Part shown: one piece after another, positions 1 to 64,000 of the stretch
Numbering within the stretch: position 1 is the stretch's first letter
Layout: each line of letters starts with the position of its first letter
Origin: Bacteroidota bacterium
Lineage (GTDB): Bacteria; Bacteroidota; Bacteroidia; B-17B0; Aurantibacillaceae
Direction of reading: 5' to 3'
Length of the DNA: 64,000 nucleotides
Assembly (NCBI GenBank): GCA_013697245.1
Contig: JACCXH010000051.1
Span: 1-64,000, forward strand
Notes under the pieces: generated by a model
The model's database searches: none
What the model was told of the DNA's origin: nothing
Seen by the model: only the letters and a program-made list of their open reading frames with translations
Made by a program: the position numbers and the translations under genes

Positions 1-124
1 ATACCGACAAAAGGTTATTTAAAGATACATGTTTATTAGTGAGCCGCAAAAAAATGTCCGCGAAGCGACCATTAAAATTGCGCGCGAACGATGACCGAGT
101 CCGCCCGCTTACGTTTATTTGCTG

Positions 125-688
125 TTATACGCTGCCATTTGTTGTCTGGTATATTAACTCCCAGTCATGTGCAGTCACAATTATAGGAATATTCGTCCAA
201 GGTAAATTTTCTTGTCGAGCTTTGTCGACTGCTTTTTTAAATAAGTCCTGAAATAAAAGAATTATAACAAAGTTGCAAATTAAACTGCCTTCACCGTTCT
301 TTTCATACTCCTTTTGCAAGTCTTCAAGTCCTGTTATTATAAAGGAGTCTTGTATTGTCGCATTTTCTTTTTTCCAGTCAGCAAGCCAGTCAATGTCTGT
401 AAGGCCTTGATAATTGTCGTAGGCAAATAAGTCGGCAAACCAAAGGTCAGGATTGATTGTAAAGCCATTCATTTCACAATACATTGATTTAACAGTAATG
501 TTGTCACTTACCCTCTTATAAAACTTGTCCAGCCAGTTTTTTAAAGGAATAATAAGATGGTCAAGATTTCTGTCTATAAATAATTTGTCGCTTGGATTAG
601 AGCTCTTTTTTAATTCTGTCTCGCACCAGTTTATTGCTTCACTTAATTTATTTTCAGCAATTAAATGCCATACCGTGCGTAAATTCAT
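125..688 (-). CDS. hypothetical protein; its ORF start lies inside the truncated M4 peptidase frame, so the true 5' end is uncertain
   Basis: 187-aa ORF with soluble protein-like composition; overlaps 654..1916 out of frame. Confidence 0.5.
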   Translation of the reverse strand: MNLRTVWHLIAENKLSEAINWCETELKKSSNPSDKLFIDRNLDHLIIPLKNWLDKFYKRVSDNITVKSMYCEMNGFTINPDLWFADLFAYDNYQGLTDIDWLADWKKENATIQDSFIITGLEDLQKEYEKNGEGSLICNFVIILLFQDLFKKAVDKARQENLPWTNIPIIVTAHDWELIYQTTNGSV

Positions 689-1916
689 GGCCGACGCAGT
701 CCAAAAAAACCAAAGGATGTTGTCTTTGACTACCTTGTTTTGTCAAAAATATTGCTGAACCATTGAAGATTCCACCACCTTTAATGCCGCCACCCCCATT
801 ATTTGTAAATAAATTTGCTTGTACATTAGCTCCGTCCCATCCGTTTCTGCCAAATTTGTTTATATAATATTCGTGCGCTTTTTCCATACACCAATGAGCA
901 GTAGTGCCATCTCGATCTTGACCACCATTAGCCCACACATTCGTATTATCAATTATGTCTACCGACCCGTTAAAGTTAGACCCTATTACTGACGCTTTTC
1001 TTGTATACAATGTTGTGCCAGTACAATTGTCTTTTAATCGATATTTACAATCGCCTAATTTTTTAAATTTGTCAGTATAGATGTATTGTGACCCGTATTT
1101 ATGTAAATTTGCTGAACCTTGTTGACAATCCGCTGTTGAACAACCTATATTGTAGGTATCAATTTGCGGTGTTAAATTATCTGAGCGTTCCACTTCATTT
1201 AGACATTTACCCTCAGGCTGACTTCCAAAACAGGAACTTGAAATTTTATTTTTATAAAGAATAGTTCCGCTGTTAGCATTAACATAAACATCGATTACCT
1301 CATTTATACTGTCAAGCTTGCCTATTCGTACCTTATAAGCTAAATGATAGCTTATTTGATTTAAATTTGTCATGGGCAAAACAATTAGCTCAGCAAAAGG
1401 ATAGTACGTCGCTAAACTATCCATTTTTATTTGTTTTATCATAGCTTGCATTGTCGAATCTTGCCAATAATAAGTTGCTGCAGGTTCTGCACTTAATGCA
1501 TAATTAATTGCCTGATTGCCTGAAATTGTTGGGACAGTATTTACATTTATATTTTTATAAATGTTACCATTAGCAGTTATAGGATTTTGTTGTGAATTAT
1601 ATAATATGTTGAACATACTTTTTTCAACCGGGATATTATTGTAGAGTTGCGTAAATCGGTAGAATTTTTTTCCGATCAAACTATCAAAACGTTCTTCTGT
1701 TTTGTAAAGTGTGTTAATATTATTTTGCAATCTAAAATTCGATTTATGGTTTATGGTAATGTCATTAATACTTAAATTGAGATTCGGTTTAAATTTATAA
1801 ATTTGATTTAATGTATCGAAGCTTGCAATAATATTCGTGTCAATTGCTATTTGACTAAAGCTATTGTAATGCAAAAGCAGGATAATAAAAGTGATTAATA
1901 TGTTTAGTTTTTTCAT
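654..1916 (-). pseudogene. thermolysin-like M4 metallopeptidase (propeptide plus start of catalytic domain), 3'-truncated just after HEFTH
   Basis: Signal peptide, FTP/PepSY-like propeptide, HEFTHG zinc motif followed by only MAFNC and a stop; third zinc ligand and C-terminal domains absent. Confidence 0.75.
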
Positions 1917-2689
1917 TAGATTTTTATTTTTAAGCCTGTTTCTAAAAAATGATAATAATATGTTAAGTTAAATGCAGGGTTATTAAACTTATAGTCTAGT
2001 AAAGTTATCTTATATACTCTTGTATAAAATGTATTGATATTATATGACAAAAATGGGCCTATTAAAATTTTTGAGACTTTAAAAAGTCTTGCCACCTTAA
2101 AATCGATCGAGTAGTATAACGCATTATCTTTAATGAAATATTTTGTGTCGTTGATTGAACAATAATTGCAATTTATAGAGTTTTCCTTTACGTGAAATTT
2201 AGTAAGAGGGTTTACGTGTGCAGTAATAAAAAGATCAACCGCCCATTCATTTTTATTATAATCCTGTCTGGTGTAATTCACGCCCATTGATAGACTTGCA
2301 ACATGAATAATCGAATTCACCTCTCTGTTTCCAGAAAAGTATATATTCGAGAACCCCCCGTAATATTCTCCAACTTGCTTATTACGTTCTTTAACTAATC
2401 GATAACTCAATAGGATTGGAAATTTAAGCCTATAACTATTTCGGGCTAATAAATTGATTTCATATCCTAATGCCGCTTTAGCTCCGAACCCAAATCGTGG
2501 ATAAAATTTTAAGTGATAAGAATAATCATCGGGAAAATTTGAATCACGATCTAATTTAAAACTTTCGCCTTTTGGAATAAGGCCTATAAACCCTACGTCA
2601 AAAATGAAATTGTTTTTCTTTTGAGAAAGTGCGTTGAGCTTTGACAAAAAGATAAGTAGAAATATAATATAGTAGCGTTTCTGGTGCAT
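1916..2689 (-). CDS. secreted/outer-membrane beta-barrel-like hypothetical protein
   Basis: N-terminal signal peptide, alternating aromatic/polar pattern, C-terminal amphipathic strand. Confidence 0.5.
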   Translation of the reverse strand: MHQKRYYIIFLLIFLSKLNALSQKKNNFIFDVGFIGLIPKGESFKLDRDSNFPDDYSYHLKFYPRFGFGAKAALGYEINLLARNSYRLKFPILLSYRLVKERNKQVGEYYGGFSNIYFSGNREVNSIIHVASLSMGVNYTRQDYNKNEWAVDLFITAHVNPLTKFHVKENSINCNYCSINDTKYFIKDNALYYSIDFKVARLFKVSKILIGPFLSYNINTFYTRVYKITLLDYKFNNPAFNLTYYYHFLETGLKIKI

Positions 2690-2692
2690 ATT

Positions 2693-3943
2693 TTATTTTG
2701 TCTTTTCTTTTAAAGTATCAATTTCTTTTCTCATTTGAACCATTTGAATCGTCATTTCTTCAATCTTCTTTAATAAAAGTTTATTCATTTCAGCTACATC
2801 TATTCCGTTTTCTAGAACTTCTTTTTCGCTAGGTATTTCTGGTAAGTGTTTATTTGCTAAATAATATTTTTCTACATCGTACAAGTTTGGTAGTTTATAC
2901 TCTTTTGCAAACACATAATCAGCCCAATCGGAGGTTCTAATGTAACAAGCGGTTGAAACCATTTTACCGTAAACATTCAAAAGTGCATCTGAGTGTATTG
3001 TGTTTTGACTTTTAATTCCAATTTGTGTTTGGCCATTACCGTAAACTCTAAAACTTTCTACAGCTGGGCCAGATGCCGTATTTTGAACCGCAAAAGCTTT
3101 TGTATTGTTATTATTTACAGAAAATATAGTATTATACGCAAAAGGACCGCTATGATTACTTACAAAATTAGCAACCGCCTTATCTAACTCGCCCTTTACA
3201 TTTAATTTAGCACCAGTATTTACTTGTGTATTTAGAGTTTTATCACCCAATAAAATATTACCTAAACCATCCCAAGTAATAATAGCCTCGTTTGGTGTAG
3301 TATTTACATTACCAATTAAATGCCCATTAACTTGTGAGTTAGTTTGTGCATTACCATCAATACTCATACCATATGAGTATAGCGCATTTTTCACAAACAT
3401 TTTTGCTGTATTGTTAGAGGTGCTGTAAATACAAACTTGTGCATTGGTTGGGTCTACAACTTCTAACTTAGTATTCGGCGAAGTTGTGCCTACGCCAATT
3501 TTACCATCAACTGCTAAATTACCACCACTAAAATGAAAATTTGTTTGCGGGTTGGCTGTACCAAAGCCAATATACTCATTACCGCCAGTATTTTTTAACC
3601 ATATTTTAGGGTTGTTATTAGATTTTAAAATAAAATCATTATCATCGCAAGTACCAATATTAGCATCTGGAACACCAGCTAAACCTAAAAAGTTAAAATT
3701 ATTACCACCTATATTCCAGTTTGGTGTACCGGGTACACATTCCCAAGATGACGGTACAAAAGGCCCTTTAAATAATACACCAGAAGCGTTTGAATAAACT
3801 TTTGATATACCAGTACTAATTAAAGCATCGTTTTGTAAAGCCCCTTTAAAATTAGCAGAGCCAGTAAAACTACTAGCGCCAGATACAGCAAGAGAGTTAT
3901 CAACCTTAAAATCTAAACCTTTAATTTGTGTTGCCGCTTGCAC
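2693..3943 (-). pseudogene. cell-surface protein with peptidase S74/tail-fibre-like C-terminus, apparently lacking its native N-terminus
   Basis: IGVGTTSPNTKLEV repeats and C-terminal LPNLYDVEKYYLANKHLPEIPSEKEVLENGIDVAEMNKLLLKKIEEMT signature; no signal peptide; coding-like frame runs upstream of the GTG to a TAG at about 4004-4006. Confidence 0.6.
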
Positions 3944-3980
3944 TTGGTTTGTAATTACAATACCGCCCCCAACATATAAA

Positions 3981-4844
3981 TTATTTGATATTCTTGCATC
4001 TCCCTACAGTAATGTAAAGAACATCGTTGGCAGGATTTGGAAATGTTTTGAAAGACAAACCATCTGCTAACCTTTCATTTAAACCGGTAGAAATGTTAGT
4101 TGAAAATAAATTAGCCATATACACTTCTTTCGTATTTTTATTTTGTACGAAGGCCACAACACGCACCTCTGCATTATTTTTAATTTTTTGCATCGGCCAG
4201 TTAAAGGTGATGGTATCTTTGCCGTTTAAATTTTTATTTATCAATAAAGACCCGCTTTGGTTTGGTAACATTTTGCGCATAACGTACTCGTAGTTTGTTT
4301 CTGTATTTGCGCCCGGCGATGCTGCATAAGAACTTTTAAGAACATTCTTTTCTATTACTACAATATGCGCGATTAACGAGTCGCTAAAATTATTTGGGTG
4401 TAAAGATTCAAAAGCTATTTTGGTACTAAGCAGGTTGCCGCTAATTATTGTGCTTACATTATTAATGGCATATTTGTTTGCTACTGCTTTGCGCGAATTA
4501 ATGGTACTGGCTATTACCGGGTTAAAATTAGAGGAGGTATTACTGTAATAATTACCATCCACTACCGAGTAGGGCACGCTTGCAACGCCATAATAGTTTA
4601 CGCGGGCAGTTGATTCGGTGGTGTTCTCAAAATACATACTATCGCTATAGGGAAAATAAGTATGATAAGCAATGGCCACCACATCGGCAGGGTTATTATT
4701 TACATAATTAAATACCGGCGGGCTATATGCTGCGCAAGGCGGACAACCGGAGTTGGTAAACTGTTCGATCAACACCACACGTTGTGCAAATGCAAATTGT
4801 AGGCTTATAACACAAAGGGCTAAAATTGTTAATGTTCTTTTCAT
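3981..4844 (-). CDS. Omp28/thioredoxin-fold-like secreted protein with truncated T9SS type A sorting domain
   Basis: Signal peptide, CPPCAAYSP motif, FPNPANDVLYITVG start of sorting domain that then ends RCKNIK*. Confidence 0.65.
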   Translation of the reverse strand: MKRTLTILALCVISLQFAFAQRVVLIEQFTNSGCPPCAAYSPPVFNYVNNNPADVVAIAYHTYFPYSDSMYFENTTESTARVNYYGVASVPYSVVDGNYYSNTSSNFNPVIASTINSRKAVANKYAINNVSTIISGNLLSTKIAFESLHPNNFSDSLIAHIVVIEKNVLKSSYAASPGANTETNYEYVMRKMLPNQSGSLLINKNLNGKDTITFNWPMQKIKNNAEVRVVAFVQNKNTKEVYMANLFSTNISTGLNERLADGLSFKTFPNPANDVLYITVGRCKNIK

Positions 4845-4963
4845 AACTAATGCTGTTTTATGCTTAATAGTCGATCTAATTATTGATTCCTTACAAGAAT
4901 TTTGTTAAAAACCCAAACAAATGCCATCAAGAACTAAGTTACATAAATTAAAACAGTAAAAGA

Positions 4964-5338
4964 TTAAATTAAAATACCTTTTGATACCCAGGTAATGGCC
5001 AGTTTAAGGTCGCTATGCGAAAATGCCCGAAACTCTCCGGGAATAAGGATGCTGAAAATCATAGTAAAGAACTTAACAAGTTTAGAATCGCTAACAATGG
5101 CAGCACGGTTCCATTTGGTTAAATGTTTTAACCCCATTAACGCATCTTTTATCCAGGCAAAAAAAGTGAAATTCTTAACAGATGTTTTTAACACCAACAT
5201 ATAGTTTATTTGTCCCATTTTTTCCACGTGTTTCTCAACACAGGGAATTACAACCTCTTCAAAATCCTTTTTGGTTACCTTCCATTCAGCCTTAAAGCCA
5301 ATCATGTTAGGAGGAAGGTCTAATATTTGGTACATCAT
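4964..5338 (-). CDS. SpoIIAA-like (STAS-fold) protein
   Basis: MMYQILDLPPNMIGFKAEWKVTKKDFEEVVIPCVEKH...; internal ATG at 5338 preferred over ORF start at 5515. Confidence 0.65.
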   Translation of the reverse strand: MMYQILDLPPNMIGFKAEWKVTKKDFEEVVIPCVEKHVEKMGQINYMLVLKTSVKNFTFFAWIKDALMGLKHLTKWNRAAIVSDSKLVKFFTMIFSILIPGEFRAFSHSDLKLAITWVSKGILI

Positions 5339-5513
5339 AATAATTGCTTTTAACCTTAAACCGCAAAACAGATGCCAGTAATTATGATGGGAAGCCTTAT
5401 TGCGAGTGCATTTCACATAAATAGTTAAGAGTGGGCAAAATAAATAAAAATTAAACCGGTTTGGCATAAACTTGGTATCAACATAGTTAGTATAAAGTAT
5501 AAATACTCTTTTC

Positions 5514-5903
5514 ATGAGAACCTACAAGAATAATAAGGGTGTTGTAGAAAAAGAACACAGCTACAATCTTACAGAGCTAATTCAGGTAAGTAATGGAAGT
5601 AACGATTTTGTGGCCAATATGATTGAGATCTTTATAAAAAGTTCTTCCGAAATAATTACGAGAATTAAAGTTGCGCTGGAAAACGGCGATTGGAAACAAA
5701 TTTCAGCTCTTGCCCACAAAGCCATTCCATCGTTTCATTTTATTGGCTTAAAGTTGTTTGCCGAAAAATTAAAATTTATTGAGCTCAACGCCTTAAACAA
5801 AAAAGATCAAAAACGGATGGCGGAAATGATAGGCCTTATTACTAAGAATATGGCCGTAATATTAGAAGAGTTGCAAGGAGAGTTGCCAAAATTTAGAAAA
5901 TAG
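5514..5903 (+). CDS. Hpt-domain histidine phosphotransfer protein
   Basis: All-helical 129 aa with LAHKAIPSFHFIGLK Hpt-like motif; followed by a REC protein. Confidence 0.7.
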   Translation: MRTYKNNKGVVEKEHSYNLTELIQVSNGSNDFVANMIEIFIKSSSEIITRIKVALENGDWKQISALAHKAIPSFHFIGLKLFAEKLKFIELNALNKKDQKRMAEMIGLITKNMAVILEELQGELPKFRK

Positions 5904-5944
5904 CTTTTTAAAATTTTAAATAATAAAAATTAAAACACGTAGCC

Positions 5945-6340
5945 ATGAAAACAAAACAAAAACATATTTTCATTGTAGACGATGATGAATTTATATTATG
6001 GATATTAAAAGCAAGATTCGAAAAAGAAAATTACAAAGTAACCTTATCATCAAATGTTGATGATGCCTATTTTAAGGTAAATGTTATAAAGCCAAGCGTT
6101 ATGTTATTGGATATTGTACTGCCGGGTATGAATGGCCTGGATTTTATGAATATGGTGCACTCGCGTTTAATTGCAGAACATGTACCTGTCGTTATTATGT
6201 CTGCTTTAACTCAACCGGGCGTTATGCAAACTGCCTATAAGCTGGGGGCAAAAGCATACATAACAAAACCTTTTTCGATGGATTATGCGTATGAAATAGT
6301 AGATAGAATATCTACAATTGAACACAGTTATATCTCGTAA
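5945..6340 (+). CDS. single-domain response regulator (REC)
   Basis: IVDDDEF, LLDIVLPGMNG, KPF motifs. Confidence 0.9.
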   Translation: MKTKQKHIFIVDDDEFILWILKARFEKENYKVTLSSNVDDAYFKVNVIKPSVMLLDIVLPGMNGLDFMNMVHSRLIAEHVPVVIMSALTQPGVMQTAYKLGAKAYITKPFSMDYAYEIVDRISTIEHSYIS

Positions 6341-6478
6341 AAAATATGGGTTTTATAGTTCGCCTCAAAAATGTTAATTAAACATCAACCATGCTACTTT
6401 GCCAGGCGGCTTAAGATATAGCAAGTTTAAAAATTTGCATTTCCTTAAAGGTAAACGGCGAGAAATTTTTAAGATCTG

Positions 6479-6904
6479 TTAATTAGCACCTTTTTGCAAA
6501 CGTTGATTAATGATCTCTTCCAAAATATAGCAGCACCTGGCAAGTGCATTACGGTCTTTACTTATAAAATCAGAAGCTCCCTCGCTAATGGTTTGAAGGG
6601 AAGTTCTCATATTCTGTATTTGTGAAAGGATGATTATTTTGCAATCCGAGCATTTTTTTTGGATCTTTTTCATCACGTCTAAAGCATTGCTTTCGTTTAA
6701 GTAATAGTCAAGAAAAGCAATGTCCGTTTCCGGCTTAAGATTTCGCAAACAATCGGTTGAATTTGTGTAGGATTGTATCTCAAAACTGAAGTGTTTATCC
6801 AATGCAATAGTGTCTCCATAATTCTGAAGTTGATGCGTAAGCACCCTGTTATAAAAATCGTTATCTTCTAAAACAACAACGTTAAAATGATTTTGATTTT
6901 TCAT
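6479..6904 (-). CDS. single-domain response regulator (REC)
   Basis: VVLEDNDFYNRVL, IAFLDYYL, ILSQ and SKD motifs. Confidence 0.85.
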   Translation of the reverse strand: MKNQNHFNVVVLEDNDFYNRVLTHQLQNYGDTIALDKHFSFEIQSYTNSTDCLRNLKPETDIAFLDYYLNESNALDVMKKIQKKCSDCKIIILSQIQNMRTSLQTISEGASDFISKDRNALARCCYILEEIINQRLQKGAN

Positions 6905-6908
6905 ATTG

Positions 6909-7145
6909 TTAGATTTTACGTTTTAATTGGGTAATATTTTTTTTTATCTTGCGCCGGTAATGGTTTATAACGGCCTCTTTTAATTGTTTTCCCACACTTT
7001 TACAAGCAGGCTTTTTAGTGTGTTTTATAATAAGTAAACCAAGATCATTAATGGTTTTTATAATATAGTTTGGTAAAAATGTAGGATAGAAATTATAAAC
7101 ACACTTTTGCGGTTGACGGTCGACAATATGTAGAATAGTATACAT
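6909..7145 (-). CDS. small basic hypothetical protein
   Basis: 78-aa ORF immediately upstream of the REC gene on the same strand. Confidence 0.35.
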   Translation of the reverse strand: MYTILHIVDRQPQKCVYNFYPTFLPNYIIKTINDLGLLIIKHTKKPACKSVGKQLKEAVINHYRRKIKKNITQLKRKI

Positions 7146-7217
7146 TTTTTTATTTTTTTAAATTTAGTATTACATCTTATAAAATAACTACTATTTATTT
7201 TTCAGCAATTAAAATAT

Positions 7218-7829
7218 TTATTCGCACCCTTGTTCGCTTTCAGGCATAATTTCCTCAATAAGTTGTTTTGTTTTATTCAATAAGCGCACATGCGTTTTAA
7301 GATCGTTGCCTTTTACATATTTTGCAGATAAGGCAAGACACTCATCGCTTTTATTTATATTTTCTAAAGCAAGTAAAATATTTTTATGACCTATTTCTTT
7401 TCTGGCTTTTTGAATAAAGCCATAAGCAAAAAACAATTCTGAACTTTCAAATACTTTATTCATATTTTGCGGCTCAGGTTTTTTGTGGGCAAGATTAATA
7501 TAACAAATACTAAGCTTTCGTAATAAACAGTTTAAAGTTACCTGATCCCGATCCTGAGCGCTTGTATTGTGCCGGGCAAGTAACATAATGGCTTTATATA
7601 TTTCGTCTGCTGCCAGTTTCTTTTCATTCATCTTATTAAAGATAATAACGTTGTCAAAATTCTGAGACAATAATTTGGCCTTATTTATTTTATAGCCAGA
7701 TGATGAAACCGTAGCATCTTCTAAAAGGCCGGTGCCTGAATCATTTTTTTTGTTGCGGTTGCCGATATACACAATTAGGCTATAGAACATTAAGATGCAA
7801 ATAGAATAAAAAACAATTAGTGCTTTCAT
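7218..7829 (-). CDS. hypothetical protein with N-terminal TM/signal anchor
   Basis: N-terminal hydrophobic segment then helical region. Confidence 0.5.
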   Translation of the reverse strand: MKALIVFYSICILMFYSLIVYIGNRNKKNDSGTGLLEDATVSSSGYKINKAKLLSQNFDNVIIFNKMNEKKLAADEIYKAIMLLARHNTSAQDRDQVTLNCLLRKLSICYINLAHKKPEPQNMNKVFESSELFFAYGFIQKARKEIGHKNILLALENINKSDECLALSAKYVKGNDLKTHVRLLNKTKQLIEEIMPESEQGCE

Positions 7830-8022
7830 GATGATTAATTTTAATAGTTCTTAATCAATTATCTTATTACTGCCAAATCACGTGCCGCGTTTGTGTTTTA
7901 GCGGGTGTTTCGTAACGTCTTATTATACAGTGTATTAAAAACCCTCAAAAGGCTTGGTAAATCTATGTTTCAGGCAATCAAGTTATTTATGGGAAACTAT
8001 ATTTCATTTTGAGAATATTTTT

Positions 8023-8301
8023 CTACTGCGTTAATAATCTTTTTCTTACTTGTCTTTCTTTATCTTTTAATAAATAACCAAGTGTACCATCACACAAAAC
8101 AATGTATGAGATGGTTCCTTTTTTATTATTAAAGAAGTTAACTGAATACGTTTTTACAACTGCGAAATCGTGTTTAAAAAAAAGCTTCTCAGAGAATAAC
8201 TTCTTTATAACACCGTTAACCCACACAAGCTGTTTTGTAAAACCTAATTGCCTCGCTTCCTGCAGGGCTTTGTTGACTTGTATAGATCTTTTAGTATTCA
8301 T
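8023..8301 (-). CDS. small hypothetical protein
   Basis: Internal ATG at 8301 (MNTKRSIQVNKALQEARQLGFTKQ...) gives plausible soluble protein. Confidence 0.45.
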   Translation of the reverse strand: MNTKRSIQVNKALQEARQLGFTKQLVWVNGVIKKLFSEKLFFKHDFAVVKTYSVNFFNNKKGTISYIVLCDGTLGYLLKDKERQVRKRLLTQ

Positions 8302-8430
8302 TTCGTATAAACTAGTACTTATTATACGTAATAAATGAGGAGAAAATATTGTTTTGGGATAGCTTGAAAGAAATGAAGGGTAAACAGACACAAATGAAGG
8401 GTGGAATTTATTTATTATTTGAAACCGAAA

Positions 8431-9126
8431 TTATTTTATTTTTAAGCGTTCGTATAATTCGCCTAAATAAGTTCTACTAACCGGTATGGTGCGCCCGTTT
8501 ATTTCAATTATTTCGCCGTCTACCTTATCTATTTTTGCGAGCTGTACTATAAATGAGCGGTGCACCTGCATAAATTCATTTAAAGGCAGCATATCAAAAA
8601 TATCTTTTAAACGTAAATGTGTTTTATAGGACCTGATGTTTGTATTAAGCGTAATATCATTGTCGTGCGCACGGATCACAAAAATATCTTCAATAGCTAA
8701 ACGTATGTGTATACCATTGTGCTTTATAAAAATATTTTGCTGTTTTGCTTTTTCGTTTGCTTTTGGTTTTTCAAAATGAGCTTTTATTTTGTTAACACAT
8801 TTTAAGAAACGGGCAAAGGAAATGGGTTTATGTAAATAGTCAATGGCATTGTTATCAAAAGCATCCACGCCATAAGTTTTTTTGCTAGATACAAATACAA
8901 TAGGGATAGCTGTTGGCAGATTATTAAGGAATTCTAAACCGTTCATTTCGGGCATTTCTATATCCAGAAATAAAAAATCGATCTCTGAGAAATTTATTTT
9001 ATTTAATGCATCCAAAGCCGTTGCATAAGATGATACACATTTTATACTACCGGCTTGCAATAAATAGTGTTCAATTATTTTTGCAAAAAAAGGGTCATCA
9101 TCAATTATGGCGCATTTTAATGACAT
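8431..9126 (-). CDS. LytTR-family response regulator
   Basis: REC (IIDDDPFF, FLDIEMPEMNG, KPISFARF) plus LytTR domain (FIKHNGIHIRLAIEDIFVIRAHDND...VHRSFIVQLAKID). Confidence 0.9.
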   Translation of the reverse strand: MSLKCAIIDDDPFFAKIIEHYLLQAGSIKCVSSYATALDALNKINFSEIDFLFLDIEMPEMNGLEFLNNLPTAIPIVFVSSKKTYGVDAFDNNAIDYLHKPISFARFLKCVNKIKAHFEKPKANEKAKQQNIFIKHNGIHIRLAIEDIFVIRAHDNDITLNTNIRSYKTHLRLKDIFDMLPLNEFMQVHRSFIVQLAKIDKVDGEIIEINGRTIPVSRTYLGELYERLKIK

Positions 9127-9358
9127 GATTTAACATTTTAATCATTCTTCCAAAATAAAACCTGTAGAGATAAATCCTCAAACTACACCTACTGCTTAAG
9201 GCTTTACCTTGTTATAATATATACGAAAAGAGATAGAAAAAGTGTCGTTTTTTATACTTTTTTTTGATATTTTTTTAACGATCAAAACCCAATTATAAAT
9301 TGAACACAGCCAATAAATTTATTCAGCGTTTTAAATAATAACGAAACTAAATTAATTA

Positions 9359-10198
9359 CTACAAACTGCGCGAAGGCATTGTTAACAAAGGAATGTGTGT
9401 ATGAAAAGCCATTTTTTTGGTATAGCTCTCGCTAAACATCCGTTTAAATAAGTTGTGCCTGTGCGGAAGCATGGTGACAATATCTATCTCATATTCTTCA
9501 ATAAATTCATTTAGACCGTGAATAATGTCCGTATCTTCAAAATAATAATGGGTATGATCCAGGTCTTCAAAATAATTCTGGATCCGCATCCGCGAAACCT
9601 CTTTTTCAACCCCAACTAATTCTAATTCTTTTACAATATTTAAAATAAAAAGTTTAGCGTAAAATATTTTCGCAAATTCTTTTAAGGGTTCTAATAAATG
9701 TATATCAGTATCTATGTTGTAATCGGTTGCAAAAACGATTTTTTTAAATTGTTTAAAATTTGCACCTAAAGGAATGATCATGACCGGCACTAAGCTTTGG
9801 CGAATAACATCCGTAGCTATGCCGCCAACTAAAAATTCATTTAAGGGCTGGCTTTGTTGCATTCCCATGATAATAAGATCGGGGTTTTGCGAACGCTCAA
9901 TTTCAAGTATCTCATCAACCGCAAAACCCTCTGTTATCCTATAAGTAATGTCAACACCTGTTTTTTCTTTCAGGTGGTGAGCTTCTTTTTTTAAACGTTC
10001 TAGGTTCTCTTCTTCTACCATTTGCATATCCATCATTACTGTTGTTGGCGTATCGGTGGTAATCATAATCGGTAAATGATATGCGTGATAAAGGATGATT
10101 TTGCCGCGAATAGATTTTGCGAATTCGGCAGCATAAATAGATGCATTCTTAGCTGCATCTGAAAAATCGGTTGGAACAAGTATTGTTTTCATGCCCAC
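9359..10198 (-). CDS. universal stress protein, tandem UspA domains
   Basis: ILVPTDFSDAAKNASIYAAEFAK and LIIMGMQQS...GGIATDVIRQSLVPVMIIPLG motifs; second degenerate domain. Confidence 0.9.
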   Translation of the reverse strand: MGMKTILVPTDFSDAAKNASIYAAEFAKSIRGKIILYHAYHLPIMITTDTPTTVMMDMQMVEEENLERLKKEAHHLKEKTGVDITYRITEGFAVDEILEIERSQNPDLIIMGMQQSQPLNEFLVGGIATDVIRQSLVPVMIIPLGANFKQFKKIVFATDYNIDTDIHLLEPLKEFAKIFYAKLFILNIVKELELVGVEKEVSRMRIQNYFEDLDHTHYYFEDTDIIHGLNEFIEEYEIDIVTMLPHRHNLFKRMFSESYTKKMAFHTHIPLLTMPSRSL

Positions 10199-10247
10199 AA
10201 TTTTTAGTTTAACAATTTATTTCACCATATGTTCTTTAAAAGAACAA

Positions 10248-10733
10248 TTATTTTCGTTTAAAATAGGGCATAATTACGTAAGTTAAAACAAAGCCCGATA
10301 CAATACCTTCAATAGCTACAATGCCCGCAACACAAGCGGGTAAGGGGGTTAAGAATTTTCCAAAATTAGTGTTTTCCCGAATGAAAGAAATAAAATCAGG
10401 ATTCATTTTTAAATACAACGCCATAAAGATCACATAAGGAATAGTGGCGGCCAGAGTTACCTGCATACCTACGCGTATTCCTTTTAAGTATTCAACTTTA
10501 TGTGCTATCTTGCTACTGCAAAAATATTCTGCAACAATAATTCCTCCTAACAAGAAAAAAATATTTAATAACCTTAAATAAAAGATATTTTCTAAAGCAT
10601 AGGTTTTTATGAATAGAAAATACCCCATTAAAATTAAAGATACGAATAAGCCAATGCCAATAGAAATGGCTGAAATGGTTGTATCACTTTTTTTAAAGTG
10701 CTTTTCTTTTAGGTATACGTGGCTCGTTTCCAT
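10248..10733 (-). CDS. DUF4199-like integral membrane protein
   Basis: Four predicted TM helices and small size; family assignment tentative. Confidence 0.5.
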   Translation of the reverse strand: METSHVYLKEKHFKKSDTTISAISIGIGLFVSLILMGYFLFIKTYALENIFYLRLLNIFFLLGGIIVAEYFCSSKIAHKVEYLKGIRVGMQVTLAATIPYVIFMALYLKMNPDFISFIRENTNFGKFLTPLPACVAGIVAIEGIVSGFVLTYVIMPYFKRK

Positions 10734-10856
10734 AATTCAATAATTTAGTTTAAATAATAGTCTTGTATATTTATACGTTCAAGTTTGATGCCAGTTATAA
10801 ATTTGCTGTGGGTTGTTAAATAATGGGGTTGAATTACCCAAACTAATGGGTGAAAT

Positions 10857-12155
10857 TTAATTTTCTTTTCCCAACGTCTCAAATTTCATAGATAAAGCTA
10901 TCCCATTCTCATCAATGAGCATCAATTTATGTTTGCCAATGGAAGGGTTTAAGGCTAGTTGATGGATCTCTTTTGTTTCGCCAATAAACTCATCGTCTAA
11001 ATGCCAATAAACTTTTGTGTTTATGTTGCGGTGAGCTGCTTCAAAAACGGTGCGGCCCGTTTTACCGTCAATTTCAATAGGCACGTAAATTTTACTATTT
11101 GCTTTGGGATATAATATCGCCATGGCTTTATCTGCTACTTTTGCCAGGCACTCGGGTTTAAAATCGGGAAGGATCCGATAATTGGGATGATTGAATTTAT
11201 AATAGCGTTCTATTAATGGCGGTAATATAAACCAGGTAACATGTTTCATATTATATACGCTTTCGCATTCGCTATCTACCCTGTATAAATTATTTTTTGT
11301 AAGGTGCACTGTTTGGTGGTATCCACAAGCAGTGGTGTTTAAACAATTTGTTGGCATCCATGTAAGTTCAGTTTTTTCGCATAATTCAGAAGCACGATGA
11401 CCACTTTCGGAACAAATAGTTATTCTGCTCATGTCTTCACGCGGCTCAACAAACCAAGTTGAAGATGCAGGCAATTGTGCAAACACATCAAACAACAATG
11501 GTGCAGCGGCTTTAATGCCGGTTAAACCGGGGCGACCTTCGCCATCTGCATTGCCTATCCAAACAGCTACAACATAATCGGGAGTTATGCCAATTGCCCA
11601 GGCATCTCTAAAGCCAAAGCTTGTTCCGGTTTTCCAGGCTATTTTTTGCGCTGAGGCAAAGGCTCGCCAATTGCCATCTTCATCCGGACGATTAACCTCT
11701 ACCATTGCCTGAAATGTACTATAAATGCAAGCTTTATTGGTTTTTAATTTGGATGAATTCTTTTCTTTATTTTTCTTTCCTGCCTTTTTATTTTTTTCAG
11801 CCACTAATAAAATAGATTTGCTTTTACCAAATTTTAATTCTTGTGCCATTTGGGTATAAGCTTTACTTAACTCATCCAGCCTGGCTTCGGCGCCGCCTAG
11901 TATTAACGATAGGCCATAATGTTTTGCCGGTTTATGTAAACTAGTAAGACCATAATTTTTAAGATCGCGGTAAAATTTCTCGAGACCATATTCATTTAGT
12001 AAACGCACCATTGGTATATTTAAACTTCGGGCCAAAGCTTTATTAGCAGCTACTGCACCATCATATTGTTTGGTAAAATTTTTTGGCGAGAAAGTTCCAA
12101 ACTGCGTAGGAATATCAGGTAGTAACATGTTAGGAGTAATTAAACCATCCTCCAC
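10857..12155 (-). pseudogene. pbpC: penicillin-binding protein 1C, C-terminal part (transpeptidase and BiPBP_C)
   Basis: KTGTSFGFRDAWAIGITPDYVVAVWIGNADGEGRPGLTG motif; continuation of 12130..13239 in another frame. Confidence 0.85.
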
Positions 12156-13239
12156 ATTTGGCGTATAAAAAAGGTTTTAAAATACTGCCGGTACTTCTTG
12201 CTGCGCAAATACAATCAACATCGCTACTGTATTCTTTATTTGCAGATGTTGTATTTCCAATATAGGCCAGTACTTTTCCGGTTTTTACCGAAGTGATCAT
12301 CACTGCGCCATTATAAATTTTATTTTCTTGTAAACGGTCGCTATGTATTTGTAAAAGTTGCGCCGTTTTTTGTTGCAGGTTATTATCAATGGTACTTTGT
12401 ATGGTTTGGCCCTTATATCCTTCTTTAATTAATTTGGCTAATAAGTGGGGCGCCAATTGGGGTAAAGGCAATGGCTTATTAGGCAAGGGTTCAGAAAGTG
12501 CTAAATGGTAGGTTGTTTCGTCTATTTTTTTTATATCGTACAAACGTTTTAATAAACGGTTGCGTTTATCCAACAAACGTTTATGATTTTTACCGGGATA
12601 TATTAAACCCGGGGCATTGGGTAACACCGCTAAAGTGGCACTTTCGGCCCAGGTAAGTGAGTTGGAGTTTCTTCCAAAATACCGCCAGGAGGCGGCTTCG
12701 AGGCCAACCACGTTGTTCCCAAAAGGAGCGTTGGAAGCATAATAATTTAAGATCTCTGTTTTATCAAACCGTATTTCCATGCGGGTGGCCAATAACATCT
12801 CAATAATTTTTTCGCCAATGCTGCGTGCCGGATTCTTTCTCATAATACGGGTAAGCTGCATGGTAATGGTGCTGCCACCGCTAACCACACGTTTATGTTT
12901 TACATTTTGAGAAATAGCTCTGCCAATGCCTCTTATACTAATGCCGTAATGCTCATGAAAGTTCCTGTCTTCGAACTCTAAAAGGCAGGTCTCAAACTTT
13001 GAAGGAATGTTCTTACCGGGGCTAAACCGCCATTGTCCATCGGCCGCTATTTTTGCGCCCAATAAATTGCCGTCTTTATCCAGAAGAACAGTAGAAGTGC
13101 TGTTATTAAATAGCTCATCGGGCAGGCAGTTAACATACCAAATGGTAAAAATCGTTAAACTCACCAATACCAACCGGTCCCTCCATTTTTTGATCAGGGC
13201 TTTGTACAGTTTATAGATATTATAGACTCTCTTTAGCAT
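12130..13239 (-). pseudogene. pbpC: penicillin-binding protein 1C, N-terminal part (GT51 transglycosylase and start of transpeptidase)
   Basis: EDRNFHEHYGISIRGIGRAI and GGSTITMQLTR motifs; STGSILKPFLYAK then frame lost. Confidence 0.88.
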
Positions 13240-13320
13240 TTATACCTCAAAAGTAAAGGGTATAAAAGATAAATCTTGAGGCTTTTATTATTCGCTGCCC
13301 TTTTACTGGAAAGTGTTTTT

Positions 13321-13328
13321 TATCTTTG
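13321..13328 (+). promoter_or_regulatory. Bacteroidota-type -7 element TATCTTTG
   Basis: TAnnTTTG match upstream of 13339. Confidence 0.5.
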
Positions 13329-13338
13329 ATTAATCGAA

Positions 13339-13827
13339 ATGAACAAACTCTCTCATCTTAAGTGGTACGAAATAGTGCTATATATACTATTTTCTTTTTA
13401 TTGTCTTATTAAAGTAGTCGATGGAATGATAATTTTCGATAGGATTCCATCTAGTCCGTTTATTCCGATCTATGCAAGTTACCTTAGTTTTGTTCCTGCC
13501 TTAATTCAATTTGTTTTAGGTATCATGAGTGTTCAGGGTATTATATACGTGCTTACGAAAAAAAAAGGCGGATGGAGTTTGTTATTTTTAGGAAGTTTAA
13601 GCCTTGTGCTTTCTTCATTTATTCCGGCTCATGGACTTCCATATGGATTAAGTTTTCGAAATTGGTATGATCTGATTTTTCTACTTGTTCCGGTTTTATT
13701 ATTGTCTAAAAGATCAGGAACAAGATGTACTATTTCATCACTCAATTTTATTTGTGTTTTGGTTGCTGTTTTTATGGTGCTGGTTACCTGTTTTTTTTCT
13801 TTTGATATATTTAGATCGCTTTCTTGA
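13339..13827 (+). CDS. hypothetical membrane protein
   Basis: Multiple hydrophobic segments; overlaps the next gene by 4 nt (TTGA). Confidence 0.55.
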   Translation: MNKLSHLKWYEIVLYILFSFYCLIKVVDGMIIFDRIPSSPFIPIYASYLSFVPALIQFVLGIMSVQGIIYVLTKKKGGWSLLFLGSLSLVLSSFIPAHGLPYGLSFRNWYDLIFLLVPVLLLSKRSGTRCTISSLNFICVLVAVFMVLVTCFFSFDIFRSLS

Positions 13828-16800
13828 AAAAATATTTATTCATAGTTTTAATTTTAAAAGGAGTATTCCTTTTTGCTCAACAATATAATTTCCATAATTA
13901 TTCTGTTAAAGATGGCGTGGCCCAATCGCAGGTGTATGCTTTATTGCAGGATTCGCGTGGTTATTTATGGATGGGTACGCAGGGTGGAGGTATTACTTCT
14001 TTTGACGGTATTAATTTTAAAACCTACACCGTAAAAGACGGTTTAACCAATAATTATATTTCGTGCGTTAAAGAAGACGCCAAACATAATTTATGGATAG
14101 GGACCATGAATGGTGTGTGTATGTATAACGGACTCGAATTTAAAAAATATAAATTGGTTGGGGACTCTGCACAGTTGAGTATTAAATCAATTGATTTTGA
14201 TAATAAAGGAAGGAAATGGTTAGCAACAAATGTGGGCGTGCTTTTTTTGGATGATAAAGGAATAACTAATGTGTCGGAACTATTAAAAGATAAAAAAACG
14301 GTTGTTACTTCTCTTTTGGTTGATTCACAAAACAATGTGTGGTATGGCAATGCGGATGGGCTCTATAAAATAACAGAAGTAAATAATGTATTCCAAAAAA
14401 TAAAATTCGATAAGTCAAATGGGTTTACAAATAATTCTATTCCCTGCATTAAACAGGATGCAAAAGGTAATTTATGGATAGGAACTTATGGCGACGGTGT
14501 TTATGTTTATGATGGTAACCGCTTTTACAAGATAGATCTTAACCTGGAGCTTTACAAACAAACCATTTTAGATTGTTATTTTGATAAACACGATAACGTT
14601 TGGTTGGCAACTTTAAACCATGGTGTGGCACAATACAATACTCTTTCAAAAAGTTTTAGCTTTATCACCGAGAATGAAGGCTTAAGTAATAATCATGTTA
14701 GAAGCATCATCCAGGATAAAAGTGGTAACTATTGGTTTGGTACCTCTGGAGGCGGTGTATGCAACTATTTTGGTAAACAATTTACAGTTTTTGATAAATC
14801 TTCGGGGCTGGGTGGCAATTTTATTTACAGCATATTTCGAGATAATAAACAACGTTTGTGGGTGGGAACATCAGACAAAGGCGTATCAGTCTTTGACAGC
14901 TCTCGTTTTACAAATTACAACGCAGCAAAAGGTTTTGCTGATGTAAAGGTAAAAGCAATTAACGAAGATAATAATGGAAATATTTATTTTGGAACAGATG
15001 GGCAAGGCGTTTTCGTTTCTAATGATGGATTTTCATTTAAAGCAATTGACGAATTAAACAAAAAATATATTCGCGCCATTGTAAAAGATAAAAATGGCGA
15101 CTTATGGATAGCCACTGCCGGCGCGGGTTTGTATAAACTCGTTTTAAAAGATTCTCCCATATTAATAAATTATACGGTTAAAGAAGGATTATTGCACCCA
15201 CGTTTAACAGCTTTACATTACGATAAACAAGGTCGGCTTTGGTATGCAACAGAAAACAATGGAATAGGCTTTATAGAGAATGATAAGGTAAAAAAACCGG
15301 TCTTTACAGGAAATGATAAATTGCCTGCAAGCTCTATCCGTTGTTTTGCCGAAGACAACACCGGTTATTTATGGGCGGGCACCGGTGGCGATGGACTTTT
15401 GTGTTTTCCTTTATACCACGGTGATCTTAAATTAAAAAGATACGATCACACCAATGGCTTAACCTCTTCAAATATTTATTTGGTAAGCTGCGATAAAGCC
15501 AATAATTTATTTGTTGGAACAGAAACCGGTTTGGATCATATTTATTTGGATAAGGAAAGAAAACCAAAAGAAATCAAGCACTACAGTAAAGGCGAAGGTT
15601 TTACGGGTATTGAAACCTGCCAGAATTCCGTGTTTAATGATGATGATGGAACCATTTGGTTTGGTACCATTAACGGCCTAACAAAATATGATCCGTCAAA
15701 TTTAGTGAAGAACCAGAACGAACCGGTTACAACTATTACAGATGTAAAATTATTTAATACCACAATTTCAAAAACAGAGTATAAAAATTTTACCGGCGAT
15801 TGGAATACAATTTCCGATCTTAAATTACCATACGATCAAAATAATTTAAGTTTCGATTTTACCGGGATCAATTTTAGTAACCCCGATGCAGTTAGATATA
15901 AATGGAAACTGGAAGGCTCGGATAAAAGTTGGTCGCCGGTTACCGCGCAAAAAAATGTCAACTATTCTAACCTTGGCGGCGGTGATTATACTTTTATGGT
16001 AATGGCCTGTAACGAAGATGGGGTTTGGAACGAACAACCGGTAATTTTTAAATTCCATATTTCGCTGCCTTTCTGGAAACGTTGGTGGTTTATTGTATTG
16101 ATACTGGCCTTTGGTTTTGGAGCTGTATTTGCTGTTTTTAGATGGCGCTTAAATAGCATTCGGTCAAAAGCAGCAGAAACGCAAAAAAAATTGCAGCTCG
16201 AAAAAGAAGTGGTAGAGTTGGAACAGAAAGCGTTGCGCTTACAAATGAACCCTCATTTTATTTTTAACGCATTAAATTCTATTCAATCTCAAATAGGAAC
16301 AGATAATGAACAGGCAGCTCGTTATTATCTTGCCAAATTTTCGCGGTTAATGCGCCAGATACTTGATAATTCCAGGAGTACAAGTATTACTTTGGAAGAA
16401 GAGGTAAATACTTTAGAAAATTATTTATTGATCGAAAAATTTTGTAATGGCGACAGGTTTGACTATAAAATTATAGTAGATGAGGCAATAGAAAAGGATT
16501 ATGTAAAAATTCCACCCATGTTATTACAGCCTTTTATTGAAAATGCCATTAAACATGGTTTAAAATACATTGATGGTAAAAAAGGTTTGATCGAAGTTAA
16601 TTTTGTGGAAAGGAATAATATTTTAGAATGTTCTGTAACAGATAATGGTATTGGCAGGGTAAAGGCAGAGGAGTTAAATAAGAACAGCAAGGAAACCTAC
16701 CACCGTTCTACGGCTTTAATTGTTACCAGGGAGCGCCTCGACCTTTTAAAAGAAGATAACGGTATTTGCTCACTCGAAATTATTGATCTGTACGACGAAC

Positions 16801-16850
16801 AAAATAATGCTACCGGAACAAAGATAATTGTGCGAATACCCATCGCTTAA
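13824..16850 (+). CDS. two-component-regulator-propeller/Y_Y_Y sensor histidine kinase (LytS-type His_kinase domain)
   Basis: Repeated DxxGxLWIGT propeller blades, YYY domain, TM, LRLQMNPHFIFNALNSIQSQI and PPMLLQPFIENAIKHGL. Confidence 0.93.
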   Translation: MKKYLFIVLILKGVFLFAQQYNFHNYSVKDGVAQSQVYALLQDSRGYLWMGTQGGGITSFDGINFKTYTVKDGLTNNYISCVKEDAKHNLWIGTMNGVCMYNGLEFKKYKLVGDSAQLSIKSIDFDNKGRKWLATNVGVLFLDDKGITNVSELLKDKKTVVTSLLVDSQNNVWYGNADGLYKITEVNNVFQKIKFDKSNGFTNNSIPCIKQDAKGNLWIGTYGDGVYVYDGNRFYKIDLNLELYKQTILDCYFDKHDNVWLATLNHGVAQYNTLSKSFSFITENEGLSNNHVRSIIQDKSGNYWFGTSGGGVCNYFGKQFTVFDKSSGLGGNFIYSIFRDNKQRLWVGTSDKGVSVFDSSRFTNYNAAKGFADVKVKAINEDNNGNIYFGTDGQGVFVSNDGFSFKAIDELNKKYIRAIVKDKNGDLWIATAGAGLYKLVLKDSPILINYTVKEGLLHPRLTALHYDKQGRLWYATENNGIGFIENDKVKKPVFTGNDKLPASSIRCFAEDNTGYLWAGTGGDGLLCFPLYHGDLKLKRYDHTNGLTSSNIYLVSCDKANNLFVGTETGLDHIYLDKERKPKEIKHYSKGEGFTGIETCQNSVFNDDDGTIWFGTINGLTKYDPSNLVKNQNEPVTTITDVKLFNTTISKTEYKNFTGDWNTISDLKLPYDQNNLSFDFTGINFSNPDAVRYKWKLEGSDKSWSPVTAQKNVNYSNLGGGDYTFMVMACNEDGVWNEQPVIFKFHISLPFWKRWWFIVLILAFGFGAVFAVFRWRLNSIRSKAAETQKKLQLEKEVVELEQKALRLQMNPHFIFNALNSIQSQIGTDNEQAARYYLAKFSRLMRQILDNSRSTSITLEEEVNTLENYLLIEKFCNGDRFDYKIIVDEAIEKDYVKIPPMLLQPFIENAIKHGLKYIDGKKGLIEVNFVERNNILECSVTDNGIGRVKAEELNKNSKETYHRSTALIVTRERLDLLKEDNGICSLEIIDLYDEQNNATGTKIIVRIPIA

Positions 16851-16854
16851 AGCA

Positions 16855-16945
16855 ACAGATTACGCAGATTTCAAAGATTTTTTAATTTGAAGTTGACTAT
16901 ACTGTAAAAAACTATCCGTGAAAATCAGCGAAATCTGCGGCTAAT
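16855..16945. repeat. imperfect inverted-repeat intergenic element
   Basis: CGCAGATTTC (16863) ... GAAATCTGCG (16930). Confidence 0.65.
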
Positions 16946-16961
16946 TTATTAAATTTAAAAA

Positions 16962-17705
16962 ATGATAAAAGCCATAATAATAGACGACATTGAGCAAGCC
17001 CGCATTACTTTAAAAAAAGATTTGCAGGTATATGCAAGCGATGTGCAGATTATTGGCGAGGCAAATGGAGTAGTGGAGGGTGCTAAACTATTAAAGACAC
17101 TTAAACCCGATATATTATTCTTAGATATACAAATGCAGGACGGGAGTGGTTTTGATCTGTTGGATATTTTAAAGGAAATAAATTTTAAGATCATTTTTAT
17201 TACAGCTTCTGATGCCCATGCGATAAAAGCATTTCGGTACGCCGCTATTGATTATCTTTTAAAACCGGTTGATCCGGACGAATTAATTGAAGCTTTAAAA
17301 AAATACAGAGAGCAGCAATTGAACGAGAACGATAAATACCAATTACTGAACGATTCGTTAAAGAACCATACAAAACCGCACGAACGCTTGGCGCTGCATA
17401 CTCAGGATAAGATCCATATTGTGAACATTCATGAGATATTACGCTGCGAAAGCAATGTGAACTATACCGAATTTTATTTTAGTAACGGCAAAAAATTATT
17501 GGTTACAAAAACATTGAAAGATTTTGAAGACCTGCTTTGCGACCAGGGCTTTTACCGCGTACACCAATCGCATTTGGTAAACACAAAATACATAAAAGAA
17601 TTTGTGAAAACAGATGGTGGTTATTTAATGATGAATGATGGCTGCACGGTTCCTGTATCTACGCGCAAGCGCCCGGAGGTAATGAAAATGTTAGAGGAAC
17701 TTTAA
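16962..17705 (+). CDS. LytTR-family response regulator, partner of 13824..16850
   Basis: IIDDIEQAR, LFLDIQMQDGSGFDLL, KPVDPDEL and C-terminal LytTR. Confidence 0.92.
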   Translation: MIKAIIIDDIEQARITLKKDLQVYASDVQIIGEANGVVEGAKLLKTLKPDILFLDIQMQDGSGFDLLDILKEINFKIIFITASDAHAIKAFRYAAIDYLLKPVDPDELIEALKKYREQQLNENDKYQLLNDSLKNHTKPHERLALHTQDKIHIVNIHEILRCESNVNYTEFYFSNGKKLLVTKTLKDFEDLLCDQGFYRVHQSHLVNTKYIKEFVKTDGGYLMMNDGCTVPVSTRKRPEVMKMLEEL

Positions 17706-17726
17706 TTTTTATAATATATTTAATTA

Positions 17727-17984
17727 ATGAGAAACTCTTTTAGGATAATTTTTTTTCTTTTTTTACTTAATCTTTCTGTTTATGCGCAAGATAAGAAGTT
17801 CGATTCCCTATGGCAGGTTATACACACAACTAAAATTGATACGGTTAAAATAAAAGCATTAAGTAGGCTTGCTTTTATTCTTAAGAATTCTGACCCTGAT
17901 ACCTCTATTGTTATTGCAAAACAAATACTTGCCCTCTCGCGCGATAAAAAACTCCTTCTCCAAAGAGGGCCATATACTTCATGA
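17727..17984 (+). pseudogene. N-terminal fragment (signal peptide plus start) of TPR protein; continues in another frame at 17869..19356
   Basis: MRNSFRIIFFLFLLNLSVYAQDKKFDSLWQVI...; frameshift at A-run near 17943-17950. Confidence 0.75.
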
Positions 17985-19356
17985 TCTTGGCACATATTAT
18001 TCTATAATTGGAGATTATAATAAGGCTATTGAGTATAATAATATTGCAATTGGCGTATTTGAAAAATGTGAAAGAATATATACCGGTAAAAAACTCAGGT
18101 CTGTTTTGAGCAGCAAAGCAAAATCGATTGCTAATATTGGCGATGCTTATTCGCATTTAGGCGATTATTCTTTATCAATAGATTATCATAAGAAAGCACT
18201 TAAAATAGCAAAACAGATCAATGATACATTATTTGAAGCAAATTCTTTACGGGGAATAGGTCGTGTGTATACCAATAATGCGGATTATCCCAAAGCATTA
18301 GAGTATTATTTTGCCGCGTTAAAATTAACCAAACTTATAAAAAATAAAGGGTTTGAAGGAACTTTGCTTGATGGTATTGGCACCATTTATAACTCACAAA
18401 AAGATTTCGATAAGGCGCTTAGTTATTATTTACAGGCGCTACAAATAAAGATTGAGGTGGGAGAGCATCATAATGTGGCAAATTTTTTATCTAATATTGG
18501 TGGTGTGTATTTCAATAAAAAGCAATACCAGTTAGCATTAATGTATTTAAACCGGGCGTATAAAATTGCAAAGGAAGTAAAAAATAAACGATTAGAACTT
18601 AACAGTTTAGCGGCTATAGGCAGTGTTTATAAAGAAATTGGCGATTCTTTAAGAATTGAAAATAAAAATGAGGAAGCAGAAAAAATATATGTTGCCGCGC
18701 TTGATCACTATAAAAGATCTCTTTCTATCGCTGAGGAAATGAAAAGTAAAAGTAGTATTACCGTCATTAATGGAAATATTGGCGAGTTTTTTTACAGACA
18801 AAAACGATATAAAGACGCAGAAAATTATTTGCTTAAAGCATTGGCAAGTGCAAATGAGATTCAGGATCTTGAAGGTGTAAAAGAATATAACCAGCTTTTG
18901 AGCCTTATTTACCAAGAACAAAATAATTTTGCGAAGTCATTAGAACACTTTAAAAAATACATTGACGCCAGGGATACTATTAGTAATGAAGAAAACACAA
19001 AACAGCTTATACGAAGTGAAATGAATTTTGAATTTGAAAAACGAGAGAATATAACAAAAGCAGAGCAAGAGAAAAGAGAATTGATAACTGCCTCCGACAG
19101 TAAACGACAAAAAATAATCATCCAAAGCATTTGTTGCGTCCTAGCTTTGGTTCTTATCTTTGCAATTTTTGTATATCGGAATTTTCTTCAAAAACAAAGA
19201 ATTAATGTCGAGATATCAAATCAGAAAAAAATTATTGAAGAAAAACAAAAAGAAGTGCTTGATAGTATTTACTACGCCAGGAGAATTCAGCGTGCGCTTA
19301 TAACATCCGAAGGATATATTGAGAATAATTTGAAACGTTTACTAGGAAAAAAGTAA
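17869..19356 (+). pseudogene. TPR-repeat membrane protein with SpoIIE-linker-like C-terminal tail but no phosphatase domain (genuine coding starts at about 17950 in this frame)
   Basis: TPR repeats, TM, coiled coil ending KEVLDSIYYARRIQRALITSEGYIENNLKRLLGKK*. Confidence 0.8.
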
Positions 19357-19361
19357 CCACA

Positions 19362-19979
19362 TTAAATTAAGTTGTTTGTTAAAGCAAATTTTATTAAAGA
19401 GGCTATATTGTTTAAATTGTATTTTGTAAGCATATTTTTGCGATGAGAATTAATAGTTGTCACATCCAAAAATAACTTATCTGCAATTTGTTGATTTGTC
19501 AAGCCTTCTGCTATTAATTCTAACACCTGTTTTTCTCTTTTTGTAAGTAGCGGTAACGAATCGTTAACATTTTTCTTTTTTAAAACTTCGGCAACCGAAT
19601 GATTGACATAGATCTTTCCTTTTAGCACCGTTTGTATCGCTTCGAGGATCTCATTTTTTAAAGCATCTTTTAATAAATAACCCGAAGCGCCGTTATCCAA
19701 CATTTTCCTGATCACACTTGCCTGATCAGATGTACTTAATCCAATAATATGAATTGCAGGATAGAGTTTTTTTATTTCAAGGCAAAGATCCATTCCGTTT
19801 TTTTGCGGAAGGTTAATGTCCATTAAAAGAACATCAGGTCTTTTATTTTTCAAAAAGAGCATTAGCTCCTCAGGAGTTTTTGCACTTCCAAGCCATTCAA
19901 GATCTTTTTCATCTTTTAATAAAGAATAGATGCCTTCTAGGATGAGTTCGTGATCGTCTATAATAAATACTTTAGTCAT
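19362..19979 (-). CDS. NarL/LuxR-family response regulator
   Basis: IIDDHELILEG, LLMDINLPQKNGMDL, LTKREKQVLELIAEGLTNQQIADKLFLDVTTINSHRKNML. Confidence 0.95.
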   Translation of the reverse strand: MTKVFIIDDHELILEGIYSLLKDEKDLEWLGSAKTPEELMLFLKNKRPDVLLMDINLPQKNGMDLCLEIKKLYPAIHIIGLSTSDQASVIRKMLDNGASGYLLKDALKNEILEAIQTVLKGKIYVNHSVAEVLKKKNVNDSLPLLTKREKQVLELIAEGLTNQQIADKLFLDVTTINSHRKNMLTKYNLNNIASLIKFALTNNLI

Positions 19980-21954
19980 GCGAAATATTGGGGATTTCTA
20001 TGTTAACCGACGTTCCTTTACCCGGTGCAGTTTGAATATCAATTTTACCATTAATGTATGCTACTCGGCTATATAAATTTAAGTAACCAATGCCGCTATT
20101 GTTCCTTAAAATAACTATTTCAAAGCCTTTACCGTCATCTTCAACGGTGATACTTAATGTGTCGTTTGTTTTTACAAACTGTACCAGCGCAGTTTTTGCT
20201 TCGGCGTGCTTTATAATATTATTTACTAACTCCTGTATTATCCTGTAAATAGTTGAAATTTTATTTTGCGAAACATCTTCATCTTTGAAGTCATATGACT
20301 GATAAGTTAATTGTAATGAGCTGTTTTTATTTATACTCTCACAAAAATCTTTTAACGCTGTGTTCAAGCCAAATTTTACAAGGGCTTCGGGCATCATATT
20401 ATGTGCTACTCTTCTGAGTTCGCGAATAGACTTGTCTAATATAGAAAGTCCGTTTTCAAATGCAGATGCATTTTCTTCTGAAATTATTAAATTGTTTTTC
20501 ATATTACTAAACGAGTATTTTGCACTTGATAAAATTCCGCCAAGGCCATCGTGCAGATCTTTGGCCAAACGTTTTCTTTCTTCTTCCTGACCTTTTATCA
20601 TGGATTCAGAAACAAGTAATTTTTTTTCTGTTTCCAGTTCCTGGATACGCTGTTGTTGTAGTTGGGCTTCAGATAATAATAATTTTCTTTTTTGTTTTGT
20701 GTTTCTATAATATAAAAATCCGAGTAAAATAAAAATGAGTATAGCTGCGGTCAACATCAAGTTTAATAAACTTTTTTGTTTAAGGTTTAATTGTTTTATC
20801 TCATTTTCTTTATTTAATGTTTCAATTTGATCTTGTTTTTTTTGAAGCGAATATTTAGCTTCATTTTCATGAATATTCCTGTCTATCTTTTGAGTGATCA
20901 ATACATCGTTTATCGAATCTGCCCGTGCGCCGTATAAATGAAATTCGGGTAGGTTTCCTAAAGCGAGTTCAATATTGCTTAAGGCACTATAGCAATGCGA
21001 TAATGTTCGCATGATCTTATATTCTTGTGTAATAGCAATTGCTTTTAAAATATAAGGTTTACCCTCGTTATATTTTTTCATTTGGAAATAATATTTTCCA
21101 ATATATTGAAGTCCTCCGGCCATTCCTTCTTTGTCATCTATTTCTGTTGAGACAGCTAAAAGTTCTTCAGCACACTTTTTAATGTCTTCATACCTTTTTA
21201 GTCTCATGAAAAGAAAATTCATGTTTACTAAAGAAGTCATCATCGACCGTTTATGTTTAGAGATCTGACTGATTTTATATTCTTCTTTTACGAGCACCAA
21301 GGCAGAATCATAACGTTTAAGACTCATTAAAATTCCGGCTGTGTTGGCTAAAGCTCCTTCAATGCCAATTGTATCATTTAGTTCACGACAAATTTCTAAT
21401 GATTTTAAACCGTAGTAATAACCTTTTTTGCTTTGTTCTTCTATTTCTGAATAGGTGCCTGCTAAATTTCCGTAAAGTTGTCCAAGGTATTTTTTATTGT
21501 TTTCTTTTTCAAAATATTCTGCGGCTTTTAAAAAATATTCTATTGTTTTATCATACATATATAATTGATAGTAGCTCGCACCGGTATTACTGTATGCGCA
21601 GGCAAGCTGAAAGCGGTTATTTATTTTTTTTGCAAGTTCAACGCCTTTCAGGTTCAATTCAAGTCCTTCCTCATTTTTTTCTTGTAAATTTAAAATAGCG
21701 GAATAATAAGAGAAGTATTTTAAGAGTCCAATGTTGTAATTTATTTTTTTACTTAAGGTTTCGCACTGTTTGTAATAATATGTAGCAGAATCCAGCTTAT
21801 CGTCGAGCTCATAAACGTAACCGATTTCGAGCATTAGCAAAACCTTATTTGTATCTTCTTTGGCTGTTTTAAATTCTTTAAGAAGCGGGCCAAGGCTTTG
21901 GCTATTTGCTGTGAAGCACGCTAATAAAATAATATAAAAAACAAAGTGTTTCAT
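19972..21954 (-). CDS. TPR sensor histidine kinase (HisKA_3/HATPase)
   Basis: Signal peptide, TPRs, RKRLAKDLHDGLGGILSSAKYSF, VEDDGKGFE, GIGYLNLYSRV. Confidence 0.93.
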   Translation of the reverse strand: MKHFVFYIILLACFTANSQSLGPLLKEFKTAKEDTNKVLLMLEIGYVYELDDKLDSATYYYKQCETLSKKINYNIGLLKYFSYYSAILNLQEKNEEGLELNLKGVELAKKINNRFQLACAYSNTGASYYQLYMYDKTIEYFLKAAEYFEKENNKKYLGQLYGNLAGTYSEIEEQSKKGYYYGLKSLEICRELNDTIGIEGALANTAGILMSLKRYDSALVLVKEEYKISQISKHKRSMMTSLVNMNFLFMRLKRYEDIKKCAEELLAVSTEIDDKEGMAGGLQYIGKYYFQMKKYNEGKPYILKAIAITQEYKIMRTLSHCYSALSNIELALGNLPEFHLYGARADSINDVLITQKIDRNIHENEAKYSLQKKQDQIETLNKENEIKQLNLKQKSLLNLMLTAAILIFILLGFLYYRNTKQKRKLLLSEAQLQQQRIQELETEKKLLVSESMIKGQEEERKRLAKDLHDGLGGILSSAKYSFSNMKNNLIISEENASAFENGLSILDKSIRELRRVAHNMMPEALVKFGLNTALKDFCESINKNSSLQLTYQSYDFKDEDVSQNKISTIYRIIQELVNNIIKHAEAKTALVQFVKTNDTLSITVEDDGKGFEIVILRNNSGIGYLNLYSRVAYINGKIDIQTAPGKGTSVNIEIPNISHD

Positions 21955-22083
21955 TAAATAGGTTTAGTTATTTGTAAATATAGCTTATTGCTAAAACATA
22001 TAATAACTTGTTTTACAAAGATGAAAATTATCTTAAAATTAAAATTCCCCTTTTTAGGGGAGTTTTTTTAAAAGTTTATAAAA

Positions 22084-22091
22084 TACTTTTG
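22084..22091 (+). promoter_or_regulatory. Bacteroidota-type -7 element TACTTTTG
   Basis: TAnnTTTG match upstream of 22116. Confidence 0.55.
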
Positions 22092-22115
22092 TGCAGTTAA
22101 TTTAATATTTAGTAA

Positions 22116-22724
22116 ATGAAAAAAAGGATAATAGGGTTTATGGTAGTGATGTTTGTTGTAAACAACACTAGTTTTTTAGCCCAGAGTTTTGATAAAGGCA
22201 CTGTAGCAATAAATGCGGGAGTTGGTTTTTTTAGCTCTATTGGTTATTATTCCGGCAGCGGTGTTACAAGAACACCCGTAATTTCTTTATCCGGCGAATA
22301 TTGTGTTGATAAAGTTGGGCCCGGCACTCTTGGTATTGGTCTTGCCTTTGGTTATCAAAGCGCTGCTTACACTTATAATTATGGAGGCTATTATTATAAA
22401 GATAGGTGGGCAACCACATTATTTGGCCTACGCGGCACCTATCATCCAGAGGTTTTGAATAGCGAAAAATATGATGTTTATGGAGCTATACAGTTATCAT
22501 TTGATCATTTTGGATATAGTTTTTCAACGAATGACCCCTATTATAATTCTGTACTATACGGGCGGAATACCTTAAGTAATTACGTGAGACCTTATTTTAT
22601 ACTTGGTGGCAGATACTATTTTACTAACACTATCGGCGCTTTTGCAGAAATAGGGTATGATATATCTTATTTAAAACTAGGGCTAACAATTAAAATAAAT
22701 ACATCAACAGAAACAAAAAAATAA
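22116..22724 (+). CDS. outer-membrane beta-barrel-like protein
   Basis: Signal peptide, Gly/Tyr-rich barrel-like strands. Confidence 0.6.
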   Translation: MKKRIIGFMVVMFVVNNTSFLAQSFDKGTVAINAGVGFFSSIGYYSGSGVTRTPVISLSGEYCVDKVGPGTLGIGLAFGYQSAAYTYNYGGYYYKDRWATTLFGLRGTYHPEVLNSEKYDVYGAIQLSFDHFGYSFSTNDPYYNSVLYGRNTLSNYVRPYFILGGRYYFTNTIGAFAEIGYDISYLKLGLTIKINTSTETKK

Positions 22725-22740
22725 ACTAAAACTAAAAACC

Positions 22741-24369
22741 ATGAAAAAAATCATTACGATCTTTATCTTATCCATCGCATTTTATTGCGTACGATCACAA
22801 ACTACACCGGCCTGGTATAAGTATGCGGGCCCTTATAATTATCAAAACTACGATGTTATAAACGCAACTACAGGTGTTGATACTTTAGGCAATGTATATA
22901 CTGCCGCATCAATTTACGATACAGTAGCAGCCAATAAAAATGCAAAGGTAATGTTGGTAAAATATAATTCTGCAGGTGTACAACAATGGATTAAATATTA
23001 TGTTGACCCATCTGATAATAACAATGTAAGTTATTGTGCTAAAATATTAGTTGATAAATCGGGCAATAGCTATTTATGTGGTTATGCAAGGCATAATACA
23101 TCCACAGACCTGGATTTTACAGTTATTAAATATGATAATGCCGGAAACCAAGTTTGGATCGGTTATTTCGACGGTGGCCAGCAAACAAGAGATTATTTAA
23201 TAACAGCACAGTTTGATAATGCCGGAAATATTATTATTGCGGGGAATACCAATTTTCAGGGCACTAATGGATATGATATTGCGGTGGTAAAATTCGGAAT
23301 AAGCGGAACAATGATGTGGTCTTATTCATACAACAATGCTGCCTCAAACCAGGATGACAATGTGTATGATATTGCAACGGATATAAACAATAATGTTTAT
23401 TTAACGGGCAACACCTATGTAACCAATGCAAGAAATATGCTTACTATCAAAACAAATAGTTTGGGTATCAATCAATGGACAAACATTGTTGCACATACAT
23501 CTTCAGGAAACGATGAGTATGGTTACGGTATTGTTGCAGATGCCCTGGGTAATTGCTATGCTACCGGTGCTTTAAGCGATTGGGAAACAATAAAATATAA
23601 CGCTGCAGGTGGAGTTGTTTGGACTAATCATCGCCCTGTTAGTGCTTTAAATAGTTTCAGTCCTAAACATGTAATGTTGGATAAATTTAACAATGTAGTA
23701 ATTGCGGGTGATGCTTTTTACTCCGGCCCTGCAGGTACTGATCTTGAAGTAAATAAAATAAATAACACAAATGGCTCTATTTTATGGACGATGCATTCTA
23801 ATTTTGGGGGAATAGATTCTTATGCTTCTATGCAAAAAGACACCGCAGATAATATTTATGTTGGCGGATTTTTTGATGGCCCGCAAGGTAAAGATATATC
23901 GTTAATGACGTTATCACCCGGTGGGAATATTATAAGCAGTGCGACTTTTGCAAACTCAGATCTTGTTATAGGATCAGACCGATCGTACCAACTTGTTTTA
24001 GATAAAAACAGAAATATTATAATAGTTGGAAGTTCAGAAAGAAGAGGATCCGGAAGCAGCCAGCCGGTTGATGTAATTACTCTTAAATACAACGCGCTTG
24101 CTGTTGGAATTAAAACTAACATGTTGGAAGAAGGACAATTAAGTATTTATCCAAACCCATGCGCAGATCATCTGAATTTATCGACAACAGTTAATGGTTT
24201 GATTGGAGCAGATATTATAATAACAAATATTATCGGACAGGTTATAATGAATGAGAAATTACAAAGCCTTGAACAAAGCCTTAATTTAAGCGGTATGGCT
24301 AAAGGCGTTTATTTTCTAAAGATCGCAAATGATCGATCATCAATTAGTAAAAAATTAATTATAGAATAA
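22741..24369 (+). CDS. SBBP-like repeat secreted protein with T9SS type A sorting domain
   Basis: Repeated D..GN.Y..G..... units; C-terminal LSIYPNPCADHLNLS...GMAKGVYFLKIANDRSSISKKLIIE. Confidence 0.85.
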   Translation: MKKIITIFILSIAFYCVRSQTTPAWYKYAGPYNYQNYDVINATTGVDTLGNVYTAASIYDTVAANKNAKVMLVKYNSAGVQQWIKYYVDPSDNNNVSYCAKILVDKSGNSYLCGYARHNTSTDLDFTVIKYDNAGNQVWIGYFDGGQQTRDYLITAQFDNAGNIIIAGNTNFQGTNGYDIAVVKFGISGTMMWSYSYNNAASNQDDNVYDIATDINNNVYLTGNTYVTNARNMLTIKTNSLGINQWTNIVAHTSSGNDEYGYGIVADALGNCYATGALSDWETIKYNAAGGVVWTNHRPVSALNSFSPKHVMLDKFNNVVIAGDAFYSGPAGTDLEVNKINNTNGSILWTMHSNFGGIDSYASMQKDTADNIYVGGFFDGPQGKDISLMTLSPGGNIISSATFANSDLVIGSDRSYQLVLDKNRNIIIVGSSERRGSGSSQPVDVITLKYNALAVGIKTNMLEEGQLSIYPNPCADHLNLSTTVNGLIGADIIITNIIGQVIMNEKLQSLEQSLNLSGMAKGVYFLKIANDRSSISKKLIIE

Positions 24370-24443
24370 ATTTTTAGTGTAAAAAGTTAAGGGCTGCAAT
24401 TTTTTGTGGCCCTTTTTTTATTTTACAAATTTAAATTTTTGTT

Positions 24444-25040
24444 TCATTTCATTCTTAACCATCCCAAAACCCTGTTATGACTAATAGTATAAATATCTTT
24501 GTTTTTTTTTAATGGATATTTTACCCTTGAAGTAGCAAAAGGCCCAGGATTTTGCTGAATGATCTCTATTTCATGATCTGCTACATTTGAAATGATAGCT
24601 ACATGCCCGTATTTATTTCCCGCATGCCCATCAAAAATAATGAGGTCACCAATGCATGGTTTTGTAGAACTTGGATTTGTGAACTGCAATAGATTTCTTT
24701 TTTCATTTAAATGAGAGTCTTTGATATTGCTGTCAAAAAAATCTTTGGCATTTCCGTAAGAATCTGGCATTTTATGTTTATAGTTTAGATAATAATAACG
24801 TTTTACAAATTCAACACACTGATAGGTAAGTCCGATGTTATAGCCATCTTCGCTTAAATTTCTTTTACCGGTATGACCAACGCCGCCGTTATAATAAATA
24901 TATACGCCATTTAAACTATCCAGTTTTTGCCCGACTTCATATTTAAGATTTGGATTTATTTTTTTGCAAACAGAATAAAAAATATAGCTGGTAATTAAAA
25001 CAATAATAAATATGAAAATTATTTTATATTTTTTTGTCAT
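24444..25040 (-). CDS. CHAP-domain (NlpC/P60-like) amidase/peptidase, membrane-anchored
   Basis: N-terminal TM; YQCVEFVKRYYY, PCIGDLIIFDGHAGNKYGHVAIISN. Confidence 0.8.
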   Translation of the reverse strand: MTKKYKIIFIFIIVLITSYIFYSVCKKINPNLKYEVGQKLDSLNGVYIYYNGGVGHTGKRNLSEDGYNIGLTYQCVEFVKRYYYLNYKHKMPDSYGNAKDFFDSNIKDSHLNEKRNLLQFTNPSSTKPCIGDLIIFDGHAGNKYGHVAIISNVADHEIEIIQQNPGPFATSRVKYPLKKNKDIYTISHNRVLGWLRMK

Positions 25041-25112
25041 TTTGTAATAGCAATAAAATTGATAAAAAAATGCAGGAAGGAAACCTATAACCCTCCTGCA
25101 TATAAATGCCTC

Positions 25113-28100
25113 TTACTTTTGAGCTACTATGCCTGCATCCTTTATTACCTCTACCCAACGCCCCGGTACTTTAGCATTTATTAAATTATCATACATGGCC
25201 TCGCTATATACCGTTGGCAGGTAAAATTTGCCGAGGTAAGTAGCATTTAAATGAATGGTAAAAGTTTTATGAGTATTTTCTGCAAGTTCATAATAGCTAT
25301 ATACCCTGTCATCTCTTATATCCTGGTAACGTGCCGCATTGGTGGTTTCAGTTCCATCCATTCTGCTATTATGAATTTCCCAACCACTTGGAAAGATCTG
25401 GTTCAATGCCATTTCTTTTAAAAATCCTTTTGTACCGGGATTAGAGATTGTAACCTCTGCCATAAATTCTGTTCCCTGTACTAATTTATCGGGTTGAATT
25501 TCTTTTCCTTTCATGTCCTTATATTTTACTTCCATTTTAAGATCTTTTGCGGATGCAGTTTTATCGCCGATCAAGGGAACGCCTTCAACAATTATTTTTG
25601 CAAACAAAGTGCCTTTACCTGTATTTTTTAATACTACATTTCCTTTTTTCGCAAGATCGTTATCAGAATATTTTACCTGGTAAAGAGTTCTTTTCGAGCT
25701 GCCGGTTTTTTCTTCGCCATTTAAAGTATAAGAAAAATTCATCTCGCCATTATTATCTTTTACACCGGTATATTCGCACATAGCCAATAAACTATAAGCA
25801 GTTTCCTGAGTACTCATCCAGCTTTGCGAGCTAAGGGCTTTTGCAATTTCTTTTGCCAAAGGCCAGGCTTTTGTTTTTTCGTGAAGCAGGCTTAATGTTT
25901 CTAATATCATAGCCTCATCTCTTGTATGTGAGCCATAACTATAAGAGAGTTCTTTATAAGATGTAACAGTTGTAGGCAATGCTTCAATTAATTTTTGTGC
26001 TACTTCGTTTTGGCCTACTAATTTATAAGCAGCAGCTAATCTCCATTTTGCAGTAATTGAGAGATTTTTTTCTTCTCGTAAACGGTTCATGGCTCCCATT
26101 TCGGCATTGTTACTAAGTGCTAACACAAATAACCGGTAAGCCTGTATCACTTCATTGGTCTCGTTCCCATGAGGATGCGTGTACATACCATTGTTCACTG
26201 TCCAGTTACGTGCCTGTTGTTGTTGGTATTTTACCCACTTTGTTTTTAAAGCTGCCGGTAAACTGTAACCTTGTTTTTCGGCTTCAATTAAAAAGTGTCC
26301 GGCATAATTACTTCCCCATTCATTATCGAAAGCTTCGCCGGGCCAATAAGAAAAACCACCGTTAGCTGTTTGAAATAATTGCAAACGTTTTAAACCCGCT
26401 TTAATATTGTTAGTCACTTTTAATTTTTGCGATTCTTTCATATCCATTAAATTCATTACAAATAATTGCGGAAATACCGAAGAAGTTGTTTGTTCGATAC
26501 AACCATGAGGGTATTGAATTAAATAATCCAAACGTTTTTCTAAGCCCATAGATGGGATGCTCGAAAATTCGATAGTGGCTTTATTTGTACCTGTAATGCC
26601 TTTAAAGTTTATTTCGGTGTTCCATTCTTTACCCGGCTCTAATGCTATTTCAGTACCTTCGCTTACTTTTGGATTTGGCGTGCGCACATCCAATTCTATT
26701 TCCTGAACAGTTTTTTCTTTTCCGCTAATAGCAGTTATTTTTACTTTTGCGATGCCGATCTTTTGTGCAACGTTCAATTTAAAATTAATTACTTCATCAC
26801 CTATTTGCGTAAATTGCATGCTTTGTTGTTTAACACCATCCAATTCTAAAAAATCATTTACTTCAACTTCTATCTTTACATCTTTCACGTGTTTTTCCAT
26901 CGCAAAAACATCTACAGGTAAATACACATTTTCTCCCGGGCCTAAAACGCGAGGTAAGGTTGCAAGAATCATCAATGGTTTTCTAACGGCAACCGCTTTT
27001 TCGGCATTACCGTACGAGCCTTCATTTTCAGCAACAACCATTACTCTTACCGAGCCAACATAATTCGGAATTTCAACAATGTGATTTTTTTCCTGCCCTG
27101 CTTCTAATGTAAATGGACCCATAAATTTTACCATTGGTTTAAAACGGTTGGCTTTAACACCTTTACCTGCATTGGCATCACCATCGCCACCCACGCTTAA
27201 TAATTTATCTAATTTTCCTGCGTAGGCTCCAATAACGGCATCATACATATCCCAAGTTTTTACGCCTAAAGCTTCGCGTGCATAAAAAGTATTCCAGGGT
27301 TGTGGTGTTTTAAAACGCGTAAGATCTAATAAGCCTTCATCAACCATTGCTAAAGTGTAGGTCATTTTTCTACCTTTTTTCTCTTTTACTTTTATGTTTG
27401 TAAAAGATTCAGGTTTTATAACGTCCAACATGTTTATTTCAGGCTCCAAATGCGTTAAAGGTTCATCTACTAAAATTGGAACCACGCCATACATACGAAT
27501 TGGAAGATCGTTTTTTGTATTAGCATGCGGTTGCACCAATGTAACATGCACATAGGCGTTAGGCGACATATCGGCCGTTGCAGCAAACTCGTGAACGGTT
27601 TCTCCTTTTTTTGTAGCGATCCAGAATTTTTTAACCACTTTACTTCCGGTTTCAATACTTACCAGCGCCATGCCTTCGGCAGGAGAAGGAAAAGATAATT
27701 TTACATTTTCGCCCGAAGTATATTTTTCTTTATCGCAGGAAAAATTAAGCATGTTGGCATTTTCATTATTGCTACGATTAGCGCGGCTCCAATATGGCCA
27801 GTCAATTGTAACTATTTTACCCGTTTGATGTCCACCTGTAAGATCGGTTACTGTAATTAAATAACGACCGTATTCAGGATACTGCACACTAAATTTAAAT
27901 GTGCCTTTGCCTTCATTCGTTTTTATAAGTGTGTCTTTTAAAACAATCGTACCTGCACGCGAAATATATTGTGCAAGATCGTCTTCACTTCTCTCGTACC
28001 ACCAACGCCATTGTACTTTATAGATCTTAACCTGTAATTTATTTGCATTTACCTGTACACCTTTATTATTAACGGTTACAACATCAAAATTGTAATTGTT

Positions 28101-30797
28101 ACCGGTCTGTAATGTATTATCAAAACTTTTTGTATCAGGGCTATGTAGGCCAACATAAGTTTTATAAGGCGAGTAGGGCACGCTGTAACGATCGATACTA
28201 AAATCGCCGCCTTCTTCAAACACTTTTGAAATATATGTAGCTCGTAACATACCCGGTGCAGTTTGTCCAACATTGATGTAAGTATTTAAATTTGCTTCAC
28301 CTTTTTCATTTAGGTTGCCATCAAAAATAGCTTCTGCTTCAGAATAATAATTTCTTATAGGCGAATCAAATTCATAGTTTTTATATTTTTCGAAAGTAGT
28401 TCTTGTTTGGTTAACACTCACATTTACCAATGCATGTAAATTTTTGGCAACTGCGCCATGTAGCCATTTTACAGATAATTTTGCAATGCTGTCATTTATT
28501 TTACCTCCCGCACCTTTTGCATCAAAATCTAAATAGATCTTTAAACGATTTGGTTTAACGGTTTCAATTTTAAAGTTCTCAGAAAAAATACGGTTACCAA
28601 CTTTAGCAATGGCAGTATAATTTCCGGTAAGCGCTTCATCTGCGGTGGCTGTTCTAAAATTGTATAAACCATTTAAATTTTTTGTTTTTGTGGTTTGATA
28701 AACAATTGTACCATTAGGATCTTGCAATTCGAATTTAACCGGGTGATTTGGAGGCAAACGTTTTTCTTTATCTTCCATAATAAAATTAATGTAAAGAGAA
28801 TCACCCGGGCGCCATACACCGCGCTCGCCATAAATAAAACCTTTAATGCCTTTTTGTACGATCTCACCTTCTACATCAAATTTGCTTAACGAATTTGCGT
28901 ATCCATCCAACAGTTTTAAATAACCGCGTTGTTTGCCAAATTTAGCCAGCATTAAAAAAGGTTTACGTTTAAGTTGAAGATCTAACATGCCATTAGCATC
29001 GCTTGTACCTTGTGCAATTAATTGTTTGGTGTAATCATAATATTCAATGTTTGCATTTGCGATTGGCTTAGCCGTTATCATATTACTTACAAAAGCGTGA
29101 GACATTTTACTATCATCCAGTTTATAAATAAGTCCAATATCCGAAGCCAGAATATTTCTGCTTATTGCTTTTCCGTAATAATAATTGCTGTTGCAGGGAG
29201 AGTAATCTTCGTTATAATAATTCCAGTTATCATAACCACCATCAAAACTGTAACGGTAAATATCGTTATCATTCCAAGTGTCTTTTTCTTCGGTACTTGT
29301 AACATCTGCTGTTTGTTCTTCATTTATATTTTCGCCTTCGCCTTCATCAGCTACACCTTCGCAATCGCAAATGGCATAAGCTTTAGAATATTTTATGCTC
29401 ACGCGGTATATAGCACCCGGATCGGGTGTAATTAATTTTCCAAGATCAATAACGTGTTTATTCCATTGTTTTAAATTTGTTTTTTTATTATAATCCAGTT
29501 TAATTGTTTTTTCTGCTACTACTTTGCCAACACGTGTTAAACCATCTTGTCCATCTAAATTATTTGATTGTAAGAATTGGTGAACATTATTTTCAAAGAT
29601 CTTGATCACGCGCACATCTACGGCTTTTAAACTAATGGCTTCAAAAGGAAATATCAACCCATTTGAGTTTGGTAAAATGTTGCCGTTGCCTTTAATACGT
29701 ACTAAAGGTTTTGGTTCTTCAAACGTTAAGCTTTTTGTAAAAGCCGTATTCATTTTATAACCTTTAAAATTTTTAATACCACTTGTTACAGTAATTAATT
29801 TTTCGCCAATAATACGGTTAGGTAAAAAAACCCGCACCACATTATTTTCAATAGCGTAAGTAAGATTATCAATTCCCTGGATGCTGATAATGCCTTTTAA
29901 ATTTTGGTTATAATCAATAGGATCGCTAAAAATTAATTCAACAGATTGATCATCGTTATCCACAACACGCGCATCTGAAATGGAGAAGTCTCCCAAAGCA
30001 GGTATTTTTATTTCCTGTATTCCGTTGCTGATCGCTTTTATTACTTCACCTTTCCAGCTAACAAGTAAATTGCCTTTTCTTTCTTTTCTTTCAATGCTAT
30101 CTACATAAAAATAAAATTCGTTGTTATTGTAGCTGTAATTTATTCTTACAGGCATTGCTTTTCCGTTTTGCGTAACACTTAAAACTTTACGGATCGATGC
30201 AGTGTCTTCATAATCGGAAGTTGTTATTTTACCGGTAAGTTTTTGCCATTCGATATTATAATCGTCATAACTTCTTAAACCGTCAACGGTCACAAATATA
30301 TTTTGTGGAAATGTAGAAAGCTGAAAACTAAAATTCTCAAGACCATCTTCTACTTTTGCAACTTCTTTTAATTTAAAATCGACATTGTAAAATTGATTGG
30401 CCGGTAAAATTTCTGAAGGAATAAATTCTATCACTTTATCACTGATCCAAACGGCCCTTCCTTTTATTTTTGGCTCGAAAGTAAAAGCGTCTTTTAAAAG
30501 AGTAGAATCGGGTAACTGCAAACCCCTTAAAACAGTATCTAAAGCGGTGGTTGTGCTTAAAGCTGTAATGCCAGGTTTTATACTGGCAGTTATTGTTTGA
30601 TCTTCGTTTACACTATGCGATAGTTCGATACGAATGGTTGATTTTCTTGAGACCATTCCGGAAGTGTATCCCGAAATGTATTTCCCAAAAGCAGGGTTAA
30701 TGTCGTAGATCTTTGGTCTTGTTTGAAAACAAGCGCTGAATAAAACGATGCAGGTGACAATTATAACTGTTGCAAATAAAAAGAGTTTGATTTTCAT
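25113..30797 (-). CDS. alpha-2-macroglobulin-family lipoprotein
   Basis: Lipobox LFSAC, GFIYGERGVWRPGDSLYI MG-domain signature, thioester-type QYPHGCIEQTTSSVFPQ, 1894 aa. Confidence 0.93.
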   Translation of the reverse strand: MKIKLFLFATVIIVTCIVLFSACFQTRPKIYDINPAFGKYISGYTSGMVSRKSTIRIELSHSVNEDQTITASIKPGITALSTTTALDTVLRGLQLPDSTLLKDAFTFEPKIKGRAVWISDKVIEFIPSEILPANQFYNVDFKLKEVAKVEDGLENFSFQLSTFPQNIFVTVDGLRSYDDYNIEWQKLTGKITTSDYEDTASIRKVLSVTQNGKAMPVRINYSYNNNEFYFYVDSIERKERKGNLLVSWKGEVIKAISNGIQEIKIPALGDFSISDARVVDNDDQSVELIFSDPIDYNQNLKGIISIQGIDNLTYAIENNVVRVFLPNRIIGEKLITVTSGIKNFKGYKMNTAFTKSLTFEEPKPLVRIKGNGNILPNSNGLIFPFEAISLKAVDVRVIKIFENNVHQFLQSNNLDGQDGLTRVGKVVAEKTIKLDYNKKTNLKQWNKHVIDLGKLITPDPGAIYRVSIKYSKAYAICDCEGVADEGEGENINEEQTADVTSTEEKDTWNDNDIYRYSFDGGYDNWNYYNEDYSPCNSNYYYGKAISRNILASDIGLIYKLDDSKMSHAFVSNMITAKPIANANIEYYDYTKQLIAQGTSDANGMLDLQLKRKPFLMLAKFGKQRGYLKLLDGYANSLSKFDVEGEIVQKGIKGFIYGERGVWRPGDSLYINFIMEDKEKRLPPNHPVKFELQDPNGTIVYQTTKTKNLNGLYNFRTATADEALTGNYTAIAKVGNRIFSENFKIETVKPNRLKIYLDFDAKGAGGKINDSIAKLSVKWLHGAVAKNLHALVNVSVNQTRTTFEKYKNYEFDSPIRNYYSEAEAIFDGNLNEKGEANLNTYINVGQTAPGMLRATYISKVFEEGGDFSIDRYSVPYSPYKTYVGLHSPDTKSFDNTLQTGNNYNFDVVTVNNKGVQVNANKLQVKIYKVQWRWWYERSEDDLAQYISRAGTIVLKDTLIKTNEGKGTFKFSVQYPEYGRYLITVTDLTGGHQTGKIVTIDWPYWSRANRSNNENANMLNFSCDKEKYTSGENVKLSFPSPAEGMALVSIETGSKVVKKFWIATKKGETVHEFAATADMSPNAYVHVTLVQPHANTKNDLPIRMYGVVPILVDEPLTHLEPEINMLDVIKPESFTNIKVKEKKGRKMTYTLAMVDEGLLDLTRFKTPQPWNTFYAREALGVKTWDMYDAVIGAYAGKLDKLLSVGGDGDANAGKGVKANRFKPMVKFMGPFTLEAGQEKNHIVEIPNYVGSVRVMVVAENEGSYGNAEKAVAVRKPLMILATLPRVLGPGENVYLPVDVFAMEKHVKDVKIEVEVNDFLELDGVKQQSMQFTQIGDEVINFKLNVAQKIGIAKVKITAISGKEKTVQEIELDVRTPNPKVSEGTEIALEPGKEWNTEINFKGITGTNKATIEFSSIPSMGLEKRLDYLIQYPHGCIEQTTSSVFPQLFVMNLMDMKESQKLKVTNNIKAGLKRLQLFQTANGGFSYWPGEAFDNEWGSNYAGHFLIEAEKQGYSLPAALKTKWVKYQQQQARNWTVNNGMYTHPHGNETNEVIQAYRLFVLALSNNAEMGAMNRLREEKNLSITAKWRLAAAYKLVGQNEVAQKLIEALPTTVTSYKELSYSYGSHTRDEAMILETLSLLHEKTKAWPLAKEIAKALSSQSWMSTQETAYSLLAMCEYTGVKDNNGEMNFSYTLNGEEKTGSSKRTLYQVKYSDNDLAKKGNVVLKNTGKGTLFAKIIVEGVPLIGDKTASAKDLKMEVKYKDMKGKEIQPDKLVQGTEFMAEVTISNPGTKGFLKEMALNQIFPSGWEIHNSRMDGTETTNAARYQDIRDDRVYSYYELAENTHKTFTIHLNATYLGKFYLPTVYSEAMYDNLINAKVPGRWVEVIKDAGIVAQK

Positions 30798-30927
30798 TGG
30801 TTTTTAATTTATACAACAAAGGTGCGATGATTAAAAACCGGGAAAGGGGGAGAATTATAGGACGCCGAGCTAAATTTATTAAGCGTGGCTTTTTAGCAAT
30901 TATTTGATAGTTTTTTTTAAAAAAAGG

Positions 30928-31434
30928 CTACTGGCCTCTTTTATGATAAGTTCCGGAATTTGAACTTTTGAAACTGTTATCGTGGCTATGGCTTTGCAAC
31001 GCTATTTCCAGCGCTACGCGACAAGCGAAGCCTAGCACACGAAGGCCAAAGTAAGCGGCTTCTATTACCGCTTGGTTTCTGGCAATTTTTCTATTATAAG
31101 CGGGGTCATAAGTTGAAGGTGTACCTGAATTGTTTGAGTTGTTTTGAGGGTCTAAATTGTAACCGTTAACTGTAGCGGTTTGAGAAGCGCTGTCGGCCGG
31201 GTTTTGAAAAACATCGTAAGATCCGTTCGCATAATGAATCACATTTACATTTGATCTTTCCATGGAGGAATAGTGTTTTTCAGGATCGCTTTCTTTTTGG
31301 TACATTACTTTACCGGCGCTTATTTCCATCACTCGGCATTTAATTATTTTACCGTCTTTTGTAAAAAGTGTATCCTGCGAAAATCCCGAGATACTTGATA
31401 CTAAAAGAAAAATAAATAAAGTAAATATTCTCAT
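30928..31434 (-). CDS. secreted hypothetical protein, paralogue of 31569..32090
   Basis: DTLFTKDGKIIKCRVMEISAGKVMYQK...VIHYANGSYDVFQNP aligns with the neighbour. Confidence 0.65.
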   Translation of the reverse strand: MRIFTLFIFLLVSSISGFSQDTLFTKDGKIIKCRVMEISAGKVMYQKESDPEKHYSSMERSNVNVIHYANGSYDVFQNPADSASQTATVNGYNLDPQNNSNNSGTPSTYDPAYNRKIARNQAVIEAAYFGLRVLGFACRVALEIALQSHSHDNSFKSSNSGTYHKRGQ

Positions 31435-31568
31435 AATTAAAAGCTAAGCGGTTAAATAAAGATCAGTAATTAAAACAAGGACGTATATTTTAAGATGTTA
31501 AAAAAACTAAAGAACATTCATTAAAGCACAAAAAAAGAATGCCTAAGAGTATCACTTTTATTAAAATT

Positions 31569-32090
31569 TTATCTGCGGTGACCGTAATGTCCGCCATGAT
31601 GCCCACCACCATAATGATGACCATATCCACCGTGATAGTATCCACTATGATATCCGCCGAAATTTCTATAATAACCTCCGCAATATGGTCTGTTCCAACC
31701 CCAGCCTCCCCAGCCCCAGCCCCAACCACCTGCAAAAGCAACGACAGGTGGAGCGGCAACAACTACATTAACATTCGGTCGTGTATTAACGTATACAGGA
31801 TCGTCGTAAGTATTATTTTGATTGGATGAAGTCTGATTGTTTTTTGAAGCAGTACCCGAATTTTCAAAAACTTCTTTTGAACCGTTTTTATAATGTATCA
31901 AAACTATATCTGTTTTATCTACAACGTATAGAGGGCCGTCAGGATTTGCCGCGCGTTTGTATTTAATTTCATGCTGGGTAATTTCTGTCACCTGACCGGT
32001 AATTATTTTCCCTTTTGTTGTATAAAGTGTATCCTGAGCAAGGGCTGTAACACCTATAAATACTAAAATTATTGCGCCAAAAGTTTTCAT
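31569..32090 (-). CDS. secreted hypothetical protein with Gly/His/Tyr-rich tail
   Basis: DTLYTTKGKIITGQVTEITQHEIKYKR...LIHYKNGSKEVFEN; tail YHSGYYHGGYGHHYGGGHHGGHYGHRR. Confidence 0.65.
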   Translation of the reverse strand: MKTFGAIILVFIGVTALAQDTLYTTKGKIITGQVTEITQHEIKYKRAANPDGPLYVVDKTDIVLIHYKNGSKEVFENSGTASKNNQTSSNQNNTYDDPVYVNTRPNVNVVVAAPPVVAFAGGWGWGWGGWGWNRPYCGGYYRNFGGYHSGYYHGGYGHHYGGGHHGGHYGHRR

Positions 32091-32213
32091 AACATGGTCT
32101 TAATTGGTTAATTAAAGGTAAAAAATAAAAATGTTACTTTATTTATTTGATTGTTAAAAGAAGTGCAGAAAATATATATTTAACAAAACTTTTAGTTTGA
32201 ATTGCAGAAGCGA

Positions 32214-32468
32214 TTAGTTATTTGTGCAAAACGCTATTATATGATTAATAAGTTCTTCGCTAAAATAATGTTTTGATCCTTCGGGATGATTTATTATTTG
32301 TTTATAACACTCGCGTAAATATTCGGGACCCAATTCTTCATTGTAAACATAAAGCTGCGCTGTTCGTCCATAAATCGAGTTTAGCTTTGCCATTTCGGCA
32401 AGTATGCTTTTTGCTTCCATTAATATTAAAGGTAAAAAAAGTTTAAACCCGAAGTATAGTTCGGACAC
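32214..32468 (-). CDS. small hypothetical protein
   Basis: 84-aa ORF. Confidence 0.4.
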   Translation of the reverse strand: MSELYFGFKLFLPLILMEAKSILAEMAKLNSIYGRTAQLYVYNEELGPEYLRECYKQIINHPEGSKHYFSEELINHIIAFCTNN

Positions 32469-32490
32469 TTTTTAACAGTTATTTAAGATT

Positions 32491-32718
32491 TTGCAGATGG
32501 ATATGACGAAAGGCTATAGTAGTAACTTAGGGCAATTTGGCCGAAAAGTAAAGCAGTACAGGATAAGACGAGGTCTTACACAGGGAGAATTGTCTGCCGG
32601 TGTAAATTGTGATGTAAGAACCATCCAAAACATCGAAGCGGGCAAAGCCAACGTAACTTTAAAAATAATTTATTCGCTTTGAGAATTGCTTGATGTAAAA
32701 GTTGGGGATTTATTGTGA
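32491..32718 (+). pseudogene. XRE-family HTH regulator interrupted by in-frame TGA at 32680-32682
   Basis: FGRKVKQYRIRRGLTQGELSAGVNCDVRTIQNIEAGKANVTLKIIYSL*ELLDVKVGDLL*. Confidence 0.65.
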
Positions 32719-32803
32719 GGTTATTTCTTACTTTTAAATTATTCCATATAAATTTCAGGTGGCACAAGTTTAGCATATAATAATAAACTAAAAATCTGAA
32801 ATT

Positions 32804-33052
32804 ATGAAAAACCCAATTACATTATTAATACTTGGCTTAGTTATTGGAGCCGCCGCCGGAATATTAATTGCACCAGAAAAAGGAAGCAAAACCCGAAAAA
32901 AAATATTCGAAGGCGCTGAAGATCTTGCAGAAGATTTTAAAGATAAAATCAGGTCAAGTAACAGAAAAATTGATGAATATGCTGAAGCAGCAGAAGAGGC
33001 TCTTGATAAAATAAATCGTAAGCTAAAAGCAGCAGAGAAGTCTTATACCTAA
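32804..33052 (+). CDS. YtxH-domain protein
   Basis: LGLVIGAAAGILIAPEKGSKTRKKI... Confidence 0.85.
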   Translation: MKNPITLLILGLVIGAAAGILIAPEKGSKTRKKIFEGAEDLAEDFKDKIRSSNRKIDEYAEAAEEALDKINRKLKAAEKSYT

Positions 33053-33099
33053 TAAAAATTATCATTACAGATCCAAAATATTTTTTTATGGATTTAAAA

Positions 33100-33140
33100 A
33101 ACACAAAGCCCTTTTCAGATTTTGAAAAGGGCTTTGTGTT
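33100..33140. terminator. intrinsic-type hairpin
   Basis: aacacaaagcccttttca-gattt-tgaaaagggctttgtgtt, perfect 18-bp stem. Confidence 0.85.
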
Positions 33141-33351
33141 TAAATCAAAACCAGCCATTTAATAAATTAAAAAAGCAAGAATAAAATTAAGAAGCCCGCA
33201 AGAATAAGCTTGCTTATCTCTATCTTTCAGCAAACTATTGAAGTAATAGAACCACTTCTGGATATACGACTTTTTCTAAAAAATAACGATTCTGGAATTA
33301 GGCTTGGCGCGTTACATCAAAAGCATAACTTTCGGTTCTTTTAAAAATAAA

Positions 33352-33379
33352 AAAGACCCTTTCTTGAGAAAGGGTCTTT
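33352..33379 (-). terminator. hairpin downstream of tRNA-Val
   Basis: aaagaccctttct..agaaagggtcttt inverted repeat with flanking A/T run. Confidence 0.7.
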
Positions 33380-33391
33380 ACTTTGTTGAAG

Positions 33392-33466
33392 TGGGAACTA
33401 CTGGGTTCGAACCAGTGACCCCCTGCTTGTAAGGCAGGTGCTCTGAACCAGCTGAGCTAAGCTCCC
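33392..33466 (-). tRNA. tRNA-Val (anticodon TAC)
   Basis: GGGAGCTTAGCTCAGCTGGTTCAGAGCACCTGCCTTACAAGCAGGGGGTCACTGGTTCGAACCCAGTAGTTCCC; acceptor, D, anticodon and T arms all pair. Confidence 0.95.
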
Positions 33467-33490
33467 AATTTTTTTAGAGATTTGGACTCT

Positions 33491-33535
33491 GGTGCTCTGA
33501 GCCTCCCGATAGCTATCGGGAGAGCTAAGCTCCCA
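33491..33535 (-). repeat. partial tRNA-Val 5' duplicate with inserted 20-bp palindrome CTCCCGATAGCTATCGGGAG
   Basis: ggtgctctga + agctaagctccca are repeated from the adjacent tRNA; the palindrome lies between them. Confidence 0.75.
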
Positions 33536-33587
33536 AAATTTTTGGTGTGCAAATGTAAACGATAAATCTTAATTATTCAAAAAATAA

Positions 33588-34370
33588 TTAATTATTTTTT
33601 ACATCTTCTAATCCTGAATCCGGAATCAACATGCCGTCTACCAAAACCCGACCACAATGTTCACACACAATGATCTTTTTGTTTAAACGAATGTCTAACT
33701 GACGTTGTGGTGGAATCTTATTATAACATCCGCCGCAAGCATCACGTTCTACTGCTACAACCGCTAAACCGTTACGTGAGTTAGCACGGATACGTTTGTA
33801 TGCATTTAATAAACGATCTTCTATTTGTGCAGAAGCGCTTTCGCTTTCTTTAATTAATTGTTTTTCTTCTTTCTCTGTTTCAGCAATGATCTCATCTAAC
33901 TCACCTTTCTTTGCTTTAAGATCTTTACTTCTTTCTTCAAATTCTACTTTACTTTTTTCAAGTAATTCACTTTTTATAGTAACACTTGCTTTAGCTTCCT
34001 TCATACGTTTTTCAGCCAATTGGATCTCTAAGTTCTGAAATTCAATTTCTTTTGTAATGGCATCGTACTCGCGGTTATTACGAACTTTACCTTGCTGTTG
34101 CTCGTACTTTTTAATGTTCGCTGTAAAATCTTTAATAGCTTGTTTCTTTTCACTTAAAGTAGTATCAAGTTCCGCTACTTCTTCTTCCACATTCTTTAAA
34201 CGGGTCTCTAAACCTAAAACGGTGTCCTCAAGATCGCTAACCTCTAAAGGTAACTCACCTCTAACTGTTCTTAATTTATCGATCTTGCTATCAATTAATT
34301 GTAATTGATAAAGCGACTTTAATTTTCCTTCAACCGAAGCGTCAATTTTTTCTTTAATTTTTGCAGCCAT
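33588..34370 (-). CDS. coiled-coil protein with C4 zinc ribbon
   Basis: Long helical coiled coil then CGGCYNKIPPQRQLDIRLNKKIIVCEHCGRVLV. Confidence 0.88.
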   Translation of the reverse strand: MAAKIKEKIDASVEGKLKSLYQLQLIDSKIDKLRTVRGELPLEVSDLEDTVLGLETRLKNVEEEVAELDTTLSEKKQAIKDFTANIKKYEQQQGKVRNNREYDAITKEIEFQNLEIQLAEKRMKEAKASVTIKSELLEKSKVEFEERSKDLKAKKGELDEIIAETEKEEKQLIKESESASAQIEDRLLNAYKRIRANSRNGLAVVAVERDACGGCYNKIPPQRQLDIRLNKKIIVCEHCGRVLVDGMLIPDSGLEDVKNN

Positions 34371-34373
34371 GTT

Positions 34374-35474
34374 CTAAAAATAGTTTATCGGATTTGTATT
34401 TGATTTTGATAAACGGATTGCAAATGTAGGAAATTTATTCTGAATTATCTCATAAAAAATTTCAGGAGTAAATTGCTCTGTTTCAAAGTGCCCCGCGTCC
34501 ACCAGCAATAGTTTATTTTCTGCGTCAAAAAACTCGTGATACTTAAAATCTGATGTTATAAAGGCGTCTGCACCGCTATTTATGGCATTATTCAGTAAAA
34601 AACGACCACTTCCGCCACAAATTGCCACTTTTTTGATGGATTTTCCCAACTTTTTGGTGTGTTTTAAACAACCACTCATTAAACACTTTTTAACGTGGGC
34701 TAAAAAATCATCCTCGTTCATTTCCTTATCCAGCTCGCCTATCATGCCACTGCCAATTTGCAAGTGCTTGTTGGCAATAGAATAAATGTCGTATGCTACT
34801 TCCTCGTATGGATGCGTCTTTAGAAGGGTAGAGATGATAACTGGTTCTTTATTGAACTCAAAAACAGTTTCAATTCTTATTTCTTTTTCCTCGCTTAATT
34901 CTCCGGGTTTACCTAGAAATGGCGTTGTGTTTGTATTTCCTTTAAAAGTACCGGTGCCTTCTAAATTAAAACTGCAGTTAGAATAGTTGCCAATATTGCC
35001 GGCTCCGGCGTCAAACAAGGCTTGTAGCACTGACTGATGATGACTGGCTGGAACAAAGGTGACGATTTTTTTTAATAAGTTACCCTTAGGTGCCAGTATT
35101 TGCAGGCTCTTTAAACCTAATTTATCGCCCATTTTTTTATTTACGCCCAGCTTTACATTGTCTAAATTGGTATGTGCCGCATAAATAGCAATGTTGTTTT
35201 GTATGGCTTTTATAATCGTTCTTTCAACATAATTATTACCATTAATTTTTTTTAAGCCAGTAAATAAAATGGGGTGGTGCGCAATTATTAAATTACAATT
35301 GTTTTTTATGGCCTCGTCAATCACCTCCTCGGTACAATCCAGGCTTAATAAAGCGCCGGTAATGGTTTGGTCTTTTTGTCCGGTTATAAGCCCGCAATTA
35401 TCATAATCCTCCTGGTAGGCAAGCGGTGCAAAATTTTCAATTTCGGTAATTATTTCGCGGACGGTCATAGGCAA
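34374..35474 (-). CDS. Nif3-like dinuclear metal centre protein
   Basis: IIAHHPILFTGLKKI, YAAHTNLDNVKLGVN, DAGHFETEQF motifs. Confidence 0.93.
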   Translation of the reverse strand: MPMTVREIITEIENFAPLAYQEDYDNCGLITGQKDQTITGALLSLDCTEEVIDEAIKNNCNLIIAHHPILFTGLKKINGNNYVERTIIKAIQNNIAIYAAHTNLDNVKLGVNKKMGDKLGLKSLQILAPKGNLLKKIVTFVPASHHQSVLQALFDAGAGNIGNYSNCSFNLEGTGTFKGNTNTTPFLGKPGELSEEKEIRIETVFEFNKEPVIISTLLKTHPYEEVAYDIYSIANKHLQIGSGMIGELDKEMNEDDFLAHVKKCLMSGCLKHTKKLGKSIKKVAICGGSGRFLLNNAINSGADAFITSDFKYHEFFDAENKLLLVDAGHFETEQFTPEIFYEIIQNKFPTFAIRLSKSNTNPINYF

Positions 35475-35496
35475 AAATTTAATAGATATTTCTTTA

Positions 35497-35533
35497 AATA
35501 AAAAATCCCCTCCGTTTAACTGAAGGGGATCTT
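35497..35533. terminator. hairpin between Nif3-like and PpiD-like genes
   Basis: aaatcccctccgtttaactgaaggggatctt. Confidence 0.6.
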
Positions 35534-35542
35534 TGAGTTTTT

Positions 35543-37756
35543 TTATTCAACCCTGGATTTATGATCCTCTATATTGGCAATTTCTTTTAATGCGTTAAAC
35601 ACTTCGTAATCGGCTCTTCCGCCGGTTGCCTGGTCCATTTGCATTTTTTGCATTTTAAGATCTGCCGGTACCGGTGTTTCAGCAATACTTGATACGCTTA
35701 AAACAAATACACCATTATCTCCTTCTATAGCTTTACTGGTGGCGCCTGCTTTGGTTCCGTTTGCTGTACCCATTAAAATATCATCGTGCCCTAAACCTTC
35801 CACGTTATGGCTTGCTAAAGGTAAATTTTCTTGTTTCTTAGCCTCTAATCCTAATTTTGTGGCAATATCATTTACATTTTTAGAACCGCCTGCCTTGGTG
35901 TTGAACTCCGTTAAGAACATTTGCGCTTTCTTATCTTTAATAGCTAAAGTTTTTACTTCATCCATCACATCTTCTAAAGGTAAAACACCTTTATTTTTTA
36001 TGCCTGAAATTTTTGCAACAACATGTTTATCTGAAAAAGTAAAAATGCTCACATCACCTTTTTTAGCGGTGTAAACCCATTTTATCATTTCTTTTGCGCC
36101 ATCTAAACCAGGTAACTGGCGATCGCTTTCTTTAATATTATCACCAATACGCTTGGTTAATTTTTTTGCATCAACTGCTTTATCAAATAATTCGCCGGTG
36201 TTATTTTCGCCTGCAAATTGATTTGCCTGTGCAAAAATGTTTTGGTTGGTCTCATCACTTGGTGCAATTAATTTAAAGATCTGGGCTACTTTATATGAGT
36301 TGTGACGCGTTTTACTTACATCTAAAACTTCAATAATGTGGTAACCAAATTGTGTTTGCACAACAGATATATTTCCTTTTGTGCCCATTAAACCGGCATC
36401 TTTAAAAGGTTGAACAAATCCTTTGTTCTCGTCAAACCAACCGTAATCGCCGCCATTTGTCTTGCTGCCGCCATCTTCACTGATCGTTTTTACCAAAGTA
36501 TCAAAAGTTACTCTTTTCTCTTTTATTAATACCAATAAACTATCAGCTGTTTTTTTAGCTTGTGCCATGCTGCGTTTTGGTTGTTGTGTTTGAGGATCGA
36601 CAGTGCCAATTAAAATATGGCGAACCCTTGCGCTATCAGCAATAGAATTAACAGCTTGTAATTTGTAGATCTTAAAATAAGCGCCTTCGTTATACGGACC
36701 AAATACCGTTCCTGCAGGAGAAGTAAAGATAGCAGAATCACGAACGATCATACTTTTTTTGTTCATGTCCTGGATGTTAACCATGCCGTTTTCGCTTTCT
36801 TGTGAAATAAAACTGCTGTCTTCTTTTATGGTCTTAACTTTAAAATCGTCAGCAGCCCTTTGCGCGTCTTTAGCAATGGCTTCAACATCGGAAGGGCTTG
36901 GTAACACATCAAAAGAAACATATTCTATTTTACGTGTAGTTTCTGTATTTATAAATAAATAAGAATGATCGCTATAGAATTTTTGAATATCCGAATCCGT
37001 AACTTTTACAGTACTGTCGCTTACAGAATCAAAACGTTTAATAACATAGGTAAAATTAACTTTGTTGTTCTGCGCTTTAAAGCCTTCTTTCGCTTCAGCA
37101 TTAGTGGTGTATAAACCTTTGCGGATCAATGCCGCATACTTTTCGGCATAACGCATGTTCTTAACGTCTTCTTCCATTTGCTTTACGAACATTTCCTGGT
37201 CGCCGGTAGCATTTTGTACAAACTGGCGGAATTTGATCGGATCAAGACTTCCGTCCGGCGCAGCTAATTGCTCATAGATCTTACCGGTTTTTTGATCAGT
37301 TAAACGTTGAGAGATAGTTGGAACGGGATGTGCTACAACGCGCTCATAAACTTCATCTTCACCAACAGTAATGCCAACTTTAGCATATTGTGGTTTAATA
37401 ACCATGTCTGAAACATATTGCTGCCAAACATAATCTAATACTTGCGCACGGGTAGCATCGTCAATATCGTTCGCTTGTTTTTGCTGACGGATAATATTTA
37501 ACTGATTTTCAACTTTCGCTAAAAAATCGTTCCTGTCGATATTTTTGCCATGAATAGAACCAACTATAGACAATTCGTTGCCGCCAAATATACTGGCGCC
37601 AGAACCTAACAGGCTTTCTAAAATAAAAATAACAAGGGCTAAACCTACAATACCAACCAATAAACCGGTTCTTCTTCTGATCTTCTCTAAAACACTGGTA
37701 CTTTCCTTTTTCTTATCCGCATCAACCTGCGCCTGGATGTTTTTTTCTTTACTCAT
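35543..37756 (-). CDS. SurA_N/PpiC-type peptidylprolyl isomerase (PpiD-like), TM-anchored
   Basis: MSKEKN start, RRRTGLLVGIVGLALVIFILESLLG TM, ARVRHILIG...GGDYGWF...QTQFGYHIIEVLD parvulin domain. Confidence 0.88.
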   Translation of the reverse strand: MSKEKNIQAQVDADKKKESTSVLEKIRRRTGLLVGIVGLALVIFILESLLGSGASIFGGNELSIVGSIHGKNIDRNDFLAKVENQLNIIRQQKQANDIDDATRAQVLDYVWQQYVSDMVIKPQYAKVGITVGEDEVYERVVAHPVPTISQRLTDQKTGKIYEQLAAPDGSLDPIKFRQFVQNATGDQEMFVKQMEEDVKNMRYAEKYAALIRKGLYTTNAEAKEGFKAQNNKVNFTYVIKRFDSVSDSTVKVTDSDIQKFYSDHSYLFINTETTRKIEYVSFDVLPSPSDVEAIAKDAQRAADDFKVKTIKEDSSFISQESENGMVNIQDMNKKSMIVRDSAIFTSPAGTVFGPYNEGAYFKIYKLQAVNSIADSARVRHILIGTVDPQTQQPKRSMAQAKKTADSLLVLIKEKRVTFDTLVKTISEDGGSKTNGGDYGWFDENKGFVQPFKDAGLMGTKGNISVVQTQFGYHIIEVLDVSKTRHNSYKVAQIFKLIAPSDETNQNIFAQANQFAGENNTGELFDKAVDAKKLTKRIGDNIKESDRQLPGLDGAKEMIKWVYTAKKGDVSIFTFSDKHVVAKISGIKNKGVLPLEDVMDEVKTLAIKDKKAQMFLTEFNTKAGGSKNVNDIATKLGLEAKKQENLPLASHNVEGLGHDDILMGTANGTKAGATSKAIEGDNGVFVLSVSSIAETPVPADLKMQKMQMDQATGGRADYEVFNALKEIANIEDHKSRVE

Positions 37757-37958
37757 TTCGTTCAAAATTTTTATGACTGGCAAAGATAACAGTTTTAATG
37801 AAACGGAAAAACGAAATTTCAAGGTTTTTAAAAGATTGTTAAACCCTGATTAACAATAAGCTTTCCATATTTTTCAACAACCAAAAATAAAGGCCTTTAA
37901 AATCGTAAATTTATTTCCGTTTACCCTATAATTTTAACTAAAATCACCGTATTTACTG

Positions 37959-40900
37959 ATGTTTTTAATTTTTGATACCGAAACTACAGGCTTGCCCCGC
38001 AATTACAACGCACCTTTGACCGATTTTGACAATTGGCCGCGTATGGTACAAATTGCCTGGCAATTGCACGATGCTAATGGTAATTTATTACAGAATGATT
38101 CCATTATTATTAAGCCGGAAGGCTACAGCATTCCTTTTGCCACCATACAAATTCACGGTATCACTAACGAGCGGGCTAACGAAGAAGGGCAAAACCTTAA
38201 AGATACTCTCCAAAAATTCAGTGATGTTGTTGGTGAAACTGCTTATTTATGCGGTCATAATATTGAATTTGATATAAACATTATTGGTGCCGAATTATTA
38301 CGTTGCGGTTTGCCAAATGTACTTGAAAAGAAGGCTTTTATTGACACCAAGAACGATCAAACCACTGAATTTTGTGCCCTGCCCGGTGGAAGGGGCGGTA
38401 AATTTAAATGGCCAACATTAACTGAACTTTACAAGAAATTATTTAATAAAGGCTTTGATGAAGCGCACAATGCGGCGTTTGACGTGGCAGCTACCACAAA
38501 AGTGTTTTTTGAGATCATAAAAAGAGGCATTACAAAAGTGCGCGAGATCTCTGCAGATATGTTGCCTGCAATTAATTACGTTAGCCCCGATTTTACAGAT
38601 TTAATTAAACACGAACAGTATTGGAAAGAACGCAAAGCCAAAGAAGCGAAAGAAAAAGAAGATGCTGCCAAACTTGCGACTGTTGAAACGGTTATTACAG
38701 AAGTTGATGTCGATCTTAAATTCAGTCACCTTCATAATCATACGCAATTCTCTGTGTTGCAATCTACCAGTGATGTGGCCGCACTTGTAAGTAAAGCATT
38801 GGAGTTTAAAAGTCCGGGTGTTGCCTTAACCGATCATGGCAATATGTACGGTGCGTTTTTGTTCTGGAAAGAAATTGATAGTCAGAATAAAAAAATAAAA
38901 GAACACAATGCCGCTCTTGAAAAAGGCGACATTACCGGCGAAAAGAAAACAGAATTAAAGTGTATTATTGGATGCGAAGTAAATATTTGTGCCGATCACA
39001 AAGACAAGACTAAAAAAGATAACGGTTTTACGCAGGTATTAATTGCGAAGAACCGTAAAGGCTACGAAAATCTTTGTCGCATAAGCTCAATGGGATTGAT
39101 AGATGGCGCATATTACGTGCCACGTATTGATAAAGATATTCTTGTAAAATATAAAGAGGGCTTGATCGCTACAACGGGCTCTTTAAATTCGGAAGTGCCT
39201 TACAGTATTATTAATCTTGGTGAACAACAGGGAGAAAATACCTTTTTGTGGTACCTCGAACAATTTGGAGAAGATTTTTACGTAGAGCTTAACAGGCAAT
39301 ACAAAACGCAGGATGAAGAATATGCTAACGAAAAATTATTAGCATACGCTAAAAAACATAACGTTAACTACTTTGCCGCAAATAGCAATTATTACATCGA
39401 TAAAAAAGGTTCTAAATCTCACGATATTTTATTATGCGTAAAAGATAACGAGAAGCTGGAAACCCCTAAAGGTAAAGGACGCGGTTTTAGATACGGGATG
39501 CCTAACGATGAATTTTATTTTAAATCGCCTGCTGAAATGGCGGCTCTTTTTAAAGATCTTCCCGAAGCGCTTCATAACACTAATTTGATTGTAGATAAGA
39601 TCGAACAATTTAAATTAGGGCGCGAAGTATTATTGCCAAAGTTTGAAATTGCAGAAGATTTTATTTTAAATAATGTGCAGGCGATCAACGATTCACTGGC
39701 CAGGATCGTTGCCATAAAAGAAAAAGACTGGCAGGCAAAGAATTTTAGTGCAGAACAGCTTGAACACGAAAAAGCTGAAGTAAGAATTATTGCCGAGCAG
39801 TTTGTGTACATGACGGAGCTTACTTACGAAGGTGCAGCAAAACGATATCCTGATCTTACAACTGAAATAAAGGATAGAATTGATTTTGAATTAGCAACTA
39901 TCGAAAGAATGGGTTACCCCGGTTACTTTTTAATTGTTGCCGATTTTATTCGTGAAGCAAGAAGACTTGGCGTTTCTGTTGGTCCGGGCCGCGGATCTGC
40001 TGCGGGTTCTGCTATTGCTTATTGTTTAGGAATTACAAACGTAGATCCGATCAAGTTCGATCTCCTCTTTGAGCGTTTTTTAAATCCTGATCGGGTAAGC
40101 ATGCCCGATATTGATATTGATTTTGATGATGAAGGCCGCGGCGCAGTTATTGATTATGTAATTAAAAAATATGGTGCCGACCAGGTAGCGCAAATTATTA
40201 CTTACGGTACAATGGGTGGAAAGTCTGCTATCAAAGATACTGCAAGGGTTTTAGACCTGCCTTTAGATAATGCCAACCGTTTAACAAAATTATTTCCCGA
40301 TAGTCTCGATGCTAAATTAAAGGCTTTACTAAAACCTGGCGGCATTGATCCGAAATATCTTGGTAAGATAGAAGGAAGGCGCGAAGTAATAGAACAATCT
40401 CACGCGTTTAGAAAATTAGCAGAAGAAAAAGGCCCTGAGGCAGATGTATTAAACCAGGCTTACGAATTGGAAGGTTGCTTGCGTAACACCGGTATTCATG
40501 CCTGCGGTGTAATTATTACGCCCGGCGAAATGATGAAGTACGTACCGGTTACAAAAGGTAAAGACAGTGATATGTTGGTTACCCAATTTGATAACTCTGT
40601 TGCTGAAAGCGCCGGCCTGTTAAAAATGGACTTTCTTGGTTTACGTACACTTACCATTATTAAAGATGCAGTGGCGCTTGTAAAATTAAATCATGGTATT
40701 GAGTTAGATATAGATGCAATTTCATTAGAAGATGAAAAAACATACGAGCTTTTTCAACGCGGCGAAACAAACGGTATTTTCCAATATGAAAGTGCCGGTA
40801 TGCAAAAATCGTTGAAGGAATTAAAACCCGATAGCTTCACCGATCTTATTGCGATGAATGCCTTGTATCGTCCGGGACCAATTGCCTACATTCCAAATTA

Positions 40901-42434
40901 TATTGCGCGTAAACACGGTCGCGAAAAAATCACTTACGATTTGGAAGGGATGGATGAGTACCTTCAGGAGACCTATGGTATTACCGTTTATCAAGAACAG
41001 GTAATGCGTTTAAGTCAGAAACTGGCCAACTTTACCAAAGGTGATGCCGATGTGTTGCGAAAAGCAATGGGTAAAAAAGATAAGAAGACCCTTGATAAAT
41101 TAAAGCCACTTTTTGTTGAGAATGCAACCAAGAATGGTCACGATGCAAAAGTATTAGAAAAGGTTTGGAAAGATTGGGAAGCCTTTGCGTCTTACGCATT
41201 CAACAAATCGCACTCTACCTGTTATGCTTATGTAGCATTTCAAACAGCCTATTTAAAAGCGCATTACCCAAGCGAATACATGGCCTCCACCTTAAATCAT
41301 GCAGGCAGTATTGAGTCCATTGCTTTCTTTATGGAAGAATGTAAACGTGCAGGATTAAAAGTTTTAGGTCCAGATGTTAACGAAGGTTTTGGTAAATTCT
41401 CTGTTATGCCAAATGGCGATATTCGCTTTGGAATGGCCAGTATTAAGGGTGTTGGCGAGAATGTGGTGAACGCAATTGTAGAAGATAGAAATATTAACGG
41501 ACCATATAAAAACGTATTTGATCTTGCTGCAAGGTTAGATAGTAAAGCCGTCAACAAAAAAAGTATAGAAGGTTTAGCCCTGTCCGGTGCCTTTGATAGC
41601 TTTGAGAATATGACACGCTCTATGTTCTTTGTGCTCGACCAGGATGGCAATACATTAACAGATAAAATGATCCGTTATGGTAACCAGAAAAATCTGGGTA
41701 ACGATACATCGCAAGCGAGTTTATTTGGTGAAGAAAATGAAGTAGAAGTAAGCGAACCCCAGTTACCAAAAGTAGAGCCTTGGAACGCTTTAGAGCAATT
41801 AAGCAGGGAAAAAGAAGTAGTAGGATTTTTTATTAGCGGTCATCCATTAGATCCTTATAAATTAATTATAGAACATAAATGCAATGCAAATTGCGCGCAA
41901 TTAAAAGCAGGATTAGAGCCTTTTAAGAATCGCGAAGTTGTGTTTGGGGGCATTATTGTGGGCTTTGAGAACCGCACCAGCAAAACAGGCAACGCTTTTG
42001 GTAAATTAATTGTTGAAGATTATTTTGGAACAACAGAGTTAATGTTGTTTGGAAAAGATTTTGTGGAGTACAATAAATATATGGTGCAAGGCTTGTTCGT
42101 TTTTGTAAAAGCAAAAGTGCAGGAACGTTATAACCAACCGGGTAGTTTAGAAATTAAGATCAACAAAATTGAGTTGCTGGATGATGTAAAAACAAATGCT
42201 TTTAATCTCATTCGCATGAAAGTGAAATTGGCAAGTGTGAACGAAAACCTTATCAATAAACTGGAGCAATTAATGAGCAATAATGCCGGTAAAAGTTCTG
42301 TTGAATTTTATGTTGAGGACGAAGAATTACACCAAAACGTTAAGCTCTTTTCTAAAAAAAATAAAATCGAGATCAACGATACCTTTTTAATTGAAATGGA
42401 TAAATTGGTAGAGATCAATTACGAACTAAGTTAA
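37959..42434 (+). CDS. dnaE: DNA polymerase III subunit alpha with N-terminal DEDDh exonuclease domain
   Basis: FDTETTGLP, HNIEFDINI, HNAAFDVAA exonuclease motifs; PHP HLHNHTQFSVL; PDIDIDFDDEGR catalytic motif; OB domain. Confidence 0.97.
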   Translation: MFLIFDTETTGLPRNYNAPLTDFDNWPRMVQIAWQLHDANGNLLQNDSIIIKPEGYSIPFATIQIHGITNERANEEGQNLKDTLQKFSDVVGETAYLCGHNIEFDINIIGAELLRCGLPNVLEKKAFIDTKNDQTTEFCALPGGRGGKFKWPTLTELYKKLFNKGFDEAHNAAFDVAATTKVFFEIIKRGITKVREISADMLPAINYVSPDFTDLIKHEQYWKERKAKEAKEKEDAAKLATVETVITEVDVDLKFSHLHNHTQFSVLQSTSDVAALVSKALEFKSPGVALTDHGNMYGAFLFWKEIDSQNKKIKEHNAALEKGDITGEKKTELKCIIGCEVNICADHKDKTKKDNGFTQVLIAKNRKGYENLCRISSMGLIDGAYYVPRIDKDILVKYKEGLIATTGSLNSEVPYSIINLGEQQGENTFLWYLEQFGEDFYVELNRQYKTQDEEYANEKLLAYAKKHNVNYFAANSNYYIDKKGSKSHDILLCVKDNEKLETPKGKGRGFRYGMPNDEFYFKSPAEMAALFKDLPEALHNTNLIVDKIEQFKLGREVLLPKFEIAEDFILNNVQAINDSLARIVAIKEKDWQAKNFSAEQLEHEKAEVRIIAEQFVYMTELTYEGAAKRYPDLTTEIKDRIDFELATIERMGYPGYFLIVADFIREARRLGVSVGPGRGSAAGSAIAYCLGITNVDPIKFDLLFERFLNPDRVSMPDIDIDFDDEGRGAVIDYVIKKYGADQVAQIITYGTMGGKSAIKDTARVLDLPLDNANRLTKLFPDSLDAKLKALLKPGGIDPKYLGKIEGRREVIEQSHAFRKLAEEKGPEADVLNQAYELEGCLRNTGIHACGVIITPGEMMKYVPVTKGKDSDMLVTQFDNSVAESAGLLKMDFLGLRTLTIIKDAVALVKLNHGIELDIDAISLEDEKTYELFQRGETNGIFQYESAGMQKSLKELKPDSFTDLIAMNALYRPGPIAYIPNYIARKHGREKITYDLEGMDEYLQETYGITVYQEQVMRLSQKLANFTKGDADVLRKAMGKKDKKTLDKLKPLFVENATKNGHDAKVLEKVWKDWEAFASYAFNKSHSTCYAYVAFQTAYLKAHYPSEYMASTLNHAGSIESIAFFMEECKRAGLKVLGPDVNEGFGKFSVMPNGDIRFGMASIKGVGENVVNAIVEDRNINGPYKNVFDLAARLDSKAVNKKSIEGLALSGAFDSFENMTRSMFFVLDQDGNTLTDKMIRYGNQKNLGNDTSQASLFGEENEVEVSEPQLPKVEPWNALEQLSREKEVVGFFISGHPLDPYKLIIEHKCNANCAQLKAGLEPFKNREVVFGGIIVGFENRTSKTGNAFGKLIVEDYFGTTELMLFGKDFVEYNKYMVQGLFVFVKAKVQERYNQPGSLEIKINKIELLDDVKTNAFNLIRMKVKLASVNENLINKLEQLMSNNAGKSSVEFYVEDEELHQNVKLFSKKNKIEINDTFLIEMDKLVEINYELS

Positions 42435-42435
42435 T

Positions 42436-42508
42436 AGAACGCTGATGGCCCTGGTAAATATGATCAGCAAAGATAAAAATCAACGAACATCTGCGTTATC
42501 GGCGTTCT
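42436..42508. repeat. imperfect inverted-repeat intergenic element
   Basis: AGAACGCTGAT...ATCGGCGTTCT termini (10/11 complementary). Confidence 0.6.
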
Positions 42509-42571
42509 CAGCGTTCAATAATCGGTCCCAGAGTGACCAAACAATTTTAAAAAAGTGCATCAATAGAAACA

Positions 42572-42588
42572 TTGCCCCGGAGGGGCAA
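42572..42588. repeat. REP-like palindrome TTGCCCC-GGA-GGGGCAA
   Basis: Perfect 7-bp stem, 3-nt loop; exact inverse of 43087..43103. Confidence 0.85.
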
Positions 42589-42605
42589 AACAAAAGGTTA
42601 AAATT

Positions 42606-43070
42606 ATGGCGGATACTTACACCCAAATTTTTTATCACGTTGTTTTTGCGGTTAGAAACCGTGAATCTTTGATCGTTCCCGAAATAAAAGAAGATCTATA
42701 TAAATACATTAACGGAATTGTTACCAATCAAAAACAAAAATTATTTATCATTAATGGAATGCCCGATCATGTACATCTCTTATTGAATTGTAAGCCTAAT
42801 ATGAATTTATCGGATATAGTCCGGGAAATAAAAGGACACTCTACAAAATTTATAAATGATAAAAAGATCCTAAAAGGTAAGTTTTATTGGCAGGCTGGAT
42901 TTGGAGCATTTACGGTTTCAAAAAAAGATGTTTCAATGATCTTAAACTATATTAAGAACCAGGAAGAACATCATAATAAAAGAACGTTTCACGAAGAGTA
43001 TCTTGAATTTTTAAGAGAAAATGAGATCGAATTCAAAGAGGAATATTTGTTTAATTTCGACCTCAAATAA
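42606..43070 (+). mobile_element. REP-associated/IS200-like tyrosine (HUH, Y1) transposase
   Basis: YTQIFYHVVFAVRNRE, PDHVHLLL HUH motif, FYWQAGFGAFTVS, ILNYIKNQEEHH catalytic Tyr region. Confidence 0.93.
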
Positions 43071-43086
43071 TTGAGAAAATCATGTT

Positions 43087-43255
43087 TTGCCCCTCCGGGG
43101 CAATAAAAACAATGCTTTATCTTTTTCTACCATGTTTGGCCTCGCTGAGGCCTTTTTAAATATTTCAAATAAACAATTTCTGCTTGCATAGTCCCAACGG
43201 GACTTAATATTTACAGAAACCAACATCAAGAGCTCAAATTGCCTCAGAGAGGCAA
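43087..43255. repeat. cluster of four REP-like palindromes downstream of the RAYT
   Basis: 43087 TTGCCCC-TCC-GGGGCAA; 43138 GGCCTC-GCT-GAGGCC; 43190 AGTCCC-AAC-GGGACT; 43239 TTGCCTC-AGA-GAGGCAA. Confidence 0.85.
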
Positions 43256-43319
43256 AACAAAGACGTATCAATTTATAATTTATTGCATATTAACCCTTTA
43301 AAATCTCTCAAAAATAGCC

Positions 43320-43327
43320 TATCTTTG
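43320..43327 (+). promoter_or_regulatory. Bacteroidota-type -7 element TATCTTTG
   Basis: TAnnTTTG match upstream of the ABC-F gene. Confidence 0.55.
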
Positions 43328-43349
43328 CGGCTTAATAATTTTTTGAATA

Positions 43350-45278
43350 ATGATTTCGGTTAACGGCGTTACAGTAAGTTTTGGGGGGTTCAATCTTTTT
43401 GATAATATTTCCTTTTTAATTAATCCAAAAGATAGAATTGGTTTAGCGGGCAAAAATGGCGCAGGTAAAAGTACTTTGCTTAAAATTTTGTCTGGTCAGC
43501 AAAACCCAACCAAGGGCGAGATCTCTATGCCTAAATCATGTACCATTGGTTATTTACCACAGGATATGATCCACCAACATGGCCGCACTGTTTTTGAAGA
43601 AACAGAAACAGCCTATATGGAAATTCAAAAATTAGAATTACGCATTAACGAGATCAACCATCTTTTAGAAACACGTACCGATTACGAAAGCGATTCTTAC
43701 GCCAAATTAATCGAAGAGCAAACAGATGTTTACACACGTTTGGATATGCTGGGCGCGGGTAACCGTAACGAAGAGATAGAGAAGATCTTAAAAGGTTTAG
43801 GATTTGATAGAAAAGATTTTGATCGTCAAACCGCTGAGTTTAGCGGAGGTTGGCGCATGCGTATTGAGTTAGCAAAATTATTATTACAAAAGCCTGATAT
43901 TTTATTATTAGATGAGCCTACCAATCACTTAGATATTGAAGCTATTATGTGGCTGGAAGAATTCATGGAAACTTTTCCGGGAGCAGTAATGCTTATTAGC
44001 CATGATAAAACATTTTTAGATAGCGTTACCAATCGTACAATAGAAATTTCAAATCAAAAAATTTACGATTACAAAACAAATTATAGCCGTTATTTGGTTT
44101 TACGTGCCGAGCGTAAAGAGCAACAAGAGAATGCGGCAAAGAATCAACAAAAAATCATCAATCAAACAGAAGTGTTAATTGATAAATACCGTGCCAAAGC
44201 TAGTAAAGCAGCCTTCGCGCAATCGTTGATCAAAAAATTAGATCGTATGGAAATTGTGGAAGTAGACGATGCGGATAACATGAGCATGAACTTCCGTTTT
44301 CCGGCGCCTGCACATAGTGGTAAAATTGTGTTAACGGTTGAAAATGCCGGTAAGCATTACGGACCAAAACATATTTTTTCAGGCGCAGAATTTATTATTA
44401 CTAAGGGCGAGAAGATAGGTTTGGTTGGACGTAATGGCGAAGGAAAATCGACCATGATGAAAATGATCGCTAAGAGAGTAGATCATGATGGTACTGTGCA
44501 ATTAGGCCATAGTGTAATGATGGGATACTTTGAGCAAGACCAGGAAGAAAAATTAGATCCAAAGAAAACCGTTTTCGAAACGATTGATGAAGCAGCGGTT
44601 GGCGAAGTGCGTAAACAAGTGCGTGGTTTGTTAGGATCGTTCTTATTTAGAGGAGAAGACATTGATAAAAAAGTACAGGTATTAAGTGGGGGAGAGCGTG
44701 GGCGTTTGGCTTTATGTAAATTATTATTAGAGCCATACAATTTATTGTTAATGGATGAGCCAACGAATCACCTGGACATTCGTTCGAAAGATATTTTAAA
44801 ACGCGCGTTAATTGATTATGAAGGAACTGTTATTATGGTTAGCCACGACAGGGATTTTATGAAAGGCATTTGCGATCGTTTATTTGAATTCAGAGAAGGA
44901 AAAGTAAAAGAATATTTATGTGACATTGAAGAGTTCATGCAGATCCGTAAAGTAGAGCGATTGAACCAACTTGATCTGGATAAGACCGGAAGAGTACAAG
45001 AAGTTAAGGAAGAGAAAAAACCTGTTGTTGTTTCAAATGAAGTTGATAAAACAAAAGAAGCAGAACAAAAACAAATTCGCAGCCAAATAAAAAAGTCTGA
45101 AGAAACTATTGCAGCTTTAGAAGTAAAAATAAAAGACTGTGATGCTAAATTAAGCGATGCTTCTCAATACGATAAATTAGTGAATGATAAAGCTTTCTTT
45201 GAAAATTACAATCAATTAAAAAGTAATTTAGAGAAGGAAATGGAGAAGTGGGAAGAGCTGAGCGGCAAGTTAATTTAG
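43350..45278 (+). CDS. ABC-F family ATPase
   Basis: Two Walker A (GLAGKNGAGKST, GLVGRNGEGKST), two signature LSGG/FSGG, two DEPTNHLD; no TM. Confidence 0.96.
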   Translation: MISVNGVTVSFGGFNLFDNISFLINPKDRIGLAGKNGAGKSTLLKILSGQQNPTKGEISMPKSCTIGYLPQDMIHQHGRTVFEETETAYMEIQKLELRINEINHLLETRTDYESDSYAKLIEEQTDVYTRLDMLGAGNRNEEIEKILKGLGFDRKDFDRQTAEFSGGWRMRIELAKLLLQKPDILLLDEPTNHLDIEAIMWLEEFMETFPGAVMLISHDKTFLDSVTNRTIEISNQKIYDYKTNYSRYLVLRAERKEQQENAAKNQQKIINQTEVLIDKYRAKASKAAFAQSLIKKLDRMEIVEVDDADNMSMNFRFPAPAHSGKIVLTVENAGKHYGPKHIFSGAEFIITKGEKIGLVGRNGEGKSTMMKMIAKRVDHDGTVQLGHSVMMGYFEQDQEEKLDPKKTVFETIDEAAVGEVRKQVRGLLGSFLFRGEDIDKKVQVLSGGERGRLALCKLLLEPYNLLLMDEPTNHLDIRSKDILKRALIDYEGTVIMVSHDRDFMKGICDRLFEFREGKVKEYLCDIEEFMQIRKVERLNQLDLDKTGRVQEVKEEKKPVVVSNEVDKTKEAEQKQIRSQIKKSEETIAALEVKIKDCDAKLSDASQYDKLVNDKAFFENYNQLKSNLEKEMEKWEELSGKLI

Positions 45279-45316
45279 AGTTTATTCGAGAAACAAGACA
45301 CTCGAAACAAGAAACG

Positions 45317-46051
45317 GTGAACATAAAAAAGCACATTCCAAATGCCATTACCTGCGGTAACTTATTGTGCGGATGTTTAGCCATTGTAAAAGCCTTTGAA
45401 GGTGATCTTGTTTGGTCGGCATATTTAGTAGGTATTGCATTAGTGCTTGATTTCTTCGATGGTTTTACAGCCCGCTTATTAAATGTAAGTTCTCCAATAG
45501 GAAAAGATCTGGATAGCTTGGCGGACATGGTAACTTTTGGTGTGTTGCCTGCTGTTGTGATGTACAAACTTTGCATGACTATTGAAAATGCATCGCTTAG
45601 TTTTGACTATGTTCCAAATCAAAATTATTGGATGTATTACTTTTGTTTTATTATTGCAATTTTCTCTGCCGTTCGTTTGGCAAAATTTAATAACGATAAA
45701 GGCCAATCTGATTCTTTTATTGGTCTGCCAACTCCCGCAAATGCTATGTTTATTTGTTCTATTCCATTAATTCAAGATAAATTGATGCATACTTATTTTG
45801 AAGTCATTTATACGCCATATGTCTTGTGTCTTGTGTCTTTGATCCTTAGTCTTCTATTGGTAGCCCCAATTCCATTACTCGCCCTTAAATTCAAAAACTT
45901 TGGCTGGGACGATAATAAACTGCGTTTTATCTTAATCGGACTTTCGGTTGTTTGCCTTGTTGTCTTTCAGTTTGTGGGCATTCCAATGATCATTATTCTT
46001 TATATTTTGTTAAGTATTGTGAATAACATATTTTTCAAAAAGCAAGTTTAA
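45317..46051 (+). CDS. pssA: CDP-diacylglycerol--serine O-phosphatidyltransferase
   Basis: DFFDGFTARLLNVSSPIGKDLDSLADMVTFGVLPA CDP-alcohol phosphotransferase motif; GTG start at 45317 preferred. Confidence 0.92.
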   Translation: MNIKKHIPNAITCGNLLCGCLAIVKAFEGDLVWSAYLVGIALVLDFFDGFTARLLNVSSPIGKDLDSLADMVTFGVLPAVVMYKLCMTIENASLSFDYVPNQNYWMYYFCFIIAIFSAVRLAKFNNDKGQSDSFIGLPTPANAMFICSIPLIQDKLMHTYFEVIYTPYVLCLVSLILSLLLVAPIPLLALKFKNFGWDDNKLRFILIGLSVVCLVVFQFVGIPMIIILYILLSIVNNIFFKKQV

Positions 46052-46054
46052 TCC

Positions 46055-46062
46055 TACTTTTG
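46055..46062 (+). promoter_or_regulatory. Bacteroidota-type -7 element TACTTTTG
   Basis: TAnnTTTG match upstream of purS. Confidence 0.55.
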
Positions 46063-46084
46063 TTAACCTAAATCAACACACAAA

Positions 46085-46342
46085 ATGGCAAAATTTATTG
46101 CAGATATTGATGTAATGCCGCTTCGCGCATTGCTAGACCCACAAGGAAAAGCCGTAACAGGCTCTATGAAGAACCTTAACCTGGGCGAGATAGAGAACGT
46201 TCGTATTGGTAAGCACATAACCCTTGAAATTGACGCTACAGACGAAAATGCCGCGAAAGTGAAGGTTGATGAGGCCTGCAAAAAGCTGCTTTGTAACCAA
46301 ATTATGGAGTTTTACGAATTTAAGCTAACTTCTGCCAAATAG
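46085..46342 (+). CDS. purS: phosphoribosylformylglycinamidine synthase subunit PurS
   Basis: DIDVMPLRALLDPQGKAV...NLGEIENVRIGKHITLEID. Confidence 0.85.
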   Translation: MAKFIADIDVMPLRALLDPQGKAVTGSMKNLNLGEIENVRIGKHITLEIDATDENAAKVKVDEACKKLLCNQIMEFYEFKLTSAK

Positions 46343-46420
46343 TTTGTTTATTCTTAGCATTCAACTATATTTGAAACTCAAATTAAAATTTTAAAATCAT
46401 AAATTCTTAGAAAATCCATT

Positions 46421-47674
46421 ATGGGATATTTATTTACATCAGAGTCAGTGTCAGAAGGACACCCGGATAAAGTAGCCGATCAAATTTCGGATGCGTTAAT
46501 TGATAATTTTTTAGCTTTCGATCCAAATAGTAAAGTTGCTTGCGAAACACTAGTTACAACAGGACAAGTTATTTTGGCAGGTGAAGTAAAATCAAAAGCA
46601 TATTTAGATGTGCAGGAAATTGCACGTGAAGTAATTCGTAAAATTGGTTATACCAAGTCAGAATATATGTTCGAGGCAAACTCTTGCGGTATCTTATCTG
46701 CCATTCACGAACAATCATCTGATATCAACCAGGGTGTAGATAAAAAGAAAAAAGAAGAACAAGGTGCAGGAGACCAGGGTATGATGTTTGGTTATGCCAC
46801 CAACGAAACTGCTAACTACATGCCTTTGGCTTTAGATCTTGCTCATGGTATTTTAATAGAATTAGCTGCACTTCGCCGCGAGAATAAAGAAATAAAATAT
46901 TTACGTCCGGATGCAAAATCACAGGTTACTTTAGAGTACAGTGATGATAATGTGCCTGTGCGTATTGATGCGATCGTGGTTTCAACACAACATGATGATT
47001 TTGCTGATGAACCAAAAATGTTAGCTAAAATTAAAAAAGACATCGTTGATATTTTAATTCCCCGCGTTAAAAAGAAATATCCAAAATACGCGCACTTATT
47101 CAACAATAAAATTAATTACCATATAAATCCAACAGGTAAATTTGTTATCGGTGGTCCGCATGGTGATACAGGTTTAACAGGCCGTAAAATTATTGTAGAT
47201 ACTTATGGTGGTAAAGGTGCTCACGGTGGTGGTGCTTTCTCCGGTAAAGATCCAAGTAAAGTTGACCGTTCTGCTGCTTATGCAACGCGTCATATCGCAA
47301 AAAATTTAGTTGCCGCAGGTATTTGTACAGAAGTATTGGTACAGGTTTCTTACGCAATTGGTGTTGCACAACCAATGGGTATCTTTGTTGATACTTATGG
47401 CACTGCAAAAGTAAAAATGACAGATGGTCAAATAGCTAAAATTGTAGAAAGTGTTTTTGATATGCGTCCATACTTTATTGAGCAACGTTTTAAATTACGT
47501 ACTCCAATGTATAGCGAAACTGCTGCTTATGGGCACATGGGTCGTAAGAATGAAGTAGTAACAAAAACATTTAAATCGCCTGATGGAAAAACAAAAACGA
47601 TGAAAGTAGAATTATTTACCTGGGAAAAATTAGACTACGTTGCTAAAGTAAAAGCAGCTTTTAAAATAAAATAA
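46421..47674 (+). CDS. metK: S-adenosylmethionine synthetase
   Basis: [61 protein letters not shown]. Confidence 0.98.
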
Positions 47675-47690
47675 TTTTTAAGCAAGACAT

Positions 47691-47722
47691 AAAAAAGGCT
47701 ATCAGAAATGGTAGCCTTTTTT
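47691..47722 (+). terminator. metK terminator
   Basis: aaaaaaggctatcagaaatggtagccttttttg. Confidence 0.8.
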
Positions 47723-47771
47723 GTTTTAATATTATTTGGTCGTTGAGCTTGTCGAAACGAAAAATAGAATT

Positions 47772-48869
47772 TTAAATCAAAACCTTCCTATTAATGAACC
47801 CACCACCTACAAGGTCCTCACCTTCATAAATAACAGCGCTTTGTCCTGGTGCCACACCATTTACGGGTTGGTGAAAAATAACATCCAGTTTATTATCTAT
47901 GGTATTAATTGTAGCTAAAGTTCCGGGATCTTTATAACGGATCTTTGTTAAGCCAACAAAATCGTGCGGAAGCGTTTCGTATTTTATCAAATTAAAATCA
48001 CGCACGGTTAAATGATTTTCTTCAAGATCATCTTTATCTCCTAAGATCACCGTATTGGTCTCAGGAATTATTTCTTTTACAAAAACCGGTACACCCATCG
48101 CAATTTCTAGACCTTTGCGTTGCCCAACGGTAAAGTAGGGGTAACCTTTATGTTTACCTACTTTTTTGTCTTTATAAATAAAATCGCCACCGGCTACTTT
48201 TGCTTCCAACTCAGGAATACGGTGATTTAAAAAAGCACGGTAATCATTATCAGGTACAAAACAAATATCATAACTCTCGCTTTTGTTGGCCAAATCATAA
48301 AAGCCGGCATCTTTTGCCATTTGCTTTATCTCTGTTTTTTTAAAGCCGCCTAAAGGGAACATGGTGCGATTTAAACAATCTTGGTCCAAGCCCCACAAGA
48401 CATATGTTTGATCCTTGGTATGATCAACGCCTTTATGAATAATGGTTCTGTTATTTTCTTTTCTTACGCGAGCATAATGTCCTGTTGCAATAAATTCGCA
48501 GTCCAGCATATTAGCGCGTTTTAAAAGTGCATCCCATTTAATATGTGTGTTACATAAAACGCAAGGGTTAGGGGTACGGCCTGCTAAATATTCCTCCACA
48601 AAATTATCAATGATCTGTGTTCCAAACTCACCGCGGATATCTAAAATATAATGAGGAAAACCAAAAGACACTGCCATGGTACGGGCATCGTTTATACTAT
48701 CCAGGCTGCAGCAACCTGTTTCGCGTTTGCTTGATCCGGAGCTTTCATAATCCCATGTTTTCATGGTTATCCCTATCACTTCATAACCTTGCTCATGCAG
48801 CATCATAGCAGTAACGCTGCTATCAATACCACCACTCATGGCTACTAATACTTTTCCGTGCTTACTCAT
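47772..48869 (-). CDS. mnmA: tRNA-specific 2-thiouridylase
   Basis: VAMSGGIDSSVTAMML, NPCVLCNTHIKWDALL, ATGHYARV, KDQTYVLWGL. Confidence 0.97.
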   Translation of the reverse strand: MSKHGKVLVAMSGGIDSSVTAMMLHEQGYEVIGITMKTWDYESSGSSKRETGCCSLDSINDARTMAVSFGFPHYILDIRGEFGTQIIDNFVEEYLAGRTPNPCVLCNTHIKWDALLKRANMLDCEFIATGHYARVRKENNRTIIHKGVDHTKDQTYVLWGLDQDCLNRTMFPLGGFKKTEIKQMAKDAGFYDLANKSESYDICFVPDNDYRAFLNHRIPELEAKVAGGDFIYKDKKVGKHKGYPYFTVGQRKGLEIAMGVPVFVKEIIPETNTVILGDKDDLEENHLTVRDFNLIKYETLPHDFVGLTKIRYKDPGTLATINTIDNKLDVIFHQPVNGVAPGQSAVIYEGEDLVGGGFINRKVLI

Positions 48870-49664
48870 TTATTTTTTAGCTCCTTTTTTTGCATCTTCT
48901 TTTGATGTAACGGTAGTTGTAATTGTTGTGCCGCTTTTCTTTCCTTTATTAAAAAATTCGTCGGTTTCTTTTTGTGTGGCTTTTTTACCCTCTTTGTACA
49001 ATTCTTTTTCTTTTATTTTTCCATTCTCTTCTTTATAGATCCATGGTCCGTTTTTTCTATCTTTTATATAATAGCCTGTAGCAACTTCGGTTCCATTTGG
49101 AAAATAATAACTTACTTTTCCTTCTAAAAGCCCGTCTTTATATTGACCTTGTCCTTTTAAAATTTTACCATCAAAATATTGTTTAAAAGGCCCGTTTAAT
49201 ACATCTGCTTTGTATGTTTTTTCTTCGGCTACTTTTCCATCAGGTAAATACACGTAACTAATTCCCTCTTTTTTTCCGTTAACGTATTTGTCTTTTGAGA
49301 TCAATAAACCTGCTTCATCGTAAAATAACCAAATGCTATCGCGGCTTAAGGCAGAAAGTACTTCGCTGTTATATTTTCCTTCACCCATGCGTTTGCCGGT
49401 GTAATGAAATAATTTTGCATAAGCGGTTTTACCGCCTTTTTTAAAATCTATTATGGCGCGTATAGAATCGTTTGGATAATAATATTTAAATTTCCCAAGA
49501 GGTTTATCGTCTTTAAACTCTCCTTCAAAAACAAGTTTATTTGTTTTCTCATCTTTTTGTTTCCAATAGCCTTGTTTTTTTCCATTGACATCGGTTGTTT
49601 GTCCGTAGAAGAAAACATAGTTTAAGATGAACCCAATAAATAATAATTTCCTCATAAAAGCCAT
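48870..49664 (-). CDS. MORN-repeat/YwqK-like secreted protein
   Basis: Signal peptide; repeated GxxxGxxxYYxxxG units. Confidence 0.8.
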   Translation of the reverse strand: MAFMRKLLFIGFILNYVFFYGQTTDVNGKKQGYWKQKDEKTNKLVFEGEFKDDKPLGKFKYYYPNDSIRAIIDFKKGGKTAYAKLFHYTGKRMGEGKYNSEVLSALSRDSIWLFYDEAGLLISKDKYVNGKKEGISYVYLPDGKVAEEKTYKADVLNGPFKQYFDGKILKGQGQYKDGLLEGKVSYYFPNGTEVATGYYIKDRKNGPWIYKEENGKIKEKELYKEGKKATQKETDEFFNKGKKSGTTITTTVTSKEDAKKGAKK

Positions 49665-49771
49665 AATGTAATTAATTTATAAAGATACAGGAATTTTGCT
49701 TACACCTAAGCCTGGTTTTTAACACCAAACTTAAGTATTGTTAAATACGAAAAATACTGTGATAGTAATGC

Positions 49772-50173
49772 TTACAATAGTTTTACCTTGTATTTGGCTG
49801 CCATTTTTTGTAGCTGTTCTTCGCTAATGTTATGGGTGTTTTTATGGCCCGGGTAATTTTCGACTGTTACTACAAAAATCGAGTAATTAAACTCCGCAGC
49901 TAATTTAAAATAGGGTTCAATTTCCCAATTCAGGCTAAAAACATTATCAATAAATATTTTTTCTGTTTCATTTTGCATGGCCTGTTTGGTTTGAGCCTCA
50001 CAATTTTTATAGGCTAAATGATTTTTATCGAACTGAAAATTATACTCGTCAGTTTTAGGATCCGTAAAATAACTATCAATAGAAAATACAGGCCATTTGT
50101 TCTCACTTAATAGTTTTGCTAAGGTTGTTTTTCCGGAGCCGGGCAAGCCTCTTAAAATAATAAGCGAGTTCAT
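49772..50173 (-). CDS. P-loop kinase/AAA family NTPase
   Basis: ILRGLPGSGKTTLAKLL Walker A, small kinase fold size. Confidence 0.85.
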   Translation of the reverse strand: MNSLIILRGLPGSGKTTLAKLLSENKWPVFSIDSYFTDPKTDEYNFQFDKNHLAYKNCEAQTKQAMQNETEKIFIDNVFSLNWEIEPYFKLAAEFNYSIFVVTVENYPGHKNTHNISEEQLQKMAAKYKVKLL

Positions 50174-50177
50174 GTAA

Positions 50178-52436
50178 TTAAATCTTTATTCCAATTACGC
50201 AAATATCGTCTACCTGTTCTAAATTTCCCTGCCAGGTAATAATGGCATCTGACAATATTTTTTTCTGTTCCTCTAATGGCTTGCTTGCCATGGAAAGTAT
50301 ATGACCTGTTAATTGTTTGTACTTGAATTTTTTTCCTTTAGGCCCGCCAAACTGATCGTAATAACCATCAGAGAACATGTACATCACATCTTCATCCTGA
50401 ATGTTAATTTCCTGTTGAGTGAATAATTTGCAAGTGCTGTCCTGAACCCCACCTATGGCATGCTTGTCGGGTTTTAATTCTATCAACTGCTCAGCTCTTC
50501 TTATAACTAAAGGCCGATTAGCACCTGCGTAAGTTAATTTTTTATGGGCTTTATCTATTACGCAAATCACCATATCCATACCATCGTTATTTGCCTCTTT
50601 GCTCTCTCGTTTGTTTAAAGCGTTGGTAACTCGTTTATCCAAAATATTCAAAATTCTTCCGGGAGCAATAGTGCCTTCTTCTAAAATAATTTGATTTAAT
50701 AAATTATGTCCGAGTATCGACATAAAAGCGCCGGGAACACCATGGCCTGTGCAATCGCCAACAACAATAATGGTTTTATCACCAACCTCTTCGAACCAAT
50801 AAAAATCGCCACTAACAATATCTTTTGGACGGAACAACACAAACGATTCGGCAAAAAAAGTATTTAAAACATCCGTTTCAGGAAACACAGCTTCCTGCAA
50901 TCGTTTAGCATATTGAATACTATCGGTTATATCTTTATTTTTTTCTTTTATAATTGCATTCTGATAATTTATTTCATTAACCTGTTTTGATAATAAGCGG
51001 CTTGTTTTACGTTTATTGATAAATGCAACAATAGAGATACCCGCAATAATTAAAACCAAAATGCAACCGGCGATCATGGCATTGCGCTGGGTAGCTTGTT
51101 GTTTAACAACAGCATTACTTTTATCCAACTCTACTTTTTGTAGCGCGATCTCTTTTTCTTTTTTCTCGGTATCGTATTGTTTTTCGAGATTACTTAAATA
51201 CTCAGCATTACTTTGATTATCGAGACTATCATTCAGGTAACGGTGTTCAAGCAAGGTATTAAATGCCGATTTGTAATCTTTCATTTCTGAGTATGCAAAG
51301 GCTAGGGCTTCTGTAATTTCACTGCGGTAAAGCAATTGTTTGGTTTCCACTTTACTTGCAATCTCCATTGCCATTTTTAAATAAGCAATTGCTTTTTGAT
51401 GCTGACCCAGCTTTGAATAATAAGAACCTAACGAACGGTAGATAAAAGATTCTTTGGAAATATCGCCGTTGCGTTTTAGTATCTCTAACGCTTCTTCACA
51501 ATTAATAATTGCTTTTTTATAATCGCCTTTTGAAGCATAGTTATGCGAGATGTTTGTTAGTAACAGCGCCACAGAACCTTCTCTTCCTTCCTGCCTGTAC
51601 AATTCTAGCGATCTTTGTTCGTACTCAAGTTCTTTATCTAAATTGCCCAACTCGCCATACATGGCTGCTGATAAGTAAAGGGCCTCTGCTTCTAAACTTT
51701 TAATTTTAATTTCGCGGGCTAAGGCCAATTCTTTTTCGTAATAGTCCAGCGCTTTCTCTCTAAAATTTTGACGTTTAAATACAGAGCCAATAAAATGCAA
51801 TAAATGTCCGAATTCCTCGCTCCGCCATTTGTTCTTTTCAAACAAGCGTTGCGATTCAATATAATTATCCATGGCAGTTTTGTAATCGCCATTATCATAA
51901 TGCGCGCGACCTTTTTTCATTAAAATATCACTTAGCAATTTTTCGTCACCTGTTTTTGCAATAGTTAATGCGCTGTCAAAATAAGTAATACATTGTTTTG
52001 AAAGGTCCTCGCTCTGCATATGATCAGCAATGCGCATATAAAATCTTGCTTGCCATTCAGGATTTTTCTCTGATTTTGCTCTAGCAAGGCCAAGGTCCCA
52101 ATATATTCTTGCCTTTTGAAACATGCCATTGTTCTTGCAAATCTTTGCCATTTTTTCAAATGCCCTGAAAACAAAATTATTGGGTGAAAGAGAATTTAAG
52201 GTATAGTAGGCTTTTTTTACTTCGTGATAACCTTTAACCGAATCTTCTTTCATTAAAAGACTGGCGATCTTTAATTGCGCGTTAATTTTTACCGTATCGT
52301 TTTTAGAAGTTTTAATGATGGTATAAAGCGAATCTATTTTACGGCCGTTATCAGCAAATACATTAAAATCAAAAGCCAAGGCAATAACTACGAAAATAAA
52401 TTTCGCGGCGAATGTATTTATAACGTTAATTTGCAT
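50178..52436 (-). CDS. TPR protein with SpoIIE-type PP2C serine phosphatase domain
   Basis: TPRs, TM, DSIQYAKRLQEAVFP linker, RPKDIVSGDFYWFEEVGDKTIIVVGDCTGHGVPGAFMSILGHNLL, MFSDGYYDQFGG. Confidence 0.94.
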   Translation of the reverse strand: MQINVINTFAAKFIFVVIALAFDFNVFADNGRKIDSLYTIIKTSKNDTVKINAQLKIASLLMKEDSVKGYHEVKKAYYTLNSLSPNNFVFRAFEKMAKICKNNGMFQKARIYWDLGLARAKSEKNPEWQARFYMRIADHMQSEDLSKQCITYFDSALTIAKTGDEKLLSDILMKKGRAHYDNGDYKTAMDNYIESQRLFEKNKWRSEEFGHLLHFIGSVFKRQNFREKALDYYEKELALAREIKIKSLEAEALYLSAAMYGELGNLDKELEYEQRSLELYRQEGREGSVALLLTNISHNYASKGDYKKAIINCEEALEILKRNGDISKESFIYRSLGSYYSKLGQHQKAIAYLKMAMEIASKVETKQLLYRSEITEALAFAYSEMKDYKSAFNTLLEHRYLNDSLDNQSNAEYLSNLEKQYDTEKKEKEIALQKVELDKSNAVVKQQATQRNAMIAGCILVLIIAGISIVAFINKRKTSRLLSKQVNEINYQNAIIKEKNKDITDSIQYAKRLQEAVFPETDVLNTFFAESFVLFRPKDIVSGDFYWFEEVGDKTIIVVGDCTGHGVPGAFMSILGHNLLNQIILEEGTIAPGRILNILDKRVTNALNKRESKEANNDGMDMVICVIDKAHKKLTYAGANRPLVIRRAEQLIELKPDKHAIGGVQDSTCKLFTQQEINIQDEDVMYMFSDGYYDQFGGPKGKKFKYKQLTGHILSMASKPLEEQKKILSDAIITWQGNLEQVDDICVIGIKI

Positions 52437-52494
52437 TTTGGGATAGCGTAACGAAGATAGAAAAATTTATTGAAATCTAATAGAATATCAACTA

Positions 52495-53163
52495 TTAACG
52501 AAGATTGTACGCAAGAAAAAGGCTGCTCGTTAAAACCACTCGCGAATCACCAAAATCCGGCGACTCTATATATTGTTTTAAACCAAGCATTAAATAATGT
52601 CTTGGTTTTAATTTGAATGCCTGGCTTATTTCAAAATTAAGAAAAAAATGATGTTTAGAGACGTATAATTTAATGTCTGTTTCATATTCTGTAGACTTTC
52701 CGTAGGCGTAGCTGACTCCATGCAGTTTTCCTTTTAGAGATAGTGTTTCTCCATAATTTAATCAGACACCAATATTAAAATTTCGTCGCTTACCATATCT
52801 CTTAGATTGAAAAACGCCAACATAAATCGCATCATATTCAAAATCGCCGGAAATGTAATTGCCACCGCCTAAGCCGCTATAATCTGATTCCCCATAACCT
52901 TTCCTATAACATATACCTGTTGTAAGTGTTGTAACCCATCTTTTTTTATTTGGAATTAAAAGTCGATAAAAAAAATTGTAACCGGGAGTCTCATAAAAGA
53001 CCTGCGTGAATTCATGTCCTGTATATTTTTGCGAGTAGGGAACACGTTGTATTTCAAATCCAATAATGTGCTGTATTTTCTTCAAAAGACTATCCTGAGA
53101 AAAAACACTTCCTGGGTTTAAAAGCAGAAAAGACGAAAATATAATTATAAATACTTTACACAT
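52495..53163 (-). pseudogene. beta-barrel-like secreted protein interrupted by in-frame TGA at 52762-52764
   Basis: Frame reads on after the TGA: LNYGETLSLKGKLHGVSYAYGKSTEYETDIKLYVSKHHFFLNFEISQAFKLKPRHYLMLGLKQYIESPDFGDSRVVLTSSLFLAYNLR*. Confidence 0.75.
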
Positions 53164-53212
53164 AAAATCGACGATAATAAAAATTCTTGAGCTTTTTTTA
53201 TTTCGATAAACA

Positions 53213-54631
53213 CTAAAGGTCTTTTCTTAATCGGTTTAAATTTTTAGTAATATAACTTTCCTTTGGTAAATGGGCATTTTGAATCCGTTGCGCGTATTTT
53301 ATAGAATCAATAATTTCTTTTTGTTTGCGTTCTATAATTAAGTTTTTTGCCTCTACTTCCTGTTTTTGAGCAGAAATAAGCTCATTGGTCTTTCGTTTTC
53401 TTATATAACTATAAATGGCTATTATTAACGAAATCACCGATACTATAACGATCGCAATTAAAAGAATATTTATCTTCTTCTGATTCTTTTTTTGACTGTT
53501 CAATGAAGATATTTCCTGATCCTTTTTTTCGGTATTATGTACTGCATTTACTTCCGCCAGTTTATCTTCCAGGTTTTTTGCATAAAGAGAATCTTTTAGT
53601 TCGGATGCGCTAAATGTATTTTTAAGCGCCTCAGAATAGCGATTTTCTTTTGCCAACACTTGTCCAAGCTCTGTATGCAGATCAATTTGTTTTAAAAGAT
53701 CTTCGCTTTCCTTTGCGTAGTTTAAGGCTGAATCAAGATAGAGAATGGCTTCTTTATATTTGCCTTCGTTTCTAAGAATTATGCCGTAATTTCCAAATGC
53801 AGATATTTTAAAATAATCACTCAATTCATATTTTCTAATCAATTCCATTGCCTCGGTATCGTATTTTTTTGCAGCCAAAAGGTTATTGAGGGTTAAATAT
53901 TGCTGGCAAATACTATTACAAATTGTAGCAAGATCGGAAAAATTGTTTTGACGCTTAGCAATGTTGTAACTTAATAGATACATATAAAGTGCCTCTTTGT
54001 TCTTGTGCTGATAGCTTAATGTGTTAGCGAGATTTGTGGCAATGCTGTAATAAAGTGTTTCGTCTTTAAGTTCACGGGCTATATTTAATGCGTTTTTATA
54101 ATACCTTGTAGCGTTATTAAAATCTTTTGTATTGTAAAATAAAATACCAAGGCTATTATACAATTTACTTAAACCTATACGATAATTTATTTCAATGAAC
54201 TTCTTTTCTGCCTTTAAAAAATACTGAATTGCTTTATCATTTAAACCATTCTCCGAATAAATAGTACCCAGGTTGGTGTAAGATCGCCCGAGACCTTCGG
54301 GGTCGTTAAGTTCAAGCTGAATTTCAAGTGCTTTAGATTGGTATACTTCTGCGGAGTCGTTATTACCCAAAAAATAATAAGCAGAACCTAATGTGTTATT
54401 TGCTTTGCCAATAAATTTTTTATTGTCACTTCGTATTGCAAGGTCTAAAGCCGTTATGGCAAATCTTAAACCTTCGTTGGGGTTTTTAGAGAATTGAGCA
54501 CGTGCAAGCTCTATGTTTTCAGACACGGCAAGCGTATCCGATTGAGAATATAGTAATACATTCAAAAATAAAAAAGTGCCTACGAAAAGCACTTTTTTAA
54601 ATAATTGATTATGATTTACACTAAAGATCAT
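53213..54631 (-). CDS. TPR membrane protein with SpoIIE-linker-like C-terminal tail, no phosphatase domain
   Basis: TPRs, TM, coiled coil ending KEIIDSIKYAQRIQNAHLPKESYITKNLNRLRKDL*. Confidence 0.85.
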   Translation of the reverse strand: MIFSVNHNQLFKKVLFVGTFLFLNVLLYSQSDTLAVSENIELARAQFSKNPNEGLRFAITALDLAIRSDNKKFIGKANNTLGSAYYFLGNNDSAEVYQSKALEIQLELNDPEGLGRSYTNLGTIYSENGLNDKAIQYFLKAEKKFIEINYRIGLSKLYNSLGILFYNTKDFNNATRYYKNALNIARELKDETLYYSIATNLANTLSYQHKNKEALYMYLLSYNIAKRQNNFSDLATICNSICQQYLTLNNLLAAKKYDTEAMELIRKYELSDYFKISAFGNYGIILRNEGKYKEAILYLDSALNYAKESEDLLKQIDLHTELGQVLAKENRYSEALKNTFSASELKDSLYAKNLEDKLAEVNAVHNTEKKDQEISSLNSQKKNQKKINILLIAIVIVSVISLIIAIYSYIRKRKTNELISAQKQEVEAKNLIIERKQKEIIDSIKYAQRIQNAHLPKESYITKNLNRLRKDL

Positions 54632-54682
54632 TTACATATTCTTTCTATACTTATAAAAGCTTAGTAATGCAGTTAATGCAAT

Positions 54683-57600
54683 TTACATATTTCTTCGGTA
54701 TTGCCCGCCAACCTCAAACAAAGCATTCGTAATTTGCCCTAACGAACAATATTTAACAGCTTCCATTAAGCCATCAAATAAATTTTCGTTTTGGATAGCG
54801 GCGCGTTGTAATTCTTTTAAAATGGCAGGGCTTTTATCTTTATGGGTTTCCCACAAACTATTACGGGTATTAATTTGGTCTTCTTTTTCTTCGGTAGTCG
54901 AGCGAATAACCTCGCGCGGTAAAACAGTCGGGCTACCTTTTGAACTTAAGAATGTATTTACGCCAATTAAAGGATATTCGCCATTATGTTTTAATGTTTC
55001 GTAATATAAACTCTCTTCCTGGATCTTGCTGCGTTGGTACATTGTTTCCATGGCACCTAACACGCCACCACGTTCTGTAATGCGGTCAAACTCAGTTAAT
55101 ACAGCTTCTTCAACAAGGTCTGTCAATTCTTCAATAATAAAAGCACCTTGTAAAGGATTTTCATTTTTCGCTAATCCTAATTCGCGATTAATAATTAACT
55201 GAATGGCCATCGCCCTGCGCACGGATTCTTCTGTTGGCGTGGTAATAGCTTCATCGTAAGCATTTGTATGAAGTGAATTACAATTATCGTAGATCGCATA
55301 CAATGCTTGTAGCGTTGTACGGATGTCATTAAAATCAATTTCCTGTGCGTGTAACGAGCGGCCTGAAGTTTGAATATGGTATTTCAACATCTGGCTTCTT
55401 TCATTACCACCGTATTTTTGTTTCATGGCTTTAGCCCATATACGACGGGATACACGGCCGATAACAGAATATTCAGGATCGATGCCGTTACTAAAAAAGA
55501 AAGATAAGTTTGGCGCAAAATCATTTATATTCATGCCACGACTTAAATAATATTCTACAAAGGTAAAACCGTTAGATAATGTAAATGCCAATTGTGAAAT
55601 TGGATTAGCACCGGCTTCTGCAATGTGATAACCACTGATAGAAACAGAATAAAAATTACGTACGTTCTTATCAATAAAATATTGTTGCACGTCGCCCATC
55701 ACACGTAAGCTAAATTCAGTGCTAAAGATACAGGTGTTTTGCGCCTGGTCTTCTTTTAAAATATCGGCCTGTACAGTACCACGAACTTGTGATAAAGTTT
55801 GAATCTTTATTTTTTCGTATACATCTTTCGGTAAAACCATGTCGCCGGTAACACCCAACAACATTAAACCTAAACCGTTATTCCCTTCAGGCAATTCATC
55901 CAAATTATATTTTGGGCGTTTTGTTCCTTTGGCTTTATATATGTCAGCTATCTTTTTCTCAGTTTCTTTTTCGAGTTTATTTTCTTTGATGTATAATTCG
56001 CATTGCTGATCGATGGCGGCATTCATAAAAAATGCGGCAATTGTTGCAGCCGGGCCATTAATGGTCATTGACACCGAAGTTTTTGGATCTGCTAAATTAA
56101 AACCGGAGTATAATTTTTTCGCATCATCCAAACAGCAAACACTTACACCGCTGTTCCCAACTTTACCATAAATATCCGGACGGTGGTCAGGATCATTCCC
56201 GTAAAGTGTAACACTGTCAAACGCTGTACTTAAACGCGCAGCAGGCAATCCTTTACTTACATAGTGAAATCGTTTGTTGGTTCTTTCCGGTCCGCCTTCG
56301 CCGGCAAACATGCGTGTAGGATCTTCTCCTTCGCGTTTAAAAGGATAAATACCGGAAGTATAAGGAAACTCTCCCGGGAAATTTTCGCGTAAGCTCCATT
56401 TTAAAATATCGCCCCAGCCGGTATATTTTGGAACCGATACTTTTGGAATTTGCGAATGTGATAAGCTTTCGTAATGCGTTTTAATTTTAATTTCTTTATC
56501 ACGTACTTTAAAAACATAATATTCGTTTTGATATTGTTTTTTCTTATCGTCAAACGTTTCCAACGTTTTTAAATTACGAGGATCGAGATCTAAACGAATT
56601 AATTCTGATTGTTCTTCTAAACTTTTAATGATACGATCTTTATCGTCCATCTTGGAAGTTTTTAAAGTATCGATGGTATTGCGAATACTTTGTAACTTAA
56701 TGGCAATGGTAGCTTGATCGTTTGTCCATTTATCATAGGTACGGGACGCCTCAGAAATTTCACTTAAATAACGGGTACGATTTGGCGGAATGATATAAAT
56801 CTTCTCGCTCATTTCGTTGGTCATTTTAAAACCCGATTTTAAATTGGTTCCGGTTTTTTCAACCAATTTATCCATCAACGCTTTGTATAATGTGTTTGTT
56901 CCCGGATCGTTAAATTGAGAAGCAATAGTTCCATAAACGGGAAGTTCTTCATCTTTTGCCTCCCACAAATTATGGTTACGCTTGTATTGTTTTTTTACGT
57001 CACGCAATGCATCTAAAGCGCCGCGTTTATCAAATTTATTGATGGCAACAATGTCGGCAAACTCCAACATGTCAATTTTTTCTAATTGAGATGCCGCGCC
57101 AAACTCCGGCGTCATAATATACAGGCTCATGTTACTGTGCTCAATAATTTCTGTATCACTTTGGCCAATACCTGCAGTTTCAATAATGACAAGATCAAAA
57201 CCCGAGACTTTTAAAATATCAATAGCATCTTGCACGTATTTTGAAAGCGCTAAATTACTTTGACGTGTTGCTAATGAACGCATATAAACGCGTTCATTCT
57301 TAATCGAGTTCATACGAATTCTATCACCTAATAAAGCACCGCCTGTTTTACGTTTACTTGGATCTACAGACACAATACCAATTTTTTTCTCCGGAAAATC
57401 CAATAAAAAACGGCGCACTAATTCGTCTACCAACGATGATTTGCCTGCGCCACCTGTTCCGGTAATTCCAATAACAGGGGTTTTAGAATCTCTTGCTTCC
57501 TTACGAATTGGATCTAATACCGCTTTACTTTCCTCATTAAAATTTTCTGCGGCAGAAATTAAGCGGGCTATTGCGTGATGATTTTTTTCTTTTAAATGTT

Positions 57601-58066
57601 TTACCTCGCCATTTAAATTGGCGCCGGTTGCATAATCACTTTGTTTCAATACATCGTTGATCATTCCCTGCAAACCCATTGTACGTCCATCATCCGGGTG
57701 ATAAATTCTTGTTATACCATAATTATGAAGGTCTTCAATTTCTGATGGTAAAATGGTGCCACCACCGCCGCCGAATATTTTTATGTGTCCGCAACCACGT
57801 TCTTTTAAAAGATCGTACATGTATTTAAAATACTCATTGTGTCCGCCCTGATAACTTGTAATAGCAATTGCATTTGCGTCTTCCTGTATAGCGCAATCCA
57901 CAATTTCCTGTACGCTGCGATCATGCCCTAAGTGAATAATTTCGGCACCGGTGCTTTGCATTACACGGCGCATGATATTAATGGCGGCATCGTGGCCATC
58001 AAATAATGCAGCAGCTGTAACAATACGTATTTTATGTTTGGTTTGATATGGAACGGTCTCGATCAT
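54683..58066 (-). CDS. icmF: fused isobutyryl-CoA mutase (B12-binding, MeaB-like GTPase, mutase)
   Basis: B12 domain [31 protein letters not shown]; GTPase [17 protein letters not shown]; mutase [43 protein letters not shown] at 58066 preferred. Confidence 0.95.
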
Positions 58067-58154
58067 GATAAAAGTAAAATTGAGCCATAAAGCTAGCATT
58101 TTTACGCTATTTTTTCAATTTTTTTAGCTAAAAGAAGGGATTAACCGGTATTAA

Positions 58155-58245
58155 TTAACCACAAAGTACACTTAGAGGGCACCATGTACACAAAGTATTT
58201 TTTCTTTGCGCTCTTTGATAGAAACTTGGTATCTTTTGTGGTTAA
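58155..58245. repeat. imperfect inverted-repeat intergenic element
   Basis: TTAACCACAAAG...CTTTTGTGGTTAA termini with internal CACAAAG/CTTTG segments. Confidence 0.6.
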
Positions 58246-58270
58246 ATGTTCTGGTAAATGAGAATATAAA

Positions 58271-58630
58271 TTAGTTTTTGACAAGCTTTTCACGAAACGT
58301 TTTAAAATAAAAAATACCTACAAAAACAAAACCTAAACTAAAAGGAATAGATGCAAAATACCTGTATTCATTATCATTAAAAAATTCCATCATCATCCAA
58401 AAACTATTAGCTATTATCCAAAAGAGGATAGCTGTATTAATATAAAGATCTAATGTGCCAATGGTTTTATAAATAATATAAGCAGCTATAAGTATAGTAG
58501 GCACCATCATAATTGCGCCCAGCCACTTTAATTCAAGCATCCAGCAACTGTCTTTTATCAGCCAAAAAACAATGTGCAAACTCTCGTATTTGCGTATTTT
58601 ATCAAGAAGTTCCATAAAAATTTCATTCAA
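58271..58630 (-). CDS. hypothetical membrane protein
   Basis: Three to four hydrophobic segments. Confidence 0.55.
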   Translation of the reverse strand: MNEIFMELLDKIRKYESLHIVFWLIKDSCWMLELKWLGAIMMVPTILIAAYIIYKTIGTLDLYINTAILFWIIANSFWMMMEFFNDNEYRYFASIPFSLGFVFVGIFYFKTFREKLVKN

Positions 58631-58674
58631 AATTAAACTTTTAGTTTATTTTTACATCTAATAATAAAATATTT

Positions 58675-59223
58675 GTGGCCCAAATTGACGATAAAACCAT
58701 TTTAGACCTGTTTAAGGACGAAAAAACCAGGAATACTGCCCTAAGCCACCTTATTTCAAAATACCAGCAGCGTTTATACTGGCACATCCGTAAAATAGTT
58801 ATTGATCATGATGATAGCGATGATGTGTTGCAAAACACTTATATCAAGATCTGGAAAGGTTTAGATAACTTTAAGGAAGAAAGCCAGCTATATACCTGGA
58901 TGTATAGGATAGCCACCAATGAAGCCCTAACCCTGCTAAAACAGAAGCAAAGGAAACAAACCACCTCCATTCACCCGATAGAATACCAATTAAGTAAAAG
59001 CCTTGAAAGCGATGTGTATTTTGAGGGGGACGAGATCCAATTAAAGTTACAGCAGGCCATTTTAACACTTCCCGAAAAGCAAAGGATCGTTTTTAATATG
59101 CGGTATTACGACGAAACGCCCTATGAACAAATGTCGGAAATACTGGAAACCTCAGTAGGGGCGCTAAAAGCAAGTTACCATATAGCCGCAAAAAAAATTG
59201 AGGAATTTTTAACTACCCATTAA
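58675..59223 (+). CDS. ECF RNA polymerase sigma factor (GTG start)
   Basis: DDVLQNTYIKIWKGLDNFKEESQLYTWMYRIATNEALTLLKQ and sigma-4 LPEKQRIVFNMRYYDETPYEQMSEILETSVGALKASYHIA. Confidence 0.95.
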   Translation: MAQIDDKTILDLFKDEKTRNTALSHLISKYQQRLYWHIRKIVIDHDDSDDVLQNTYIKIWKGLDNFKEESQLYTWMYRIATNEALTLLKQKQRKQTTSIHPIEYQLSKSLESDVYFEGDEIQLKLQQAILTLPEKQRIVFNMRYYDETPYEQMSEILETSVGALKASYHIAAKKIEEFLTTH

Positions 59224-59258
59224 ACCTTAAAGGCGATTGAGCGTCTATAGATTGTAGA

Positions 59259-60050
59259 ATGTTAGAGAATAACGAAAATAACGATTTAAATAAGGAGCCA
59301 AATAAATTTGGATTGCCGAAAGGCTATTTTAAAAATTCGGCTAATTCTATCATTCATAAAATTGAATGGATAGAAGAGCATAAGGCATACACATATTTAA
59401 ACAGCCTGAAAAAGGAAAGTGGCTTTATTGTTCCCGCAGAATATTTTAATGAGAACGAAATAAAATTAGAGTTAATAGAATTTCCAACCTTATTTAATTT
59501 AAATAAAACTGTAGCATTTAAAACACCTTCTAATTATTTTGAGGAACTAGAAACACTTCAACTTTCTAATTTATTAGTTGAGGAAGAAAATGAATTAGTA
59601 GCCTTTAAAAAATTAAGCACAGTTAAAAAACAAAATAATTTTAAAGTAAATGAAGATTATTTTAATGCATCGCAGCAAAAGTTAGCTGCTACTTTATTAA
59701 ATGATAAAAAAGAAACTAAGGTTATTAAATTATTTTCCGCAAAAGTGTGGTACGCAGCAGCAGCGGTGTTAACTATTACTTTAGGTTTATGGGTTTATAA
59801 CCAATTTTACAAAGTAGAAGAATTTAAGGATTGCGGCACTTTAGCCTGTGTAGATAAAATAGATCTTGTAAAAGCAAAACATTTAGAGAGTTTGGATAAT
59901 GATGAATTGTATGAATTAGTGGATACAAAAAAACTTGAAAAAAAATTACACGATAAAACGGACACCAAAACCGAAACCAAGAACGATAAAAAAGACCTGG
60001 ATACCAGTTTAAAAAATGTATCAACAGACGATCTTTTAGATGAAATATAG
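59259..60050 (+). CDS. putative anti-sigma membrane protein with four FxxPxxYF-like repeats
   Basis: FGLPKGYF, FIVPAEYF, FKTPSNYF, FKVNEDYF then one TM (VWYAAAAVLTITLGLWVY); directly downstream of the ECF sigma gene. Confidence 0.65.
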   Translation: MLENNENNDLNKEPNKFGLPKGYFKNSANSIIHKIEWIEEHKAYTYLNSLKKESGFIVPAEYFNENEIKLELIEFPTLFNLNKTVAFKTPSNYFEELETLQLSNLLVEEENELVAFKKLSTVKKQNNFKVNEDYFNASQQKLAATLLNDKKETKVIKLFSAKVWYAAAAVLTITLGLWVYNQFYKVEEFKDCGTLACVDKIDLVKAKHLESLDNDELYELVDTKKLEKKLHDKTDTKTETKNDKKDLDTSLKNVSTDDLLDEI

Positions 60051-60479
60051 ATGAAAAACCTTTTTAAAATAATTATTTTAAGTTGCCTGTTCTTATACTC
60101 TGGCTATTCTTTAGCGCAGGGCGAAAAGGATAAGGTAGAGGCTATTCGTGTAAATTTTATTTCGGAACAGTTAAAATTAACCACCAACGAATCTGAAAAA
60201 TTCTGGCCGGTTTATAACGAGTACATGGATAAGGTAAAAGCCGTTCGTAAAAATTTAAGGCAGAGCTATAAAAAAGCGCCTGAAGAGTTATCTGATAAAG
60301 AGGCCGAAGAATTATACCAGTTAGATCTTAAATCAAAACAAACAGAAGCTGAACTTTATAAACAATATAGCGAAAAAATAAAAGTAATTATTGGTGCAAA
60401 AAAAATAGTAAAATTGCGTGAGGCCGAAGAGGAATTCAAACGCAAGGTAATGAAAGCCATAAAAGATAAAGACGATTAA
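60051..60479 (+). CDS. Spy/CpxP-like periplasmic helical protein
   Basis: Signal peptide; FISEQLKLTTNESEKFWPVYNEYMDKVKAVRKN... Confidence 0.75.
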   Translation: MKNLFKIIILSCLFLYSGYSLAQGEKDKVEAIRVNFISEQLKLTTNESEKFWPVYNEYMDKVKAVRKNLRQSYKKAPEELSDKEAEELYQLDLKSKQTEAELYKQYSEKIKVIIGAKKIVKLREAEEEFKRKVMKAIKDKDD

Positions 60480-61664
60480 TTGAGCCGTAAATACAACATA
60501 TTTAAGGTGCTGGTTTTTATTGGCATCATTTTTTTATTTAGTACTCAAATAAAAGGACAGGCTACTTTTGATAGCTTAAAATTAAAGCTACCCAAACATT
60601 ATTTTAAAACTGTTATTATAGTAGACGGATACAATAAGCCTAACCAAACATTTACCGATACCAATGATTTTTTAGCCAAACGTTTAAAAAGTTACGGACT
60701 TAAGCAATCCTCCTTGTCGTTTTATACACCATTGGTAACTTATACCGATGTTGATACGGTTAAGCATATTACCAAGAACACGCACATTTTATTGACAGGG
60801 AATTATATGCGACTACGCCCCGTATTTGATGGTATTAAACAACACAATCTGGTGAAAATGGGTATCGGTTTGCGTTTTATTTTTAATTCCGGTAAAAAAG
60901 GCGTTTGGTTTGTTGAAACCTCTCCGTTTATTACCAAGGATGTTACCTATGCTTCGAAGGGTTATTTTCGAATGGCAAGTACCGTAATTTATAGTTATAA
61001 TGTTAGCGAAAGGTTTAACTGGCGTATTGGCGCTACTAAATCATTTATGTGGGGCAATAAAAATTATTGGCCCTTTATTGGTTTAAGATTTGGCAGGTTA
61101 GATAAAGTAAATCTAAGTATCCAGTTTCCTCGTAGTATTAATTTTAATGTTCCTGTTGGACCAAAATTAACTATGAGCTTTTATACTAAACCACAAGGTG
61201 GTATGTATAATTTTTCGAACCACGATTCCATTTATTATATCAGTAACGCATCTACTTTTAGTTACACGCGTTATGAGCTTAATTCGGGTTTTCGCGCAGA
61301 TGTAAGAGTAAATAATAACTTTAATTTTTATATAGCAGCAGGTATCAGCTCAAAAAATAACATTACTTTTTATTCTGAAAAAATAAATAGCAAAAGACCA
61401 AATTTGCCATACAAAACTTATTTTTTTAAAGAAACGTTAGGCCCAACTATATTTCTAAATATAGGCTTGGTGTTTAAATTTGGTAAGACCCGTACCTTTT
61501 ATAAAGACCGAAACATGTATGATGTTATGGACCTTAACAATACAATTGATGTGGGCGATAATAATGGTGGTGCAGGAAACCCGCAAATACCAATTACGCC
61601 TAAGACTAAAAAAGATGTTAATCTTAATTCCATTCAGGATCTGATCGATTATAACGATTTTTAA
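60480..61664 (+). CDS. secreted hypothetical protein (TTG start), barrel-like
   Basis: Hydrophobic N-terminus; abuts the preceding stop codon. Confidence 0.6.
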   Translation: MSRKYNIFKVLVFIGIIFLFSTQIKGQATFDSLKLKLPKHYFKTVIIVDGYNKPNQTFTDTNDFLAKRLKSYGLKQSSLSFYTPLVTYTDVDTVKHITKNTHILLTGNYMRLRPVFDGIKQHNLVKMGIGLRFIFNSGKKGVWFVETSPFITKDVTYASKGYFRMASTVIYSYNVSERFNWRIGATKSFMWGNKNYWPFIGLRFGRLDKVNLSIQFPRSINFNVPVGPKLTMSFYTKPQGGMYNFSNHDSIYYISNASTFSYTRYELNSGFRADVRVNNNFNFYIAAGISSKNNITFYSEKINSKRPNLPYKTYFFKETLGPTIFLNIGLVFKFGKTRTFYKDRNMYDVMDLNNTIDVGDNNGGAGNPQIPITPKTKKDVNLNSIQDLIDYNDF

Positions 61665-61674
61665 TTGAGAATGA

Positions 61675-61763
61675 AAAGCCGCAGAAGTCACAGATCACAA
61701 AGATTTAATTTTTAATATTACTAATAGTTTATAATATCAGTATAAATCAGCGAAATCTAAGAC
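61675..61763. repeat. degenerate intergenic repeat related to 16855..16945
   Basis: Shared CAGAT.AC..AGATTT and AAATCAGCGAAATCT segments. Confidence 0.55.
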
Positions 61764-61792
61764 TAAAATCTACAACAATGCCCAATAAGGTT

Positions 61793-61800
61793 TATCTTTG
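61793..61800 (+). promoter_or_regulatory. Bacteroidota-type -7 element TATCTTTG
   Basis: TAnnTTTG match upstream of 61806. Confidence 0.5.
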
Positions 61801-61805
61801 TTTAA

Positions 61806-62732
61806 ATGCGAACAAGGTCCATTAGCATCTTTATTTTGTTTTTGATCATTGCAAAAAATTTTTTTGCACAGGCCGATTCTGTATCTTCTGTTCGCGCCTT
61901 GCCAAACTATAAGACCAGGAAAATTATTTTAGGAACTTCATCTGGGGTTTTAACTACGGGCTCTCTTTTTTATTTGAACAATGCCTGGTATGCACAATAC
62001 AATACCGGTAAATTTCATTTTTTTAATGATAATGATGAGTGGCTGCAAATGGATAAAGCAGGACATGTATTTACAACTTACCAAATGTCGCGTTTAATGA
62101 TGGGCGCTTTTAATTGGGCGGGCTTTAGTAAAAAAAAGAAATTGTTTATTGGTGGTACAATTGGGTTAGGATATATGACAGCGGTTGAAATTATGGATGG
62201 CTTTAGCAATGGATGGGGGTTTTCGGGTGGCGATGAGTTGTGCAATGTATTTGGAACTTCTTTAGCCATTAGTCAGCAAGCATTCTGGAACGAGCAACGT
62301 ATACAGCTTAAATTCTCTTATGCACAAAGTGGTTTAGCACAATATAATCCCGAAATTTTAGGAAAGAATTTTGGCACGCAGATCTTAAAAGATTATAATG
62401 CACAAACTTATTGGTTAAGCGTTAATCCGGCCTCGTTCATTAAAAAAGAAAATAAATTTCCAAAGTGGCTAAACGTTGCTTTTGGCTATAGTGCTTATGG
62501 TATGATAGGTGGTAGCTTTAATAGTTTTGTAGTTCAGGATGTTGATGGCAATGTTTTAAAATACGAAAGAGAAAGACGTTACTATTTTAGTCTGGATGTA
62601 GATCTAACTAAAATAAAAACAAGATCCGTAGTTTTAAAAAGAATTTTTTCTGCAATAAATATCCTCAAATTTCCGGCTCCCGCTATTCAGTTTAGTAAAC
62701 ACAAGACAAGGTTCTATTATTTGTATTATTAA
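61806..62732 (+). CDS. DUF2279-like predicted periplasmic/outer-membrane lipoprotein
   Basis: DEWLQMDKAGHVFTTYQMSRLM...GYMTAVEIMDGFSNGWGFSGGDELCNVFG. Confidence 0.75.
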   Translation: MRTRSISIFILFLIIAKNFFAQADSVSSVRALPNYKTRKIILGTSSGVLTTGSLFYLNNAWYAQYNTGKFHFFNDNDEWLQMDKAGHVFTTYQMSRLMMGAFNWAGFSKKKKLFIGGTIGLGYMTAVEIMDGFSNGWGFSGGDELCNVFGTSLAISQQAFWNEQRIQLKFSYAQSGLAQYNPEILGKNFGTQILKDYNAQTYWLSVNPASFIKKENKFPKWLNVAFGYSAYGMIGGSFNSFVVQDVDGNVLKYERERRYYFSLDVDLTKIKTRSVVLKRIFSAINILKFPAPAIQFSKHKTRFYYLYY

Positions 62733-62798
62733 CCGCTTTCTCTTTCTTGTTGAAAACTATTAATTTGATTTTGTAACAAATTAATGTATTTTTAATCT

Positions 62799-63146
62799 AT
62801 GCCAGTTAACGAAAAAGAAGAAACCGAAAAGCTATATTATTCAATTAGCGAAGTTTCAGAGTTATTTGATCTAAACGCAAGTACTATCCGTTTTTGGGAA
62901 AAAGAGTTTGAGATGTTAAGCCCTACCAAGAACAAGAAAGGGAACCGTTTATTTACAAAAAAAGATATCGACCATCTTGCACAGATAGTTGAATTAGTAA
63001 AACAAAAAGGCTTTACAATACAAGGTGCCAAAGAGCAGTTAAAAAATAAACCTTCTTTAAAAAAAGGCAGTAATAACGATGAGGTTATTGCCAAGTTAAA
63101 AGAAATTAAAGACAAGCTCATTAAATTAGGAAATAACGAAGCATAA
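62799..63146 (+). CDS. MerR-family transcriptional regulator
   Basis: YYSISEVSELFDLNASTIRFWEKEFEMLSPTKNKKGNRLFTKKDIDHL. Confidence 0.92.
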   Translation: MPVNEKEETEKLYYSISEVSELFDLNASTIRFWEKEFEMLSPTKNKKGNRLFTKKDIDHLAQIVELVKQKGFTIQGAKEQLKNKPSLKKGSNNDEVIAKLKEIKDKLIKLGNNEA

Positions 63147-63155
63147 ACTATTTAT

Positions 63156-63518
63156 ATGGAAAACACGAATACACCAACCCCAAGTGCAGATCAAGGCAAA
63201 ACCATTGCTATTGTTTCTTATTTCACCCTTATAGGATGGATAATTGCCCTTGTAATGCATGGTAGCAATAAAACCTCAATTGGGGCTTATCATATTCGCC
63301 AATCGCTTGGTTTAATGCTATTGGCAATTTCTACTATAGTAATTCGTATTCCATTAATGTTCATTCCTTTTTTAGGATGGGGCTTGAACTTAGCAATATC
63401 TATTGGCCTTTTGATCTTTTGGATCTTAGGTCTTGTTACCGCAATTAACGGCGAAGAAAAACCATTGCCATTAATTGGTGATGCTTTCCAAAAATGGTTT
63501 GCTTCTATTGGTAAATAA
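63156..63518 (+). CDS. DUF4870-like small membrane protein
   Basis: IAIVSYFTLIGWIIALVMHG...AYHIRQSLGLML. Confidence 0.75.
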   Translation: MENTNTPTPSADQGKTIAIVSYFTLIGWIIALVMHGSNKTSIGAYHIRQSLGLMLLAISTIVIRIPLMFIPFLGWGLNLAISIGLLIFWILGLVTAINGEEKPLPLIGDAFQKWFASIGK

Positions 63519-63540
63519 CGATTTTAACCCTTAATGATCA

Positions 63541-63575
63541 AACGCCCTTTTCAGTTTTGGAAGGGCGTTTTTTTT
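63541..63575 (+). terminator. intrinsic terminator
   Basis: aacgcccttttcagttttggaagggcgttttttt. Confidence 0.85.
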
Positions 63576-63580
63576 GCTAC

Positions 63581-63742
63581 TATTTCGTCCCTACGGGACT
63601 TAAATAGCCCTGGTCATAATTTTTATCATATATAGTCCCTACGGGACATTAAGATAAATTAAAATGCTAAGATCCCTTTAGGGATCAAATCTTAGTAGAA
63701 AATATAGCATGAAAATTTTATTAGTCCCGTAGGGACGAAATA
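63581..63742. repeat. palindrome-rich element bounded by perfect 20-bp inverted repeats
   Basis: TATTTCGTCCCTACGGGACT (63581) and AGTCCCGTAGGGACGAAATA (63723); internal GTCCC-TAC-GGGAC (63635) and GATCCC-TTTA-GGGATC (63671). Confidence 0.9.
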
Positions 63743-63808
63743 TATACAAATAACAATTCAAAGGCATATAAAAGAAAAATAGAGTTGCTCAATTAGGCCC
63801 AAAATCCT

Positions 63809-63816
63809 TACTTTTG
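63809..63816 (+). promoter_or_regulatory. Bacteroidota-type -7 element TACTTTTG with upstream TTG
   Basis: TTG at 63785-63787, about 21-nt spacer, TACTTTTG; lipoprotein ATG at 63825. Confidence 0.6.
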
Positions 63817-63824
63817 GCATCGCT

Positions 63825-64000
63825 ATGAAAAACACCTTTTTTTTATTTTTAACCATTACTTTACTTTTTGGTTGTAACACATCCGAAGCAACAAAAGAAC
63901 AAACTAGTGTAAAAAAAGATACTGCAAAAGTAGAGACCCCAAAAGATACCGTTCCTGAAGTTGTTGCAACGCCAACTTTTAATACCAACAACCAATTCAA
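63825..64000 (+). CDS. lipoprotein, partial (runs off window end)
   Basis: MKNTFFLFLTITLLFGCNTSEATKEQTSVKKDTAKVETPKD...; lipobox LLFGC; TACTTTTG 9 nt upstream. Confidence 0.75.
   Translation, partial: MKNTFFLFLTITLLFGCNTSEATKEQTSVKKDTAKVETPKDTVPEVVATPTFNTNNQF

Follow-up and report, generated by a model that had tools for sequence, protein, structure and literature searches.

In the window, the 64-kb stretch of DNA analysed here, a low-copy HUH/Y1 transposase gene (tnpA) lies between two inverted end modules, each consisting of two hairpins of the same polarity with a CTAY tag between them. We consider it likely that this locus is a REPtron-like single-stranded DNA (ssDNA) system of TnpA_Y1 subclass 1.2 with a new architecture, the activity of which we infer. 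The window layout is HP1–tag–HP2–tnpA–HP2′–tag–HP1′, followed downstream by a second, inverted module; within each end module, HP2 is located next to the gene and HP1 is the outer hairpin. When folded as ssDNA, the modules flanking tnpA form two hairpins each.

The tnpA gene (42606..43070, + strand) encodes an intact Y1_Tnp protein of 154 amino acids, an HUH single-tyrosine transposase with the subclass 1.2 signature. In the upstream end module, HP2 (TTGCCCC-GGA-GGGGCAA; 42572..42588, − strand) adjoins the tnpA start codon, and its exact inverted copy, HP2′ of the downstream end module, occupies 43087..43103 (+ strand); the exact identity extends over 22 nt (42571-42592 versus 43083-43104). 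Sequence and covariance model together place the upstream HP1, GGTCCC-AGA-GtGACC, at 42524..42538 (− strand), where it has decayed by one mismatch and precedes a degenerate tag, AAACAATTTTAAAA (42539-42552). In the downstream module, the tag CTACC (43127..43131, + strand; consensus CTAY), identified from the sequence, lies shortly 5′ of HP1′, GGCCTC-GCT-GAGGCC (43138..43152, + strand). The second, inverted module comprises HP1, AGTCCC-AAC-GGGACT (43190..43204, − strand), the degenerate tag TACAG (43212-43216), and HP2, TTGCCTC-AGA-GAGGCAAAACA (43239..43255, − strand). Compared with the HP2 next to the gene, this last HP2 has one compensated base-pair change and one altered loop base, and its 22-nt stretch is matched exactly at G000:C11:14888. 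The covariance model matches the upstream module at 42519-42592(−) with 53.8 bits (E 2e-7) and the second module at 43185-43259(−) with an E-value of 8.9e-8, both of them outside the training set; the downstream module, matched at 43083-43157(+), is part of that set. A sequence-only reading of this DNA had already located the gene, the TTGCCCC palindrome with its reverse complement, the 22-nt identity and the three palindromes further downstream, all of which are borne out, and it had lacked the decayed upstream HP1, the CTACC tag and a dispersed copy at 63581-63742.

Could these hairpins be a product of chance? The window contains seven GC-rich hairpins with a 3-nt loop and a stem of at least 6 bp, as compared to 0-5 in dinucleotide shuffles, and five of the seven are clustered in ~690 bp, with just two in the rest of the window. 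The shuffle comparison and the clustering therefore indicate that the hairpins at tnpA are not due to chance.

The association with the gene extends to 80 homologous loci (49-86% identity), which come from Bacteroidota and from contigs labelled Verrucomicrobia, Ignavibacteria, Planctomycetota and others. The covariance model was trained on 16 modules, using only rows with 3-nt loops, because the stems were out of register in a MAFFT alignment mixing 3- and 4-nt loops, which was dropped. This model places a module in the expected orientation no more than 130 bp from the gene at 65 of the 80 loci (57 of the 72 non-training loci) and detects none at 15, with the qualification that the training set overlaps the test sets in part and that many of the genomes are draft MAGs. 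Upstream of the gene, the right orientation outnumbers the wrong one by 53 to 6 and the median distance to the module is 15 bp; downstream, the corresponding values are 52 to 14 and 18.5 bp. A strict pattern search, performed before any model was built, recovered the complete module from 26 of 210 flanks of the gene, versus 2 of 6530 background windows. The 200 bp immediately 3′ of the gene contain 1.92 hairpins per kb, as compared to 0.14/kb beyond 2 kb; within intergenic DNA, the density is 1.11/kb within 600 bp of tnpA and 0.23/kb beyond 2 kb. Single-hairpin statistics were enriched yet noisy, and the two-hairpin module was used instead.

Across these loci the module has a fixed build. HP2′ is followed after ~37 nt by HP1′, with the CTAY tag 7-9 nt 5′ of HP1′; in both hairpins the stem measures 5-7 bp and the loop 3-4 nt, and the pitch is ~50 bp. 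The consensus of 169 modules reads roughly ATATC–[RYCCC-TAC-GGGRY]–T, a gap, and then the second hairpin, and the gap is mostly 36-38 nt long and ends in TTTCTAYAAACATT. In 120 of 170 modules, the distance between CTAY and the inner 5-bp stem of HP1 is 9 nt. Two loci (L069 and L091) display the complete arrangement, HP1–GGTAG–HP2–gene–HP2′–CTACC–HP1′, with hairpin centres ~50 bp apart. Head-to-tail arrays of modules with a period of about 95-100 bp are seen at three loci (L108, L110 and L123), and at another (L089) the gene sits within an array of 16 hairpins.

The sequence-only reading had interpreted the differing palindromes as several stem variants, brought together by relaxed recognition or by layered insertion of several families. 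The module order, the ~50-bp pitch and the CTAY tag are kept in homologous loci while the stems covary, so this interpretation is unsupported: the hairpins are set positions in two inverted copies of one module. Six loci (L020, L021, L049, L069, L091 and L118) combine other stems with an unchanged order, pitch, tag and polarity. Moreover, HP1 and HP2 of one module resemble each other more than expected (similarity 0.74 versus 0.59; 0/5000 shuffles).

The stems themselves show extensive covariation. In 150 aligned modules, all 14 pairs have changed on both sides, and 81.8% of the cells are paired, versus 67.3% in shuffles and 30-52% when the pairing is slid; this alignment was fitted to the model, which favours pairing, and the slid controls are still far lower. 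A slide of one column reduces the paired cells from 82% to ~50%, and double-change cells number 478, versus 153 in shuffles. In the inner stems, G-C and A-T pairs interchange freely and G-T pairs are almost absent. An RNA stem would accept G-U pairs. The near-absence of G-T pairs and the near-perfect palindromy therefore argue for recognition as DNA, not RNA, and the alignment points to selection on the module structure as DNA. For one and the same gene, the upstream and downstream HP2 arms have an identity of 0.83 versus 0.68 when shuffled, and the HP1 hairpins 0.77 versus 0.59 (0/5000 in each case). Stem identity also climbs with protein identity (Mantel r 0.25; 0/5000). Such tracking of the protein by the stems fits co-evolution or local homogenisation, and shared descent of the neighbouring DNA contributes too.

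To which class does the transposase belong? Its HUH and tyrosine-motif residues are H55, H57, Y115, Q119, H122 and H123, and the motifs DHVH, WQ and YIKNQEEHH match TnpA_Y1 subclass 1.2, an assignment based on the motif definition of PMC6006769 rather than on those authors' own HMM. Residues H55, H57, W95, Q96, Y115, Q119, H122 and H123 are invariant across 18 aligned homologues. In the same alignment, F128, E131, Y132, L136 and F149, in the tail following the catalytic tyrosine, are likewise invariant; judged by these residues, the window protein has the conserved short C-terminal domain of subclass 1.2. The protein passes the NCBIfam IS200/IS605 model NF033573 (84.5 bits, cut-off 55) and fails REP_Tyr_transpos (41.1 bits, cut-off 80). 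The nearest solved structures in the PDB are single-tyrosine transposases, including the ISHp608 TnpA. The sequence-only label of a RAYT/HUH transposase thus holds as far as a Y1 HUH gene with hairpins in a REPtron-like layout is concerned, and is not supported for a RAYT in the strict sense. The tnpA paralogues in the genome of the window are at most 49% identical to it. A canonical IS200-like transposase (L004, G000:C45:571-969; 119 bits) is located on a 3.9-kb contig. Two more distant Y1 paralogues (L003, G000:C52:143703-144107, and L045) lie between perfect palindromes, whose stems are 8-20 bp long and whose loops are 2 nt; they form a separate subfamily, which seems to have its own hairpins.

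Next, we consider the copies elsewhere in the genome. The exact TTGCCCC stem occurs nowhere else in the 4.44-Mb genome, and allowing up to 2 mismatches adds one site, with the compensated stem TTGCTCC-GGA-GGAGCAA. Taken alone, these searches suggested that the stem is private to the tnpA locus, a view we rejected: since the stems covary and drift, such searches are the wrong test, and a misleading one. With a structure-aware search, the genome yields 36 modules at E up to 1, most of them arranged as inverted pairs. In its exact form, the genome-wide stem search proposed by the sequence-only reading would have counted against that reading, which named a lack of the palindromes elsewhere as its refutation, yet the module itself proved to be dispersed. 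The genome contains two stem types, the window type (TTGC..GCAA with GG..CC) and that of a paralogue on contig C53 (GTCCC..GGGAC), which is 49% identical to the window TnpA. We also compared the CGTCCC hairpins with the CGTC-tagged REPs, which are not tied to transposases (PMC3733652), and rejected this match, as those repeats have 8-9 bp stems and 4-5 nt loops. The dispersed non-coding copies are mostly inverted module pairs of ~160 bp or tandem arrays. One of them, a unit of the paralogous family, lies in the window at 63581..63742; it comprises HP2′ (63587-63599), HP1′ (63635-63647), HP1 (63671-63686), GTAG (63695-63698) and HP2 (63724-63736).

We compared five relatives that have the most similar abc-F neighbour and keep the dnaE–abcF order (G019, G021, G006, G012 and G007). 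The ~0.7-kb tnpA block and its hairpins are missing from the dnaE–abcF junction in all five, and the simplest reading of this comparison is that the block was gained in the present lineage; as the orthologous empty sites are not base-exact, deletion is possible in single cases. The unit at 63581-63742 is absent in three of the relatives (G019, G006 and G012), where 13-28 bp correspond to 225 bp in this genome; it is in the opposite orientation in G021, and G007 carries a more diverged unit. The flanks directly beside the unit differ between relatives, which blurs the exact junctions and any target duplications. The inversion in G021 could have arisen through recombination between the outer hairpins or through reinsertion. 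At this junction, the interval 42437-42517 after dnaE contains what is left of a longer, imperfect palindrome (GAACGCTGAT...GGCGTTCTCAGCGTTC), and similar inverted repeats of ~90 bp occur there in relatives (GATGGAACACTGAT...GTTCCATC). This palindrome belongs to a different repeat family from the tnpA modules.

Gene and modules also occur together on the scale of whole genomes. Among 149 genomes of the class, with modules counted at E up to 0.01, modules are present in 53 of the 57 with a strong gene match, 13 of the 33 with a weak match and 6 of the 59 without a match. The odds ratio of strong versus none is 117 (Fisher p 3e-21), a statistic that ignores phylogeny. Genomes with a strong gene match have a median of 9 modules. 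In a set of 60 relatives, 29 of 36 genomes with the gene and 3 of 24 without it carry modules. The modules of the six gene-less genomes possibly reflect a lost gene, an unassembled gene or another transposase. Two close relatives (G006 and G007) have 5-6 modules and no detected transposase gene; these may be orphan repeats left after gene loss.

Are the hairpins ordinary intergenic elements, such as bidirectional terminators or mRNA-stabilising hairpins, that are incidental to tnpA? They are intergenic and GC-rich, and some gene-adjacent regions (e.g. L069) do have terminator-like hairpins with T runs. However, terminators are not expected to show a fixed CTAY position or an orientation relative to tnpA, nor to co-occur with the gene across genomes and nearly lack G-T pairs, and the density of intergenic hairpins drops about five-fold away from tnpA. 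A comparison of the modules with Rfam gave no family above threshold, only sub-threshold chance matches. We consequently regard this explanation as very improbable. Successive insertion of several unrelated hairpin families beside tnpA, the layered insertion mentioned above, could account for differing stems side by side, and the genome does have two stem families with separate tnpA genes, but the constant build of homologous loci with other stems and the likeness of HP1 and HP2 within one module leave it scarcely credible.

A classical IS200/IS605 insertion sequence with tnpA only, mobile as a whole and with the hairpins as its ends, is a more serious candidate. The protein passes the IS200/IS605 model, its PDB matches are closest to IS200/IS605-type transposases, and the whole ~0.7-kb block is missing in five relatives. 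Still, a single two-hairpin module in inverted orientation forms both ends here, in place of left and right ends on the same strand; the gene copies in the genome are diverged, without proliferation, and most copies are non-coding modules. We judge this explanation unlikely, and retain that of a REPtron-like subclass 1.2 system.

How does this system compare with those described previously? Subclass 1.2 proteins are reported to be near IS200 proteins, of low copy and generally without typical IS ends, with REP scored as "no" (PMC6006769). The present locus shares with them the DHVH, WQ and Y---Q--HH motifs, the length of ~150 amino acids, the conserved C-terminal tail, the low copy number and the occurrence in Bacteroidota, and departs from the published description in that two-hairpin modules flank most homologues here and further copies are dispersed. 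In the published search for REPs, only stems of 7 bp or more with GTAG or GTGG placed 0-2 nt to their 5′ side qualified (PMC6006769); this search would have missed the modules, in which the stems are often 5-6 bp and the tag is 7-9 nt away. With the RAYT/TnpA_REP proteins and their REPs, BIMEs and REPINs in E. coli, Pseudomonas and Stenotrophomonas (PMC8266576, PMC3116915, PMC3733652), the locus shares a Y1 gene between inverted short hairpins, dispersal as inverted pairs, a TAG-type tag and an apparent co-evolution of protein and repeat. In contrast to these class 2 systems, the protein is class 1-like, with Y..NQ instead of Y..NP; CTAY lies between the hairpins, at 9 nt from the inner HP1 stem, whereas a GTAG-type guide precedes the hairpin foot by 0-2 nt; and each end of the repeating unit comprises two hairpins. 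The IS200/IS605 elements (IS608, ISDra2) have the closest proteins by sequence and similarly short, ssDNA-type hairpins near their ends, but not the inverted two-hairpin ends or the excess of non-coding repeats over genes, and there is no sign of recent gene proliferation here; the subterminal same-strand hairpins, lack of terminal inverted repeats and near-identical multiple copies of those elements are not found at this locus. Y1 genes between inverted repeats are also a feature of TIRYTs or TIRtrons (PMC3733652), most described examples of which are subclass 2.1 proteins that have a C-terminal HTH domain and GGGG[AT][CG]A[CG] repeats (PMC6006769), all three being absent here. We found no description of these module repeats in the openly licensed literature.

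By analogy with IS200/IS605 TnpA and TnpA_REP, which recognise ssDNA hairpins and cut nearby (general mechanism, PMC8266576), hairpin recognition on ssDNA and cutting near the tag is the most likely mode of action. TnpA would bind the module hairpins on single-stranded DNA, on the lagging strand, and would pick the cut site by reading the CTAY/RTAG tag or the A/T-rich foot; the tag may thus be the cut site or a guide. Tyr115 would be the cutting residue. TnpA would then excise, join or copy the modules, thereby spreading and homogenising the repeat family that belongs to it, while the gene block would seldom move. Finally, the stem pairs and the protein would drift together, giving each copy its own stem sequence. 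The window copy may no longer be active, because its stem family has few, diverged relatives in the genome. We also propose, tentatively, that one TnpA dimer reads both same-polarity hairpins and the CTAY between them as a composite site and spreads such sites, in Bacteroidota and other phyla, as inverted pairs, tandem arrays and in-place inversions, which would constitute a second REP system, independently built from class 1 (IS200-like) proteins.

Subclass 1.2 was named as IS200-like with neither IS nor REP properties, and its DNA targets were thus unassigned before. The module provides a predicted DNA substrate, with strand, tag and stem, for each member of the subclass, and identifies a common repeat family in many Bacteroidota genomes. 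It also suggests that REP-like systems came from class 1 proteins as well as from class 2. The hairpin pairs thereby suggest DNA targets for a widespread "orphan" enzyme family that was reported without targets of its own.
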